Positions 1 through 21,122 of a DNA stretch of 21,122 nt are shown here, piece by piece. The stretch spans positions 1-21,122 of IMG/VR virus record IMGVR_UViG_3300023220_000689; one strand, written 5' to 3'. Position 1 is the first letter of the stretch. The number at the start of each line of letters is the position of its first letter. The notes below the pieces were generated by a model. The model was not told where the DNA came from and did no database searches. It worked only from the letters and a program-made list of their open reading frames with translations. A program made the position numbers and the translations under genes. The DNA comes from a virus.

Positions 1-14
1 GAAAGAAACAGATT

Positions 15-407
15 ATGATTGACCCACTTAAAGAACTATTAGAGGATATTGCCAACCAAACCGCTGAACAACACAATGGTTCAGATTATCTGGCTCAACC
101 GGATGAAGATTTAAAGTTAACCAAACTATATGGGCTGCTTCAGGAAAAACATGAATTCCATGTCGGCGATCTTGTGGAATGGAAGCCGGGTTTGAGCAAT
201 AAACAAACGCCAAACAAAAAGCCAATAATTGTAACAAAGGTTTATGAAAAACCCATAACGTCCACGGACAAGGATTCTGGAAACCCATATTTTAATGAAC
301 AACTTGATATTGTCTGTGCCGACATACGTGATGGAGCCTTTCTGGAATTTCATTACGACAGCAGGCGGTTACAACCCTATGAACCAGAAAGGCAAGATAA
401 TGACTGA
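15..407 (+). CDS. Hypothetical phage protein, 130 aa
   Basis: I do not recognise a named family. The product is acidic and mostly soluble-looking, with no signal peptide or membrane segment. Its middle (about residues 48-75) contains an FHVGDLVEWKPG stretch, then a lysine-rich turn and a VTKVYE strand, which suggests a small beta-barrel fold. The motif 'GDLVEWKPGL' recalls short phage proteins of unknown role. The start is an ATG preceded by a purine-rich GAAAGAAACAG, an acceptable ribosome site. The stop overlaps the start of the next gene by 8 nt, so it belongs to the rightward accessory operon. Only 14 bases precede it, so its promoter and upstream partners lie outside the window. Confidence 0.75.
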   Translation: MIDPLKELLEDIANQTAEQHNGSDYLAQPDEDLKLTKLYGLLQEKHEFHVGDLVEWKPGLSNKQTPNKKPIIVTKVYEKPITSTDKDSGNPYFNEQLDIVCADIRDGAFLEFHYDSRRLQPYEPERQDND

Positions 408-747
408 AGACTGTACCATACAACTACTGCCGGATGATGAAGTTGAATGTATCATGGTTTTGCATAAAGAATCATTAAAGGAAGGCCCTCCTGGTGTTTC
501 CGGAAGGCTGATGAAAGAATTAGGTCTTCCTGTGCTTAAAATTATACGGGAAGAATTTGAAAAAAACGGGCCTAATTGTGTGTTGGGTATGATGTCATTC
601 TTTACTTGTATCGCCGGAAATGTCATTGCTAATTCAGTTCTAATGGAGGATACAAATACTTCCTGTGAAATGATGAAGAAAGCATTTTGTGTACTTATGG
701 ATTCGTCCCAATCACCATTGCGTGAATTAAAAAAATCACGTTCATGA
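400..747 (+). CDS. Hypothetical phage protein, 115 aa
   Basis: Unknown function. The frame stays open upstream to an ATG at 295, but that part lies inside the preceding gene. I chose ATG 400 because it has an AGAAAGG ribosome site about 7 nt upstream and overlaps the previous stop by 8 nt. The protein is probably helical, with a cysteine- and methionine-rich central stretch (GMMSFFTCIAGNVIANS, about residues 65-82) that could be a buried helix but is short for a confident membrane span. The C-terminus is basic. The final ATGA overlaps the next gene by 4 nt. Nothing in the sequence indicates a specific activity. Confidence 0.7.
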   Translation: MTEDCTIQLLPDDEVECIMVLHKESLKEGPPGVSGRLMKELGLPVLKIIREEFEKNGPNCVLGMMSFFTCIAGNVIANSVLMEDTNTSCEMMKKAFCVLMDSSQSPLRELKKSRS

Positions 748-1313
748 CTTTTAAATTACCAAAATCCAAAAGGATCAAGGTTCCGGCCCCATTGAGTTAC
801 GACGAAACAGGAGCCGCATATATGTTCCCAACCAGCCGAGGCGATATCAAGATAATCGCAAGCTTTGGCGAGGGATGGGAACATGTGTCGGCGTCTTTAT
901 TTTACCGCTGCCCGACATGGGACGAAATGTGCATGGTGAAGGACTTTTTCTGGGGCGAGGAAGACACAGTTATTCAATACCATCCTGCGAAGTCTGAATA
1001 TATCAACTATCATCCTCACTGCCTTCACCTGTGGCGGCCCATAAATAAGGAAATTCTTTGCCCACCAAAAAATTCTAGTCGGGGCCGGTACGGAGAAAGT
1101 GACATGACACGTATTGCCAAAACGATCAGGCTTGTCAGGGCCACAGACGTTATATCACAAAGAGATTTGGCTGAACAAATTGGCATACAGCGTTCGGCCA
1201 TACGCAAAGTAGAAACCGGGAAGTCTGTTGATGCAGAAACAGCGCTGAAAATTATGATATGGCTGTTCCAGGCCGATGAAACCATAACGCCGGGTTCAAA
1301 GGATGGTACATAA
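744..1313 (+). CDS. DUF7694-like protein fused to XRE-type HTH
   Basis: This is a two-part protein of 189 aa. Residues about 45-100 match the phage family I know as DUF7694: GWEHVS, then RCPTWDEM, then IQYHPAKSEYINYHP and CLHLWRP. That family is common in phage accessory operons and its role is unknown. Residues about 121-189 form a compact XRE (Cro/CI-type) helix-turn-helix, with ISQRDLAEQIGI, RSAIRKVETG and a following helix. The HTH part would bind DNA and may act as a small regulator. Translation starts at an ATG coupled to the previous stop (ATGA overlap) without an obvious ribosome site. A second, well-formed start lies inside the frame at 1104. The fusion of these two domains is unusual in my experience. 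Confidence 0.8.
   Translation: MTFKLPKSKRIKVPAPLSYDETGAAYMFPTSRGDIKIIASFGEGWEHVSASLFYRCPTWDEMCMVKDFFWGEEDTVIQYHPAKSEYINYHPHCLHLWRPINKEILCPPKNSSRGRYGESDMTRIAKTIRLVRATDVISQRDLAEQIGIQRSAIRKVETGKSVDAETALKIMIWLFQADETITPGSKDGT
1104..1313 (+). CDS. Possible internal start: standalone XRE HTH, 69 aa
   Basis: Within the DUF7694-HTH gene, an in-frame ATG at 1104 is preceded by GGAG at 1092-1095 with an 8 nt gap, which is nearly ideal. The product would begin MTRIAKTIRLVR, exactly where a self-contained Cro-like HTH domain starts. It would be a 69-residue DNA-binding protein made in addition to the full-length fusion. The ribosome site is visible in the sequence. That both forms are made is an inference. 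The alternative is that the GGAG match is coincidental. Confidence 0.45.
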   Translation: MTRIAKTIRLVRATDVISQRDLAEQIGIQRSAIRKVETGKSVDAETALKIMIWLFQADETITPGSKDGT

Positions 1314-1635
1314 TAATTATTGGCGCAAAGCCGCAAGAGCCACTATTCTTTTAGAACAGCATGGTAGATGTTGTTATTGCTATGCTCCATTACTAAAAGG
1401 CACATTGGAACATCGTATGGCCCAGAAAAACGGCGGGACAGATAGTTACTATAATCTTGCAGTGTCGTGTGGTAGTTGCAATGCTGCTAAAGGACATAAA
1501 TCTGAAGAATCATTCAAGCGGTTTATAAAAAAAGAAATTAGTTTGCACTGGGCGCGTAGAAAAATACATCTTGCCGGAATGAGGGCAGAAAAAAACATAT
1601 TAAGATTTGTTGGACTCGTTGGAGAAAAGAAATGA
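1303..1635 (+). CDS. HNH endonuclease
   Basis: A 110-residue HNH nuclease with the complete zinc-finger version of the motif. A CxxC pair (C23/C26) is followed by LEH (catalytic H37), the GG turn at 44-45, N51 in YYNL, the second CxxC (C56/C59) with N60, and the closing AAKG. Such enzymes make metal-dependent nicks or double-strand breaks. In phages they serve as homing endonucleases, as packaging cofactors beside the terminase, or as host-DNA degraders. This one sits in the accessory operon, far from terL within the window, so a packaging role is not supported by position. The ATG at 1303 directly abuts AAAGG and overlaps the upstream stop by 11 nt. The C-terminal 40 residues are basic. Confidence 0.9.
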   Translation: MVHNNYWRKAARATILLEQHGRCCYCYAPLLKGTLEHRMAQKNGGTDSYYNLAVSCGSCNAAKGHKSEESFKRFIKKEISLHWARRKIHLAGMRAEKNILRFVGLVGEKK

Positions 1636-2171
1636 ATGATCTTCTGACTAAAGGCGATGCCGTATTCTCGGACTGCCGGAAATATCGCTATGATTTATGC
1701 CGTGTGTGGGATGGTGATAAACCCCTTTTCCTGATCATAATGCTCAATCCATCCACAGCGGATGCATTGAAAGACGATCCCACCACACGAAAATGTCTTC
1801 ATTACGCCAGAAAATACGGATGTGGTAGATACACAGCCGTGAACCTGTTTTCTTTTAGATCACATATGCCGAAGGTTATGAAGAAGGCTACAGACCCAAT
1901 TGGCGCTCATAATGACTACCACCTATTAAAATGGATCGACATGTCTATAGGGATACCAGACAGCATTGTTGTGGTGGCGTGGGGGAACGATGGTTCACAT
2001 TTGAACAGAGACACTGAAGTCATGAGCCTAATTAAACTGCACGGTATCACCCCGTTATGTTTCAGAACCAATCAAAATGGCACTCCCAAACACCCGACAT
2101 ACCTAGCGAATAATTTAGACCTAATTCCTTATAAATTAATCAACCACCCAGAAAGAAAGGCAGAAGAATAA
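1632..2171 (+). CDS. DUF1643 family protein
   Basis: A 179-residue protein matching DUF1643. It has RYDLCRVWDG near the start, a hydrophobic strand running into MLNPSTAD (residues 37-44), DDPTTRKC, YTAVNLFSFRS, TDPIGAHND, a second strand ending AWGNDG (116-121), and a terminal TPKHPTYL (151-158). The family is widespread in phages and bacteria and has no proven activity that I know of. The spacing of the NPS, WG and HP motifs resembles uracil-DNA glycosylases (see findings). The ATG at 1632 has GGAG at 1621-1624 with good spacing and overlaps the HNH stop as ATGA. The stop overlaps the next ATG by one base (TAATG). Confidence 0.88.
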   Translation: MNDLLTKGDAVFSDCRKYRYDLCRVWDGDKPLFLIIMLNPSTADALKDDPTTRKCLHYARKYGCGRYTAVNLFSFRSHMPKVMKKATDPIGAHNDYHLLKWIDMSIGIPDSIVVVAWGNDGSHLNRDTEVMSLIKLHGITPLCFRTNQNGTPKHPTYLANNLDLIPYKLINHPERKAEE

Positions 2172-2353
2172 TGACCGATGGAACCATCTTATGCGTGGCA
2201 CAGGCCATTTGTAATTCTGACAGTAAGCACGGGTATCCAGAATGGTGTAAATTAACTGCACCGGAAAGGGACCATTATATGCGCAGGGCCAAGGTTGCCA
2301 TTGAAGCAACAAAAACACCAATTTATAGCCGTTACGGAGTACAGTTGAGATGA
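2171..2353 (+). CDS. Small phage protein, 60 aa, unknown
   Basis: Unknown function. It is a short soluble protein with two likely helices: an N-terminal VAQAICNS segment and a C-terminal HYMRRAKVAIEATKTP segment. The RAKVAIEA pattern is like many tiny phage accessory proteins whose roles are not known. The start overlaps the DUF1643 stop by one base, and the stop overlaps the next gene as ATGA, so it is clearly translated as part of the operon. It has no cysteine pairs forming a zinc site and no membrane segment. Confidence 0.7.
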   Translation: MTDGTILCVAQAICNSDSKHGYPEWCKLTAPERDHYMRRAKVAIEATKTPIYSRYGVQLR

Positions 2354-2532
2354 GCGGAAAGCCTATGTTCTTTGGACCAAATGAAGCGATTTGTCCTTAC
2401 TGTGACGGTGCTGGTAGTCCGGCCCATACGATAACGACAACTAATAGAAAATGCTCCTACTGTCTTGGGAAAGGAAAAGTTCGATGCTTGCCTAATGTAC
2501 GTGTTTTAGAACCAATGGAACAAATCAAATGA
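2350..2532 (+). CDS. DnaJ-type zinc-finger miniprotein, 60 aa
   Basis: A small protein built around two CxxCxGxG motifs, CPYCDGAG and CSYCLGKG, separated by about 17 residues. This pair is the classic half of a DnaJ cysteine-rich zinc-binding domain and should bind one zinc ion. There is no J-domain, so it is not a co-chaperone by itself. Standalone versions are common in phages and may bind nucleic acid or unfolded protein, but the role is not known. It is translationally coupled at its start (ATGA with the previous gene). A second ATGA at its end opens an 8-codon reading frame (2529-2555) that terminates early. Confidence 0.75.
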   Translation: MSGKPMFFGPNEAICPYCDGAGSPAHTITTTNRKCSYCLGKGKVRCLPNVRVLEPMEQIK

Positions 2533-2544
2533 GATGCAAAGTTG

Positions 2545-2841
2545 ATGCCACTTAACATCATTTCAGTCCTGTTTGTTATTAACACTAGGCCTGTCCTAGA
2601 ACCACCAACAAGACGCCGCAAAACACGGGTTGAATGCCGTTGGTGTAAAAAGCCGGTCATAGAGACTAAATGGGTATGCCCAGGATGTTACATGAAGCTG
2701 CCTTTGAAGATGAGGAAATCACTCAACAATCTTTACCGGCTTTCAAAAGTTGTCGGCAAGCGTCATCCGCAATTGCTGTTGGATTGGCAAGAGAAGATTG
2801 GGGAAGCTTTTAACTATCTGGAAGACAAAAAAGGAAGTTAA
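2545..2841 (+). CDS. Zinc-ribbon-like small protein, 98 aa
   Basis: Four cysteines in two CxxC knuckles (C31/C34 in CRWCKK and C45/C48 in CPGC) should form a zinc ribbon. It is followed by a basic helical tail with YRLSKVVGKRHPQLLLDW. A nucleic-acid-binding role is plausible but not shown. I chose ATG 2545, which directly follows a TTG in the same frame. The ribosome site is weak, and translation may depend on the 8-codon ORF at 2529-2555 that overlaps this start. The first 25 residues look atypical (hydrophobic, then PPTRRRK), so the true N-terminus is uncertain. The gene ends just after a run of six A and just before a small hairpin. Confidence 0.65.
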   Translation: MPLNIISVLFVINTRPVLEPPTRRRKTRVECRWCKKPVIETKWVCPGCYMKLPLKMRKSLNNLYRLSKVVGKRHPQLLLDWQEKIGEAFNYLEDKKGS

Positions 2842-2845
2842 TAAC

Positions 2846-2860
2846 GGCCGAGAGACGGCC
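2846..2860 (+). other. Short GC hairpin in a gene gap
   Basis: GGCCG-AGAGA-CGGCC forms a perfect 5 bp stem with a 5 nt loop, starting 4 bases after the stop of the zinc-ribbon gene. No T-run follows, so it is a poor Rho-independent terminator. The rest of the gap (2842-3019) holds no well-supported gene. It contains a weak CAGCC/GGCTG inverted repeat around 2915-2935. Confidence 0.4.
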
Positions 2861-3019
2861 CGTGGATTATCGGAAAAGGATGCACAATTAAATTTAAACG
2901 CTAGTGGTAGGCAACAGCCCGGATATGCGGCTGGCTTAAACGTTATGAAGCATGATGCAAGAAATGACAACCGCCAGATACCACACTAACGCCCGCTTAG
3001 GCACGACAGGAGAAAGACA

Positions 3020-3184
3020 ATGCCGAGATGGTTTGACAGAGCAGTGCAGGAAATTGAAGAGGCTTGTGATTCTGGTGAAATTGATAATGCAGAACGCAAT
3101 AAACAGATTGGTGATTTACAGCAAGAACTTCGTGCCGCGGCTGATGAGGCTGGTGAACAAGCCCGAGATGATTATTATAATTAA
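3020..3184 (+). CDS. Small acidic helical protein, 54 aa
   Basis: This short ORF begins MPRWFDRAVQEIEEA and ends ARDDYYN. It has a strong ribosome site, AGGAGAAAGACA directly before the ATG. The product is highly acidic and predicted to be almost entirely helical, with a regular pattern (IEEACDSGEIDNAE, then LQQELRAAADEA). This resembles short phage proteins built around two helices with a 'SGEID' turn, whose function is unknown. A 79-codon frame overlapping it in another phase (2952-3191) has no comparable ribosome site and an implausible basic composition, so I prefer this frame. Confidence 0.7.
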   Translation: MPRWFDRAVQEIEEACDSGEIDNAERNKQIGDLQQELRAAADEAGEQARDDYYN

Positions 3185-3223
3185 ACTTTAACTTTAACGC
3201 CAGGAGCGGCAAAGGAGAATGAA

Positions 3224-3412
3224 ATGAAAATATTTTACTTTAATAAGCTTGGTCTATTTATTTTTAATCAGTGGGTTGGCGGGGGCAGAGACGAGACAGG
3301 ATTTGATCTTTCAATAGTAAATGTTTCTCTTTCAGGGGAGTTTGATGTTGAAATATATTTATCTTTTGTTTTGGCTGGTTTTGGCTTCGGTTTTAGTTGG
3401 TCAACAATTTAA
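3224..3412 (+). CDS. Small hypothetical protein, 62 aa
   Basis: The ATG at 3224 follows AAAGGAG (3211-3217) with a 6 nt gap, an excellent ribosome site. The product is rich in aromatic residues and glycine, with alternating hydrophobic residues (FDLSIVNVSLSG, then IYLSFVLAGFGFGFSW). This suggests an amphipathic beta-structure or a single C-terminal membrane segment. No family is recognised. It is the last gene of the rightward operon and ends 14 bp before the stop of the converging leftward operon. Confidence 0.6.
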   Translation: MKIFYFNKLGLFIFNQWVGGGRDETGFDLSIVNVSLSGEFDVEIYLSFVLAGFGFGFSWSTI

Positions 3413-3426
3413 TACAAACGCTCATA

Positions 3427-3711
3427 TCAATCAAACTTATATGGTACTGGTCTGTAGTGAGTTTTGACACGTCCCCTGAAGAATAATTCTTTCAGGCTTT
3501 GTTTCCAGCCGACAGTTGATCCGTCCCAAGATGAATAGGAAAAAACAGCCCCGTCTTTTCTCTGCCAAAGCATATGGAACCCCCCCGGCCACAAATCAGA
3601 CTTACGACACATAACACGTCCACCATCCAGAAACCACATGGCACACGCCCAAAACAGGCAGTTGCTTTTCTCGGGGTGCCATAGATTGTCTTTGATCATG
3701 TCAGATTGCAC
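3427..3711 (-). CDS. Phage protein of unknown function, 94 aa
   Basis: The product has the pattern LWHPEKSNCLFWACAMW, then GGRVMCRKSD, WPGGFHMLW and LFFRGRVK. I associate this with a small phage family found near lysis genes (SNC...W, GG, GP-H-LW, FRGR), with no known role. It is rich in tryptophan and cysteine and has no signal peptide. The start is ambiguous. A GTG at 3711 overlaps the upstream stop by 11 nt, and an ATG at 3699 lies just after that stop. Neither has a strong ribosome site, so coupled translation is likely. It is the last gene of the leftward operon. Confidence 0.72.
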   Translation of the reverse strand: MQSDMIKDNLWHPEKSNCLFWACAMWFLDGGRVMCRKSDLWPGGFHMLWQRKDGAVFSYSSWDGSTVGWKQSLKELFFRGRVKTHYRPVPYKFD

Positions 3712-3910
3712 GGCCCAGACATTGTGCCAGTTGTTTATAAAGCGCTAAGTGTTGGCGTTCTAACGCAACGTGATCTTTATGCAGTGCGAACATTCCGGGG
3801 CTGACAGGATTAATTACTGCGGGAGTTTCAGGGGGTATCCATATACGATAAGCCGCCGCTCCTGCTAAAATGTTGGCGTTGATAGCGAGGAATAACAGAA
3901 TCCATTTCAT
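3701..3910 (-). CDS. Small membrane-anchored or secreted protein, 69 aa
   Basis: The first about 20 residues (MKWILLFLAINANILAGAAA) form a hydrophobic segment that is either a signal anchor or a cleavable signal peptide. The remainder, about 48 residues, is proline-rich and then helical (HVALERQHLALYKQLAQ). It directly follows the spanin genes, with an ATGA overlap with the o-spanin stop, so a role in lysis or in the envelope during lysis is plausible from position alone. No known family is recognised. Confidence 0.7.
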   Translation of the reverse strand: MKWILLFLAINANILAGAAAYRIWIPPETPAVINPVSPGMFALHKDHVALERQHLALYKQLAQCLGRAI

Positions 3911-4362
3911 TTCTCATATTCCTCTATCTCTTTAGTGACCCCTCGATAATATTTTAGATCGAAAGACAATCGTTTGGCGTACGCCTCGAAATCAACCAGC
4001 CAGGTCTTGAATTTTGACCAATCGCCTTTCGGGAATGCCATTAAAACCCAGGCGCAATAGTTCGGGTCGCCAGCGGCGTCCTTGTTGAATTCAAGTTCTT
4101 CATCATACCCTTTGCTTTCTTCGCACAGCGTGGATAGGCTGTAGGCAACCTTTGGCGTTATAACAAGACCGTTAATCTTTTGTTTTGTCGGCTTTGTTTG
4201 AACCGGCGGGTGGTATATTTTTGTCGTTTGTATCGTCACTATGGGCCTGTCGAGAATTCCGGCGCATGAAGTCATTAAGCCAAGTAGACTCACGCTCACC
4301 AAGAGCCGAAGCGTCGGAAAGCCCCATATCTTCAAATGTTGAGGCCATTTCAGTAAGTTCAT
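3907..4362 (-). CDS. Rz1: Outer-membrane spanin (Rz1-like lipoprotein)
   Basis: A 151-residue lipoprotein. A basic N-region and hydrophobic stretch (LRLLVSVSLLG) lead to a lipobox LMTSC, with the lipidated cysteine at residue 33. After processing it would sit in the inner leaflet of the outer membrane and pair with the Rz protein to fuse the two membranes in the last step of lysis. The gene begins inside Rz in another frame and overlaps it by 191 nt, the typical arrangement of Rz/Rz1 pairs. Most Rz1 proteins are short and proline-rich. This one has only a brief proline and lysine region (HPPVQTKPTK) followed by about 85 extra residues with two cysteines and a helical C-terminus. Confidence 0.8.
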   Translation of the reverse strand: MNLLKWPQHLKIWGFPTLRLLVSVSLLGLMTSCAGILDRPIVTIQTTKIYHPPVQTKPTKQKINGLVITPKVAYSLSTLCEESKGYDEELEFNKDAAGDPNYCAWVLMAFPKGDWSKFKTWLVDFEAYAKRLSFDLKYYRGVTKEIEEYEK

Positions 4363-4576
4363 TTTTCAATCCTTGAACAAGTTCATCATTGTCTATTTTG
4401 TCTTTATCACGCTGCAATTGGTGGGCTACTTTGATCTTATCCGTCTCGTCCCTGTGCTTCATTGTGGCTTCTTGCACGGCTAATATTACGCCCTGTTTCC
4501 CGATCTCACGGGCTTGGTAAAGTGTAGTGGCAAATAAAAATCCGATCATTACCATAAAAAAAATGCGGTCCATCAT
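4172..4576 (-). CDS. Rz: Inner-membrane spanin (Rz-like)
   Basis: A 134-residue protein with one N-terminal membrane anchor (FFMVMIGFLFATTLY, about residues 6-20). It is followed by a long charged helical region likely to form a coiled coil (KHRDETDKIKVAHQLQRDKDK, NDELVQGLKNEL). The C-terminal 40 residues are polar and probably disordered. This topology, and the Rz1-like gene starting inside it in another frame, identify it as the i-spanin. It would span the periplasm and bind the o-spanin to disrupt the outer membrane. It starts with two consecutive ATGs and overlaps the preceding stop (ATGA). Confidence 0.82.
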   Translation of the reverse strand: MMDRIFFMVMIGFLFATTLYQAREIGKQGVILAVQEATMKHRDETDKIKVAHQLQRDKDKIDNDELVQGLKNELTEMASTFEDMGLSDASALGERESTWLNDFMRRNSRQAHSDDTNDKNIPPAGSNKADKTKD

Positions 4577-4809
4577 TTACGCCCCCATGCATTCGAGATG
4601 CCCATATAACCACCCACAATTGCCCCCAAAGTGCCGATAAGCATAATCAGGATACCCGACACCTTTTCATAGGCATCAGCAAGTTCAGGACGTACTGACA
4701 GGGCTATGACAACATAAAAAGTTACAGAGATAACAACGCCAAGGGACACCCCGGCGAACATGCGGGTATATTTGTATTTATCAGGGTCTTTTGCGTCACC
4801 TTCGGTCAT
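4573..4809 (-). CDS. Small two-helix membrane protein, holin-like
   Basis: A 78-residue protein with a charged, acidic N-terminus (TEGDAKDPDKYKYTR) and two clear membrane segments: about residues 18-43 (FAGVSLGVVISVTFYVVIA) and about 50-71 (SGILIMLIGTLGAIVGGYMG). The second is rich in glycine. It lies inside the lysis cassette between the endolysin and the spanins, so it may be a second holin or an antiholin. Position and topology alone do not prove this. Both ends overlap neighbours as ATGA. Confidence 0.72.
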   Translation of the reverse strand: MTEGDAKDPDKYKYTRMFAGVSLGVVISVTFYVVIALSVRPELADAYEKVSGILIMLIGTLGAIVGGYMGISNAWGRK

Positions 4810-4952
4810 TTTACATTCGGCGTATAAAGAGAGATAAATTTAAATATCTTTCTGATAAACCCCAAAATACCGGTTTTGCTGTCAGGGATAAGTTTTGCAA
4901 TGCGTTCCGATAACAGAACGATGATGATTAAAATTAAAGCAATAGTAGCCAT
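4806..4952 (-). CDS. Single-span membrane miniprotein, 48 aa
   Basis: The frame stays open to 4997, but the start at 4952 is preferred because AGGAGA lies about 6 nt upstream. The N-terminus is one strongly hydrophobic helix (ATIALILIIIVLL). A short polar linker (SERIAKLIPDSKTG) and a basic amphipathic tail (FIRKIFKFISLY) follow. This pattern occurs in small phage proteins next to endolysins. A role in membrane permeabilisation or holin regulation is possible but unproven. The stop overlaps the next start (ATGA). Confidence 0.65.
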   Translation of the reverse strand: MATIALILIIIVLLSERIAKLIPDSKTGILGFIRKIFKFISLYTPNVK

Positions 4953-4968
4953 GTTTAGTCTCCTATAT

Positions 4969-5412
4969 TTAAAACGGCCTGTATGATTTTCCATCAAATA
5001 TCAGGCATTGATTACGATTGTTTCCTTCCCGGTAAGAACAATGTACCCAGCCGCTGTTAGCCACATTAGGATTGTGGAATTCAAGGATTAACTGATCAAA
5101 TGTGAGATTTTCCTTAATCCAGTCTGCAAGATCACGATTGGCAATGGTTGGAATTTCAAAATCTGCTGCTTCCCCCTTCACATGCTGAGACGTTGGTTTT
5201 GATTTAACAGCACGGTTTAATTTAGGGCAGCGATAGCCGCTGGATGGGGTAAAAGGAATTCCGAAGTGGACACGCACCGGTTCCAGTATATGGCGTGCCA
5301 GCGCCCTTAGACAGCCCAGAGCATGGTTGTCTGGGTTGTTGTTAATGCCTAATCGCTGCGCCGTCTGGCTTTTGGTTAATTCTGATAAGGTAAAATGTCG
5401 GGAAAATCTCAT
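4969..5412 (-). CDS. Peptidase M15 endolysin (PF08291-like)
   Basis: A 147-residue single-domain endolysin of the M15A type, a zinc metallopeptidase that cuts peptide cross-links or stem peptides in peptidoglycan. Visible motifs are FTLSELTKS at the start, the SGYRCPKLNRAVKS block (58-71), the SQHVKGEAADF core with zinc ligands H77 and D84, and GWVHCS with the third ligand H124. All expected catalytic positions are intact. I chose ATG 5412, which overlaps the holin stop by 4 nt and has an AAGGAAAAGAAG purine stretch upstream. The open frame runs on to 5523 only through the holin gene. It has no signal sequence, so export depends on the holin. Confidence 0.92.
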   Translation of the reverse strand: MRFSRHFTLSELTKSQTAQRLGINNNPDNHALGCLRALARHILEPVRVHFGIPFTPSSGYRCPKLNRAVKSKPTSQHVKGEAADFEIPTIANRDLADWIKENLTFDQLILEFHNPNVANSGWVHCSYREGNNRNQCLIFDGKSYRPF

Positions 5413-5600
5413 TTCTTCTTTTCCTTTTTCTTGCCCTGCGCCAGCTTGTAATGCATCCGTTTGTAATACAAGTTTATGAGAAGTGTTACCAAGGCAAGGG
5501 CAAAGCCGCCAATCGCCATCCATTCATCTACAGTCAGCCCCCACAGACCAACACCAACGCCTGTTACAAGACTGACGGCTGTAGTGATTTTTTCTGTCAT
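5409..5600 (-). CDS. Phage holin (HP1-like)
   Basis: A 63-residue membrane protein with two hydrophobic segments: residues about 5-22 (ITTAVSLVTGVGVGLWG) and 27-45 (WMAIGGFALALVTLLINLYY). A strongly basic tail (KKKEKKK) follows. The GLTVDEWMAIGG and INLYYKRMHYKLA features match the HP1 family of phage holins (Pfam Phage_holin_2_3, from memory). It would form lesions in the cytoplasmic membrane that release the adjacent endolysin. It lies directly upstream of the endolysin with an ATGA overlap, the usual order of a lysis cassette. Confidence 0.87.
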   Translation of the reverse strand: MTEKITTAVSLVTGVGVGLWGLTVDEWMAIGGFALALVTLLINLYYKRMHYKLAQGKKKEKKK

Positions 5601-5605
5601 GAAAT

Positions 5606-5890
5606 TTATCCAGACCTGTGTTCAACATTAATGTGATCCTTTTCAATCACAACATTGAAACCATTACCCAATGCAGTCTTGATCTCTTTCGCTATAAGTT
5701 CAACATTATAACAGTGCCATGACTGTAAATTTATTGATGTACCCGCCAGTGTTTTTGGTTTTACAATGGTCATGGATGACACGGTGCAGTCCATGCCATG
5801 CTTGTAAAATACTTCGTTGCAGGCATCCAAGCATTGCAGGATTGTGACTTTCAAACCTTTTAACCGTACGCCGTCCTTAAATTTAATCAT
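5606..5890 (-). CDS. Degenerate M15-like peptidase homologue, 94 aa
   Basis: The N-terminus (MIKFKDGVRLKGLK, then a helix ending EVFYKHGMDCTVSS) and C-terminus (FNVVIEKDHINVEH) match the outline of small phage proteins related to M15 D-Ala-D-Ala carboxypeptidases. Those normally read VTSxxDGxHxxxSLHYxGxAxDLRT in the middle and EKDHIHVE at the end. Here the middle reads LAGTSINLQSWHCYNVE, so the first zinc-ligand histidine and the aspartate are replaced. Only the EKDH element remains. The protein is therefore probably not an active peptidase and may be structural or regulatory. I chose ATG 5890, which overlaps the tailspike stop by 8 nt. Confidence 0.7.
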   Translation of the reverse strand: MIKFKDGVRLKGLKVTILQCLDACNEVFYKHGMDCTVSSMTIVKPKTLAGTSINLQSWHCYNVELIAKEIKTALGNGFNVVIEKDHINVEHRSG

Positions 5891-8345
5891 TTGCGTTGCT
5901 TGATAACCACACATCAACATCTGCATCAGTGACGGTTAGATTTATAACTACGCTGGCCTTATCTATCAACTGTGCTATCGGATTTGATGCCCCAGAATCT
6001 TGCCAACGTACAAATCCTGTATTGGCGTCATTTGGTATAATGCTCATAATTTCTGCAACGGCAACCCCCGCTTGTCCATTCCCTGTCCTTGGAGTTAATA
6101 ACAGATTAGCCCCAGATAGGGACGAGGCAAGACTAAATCTATCTCCGTATTTTTTGGTTACAGTTACCACAGAACTAACGATGGCAACATTGAAAACAGC
6201 CATTCTCACATCTGTTACTCTAATAGAAACTGTTGCTGTTCCGGTTATTCTTGGTTGAGATTGATCTATAGTTGCTGCAAACGGTAATATGAAATTATCT
6301 TCCATTGAAAAATTCATAGGCTTTGCATCATCATTAACAGTTATATTCAAAACTGCTTGTCCTATTGAAAAATTTGCTAAATCTCTTCTAAAGCAAGTAT
6401 TATTTGAAACATCAATAACCTCAGCACCAAAGAAATTAGCTCCTGTTGTACTTTGGTTTTGATCAACTAATACACATATTCCATCATCATGAAATTTATT
6501 ATTCCTGACAATCAATCCGCCAACTTCAACAGCAGTTCCGCCGAGTGACAAGTCATTTGCATCAAGAGAGCTATAAAATATAGACCGAAGAGTTGCATTG
6601 AATACGCGGCTTCGACGTTTAAATGTATTACCTCTAACAATTGCAAAACCGCCGTTATCTACTTGTATTTTTTGGGTTCCGTCTGTAATGAAATTATTAT
6701 TGTGTATATCTACTTCTGAAATAAATTGTACATATATATCTCGATTGCCTCCGAAAGAACCAAAAAATCTATTACCATAAGCAGTACATTCTGTTGATGC
6801 TTGAGTAAACATTATGCCCGTCGATGAAACAGAAGATTCCATTCTATTATTATAAACATTACTTCGAGGAGAAAAATTATTGACTGTAATGCAGCGTTGT
6901 GCGTTTGATGGATCAAGAAATATATTATTATCATATACATCTACGTCCCGAGCATTTTGTAAATAAATACCATACATTTGATTTCTTAAATTACAATCCC
7001 AAATATTACCGCGCAGAATAGTTGTTGGATTTCCTGTTCCAATCAATGTAAAATCACTTGTGTTTATAACTTGGCCTGAATAACCCACCACTGACGCGCC
7101 ATTAATCCAGATAGCTCTCATTATTGATTCCCCTGATATTGAAGAAGAGTCAATTCTATAGATATCAAAATCATTTACAGCAACACCAATAAAAATTGCG
7201 CCATTGCCCGAATGTTCCATATCAATATCATGGATTTTGGGTGATTGAGTATCATAAACTGTGACAAATCTACGAAATGTTGCGTCAATAGCCTGATCAA
7301 AGCTACCACCATGAACCCTCAAATCTTTATTCCCTGGCGTTGGATTAGCTATTGTATTGGTCGGGTCACCAAAAGAAAAGGCAGAGGTTGAAATACTTAC
7401 TGTTACGTCGAATTTATGGTTGCCAAAATCAACTTCCATCCCATCAACAAAAGACGTTACAGAAACTTCCGTAGAAATTATGCTACTTCCTGGATTATAT
7501 CTAATTTTTTTTGGTTTTGATAATGCGGCGGCATATGTATGCATAGCCTGTGCTTTTGTCGTGTTGTCGGCACCGTCAACAAAGCCCCACTGTGAGGATA
7601 ATATTATATCTTTTTCTCTTCTAATCCAACGACCTGTTCCTCCTTCATCAGATGCAAAGGTATTAAAGATATTTACCGTAGCTGTGCTTGATGAATTCCA
7701 AAAGAATCTACCACCGCCTCCATCTCCAATAGTTGTATAGCCTTTAAGTGTGGCCATATCGTTATTTGCAAGCCCGATCTTTTTAAGAGCCGTCATTTGA
7801 GCTATATTAATTGGCTCTATTTGATATTCAACTTCATGCCAATCTGTTCCTATCCGTATTAAGACGACAGGATGTGTCGTTTTTAAATCTTTATTCCCTC
7901 CACGTAGAAATATATTACCACTCCCTGATTGAATTGTAACAACACGGGCTATATTAGCCCCACGAAGGAACAGATATGCTCCGTCGTTAGTCCCAGTATT
8001 GGAAATAGTGTCCAAGCTGTCAGAAGATGCATCGGCTTCTGTATCTACAGTGTGGTGGGAACGTGTGATCGTTATAGAACCACCGCTAATAGTGAGTTCA
8101 GAAGATGTGAATGCAATTGATCCTGCAACAGAATTATTCTGGTCTGGGTCAGTATTTATGGTTTTAGCAAAAGCTGATAGAACGTTGGAATTAATTGATT
8201 CGGCCAAATTTTTAAGTGGGTCGCCTATCTTATCTTTATGTTTTGACCATTTTAATTGATTATCGGCACCAGTAGTTCCATCATCAGGCGGCGGATTTGT
8301 ATTATAGCCGGAAATACTTACTGAAGTATACGGATTGGTAGCCAT
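5883..8345 (-). CDS. Tailspike protein, parallel beta-helix
   Basis: An 820-residue receptor-binding tailspike. Residues 1-60 (with YTSVSISGYNTNPPPDDG and a following amphipathic helix) are a probable virion-attachment domain. At about 195-245 is a motif frequent at the start of spike shafts: ATLKGYTTIGDGGGGRFFW, then GGTGRWIRRE. Residues about 280-640 contain many N-rich turns (YDNNIF, VYNNRM, AYGNRFFG, IHNNNF, VRGNTF, VRNNKF) typical of a right-handed parallel beta-helix, as in pectate-lyase-like polysaccharide-degrading spikes. The C-terminal about 150 residues are beta-rich and probably drive trimerisation. Whether it cleaves a capsule or O-antigen cannot be told. The helix region is markedly AT-rich. 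AAGGAAAC serves as ribosome site. Confidence 0.88.
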   Translation of the reverse strand: MATNPYTSVSISGYNTNPPPDDGTTGADNQLKWSKHKDKIGDPLKNLAESINSNVLSAFAKTINTDPDQNNSVAGSIAFTSSELTISGGSITITRSHHTVDTEADASSDSLDTISNTGTNDGAYLFLRGANIARVVTIQSGSGNIFLRGGNKDLKTTHPVVLIRIGTDWHEVEYQIEPINIAQMTALKKIGLANNDMATLKGYTTIGDGGGGRFFWNSSSTATVNIFNTFASDEGGTGRWIRREKDIILSSQWGFVDGADNTTKAQAMHTYAAALSKPKKIRYNPGSSIISTEVSVTSFVDGMEVDFGNHKFDVTVSISTSAFSFGDPTNTIANPTPGNKDLRVHGGSFDQAIDATFRRFVTVYDTQSPKIHDIDMEHSGNGAIFIGVAVNDFDIYRIDSSSISGESIMRAIWINGASVVGYSGQVINTSDFTLIGTGNPTTILRGNIWDCNLRNQMYGIYLQNARDVDVYDNNIFLDPSNAQRCITVNNFSPRSNVYNNRMESSVSSTGIMFTQASTECTAYGNRFFGSFGGNRDIYVQFISEVDIHNNNFITDGTQKIQVDNGGFAIVRGNTFKRRSRVFNATLRSIFYSSLDANDLSLGGTAVEVGGLIVRNNKFHDDGICVLVDQNQSTTGANFFGAEVIDVSNNTCFRRDLANFSIGQAVLNITVNDDAKPMNFSMEDNFILPFAATIDQSQPRITGTATVSIRVTDVRMAVFNVAIVSSVVTVTKKYGDRFSLASSLSGANLLLTPRTGNGQAGVAVAEIMSIIPNDANTGFVRWQDSGASNPIAQLIDKASVVINLTVTDADVDVWLSSNAND

Positions 8346-8357
8346 TTCAAAGTTTCC

Positions 8358-11354
8358 TTATTTACCAGTTAGTTTTTCTTTTTGTGCTTTGATCACACGA
8401 TTTCTGATTGCTTCATTTTTCATCATGGAAGCACGGGCAAAATCTCGCGAAGTCCGCATTATCACTCTTAAGGTGCTTTCTTTTCCTATATCAGGCAAAT
8501 TTTTATAGCCTGGGCTATTAATAAAATTCTCCATAAGGCCGCGCATAGTTTTGCCAGCAATCACACTCATATTTTTGAATTCTTCTCTGGTTAATTTTGC
8601 GCCACCTATATTATCTCTTAACGCACCCGGAATAACATCAAGACGAAGTAATTCCTGAGTGGGAAAATCATCCCTAAATGTTTTGACGTAAAGCGGAGAA
8701 ATAATATCAGGGCCAAGGCCACCTTCAAAGACAATGGGATCACCCCATATATCGATTCGGGCTGGTAAATCTTCGGAAAATCCTGGAATGCGGGATTTTA
8801 TTACATTGATCGTTCCTTGGATTGTGCTGAAAATTCCTTCCAATTCAGGATCAGGTCTGACATCCCTGAGAACAGGATCAATTGCTCTGGTTATTTGTGC
8901 TGAAACAGAAGGTACCACTGTTCCGGCAAGTCTTCTGATATATGTCTCTCCGTTTCTATCCGGGTCATCAACCGCCCCTATTGCGTCGGATATTCCTGAA
9001 AGAAATGTTTTATTTGTCAGATTTTTGGCAAGGGCAAAGCTGATTTGAGCGACTAAATCATCTTTTTCTTTTTTTGTAGCAAAAGGCAAAACGGTAGCCA
9101 TATCAGCACCAAGTCCCATGACTATCCCTGCTGGTTCTATGCGACCATATGAAATCCATTTATCACCTACTTTTACAGAGAACGGCTGGTGGTCTGTAAG
9201 CCAGACGCGGCGGGTATCTGGATCAGATGGACCAGCGCCTGTCATAAGCCCCTGAGAAGCAAAATAAGCGGTAACGGCGCCTATCATTGTTCCAAGAGAA
9301 ATCCTGGCCAGAGCAAGTTCTCGATCAGCACCGCCACGCTTTAACTGTTCCCTGAATCCTTTTGTCAATAGAGCAAATGGTGTTCTTGCTAAAGCAAATT
9401 TAACAATATTGACCGGCGTTCTTATAAATGGAGTTATAACTCTTACAACCGGCACTTCACGGGCAATCTTGATAAAACTTTTCCCGGCAGGCCCAAGTTC
9501 ATTGGTGAATGTCACATAATCAGCATTGAATTCAGCTTTATCTATCATTTCCGCTGTAGGACGTTTTTTTAGATCATGAACACGTTGTGCCCATTCCCTG
9601 CCTTTTAAACCTTCTTTGTTTGCCTGCCGTGCTGCCAAAGCATTTAATTCCATCCGGTAGCCGATGGATTTGAAAAAATCATCTGCTGCTAACAACAACC
9701 GTCCCGGAATACGGACAATCCGCCCTATCCCACCTGGAATAGCACCGGCTGGTCTTTCAACATCTATTTTTCTCTGACCTCTTGATGGTAATTCTGTCGC
9801 AAATGATCGTCTGGCCAATCTCACGCCGTCCACAGCACCCTCTACCCAACCTTTTATTTGTTCTGGTACTTCATTAAACTGTATTTGTTTTGAACCAACT
9901 CTACTAAACCCAACAGCTAAAATCCTTTCTGGAATTTGCCAAAGGCTTGTTACTGTGTTTGAATCTATATTGACGGCTTGGGTTTGCGGGCCTGAAAGAA
10001 GCCAATTTATCCATACTTCCAAAACCTTGTCACCTAAAGAAGGTTTCATGGCTTCACGAACAAACGCATTTAACGCCGCAGGATCATCAAATGTCCCTAT
10101 CTTATCTGCCAAATCCCTCAATCCTTTTTCGCCACCGCCCTCTTTTATCAAACGGTCAATGGCAGCAAGACGTTGTTTTTCTGTCTGTGTAGTAATTCTT
10201 AATGCCGATAATGCCCGTCCTGCTTCAGCCGTGGCACCTGAAACCTGTTCTTGCAACGCTGCATGTCTTGTTAATAATGCTTGATAATCGGCTATTTCTG
10301 CGATTGTGGCTTCACCAGTAGCCACCCTTCGAGACACCACAACAACATTTTCCGCGCTTTCGGCAAGCATAATTCTCACGCCAGTGAGTTCTTCTGCATT
10401 TAATGCCTCACCTACTTCACGTAATTCGATATTCATATCACGGGCTATTTCTTCCCGTGCCAGGATTTCAGTTTCTTCAAGGGTTATTTTACCGCGGCGG
10501 GCGTCAATAAATTCCTTGTTGTTTGCCGCGGTTTGGCGCATTAATTTTTTAGCGTCTTTGGTGGTGTTAAAATTATCAAGTTTAATATTTCCTGCCAAAT
10601 CCGATGTAGGCTTCCCTTGCGAGGCAGTCTCTAGGACGGCCTGTTTGGGTGTTACGCCACTCAGGGTACGCTGTAAAGCCTTTTGCGCGCCTATGGGGCC
10701 TAAGATGCCCACCAGGCCACCAATTAATTCCGCTAGTTGGGAATCAGGAAATAATTCTCTCGCCACACCAGCCCCAAACCCGGCCGTGATCGAAAGTCCT
10801 GTTTCCACTGCTGAAACCAGTGCAGGGTTTTCGGCAGTCTCTTTAAGTATAGTAGCAATAATACCCTCAGCTTTTGTCAACTTTGTAAATTTTTGTGCTA
10901 GTTTTAATTGGACACCAAGAAAAGGAACGAGCGCACCAGCTTCTTCAAAGGTTCTTGATACGACACGTTCTGTAGGTGTTTCGGGCGCAAATCTTTCTTG
11001 AATAAAAGTAAGCCGCCTGAATATTTTTTTAAGCTGTGTGCTGCCAAGTATAGGTTCTTCTTGCGGTGTGCTAAAAAATTCTCGCACCGGTCTAAATAAT
11101 TCTGTTCCTTGAGGTATATCAGGATCACCGATAGAACCTATGGCTTGGTTTAATATATCCGCTGGCAACCCGGCAATATTAGCAAGCGATATATTAGCGC
11201 CACGGCCCGCCACCCCAACTAAGCGTCCTATATCAAATTCATCATCAGATTTATCGGCGGCAGTATCTATTAAATTAGGTGTGACAGCATCATCAATCAA
11301 ATTTCCAGTTTTATCTGGTTTTTTAACAGCATCATCTATGAGATTAGTTGCCAT
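8358..11354 (-). CDS. Large virion protein, LPD38-like, putative ejection protein
   Basis: A 998-residue protein, the largest in the window. It opens with three tandem NLIDDAV-like motifs (residues 4-10, 18-24, 27-33). A GxG-rich hydrophobic region follows (about 180-225), then long helices (about 250-430). The segment NWLLSGPQTQAVNIDSNT (about 447-465) resembles the phage domain I recall as LPD38 (large polyvalent protein-associated domain). A second hydrophobic stretch (GTMIGAVTAYFASQGLMTG, about 690) could insert into membrane. Size, position between two other virion proteins and the tailspike, and predicted helicity fit an internal protein ejected with DNA, like T7 gp16. No lytic transglycosylase motif was recognised. 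It overlaps the upstream gene by 11 nt. Confidence 0.78.
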   Translation of the reverse strand: MATNLIDDAVKKPDKTGNLIDDAVTPNLIDTAADKSDDEFDIGRLVGVAGRGANISLANIAGLPADILNQAIGSIGDPDIPQGTELFRPVREFFSTPQEEPILGSTQLKKIFRRLTFIQERFAPETPTERVVSRTFEEAGALVPFLGVQLKLAQKFTKLTKAEGIIATILKETAENPALVSAVETGLSITAGFGAGVARELFPDSQLAELIGGLVGILGPIGAQKALQRTLSGVTPKQAVLETASQGKPTSDLAGNIKLDNFNTTKDAKKLMRQTAANNKEFIDARRGKITLEETEILAREEIARDMNIELREVGEALNAEELTGVRIMLAESAENVVVVSRRVATGEATIAEIADYQALLTRHAALQEQVSGATAEAGRALSALRITTQTEKQRLAAIDRLIKEGGGEKGLRDLADKIGTFDDPAALNAFVREAMKPSLGDKVLEVWINWLLSGPQTQAVNIDSNTVTSLWQIPERILAVGFSRVGSKQIQFNEVPEQIKGWVEGAVDGVRLARRSFATELPSRGQRKIDVERPAGAIPGGIGRIVRIPGRLLLAADDFFKSIGYRMELNALAARQANKEGLKGREWAQRVHDLKKRPTAEMIDKAEFNADYVTFTNELGPAGKSFIKIAREVPVVRVITPFIRTPVNIVKFALARTPFALLTKGFREQLKRGGADRELALARISLGTMIGAVTAYFASQGLMTGAGPSDPDTRRVWLTDHQPFSVKVGDKWISYGRIEPAGIVMGLGADMATVLPFATKKEKDDLVAQISFALAKNLTNKTFLSGISDAIGAVDDPDRNGETYIRRLAGTVVPSVSAQITRAIDPVLRDVRPDPELEGIFSTIQGTINVIKSRIPGFSEDLPARIDIWGDPIVFEGGLGPDIISPLYVKTFRDDFPTQELLRLDVIPGALRDNIGGAKLTREEFKNMSVIAGKTMRGLMENFINSPGYKNLPDIGKESTLRVIMRTSRDFARASMMKNEAIRNRVIKAQKEKLTGK

Positions 11355-12315
11355 TTATTTTAAATCCTAATGCTTTGGCAATACGGGCAAGGCTTTCTTT
11401 AGACAATTTTGAAGTTTTCATTTCTTCTTTAAATTGTTCTTCAGTAATACCGGAAGCCTCTAAAGAAGTTACAATAGCCTGTTCATTAGGATTAAGCTGT
11501 TCATCTTCTTCAGGTGGTGGACCGCCCAATAATTCAGAAACACTCAGACCTTGGCCCGCGGCAAATTGTGTCAACAGACCGCTGGCTTTTACTTCAGCAA
11601 GGGCTTTTCTTTCACCTTTGGAAATTTTCTCACCTGCGGCGATTCTGGCTAAAATAGGAGCAATTACTCTACCTATTGAAGTTGGGCCTTCGGGGCTGAT
11701 ATCCACGACCTGTCCTTCCGGCGAGATTGTCTTACCGGCTTGTAGAGAAACTATCGTTGACCCAGGCGGAACTGCATTTTCAGGGAATTGCGCAAAAGTT
11801 CCATCAGGTAATTGCGCTGTTACTATATCCTGTGGTCTGGGCGCGCCTTGTACAAGGGTTTCTGGGGCGGCACCCGGCGTCACACCAATCAGTGATTCAC
11901 CTTGGGAAAGTTCAATCAATTCACGGGCTTTTATCTGTGCTGATAAAACTTCGGCTCGAAATTCGGCCGGGGATATTTTCAATTCCTTACCTAGAGCGCT
12001 GGCTTTTGCCGTTAAAGCATTACGAATCATTCTAAGTTCTTCACTTGCCTGGCCTGCCTTTCCAACCTGTTCCAGAACGGCAAGAGAATTAACCAGTTTA
12101 TCAAATGCGGTGATTTTTGCTTTTCGTAAACTTTGTTCGGTGGTTTGAGTGAATTTTTCTTGTTGTAATCCCGCAAGTTCTTCTTGTACGCCGACTTGTC
12201 GCTCCTGAACACCTACGCCTCTTTCTCTAAGATCAAGGTCTCTTACTGCACGTTCTTCCTGTCTGAGACTTGCCTGTCCTCTTGCCAATCCCTGCGCTGT
12301 AAATACATCAACCAT
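11344..12315 (-). CDS. Putative virion/ejection protein, 323 aa
   Basis: No named family is recognised. Residues 1-100 are strongly helical with long charged coiled-coil-like repeats (LDLRERGVGVQERQVGVQEE). A central region (about 140-205) is rich in glycine, proline and beta-turns (TAQLPDGTFAQFPENAVPPG). The C-terminus is helical and acidic, including ITEEQFKEEMKTSKLSKE. There is no membrane span. Its place between a glycine-zipper protein and the very large LPD38-like protein suggests it is one of three ejection proteins, as in T7 (gp14, gp15, gp16). This is an inference from gene order. An AAGGA ribosome site precedes the ATG. Confidence 0.7.
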   Translation of the reverse strand: MVDVFTAQGLARGQASLRQEERAVRDLDLRERGVGVQERQVGVQEELAGLQQEKFTQTTEQSLRKAKITAFDKLVNSLAVLEQVGKAGQASEELRMIRNALTAKASALGKELKISPAEFRAEVLSAQIKARELIELSQGESLIGVTPGAAPETLVQGAPRPQDIVTAQLPDGTFAQFPENAVPPGSTIVSLQAGKTISPEGQVVDISPEGPTSIGRVIAPILARIAAGEKISKGERKALAEVKASGLLTQFAAGQGLSVSELLGGPPPEEDEQLNPNEQAIVTSLEASGITEEQFKEEMKTSKLSKESLARIAKALGFKINGN

Positions 12316-12325
12316 TTATTTATCC

Positions 12326-13318
12326 TTATCCACGTCCAGAAACAGTTCCAGAATCATCATCTGGACTTCCGCCAAAGAGTTCTAAAATATCTCCAAGACT
12401 TTTGCTGAAAGCTGTTGCACTGGAACCAATATTTGCTATAGCTTCGCCTCTGGCTCTACCGGTTTCAATTTCCGCCAATGTAGTTGATCTCAGAGCATCG
12501 GAAATTATAGCATTTATACCATTGGCTATATTGCCGGATATACCAAGTTCCTGAAGTTGACGGGCAATCGTTGTTTGCAATGTATCAAGAATAATTCTGG
12601 TTGCTTCCATTTCTTGGCTGAATACACGCGCTTCCTGTTCATTCAATCCTATATCAAGAGCAAGAAGTTGGGATTGCTGGCCAAGAGCCTGAGCATCAAG
12701 GGCAAGAAGATTACCTTGTAAGAGTGCTTCCTGCTGGAATGTTTCCGCCGCCGCAAGACCAGCTTCACGACCAAAGGCCAGTTCTGTTCTTGACACTGCG
12801 TCATCGGCAAATGACGACCCCAAAACACGTCTGCGGGATAGAGATTCCCTTAAATTGCCCACCGCTTCATCTCTGGCATCTCTTATGGCTTGTTGTCGTT
12901 CCTCTGATAATCTTCCAAATCCAGGTGTAAGACTTTCTCTTAATGATGCAATTTCAGACCTCAGAAGTTCGGATCGTGATAATCCTGTTTGAACGCCAGC
13001 CCGTGAAGTAGCAATTGATCTTGGTAGTATTGCCCGCAACCGGCTTTGTATGCCTTGTACACCGCTGACGAGCTGACTCTCTAATGCAGAAGGATCAAAA
13101 CCAGTTCTCGACAAGGTAGGAGCGCCGCCAAGAGCAAGATTGAATGATGGTGTTCGGATAGACCTGAATGGTGGTGCAAAAGCCTGGAAAGGCTGTGAAC
13201 CTATTCTACCGGCCGTGGTTCCACCACCGCCAAATATTGCTTTAACTCCTCCTGCAATGGCGGCCCCTCCTGCCAAAGCCCCTCCTATAGCGGGGAGTGC
13301 AGCTAAAAGTGGAGGCAT
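12326..13318 (-). CDS. Putative internal virion protein (gp14-like), 330 aa
   Basis: The N-terminus is a hydrophobic glycine/alanine zipper (LLAALPAIGGALAGGAAIAGG, then FGGGG). That feature is common in small podovirus ejection proteins that insert into the host envelope. The rest is mainly helical and rich in glutamine, arginine and leucine, with a block SRRRVLGSSFADDAVSRTEL (about 162-181) that I associate with phage internal or tail proteins. The C-terminus is acidic and disordered. Gene order (nozzle, GNAT-like, this gene, then two larger helical proteins) supports an ejection role, but there is no direct evidence. The ATG overlaps the previous stop by one base (TAATG). Confidence 0.75.
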   Translation of the reverse strand: MPPLLAALPAIGGALAGGAAIAGGVKAIFGGGGTTAGRIGSQPFQAFAPPFRSIRTPSFNLALGGAPTLSRTGFDPSALESQLVSGVQGIQSRLRAILPRSIATSRAGVQTGLSRSELLRSEIASLRESLTPGFGRLSEERQQAIRDARDEAVGNLRESLSRRRVLGSSFADDAVSRTELAFGREAGLAAAETFQQEALLQGNLLALDAQALGQQSQLLALDIGLNEQEARVFSQEMEATRIILDTLQTTIARQLQELGISGNIANGINAIISDALRSTTLAEIETGRARGEAIANIGSSATAFSKSLGDILELFGGSPDDDSGTVSGRG

Positions 13319-13887
13319 TATACTTGTACTCCCCTGAATAAAACACCGTTCTCATCACCAAAATGTTTATTAATTTTACACCCTTTTGAAAGCAGGGCAT
13401 AGCGTGAAAGATGTGAGAAAAAATGCGCGTCTGATTCTCTGGCAATAATTAGAATGGGAAGATGTTTTTTCAATTCCTGGATAAAGAAAATCGCACCCTC
13501 AAGTTTATTCCTTGCAGTAGCCCACGGAAACCAAACTACATGGGGCCACGCAGCATTTTCATAAAAGTTAACCATTACCACTCCTATCGGTGTCAATTCA
13601 TTTTTATCTTCCCTGCGAGTGCTTTTTGCTGAAATTATATAAACGAACCCGCCCTGGGCTATAATATCAGTTACAAATCTCAAAATTTGTTCAACAAATT
13701 CATCCTGATCATCAGAAAATTCCAGTTCTTCAAAGGCACCCATTTGTGATGCCAGCCAAAGCCATCTTATATCACTATCTTCAAATAAATGTAATTCAAC
13801 CCCTCGTTTTAAAATCCTTTTGCGATATAAAGAACGGCGTCTATGGCTCTTGTTCTTCTTCTTCTCCTGTGAAGGCAATTTCGTCAA
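13318..13887 (-). CDS. GNAT-like protein in structural operon
   Basis: The conserved part begins near LKRGVELHLFEDSDIRWLW (about position 13815) and continues through FVYIISAKSTRR, IGVVMVNFYE, HVVWFPWATARNKLEGAIFF and a final LLSKGCKINKHFG. This outline fits a GNAT N-acetyltransferase fold of the divergent kind found in podovirus structural operons; its substrate is unknown. The classical acetyl-CoA loop (Q/RxxGxG/A) is not clear; ATARNK may be a remnant. No ATG, GTG or TTG exists between the upstream gene's stop (13841) and the conserved domain. I placed the start at TTG 13887 inside the upstream gene. A TTG at 13878, or upstream ATGs up to 14046, are alternatives. The start is uncertain. 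Confidence 0.65.
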   Translation of the reverse strand: MTKLPSQEKKKNKSHRRRSLYRKRILKRGVELHLFEDSDIRWLWLASQMGAFEELEFSDDQDEFVEQILRFVTDIIAQGGFVYIISAKSTRREDKNELTPIGVVMVNFYENAAWPHVVWFPWATARNKLEGAIFFIQELKKHLPILIIARESDAHFFSHLSRYALLSKGCKINKHFGDENGVLFRGVQV

Positions 13888-15403
13888 TTCGGAAATTGGC
13901 ACTCCCTGTGATTGAGGTTTTGATTTGGAGTTCGTTTCCGAGTCCTCCGTCGTCAAAGGTTTGTCGATAAAGTCTGTCTTTGAATTTAAATCCATAAGGT
14001 GAGCCGTCTCCATAGTGAAATGAACCTCCATAAAAAATTGAACCATCTTCGGCCGGAAGTGTGAGACTTAATGATTTATCAAAAACCTCTTCACCGGAAT
14101 GCAGAAAAGTTATGTCAAGAGTGTGGGCCGTCTCAGTTTTAGGGTATTCGACCATTCCCTTAATATCAAAAACCGCACCACTCACTGTTTGCCCCCGGAA
14201 AAGAGTGCTAATACGAAAAGACGTTACATCATCCGTACCGCCATCCTGATCGTCGGCACCATCAATTAAATAAATATTACCTGATCCATCGCCCATAAAA
14301 AGAGCATCAAGACCGGTAACTGGATTTTTAATCTGAAATATTGATGTAGGCTGAAAAGACAGAGCATGTGTGGTCGTCCATTTCGACCACGGGCTTAATT
14401 GAGTCGCCAATAAAGATTTATGCAGAACATGGACAAAGGATTCGCCATCAGGAAAACATAAAACCCTTTGTGTCCTTGGGTCATAAATAATCCGCCAGTT
14501 TTTTACGTTCTCTGCTTCTGGCTTAATCCAAAGCGATAAGTCATCTGCTTCGACATCACCGAAACTATCCACACCACGAAGAGATTCTATAACACCGACC
14601 CTGCCAAATATAACGTCATTGCCAACATTGGTGATTGCTTCCGGTCCTGCCGCCGCCGATCCGGCAAATAGATTATCTATTGCAAAGTCTTTTGAACTTG
14701 TCCCGGAAAGTTTCCATAACCTTCCGTGTTCGGTCGAAATAATAATAATACCGAAACCATCTGTTAATCCATTAATGCCGCGAAAATCCTGCATAGGAAT
14801 GAAAAATGGGTCTTCCTCTGATAACGCAGTCGACGGCCTGTCTGACACAGATAGATTTTCAGGATCACCTCTTTTTGAACCAACTATAAGATGTTTCAAA
14901 TCAATAATATTAAAGCAGTTTGCAAAGATCGCTCTTTCGTTATCTATAAAACAATATTTTGCTCTGAATTCCCCAACAAGATTATGATCAAGATCAACGA
15001 AAGAACTTCCTGTCCATTTTTTCACAGGAGATAATTTTTCCAGATCAGTGATAATTACATAGCCATCAAGTTCAAAATTCTGTGTTCGCCAGTGGCCTCG
15101 TAACCGGGAGGAACTATTAACGGTTCCTACGGATGTAAAATTAGTTGTTCCGTCCCAACTAAAAACAGTGTTGCCTGCCTGTATCAGAGTAGAAATAGTG
15201 CCATCCTCAGACACAAGTTGAGCGAAACCACGTATTTCCGCGGCATTTGTTGCGGTTCCGACAAGAGAAAAAGTTTTCCTGCGGTTCCACCCAGAATCCG
15301 CCAATGACAGATCAAAGTTTTCACCATCAGTGCATTCAGAAGGATCAATATCAACTACACGGGTCTGTAGATTTCGGCCTCCTCCAAAATTTAATTTAGG
15401 CAT
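13841..15403 (-). CDS. Tail nozzle / stabilisation protein, beta-propeller-like
   Basis: A 520-residue all-beta protein. Its start (MPKLNFGGGRNLQTRVVDIDP, then ENFDLSLADSGWNRRKTFS) is typical of podovirus proteins that list a conserved 'NFDL' and 'RR/KG' near the N-terminus and then form a beta-propeller. Repeated short strands follow with turns such as TLIQAGNTVFSWDGTTN, GYVIITDLEKLSPVKKW, NIYLIDGADDQDGG and DALFMGDGSGN. By location it should be the nozzle that closes the tail tube and carries spikes, comparable in role to T7 gp12 or P22 gp10. The ATG overlaps the adaptor stop by 8 nt. Confidence 0.78.
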   Translation of the reverse strand: MPKLNFGGGRNLQTRVVDIDPSECTDGENFDLSLADSGWNRRKTFSLVGTATNAAEIRGFAQLVSEDGTISTLIQAGNTVFSWDGTTNFTSVGTVNSSSRLRGHWRTQNFELDGYVIITDLEKLSPVKKWTGSSFVDLDHNLVGEFRAKYCFIDNERAIFANCFNIIDLKHLIVGSKRGDPENLSVSDRPSTALSEEDPFFIPMQDFRGINGLTDGFGIIIISTEHGRLWKLSGTSSKDFAIDNLFAGSAAAGPEAITNVGNDVIFGRVGVIESLRGVDSFGDVEADDLSLWIKPEAENVKNWRIIYDPRTQRVLCFPDGESFVHVLHKSLLATQLSPWSKWTTTHALSFQPTSIFQIKNPVTGLDALFMGDGSGNIYLIDGADDQDGGTDDVTSFRISTLFRGQTVSGAVFDIKGMVEYPKTETAHTLDITFLHSGEEVFDKSLSLTLPAEDGSIFYGGSFHYGDGSPYGFKFKDRLYRQTFDDGGLGNELQIKTSITGSANFRIDEIAFTGEEEEQEP

Positions 15404-16070
15404 GACGGCCGTATTCTTTTCTGGGCCGGGATTGGGTTAGATAAAATACCGCTCTATTGAAAGAAGCGCTGAATAATTGTCTGTCGAAGAATTTTCTACC
15501 TTTTCTATCACGATTCCAAACCTGTGCCGTTGCCGGAATGAGGGAATCAACTACCGTATCAGAAAAAGGAAAAATATCTCCAGTAGCAGAAAGGGAAATC
15601 CTTTTCATGTAGAGATATTTATATATATCACCGTTTTCTGAAGATTGCGGAGTTACATCAACACGGATCATATTAGAAGCAGGGTTGATGGCCCAATGAA
15701 GCGGCTGGCCGGTAAGATCAGATGGGTCTGGCTGGTCACCCCATAATTGAACATACCCGCCTTGATATGGCGTTAAAATCCGTGTTTCGCTTTCGTTACG
15801 AATAATGTCTGCGGCCATTATCTCAAAGTCAGGTTCCAGGTCATATTCGCGTATGTCAGTGACCAGAACAAACTGACCTTCTCTGGCGCCTCTTGAAAAT
15901 AGTTCAAGTGTGTAGAGTTCATGAATGATTTCATTCCAGACACTTCTGGCAACATCTATATTCTGTTGCCGCGCAGTATCAATAAAACTTGTTAATTCAC
16001 CAGCATCCCCATGAATGACACCAACACGTTTAAGCGTCTCGTTTACAGCTTGTAGAAAGGTGAATGCCAT
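15396..16070 (-). CDS. Head-tail adaptor (gp11/gp4-like)
   Basis: A 224-residue protein with the layout of podovirus adaptor or tail-tubular A proteins. It has an N-terminal helical bundle (FLQAVNETLKRVGVIHGD, TSFIDTARQQNIDVARSVWNEI), then LYTLELFSRGAREGQFVL and a region with EYDLEPDFEIMAAD. The C-terminal helical part is SLIPATAQVWNRDRKGRKFFD. Such proteins form a ring under the portal that joins it to the nozzle. A very strong ribosome site, AAGGAGG, lies before the ATG. The start overlaps the preceding gene by 41 nt, so this initiation is independent of that gene's stop. Confidence 0.82.
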   Translation of the reverse strand: MAFTFLQAVNETLKRVGVIHGDAGELTSFIDTARQQNIDVARSVWNEIIHELYTLELFSRGAREGQFVLVTDIREYDLEPDFEIMAADIIRNESETRILTPYQGGYVQLWGDQPDPSDLTGQPLHWAINPASNMIRVDVTPQSSENGDIYKYLYMKRISLSATGDIFPFSDTVVDSLIPATAQVWNRDRKGRKFFDRQLFSASFNRAVFYLTQSRPRKEYGRHA

Positions 16071-16455
16071 CAGCCATTGCCTCCTTCGCAGCTTTTTCAG
16101 TCGTGTAGTCTTTCAGAATTATTTTATCACCTTCCATGATACACCAACGTCCACCTCTTGGGCCACGGTTTTTAATCTGATAGGTCTCACCACGCTCTCT
16201 TCTGAATTTGGCTCTTTCAACCGCGGGCATCAGAAATTCAGGGAATCTTGGCTTTTTCTTGAAAGTTCCCATAGACATATGCAATTCAAGAATTGGCATA
16301 ATCTGATCTTTTGTAGGCGGTATAGTCCTGCCATTTCGTTCAAAAACAGGGATTTCAATATCGTGAGCTTTCAAAAGTTTAATCCCGTCATCCCGTCGCA
16401 ATCTTGCCAAGGGCGGGAGTTGGTCTTCTGCCGCCGCATGTTGGAATTCAGCCAT
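16030..16455 (-). CDS. Hypothetical protein between capsid and adaptor, 141 aa
   Basis: Unknown function. It has an N-terminal acidic/alanine segment and then a likely small helical DNA- or protein-binding unit (RRDDGIKLLKAHDIEIPVFE, PPTKDQIMPILELH). A basic stretch follows (RAKFRRERGETYQIKNRGPRGG), and then a short beta segment (RWCIMEGDKIILKDYTTEK). The position, right after the major capsid gene and before the adaptor, is where head-decoration or head-completion proteins occur, but the sequence does not decide. It is preceded by AAGGAAAT as ribosome site and by a strong hairpin downstream of the capsid gene. The last 41 nt overlap the adaptor gene. Confidence 0.7.
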   Translation of the reverse strand: MAEFQHAAAEDQLPPLARLRRDDGIKLLKAHDIEIPVFERNGRTIPPTKDQIMPILELHMSMGTFKKKPRFPEFLMPAVERAKFRRERGETYQIKNRGPRGGRWCIMEGDKIILKDYTTEKAAKEAMADGIHLSTSCKRDA

Positions 16456-16470
16456 AATATTTCCTTATTT

Positions 16471-16497
16471 ATAGGGGGGATATTTAGTCCCCCCTGT
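16471..16497 (-). terminator. Strong hairpin after the capsid gene (attenuator or processing site)
   Basis: AGGGGGGA at 16473-16480 pairs perfectly with TCCCCCCT at 16488-16495, and two more flanking pairs extend it (including one G-T). The stem contains six consecutive G-C pairs around a 7 nt loop. It begins a few bases after the capsid stop. On the transcribed strand it is followed by ATAAATAA rather than a T-run. It is therefore probably a partial terminator or an RNA-stabilising or processing element that makes capsid mRNA more abundant than downstream mRNA. Confidence 0.65.
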
Positions 16498-16501
16498 TAG
16501 A

Positions 16502-17575
16502 TTAAAGTACAGGAGCACCTGAGACAAGAGTATGCCCCCATGCGCCTTCTGTTGGAGTTGTAGCGTTGGTCAATACTTTGGGTGCATGCCATGATTTCCA
16601 GCCAAGCGTAGAAACTTCATTCAGTGGATCGCCCACTCCTGAAGAACCTCTGGCATGTGAAATGGCCTGAACCGCAGGAAGGTTGTCACCGGCAACATAG
16701 ATTTCCTTGATATGATCAAAACCAAGACCAAGTGATCCATGATGATCCATACCAAAAATAACTGACTTGTAAAGATCAACTGCGGTAGCGCCGCGAAGTC
16801 CTGTTGCGGTAGCACCGCCTGAATTCAGATCAACGGATGCTTCAGGGGTTTCCACCCAACGAACATCACCGGCAATACCAAATTCACCCTCAAATAATTC
16901 CACTTGTCCGGCATATTGTTCCATCGAAGTAAAGTTTGTCATTCTGCGGATTTGCGGTTTCAGATGTGTATGGCAAATCCCAAGATATGCAGGAAGGATA
17001 GGTGTGGTATTGATATTTGTTGATCCTGTGGTCATAGGCGTAAACCGTACGGCAGACGCTTCATCCAGAAGATTAACAATACGATCAATATCTGTTCCGT
17101 CAGTAGCCAGACTTGCAGTCACATCAGTAGATGTAGCCACAGCGCCAGCATAGTTCTGAATGGAATTGTCTTCCAATTCGTCCCTCTGAAGAATATTCAG
17201 TGATCGACCGGCATTGATGCCAAGAATTTCAATTAGTTTATCCATCTGAGAAGTGAAGTTGATCAGATCAACTTCTTCATTCAGAATGATAAAGTTACCA
17301 TATTTCTGGACGACCGCCGTTAAGTCATTGACGGCCGGACGGACCCCTTCACGGGTTGGCAAGGCAAGTGAACCTGTCAATTCCGCAAGTGGGGTAGTTA
17401 CAGGTGTCAGATTTTCAATCCGTCGCCATTTTGCGGTGAACGTTCCGGCATGTTCGGAAATTTCACCGGGAGTAGACCCAACAAAATATGGTGCTCTGGC
17501 TTTCGTGTTCCTAAGAAGCGTCTGCTGAAACACCACATTAACTGGACCCGCTATTTCTGTGGTTGTGGTTAACAT
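16502..17575 (-). CDS. Major capsid protein (N4-gp56 family)
   Basis: A 357-residue HK97-fold capsid protein of the N4-gp56 type. Supporting features are the N-terminal TLLRNTKARAPYFVG with the following GTFTAKWRRIENLTPVTTPL and the AVVQKYGNFIILNEEVDL strand-helix (about 88-105). Further on are ILGINAGRSLNILQRDEL, then YLGICHTHLKPQIRRMTNF, and the EGEFGIAGDVRWVETPEA segment (about 228-246). These blocks are characteristic of the family in phages and in related bacterial annotations. It assembles the icosahedral shell on the scaffold protein encoded just upstream. It starts 6 nt after the scaffold stop, with a modest GAGAG ribosome site, and is followed by a strong hairpin. Confidence 0.93.
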   Translation of the reverse strand: MLTTTTEIAGPVNVVFQQTLLRNTKARAPYFVGSTPGEISEHAGTFTAKWRRIENLTPVTTPLAELTGSLALPTREGVRPAVNDLTAVVQKYGNFIILNEEVDLINFTSQMDKLIEILGINAGRSLNILQRDELEDNSIQNYAGAVATSTDVTASLATDGTDIDRIVNLLDEASAVRFTPMTTGSTNINTTPILPAYLGICHTHLKPQIRRMTNFTSMEQYAGQVELFEGEFGIAGDVRWVETPEASVDLNSGGATATGLRGATAVDLYKSVIFGMDHHGSLGLGFDHIKEIYVAGDNLPAVQAISHARGSSGVGDPLNEVSTLGWKSWHAPKVLTNATTPTEGAWGHTLVSGAPVL

Positions 17576-17580
17576 TTATT

Positions 17581-18165
17581 TTACTCTCGTTTAGAAACGG
17601 CTGCTTTGGGGTCTTTACCCGCTGCTAAAGCTGACTTGGCGACACGAAACTGAACATCACTAAGTGAATTCCAGAATTCATTATCCAATTTTTTCGTTTC
17701 TGTTTTTGTCTGTGAAGAAGCGCTGGCCTTAGCCGCTTCAATATTCTCAACGAGTTTATCGGTAGATGCAGGATATTCTTTAATCATTTCTGCCTTTGCC
17801 CATTCAAGGGACCGTTCCCATGCTGCCGGATTAGTGCGGCGGCTTTGAAAAGCTTTTTCAAATTTAGGGTTATCTTCGGCTAATGTATAAAGCATACCTT
17901 TTATTGCACGATCAGAAGCTTTGATTTCATCACATTTCAGGTTTTTAATAGCGTCGGCAATTCCATCTTCAAATGCTTTGCTGACTTGTTCCTGTTGTTG
18001 TGTTTCCATCCAGTTAACAACTTTATCAAGCTTTCCCTCGTCGGGCTTTGGTTTGGCTTCGGGCGTCTGCCCTTCTGGTTTGGGGTCTTCAAAATCGGTC
18101 AAAAGTTCGTCAAGGGTTTTTTCTTGAGGAGTTTTAGGCTCTATTTTTGCAGATTCTTCAGTCAC
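17581..18165 (-). CDS. Capsid scaffolding protein
   Basis: A 194-residue, highly charged, helix-rich protein located directly before the major capsid gene, as scaffolds are. The N-terminal 50 residues are acidic and proline-rich (probably disordered), including KTLDELLTDFEDPKPEG. Then come helical segments (VVNWMETQQQEQVSKAFEDG, ERSLEWAKAEMIKEY) and a basic C-terminus (KSALAAGKDPKAAVSKRE) suited to binding the inner face of capsid subunits. Scaffold sequences diverge quickly, so the call rests on composition and position. It begins with GTG, supported by CGGAGA about 7 nt upstream, and overlaps the previous gene by 8 nt. Confidence 0.8.
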   Translation of the reverse strand: MTEESAKIEPKTPQEKTLDELLTDFEDPKPEGQTPEAKPKPDEGKLDKVVNWMETQQQEQVSKAFEDGIADAIKNLKCDEIKASDRAIKGMLYTLAEDNPKFEKAFQSRRTNPAAWERSLEWAKAEMIKEYPASTDKLVENIEAAKASASSQTKTETKKLDNEFWNSLSDVQFRVAKSALAAGKDPKAAVSKRE

Positions 18166-18382
18166 GGTTTTCTCCGGTTAATATTTCAATGATACGCAAT
18201 ACACCCTTCTGAGAACCGGACGCTTTAGCCCAGTCTTCAGAAGTCAAACCGCTGCGCCACGGTTTGATTTTAAATTCATCTAGGTCCTTGAGGAATGCCA
18301 TTAGCTCCCTGAATTGTTCCGTTTCCCTGAGTTGGGCCAGGTGCACTTTCAGGTTGGGTGATAAATCGTTCAACGTTGACAA
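18158..18382 (-). CDS. Small protein overlapping the portal end, 74 aa
   Basis: Unknown function. It begins with TTG at 18382, backed by an AGGAG ribosome site with a 6 nt gap, inside the portal gene. It overlaps the last 107 nt of the portal in another frame and is translated separately. The product is helical (LAQLRETEQFRELMAFLKDLD), with a conserved-looking C-terminal segment (ASGSQKGVLRIIEIL) that resembles short phage proteins next to portals. Its stop overlaps the scaffold start by 8 nt. A role in capsid assembly is suggested only by position. Confidence 0.7.
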   Translation of the reverse strand: MSTLNDLSPNLKVHLAQLRETEQFRELMAFLKDLDEFKIKPWRSGLTSEDWAKASGSQKGVLRIIEILTGENRD

Positions 18383-20054
18383 ATGAATCTCCTAATATTT
18401 CTCTCATGGCTTCTTCAAAGTTCAATACAGGACCGCCCTGTTTCTGTGATTGTGCACTTAACTGTGCAGCGGCCATCAGACGTTGAAGTTTTTGTTGTTC
18501 TGCTTCTCTTTCCGTCGCAGGACCGCTTGATCCTATAACATCAAATAACACATTTTCCGGCAAATCAGCACTGGATAATTTTATAAACCCGTCTAAACCG
18601 CCGCCGCCAACAAAAATAGCTGTATTCGACAAAGACTTTCTAGCTATTTCATATTCCATAGCGAGAACGGAATTTAACATCCGTTCTTTATTCTGAACAT
18701 AATCATCTGTGCGGACCAGTCCACGAGTATTTTCCACATCAACCGCAAAGGCAGTAGTATGGGATTTTGTTTGGGCGCCCCTGCGTGGAGCCGTGACACC
18801 GGTTAAATCATCATATTGTTTTAAAATCGCAGCAAGTGCATTTGAAATATCAACAATATTCCATTCCCGTATCACATTGATTGCTTTTAATGGGTCATCA
18901 ACACCCATTTTTGCTCCTGGGTAAAGAGACGGACCTTGGTTCGCTATTAGTTTTGGTTCAGTAGAATCCCATAGGGCAGGCGGCTGTGCCGATAAAGCAG
19001 CGGCAGCGCCGAGAGAATTAAACATAAGAGAGGCCATTTCCTGTAACGGTTGGCCTTTCATCAAGGGAGAAGAACCATATGGTGTATCCAGAGTTTCTTT
19101 TTCATAAACACCGGAAAAATAAGTTCTGCGGTTATCTTTTATTTCTCTGAACCTGACAACCTTTGGCCCACCATCTGAAATTGCCACAGTCACTACCACA
19201 TTAGGCAGAAAAATTGATTCCCGTGATTGCGGGATAATAAGATCACCTTCATATTCAATCATTGTCACCGGATTTTGCGGCTTTTTAATATCCAAATTGG
19301 CGACATTGCTTTTCAGCCATCCGTCACCTTTAGCAGCCGCAATTTTTATATCATCGGCGCGTTGAAAAAACCTTCTGATACCTGAAGGGGTTAAAGACAT
19401 GCCTTCCATCATTACCGTTTGCATGGAATCATCTGGGAAATAATGTTTGATAGTAATTGGAACAACTGCCGGACCTGGTAATTTGGAAGCTGTTATCCCA
19501 TGAAACGAATTTTCAAACCGCGCCTTGTCCATTTTCATTACTCGGCCAGCATAAGTCCCGTATTTTATAGCTTCCACATCTAGATAATCTATAGCATCCC
19601 GGAAACCAAATATCCCATGATAGTAATCCAGTGTAGCTTTAACAATAATATCAGCCGTTTCCTGGTCCATTTTCATAGGAATTGGTTTTGATCCAATTAC
19701 AGCCTCTGCTTCTCGGCGGTCCTGCCACTTTTTAAGATATTCATCAGAAACTTCTGAATGTGGTTTATACCATTCCCTGTTTCTAGGAAAAGTAAGTCTG
19801 CGGGAATCTCCCTGCAAGACTTCAAGTGCAGTTGCCTGAAGTGGTAATTCTGTGTTGGGAAACCAGTTTTTTTCTCTATCTTTTTTATCTGTCTCTTTCA
19901 GAGGTATGGGTTTCATTTCGACCTGTCTGTCTATTTCTTTCCAAATTCTTTCACGGTCGCGTCTGTTTTCCAGACGGCGGTTGAATTCATCATTGATAAA
20001 TTTAGCTGCCGCATCCCAGTGTTCTTTTCGGAATTTTCTTTTTCTAATTTCCAT
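18276..20054 (-). CDS. Portal protein
   Basis: A 592-residue portal or head-tail connector. It begins with a long basic helix and has an NWFPNTELPLQATALEVLQ segment (about 63-81), a DYYHGIFGFRDAIDYLDVEAI helix region, and a central beta-rich wing (about 190-320). LAQPPAL-type stem sequences follow (LGAAAALSAQPPALWDS), then the crown helices with YDDLTGVTAPRRGAQTKSHTT (about 427-446). The tail is proline- and glutamine-rich (PGPTQGNGTIQGANG). Position between terL and the scaffold and capsid genes, and the length, fit podovirus portals. It forms the dodecameric DNA gate at one capsid vertex. It overlaps the upstream gene by one base (TAATG). The tail region overlaps the 74 aa gene. Confidence 0.87.
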   Translation of the reverse strand: MEIRKRKFRKEHWDAAAKFINDEFNRRLENRRDRERIWKEIDRQVEMKPIPLKETDKKDREKNWFPNTELPLQATALEVLQGDSRRLTFPRNREWYKPHSEVSDEYLKKWQDRREAEAVIGSKPIPMKMDQETADIIVKATLDYYHGIFGFRDAIDYLDVEAIKYGTYAGRVMKMDKARFENSFHGITASKLPGPAVVPITIKHYFPDDSMQTVMMEGMSLTPSGIRRFFQRADDIKIAAAKGDGWLKSNVANLDIKKPQNPVTMIEYEGDLIIPQSRESIFLPNVVVTVAISDGGPKVVRFREIKDNRRTYFSGVYEKETLDTPYGSSPLMKGQPLQEMASLMFNSLGAAAALSAQPPALWDSTEPKLIANQGPSLYPGAKMGVDDPLKAINVIREWNIVDISNALAAILKQYDDLTGVTAPRRGAQTKSHTTAFAVDVENTRGLVRTDDYVQNKERMLNSVLAMEYEIARKSLSNTAIFVGGGGLDGFIKLSSADLPENVLFDVIGSSGPATEREAEQQKLQRLMAAAQLSAQSQKQGGPVLNFEEAMREILGDSFVNVERFITQPESAPGPTQGNGTIQGANGIPQGPR

Positions 20055-20323
20055 TACATTAAACTAACAACAGCATGATCATATAGTGACTGGCGGATAG
20101 CTTTTTCCTTCACATTATTATGGAATTCAAGTGTCTGTCCTATGCCTCCCATTGCATCTGAAAACCATACCCCATGCCAGCATTTTTCATGTTTTTCATT
20201 AATTCCGCGTCCATAAGCATAATAGACTTCGCCGTTTGCTGAATCTGCCCTGCATACCCTGAGATTTTTTACTGGTAGATTGCGGGCTATTCTTTCGGCC
20301 ATTACAGCTGAATTATCATCCAT
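20054..20323 (-). CDS. Hypothetical protein between terL and portal, 89 aa
   Basis: Unknown function. It is a small soluble protein with a short N-terminal helix (SAVMAERIARNLP). Beta strands then follow (NLRVCRADSANGEVYYAYGRG, CWHGVWFSD). A C-terminal helix (NNVKEKAIRQSLYDHAVVSL) completes it. It is flanked by an 8 nt overlap with terL and a one-base overlap with the portal, so it is clearly co-translated with packaging genes. The strand-rich core suggests a compact domain, but I recognise no family. Confidence 0.72.
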   Translation of the reverse strand: MDDNSAVMAERIARNLPVKNLRVCRADSANGEVYYAYGRGINEKHEKCWHGVWFSDAMGGIGQTLEFHNNVKEKAIRQSLYDHAVVSLM

Positions 20324-21122
20324 GAAGATTTCCTAAAATTGGTCTTGCCGGCGCATGGCTTATTGTGGTGGTTGTCGGAATAACTCTGGCTTTTCTGAGG
20401 TCCATCATAGCTACCCGTGTTGCCGCCATTATATCATCAAAGGCTGCGACGATTCTGCCTTCTTTCCTATGATATCGACGTTTTTCTTCCAACCATTTAT
20501 TACAAGTTCTGAATACCCTAAACCTTCCGGTTTTCATTCTTTCCAGCATTTCAATCACTATGGGTTCGACTGGTTGTGTGCCGCCAGTATCTTCATCATA
20601 ACGTGCTGATCTTTTGAGCATCATTACTCCTTTTGCACGATATTGTTTGTAAAGTGGTGGACCGGCTTTGCCTTTATCACGGTTCATGCCGTCATGAGGC
20701 CATGCCACCGGTATCCATTGTCCACGGCTCTTGATGGCTTCGGCATGGTAAACCGTGGTATGTTCCGATTTTTTGTAACAGTCAGTCACATAGACAACAT
20801 CTGCGTCTTTATCCCATGCTAACCAGACGCCGGCTGCCGGATGATCTTTGTGAATACCAAAATCAATACCACATATCAGATAGAAGTGTTTTGGTATTTT
20901 AAACGGGTCACAAAGAATATCTTCGTCTGAAATGGGGAATACTGCCCCTTCACCCATCATAGGCATGCCCTTGGCCCGTGAATCACGCTCCCATTCAGGA
21001 TAGCCCTTTTTTAGGCGTTCTCTCTCGGCCTCATCTAGATGTGGGGCATCGTCCCATGTGATATTCTTAACATAAATCCCCGGCCCGCCTTCAAGGAACC
21101 GGTTGACCACCGGTGTTCTGCC
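20316..21122 (-). CDS. terL: Terminase large subunit, C-terminal part (cut by window edge)
   Basis: Only the nuclease half is present. The frame stays open to the right edge (..GRTPVVNRFLE), so the ATPase domain lies outside the window. Visible are the ERDSRAKGMPMMGEGAVFPI linker, the first nuclease aspartate in CGIDFGIHKDHPAA, VYVTDCYKK, AWPHDGMNRDKG, the arginine-rich FRVFRTCNKWLEEKRRYH and the closing acidic AFDDIMAATRVAMMD. These fit the RNase H-like fold that cuts concatemeric DNA during packaging. TerL works with the portal encoded just downstream. The PHDG...RDKG block is typical of terminases in this phage type. The stop overlaps the next gene by 8 nt. Confidence 0.93.
   Translation of the reverse strand, partial: GRTPVVNRFLEGGPGIYVKNITWDDAPHLDEAERERLKKGYPEWERDSRAKGMPMMGEGAVFPISDEDILCDPFKIPKHFYLICGIDFGIHKDHPAAGVWLAWDKDADVVYVTDCYKKSEHTTVYHAEAIKSRGQWIPVAWPHDGMNRDKGKAGPPLYKQYRAKGVMMLKRSARYDEDTGGTQPVEPIVIEMLERMKTGRFRVFRTCNKWLEEKRRYHRKEGRIVAAFDDIMAATRVAMMDLRKARVIPTTTTISHAPARPILGNLHG

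Follow-up and report, generated by a model that had tools for sequence, protein, structure and literature searches.

An apparent DUF7694-HTH fusion in a phage operon, best read as two overlapping genes joined by one extra base

The DNA analyzed here, referred to as the window, is the stretch from position 1 to 21,122 of the virus record IMGVR_UViG_3300023220_000689 in IMG/VR. An open frame of 189 amino acids (aa) on the plus strand of the window runs from 744 to 1313 with no interruption. Pfam identifies two domains in this frame, namely, DUF7694 (PF24746) at aa 37-100 (E = 5.1e-28) and HTH_3 (PF01381), a Cro/CI-type helix-turn-helix (HTH), at aa 137-170 (E = 9.8e-7). Both scores exceed the curated Pfam cut-offs: DUF7694 reaches 97.1 bits in the whole frame and 98.8 bits in aa 1-108 (cut-off, 27 bits), and HTH_3 reaches 29.2 bits (cut-off, 23 bits), compared to 29.7 bits in the separate HTH protein of the closest relative. 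A GGAG motif (1092-1095) precedes an in-frame ATG at 1104 with a spacing of 8 nt. A preliminary description of this locus had reported the two domains in a single frame and the GGAG-ATG arrangement, and it was correct on both counts; its "complete" HTH is readable as a 69-aa protein from 1104 but is a generous term for the Pfam model, because only profile positions 10-44 of 55 are matched. The features of the locus are as follows.

744..1313, plus strand: apparent DUF7694-HTH fusion; single open frame, 189 aa; best taken as the product of a frame change
744..1107, plus strand: DUF7694 gene as inferred from the closest relative, L001; frame of 744 to the A run, then next frame to TGA at 1105-1107, with one base of the A run passed over; 120 aa; Pfam match, 84% identity to L001
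1067..1072, plus strand: A6 run, likeliest site of a one-base insertion; A4 followed by different bases in L001
1092..1095, plus strand: GGAG; Shine-Dalgarno-like site serving the HTH gene, spaced 8 nt from ATG 1104; GGGG at the same place in L001
1104..1107, plus strand: ATGA, HTH start overlapping the next-frame DUF7694 stop; same overlap in L001 at 3360-3363
1104..1313, plus strand: HTH gene encoding a 69-aa protein of the Cro/CI DNA-binding type; HTH_3; 37/63 identities with the separate L001 HTH protein

Overlapping stops and starts recur in the operon to which the locus belongs. For the genes at 744, 1632, and 2350, the start codon shares an ATGA with the stop of the gene before; the gene at 2171 has one base in common with the stop ahead of it, and a GGAG precedes the gene at 1632 as well. 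Because these overlaps and the GGAG recur, the site at 1104 resembles any ordinary gene start of the operon. The next two genes, as annotated with Pfam, encode an HNH endonuclease (1303-1635) and a DUF1643 protein (1632-2171).

The closest relative among the best 80 of 142 DUF7694-like viral stretches is L001, a locus in IMG/VR record 3300023443_000553. In a tblastn comparison, the major capsid proteins of the window and the L001 contig are 99.7% identical, the terminases 97%, and the portals 91%; the names of the latter two rest on position and size, and that of the major capsid protein has further support. In L001, the DUF7694 gene (3001-3363) encodes 120 aa and reads KWMIGPVTGIDP at its end, followed by TGA, and the HTH gene starts at ATG 3360 in another frame. 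Used as a query against this contig, the open frame of the window matches in two segments that lie in different frames, one covering aa 1-109 (84% identity) and the other aa 107-183 (53%), and every other gene common to the two records in the same tblastn output stays in a single frame. The HTH proteins of the window and L001 align from residue 1 (59% identity). The ATG proposed in the preliminary description as an internal start is kept in L001, where it starts a separate gene and follows GGGG rather than GGAG. A free HTH product from ATG 1104, likewise proposed there, is very probable given that the homologous ATG opens a gene of its own.

Further copies of the junction were sought in two ways. 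Relatives of the HTH protein were searched for in viral_contigs, where a single-protein query gave none and a query made from an alignment of two sequences gave the same L001 contig only. A DNA pattern specific to the window junction had no match, and a degenerate version of the pattern had one, which is L001. The same HTH gene was found in one relative only; the evidence for the two-gene state is thus this single locus together with the family motif described below. Other parts of the L001 contig differ more from the window. It carries a different gene (3569-3856) in place of the HNH/DUF1643 stretch, suggesting that 1303-2171 is exchanged between close phages. The tail-fibre-like gene of the window (5883-8345) shares only its first ∼243 residues with the contig, at 62% identity, perhaps reflecting a swapped receptor-binding end; the head-side genes are about 84 to 99.7% identical.

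The window retains the expected DUF7694 end one frame over. Read from 1069, one base on, it gives KILVGAGTEKVT and then TGA at 1105-1107. This end is of the same length as that of L001 and, as there, finishes in ATGA; therefore, the DUF7694 protein would be 120 aa long in both. The net difference between the two records is one base, and the insertion is most likely to lie in the A6 run. The C-terminus typical of the family (hydrophobic residues followed by V or VG) is missing from the fusion frame, and the next frame has ILVG at this place. A motif of this kind arose there in 0.0385% of 200,000 base shuffles, a frequency to be read with the fact that the pattern was chosen after the sequence had been seen. 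The DUF7694 and HTH parts of the window both differ from L001 mainly at the third position of codons, as expected if each encodes a protein (first, second, and third positions, 8/11/29 in 324 nt and 17/15/35 in 189 nt, respectively). The 39-nt junction, when read in the next frame, shows an even spread (5/5/6) and lends no support; the arguments for this frame are therefore the motif, the length, and the stop.

The DUF7694 family was surveyed for comparable arrangements in 88 loci, comprising the best 80 of the 142 viral stretches and 8 loci added by a scan of genome_contigs. The preliminary description had proposed looking for C-terminal HTH fusions among DUF7694 proteins; none of these 88 loci has an HTH in the DUF7694 frame, and neither does any of 8 further loci from class searches of genomes. 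Its statement that the two domains are usually separate agrees with the survey. In all 80 viral loci (best 80 of 142), the frame extends no more than 27 aa beyond the Pfam match. Two class searches were positive for DUF7694 in 5 of 369 genomes and in 4 of 385, and their eight new loci end 3-51 aa past the match. A DUF7694 match is present in 42 phage records, and a short stand-alone gene lay under the match in all seven that were opened; BFVD contains a DUF7694 protein of 194 aa (A0A6J5NIV4). After the LHxW core, the 88 loci have 61 distinct tails, and in 84 of the 88 the tail ends in a hydrophobic-hydrophobic-V type motif after a proline pair. The four loci that depart from the pattern, as read from the printed tails, are L001 (WMIG), L027 (RFV), L062, and L090. 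The last of these, from genome_contigs, is longer at its C-terminus, but Pfam detects no HTH family there and nothing in the protein besides DUF7694.

Genes downstream of DUF7694 vary. The DUF7694 gene finishes in ATGA in 30 of the 88 loci (80 viral, the best 80 of 142, and 8 from genome_contigs). A Pfam scan of the downstream gene in 53 loci, a part of the 80 distinct downstream frames in which the longest frame was taken mechanically and may in some cases not be a gene, gave HTH_3 in two (L001 and L066); hence, an HTH_3 neighbor is not the rule. In L061, the next frame matches HTH_5. L066 has a DUF7694 gene at 3300-3686, and the next gene, overlapping it by ATGA, encodes an HTH_3 protein of 128 aa (E = 4.2e-14) with little sequence likeness to the HTH proteins of the window group. 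The order of DUF7694 followed by a regulator thus occurs more than once.

Searches for the function of DUF7694 were made by sequence and by structure. His, Ser, Trp, and Pro residues are invariant in the family alignment, and Cys residues are nearly so. The predicted model (44 sequences; mean pLDDT, 84.9) is a small fold with four strands and one helix. Against the PDB, the model has no match at E ≤ 0.001; its top hit, 2qzi (E = 0.041), is a protein whose function is likewise unknown. A PDB search by sequence finds nothing better than E = 0.24. In a viral structure library, the only matches of the model at E ≤ 0.001 are two other DUF7694 proteins. The term DUF7694 was not mentioned in the literature searched.

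We conclude, with a probability of roughly 0.9, that the locus consists of two neighboring phage genes, a 120-aa DUF7694 gene (744-1107) and a 69-aa HTH gene (1104-1313), which overlap by ATGA and are joined in the record by one extra base. The frames of L001, the end and stop in the next frame, and the lack of fusions among the 88 loci are the reasons why the "internal start" is best taken for the normal start codon of the HTH gene, and the fusion for the result of a one-base insertion. In the window (next frame) and in L001, stop and start overlap and the second gene has a start of its own, the arrangement of a translationally coupled pair. The DUF7694 and HTH genes are probably coupled in this way: ribosomes finishing DUF7694 at 1105-1107 would re-start at 1104, helped by the GGAG. 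The free HTH protein, very probably beginning at ATG 1104, is probably a small DNA-binding regulator of the Cro/repressor-like kind, as its family suggests. The extra base, likeliest in the A6 run, would bring both genes into one frame and thereby create the apparent 189-aa fusion.

Two other explanations deserve consideration. The preliminary description favored a real, selected fusion in which an internal ribosome site also yields the free HTH protein, thereby linking an accessory function with the control of that function. Such a fusion would need the extra base and occurs in none of the 88 other loci, and a long-standing one would be expected to lose the family C-terminus and ATGA stop that the other frame of the window retains. 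The closest relative keeps two genes, and the 8 further genome loci likewise show no HTH in frame with DUF7694. The single uninterrupted frame, the two domains above their Pfam cut-offs, and the well-spaced GGAG are what speak for this explanation, which we regard as extremely unlikely. Alternatively, the A6 run could be a site of +1 frameshifting or programmed slippage, so that one gene would yield both the 120-aa DUF7694 protein and the 189-aa fusion. A +1 shift would bring the reading precisely to the canonical DUF7694 end, and lysine tRNA or RNA polymerase could slip on A6 without mismatch. Against this, the A run is not conserved, being A4 in L001, the relatives showed no conserved site for a change of frame, and runs that support transcriptional slippage are, in one account, often eight bases or longer (PMC3711429). 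Programmed slippage is therefore very unlikely.

If the locus is two overlapping genes, the extra base is either an assembly error or a recent real mutation. Homopolymer-linked single-base errors have been reported to affect ∼1% of proteins in Illumina contigs at 10x coverage, although the platform of the window may differ (PMC3277595); at this rate, one such error among ∼30 genes would be unsurprising. Single, unclustered frame changes are described as likely indel mutations or sequencing errors, with gene overlaps as a further source (PMC3711429). Homopolymer runs of at least six bases number 36 in the window; apart from the A6 run, none was seen to disrupt a shared gene, which argues against homopolymer errors being common in the record. 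The insertion, if real, would be recent, because the end in the other frame is well kept. It is possible, if on the whole unlikely, that the extra A is both real and tolerated; the lineage would then make a DUF7694-HTH fusion plus free HTH protein from 1104, an early-stage fusion created by one frameshift across ATGA. If the base is real, the locus would offer a minor illustration of fusions originating from overlapping genes. It also carries a caution, in that a one-base change at an ATGA overlap can make two genes look like a fusion with an internal start.

Compared with known systems, the locus is best read, as far as its sequence goes, as a commonplace case of two overlapping genes within a phage operon. 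DUF7694 proteins (PF24746; PHROG 7839) are stand-alone phage proteins, and the window has their core, WEHVS...RCPTWDEM...HP...CLHLWRP. Unlike the family, the record as given lacks the C-terminal motif in frame and runs into the HTH, with the motif in the next frame. Among phage regulators of the Cro/CI type, the HTH protein, with its HTH_3 match in both the window and L001, is a small 69-aa member with nothing notable about it. The GeneTack classes (PMC3711429) include overlapping coupled pairs and frame changes caused by indels. The window resembles these in that stop and start are co-located in ATGA and both parts have separate relatives; it differs in that its frame change joins two genes instead of breaking one.
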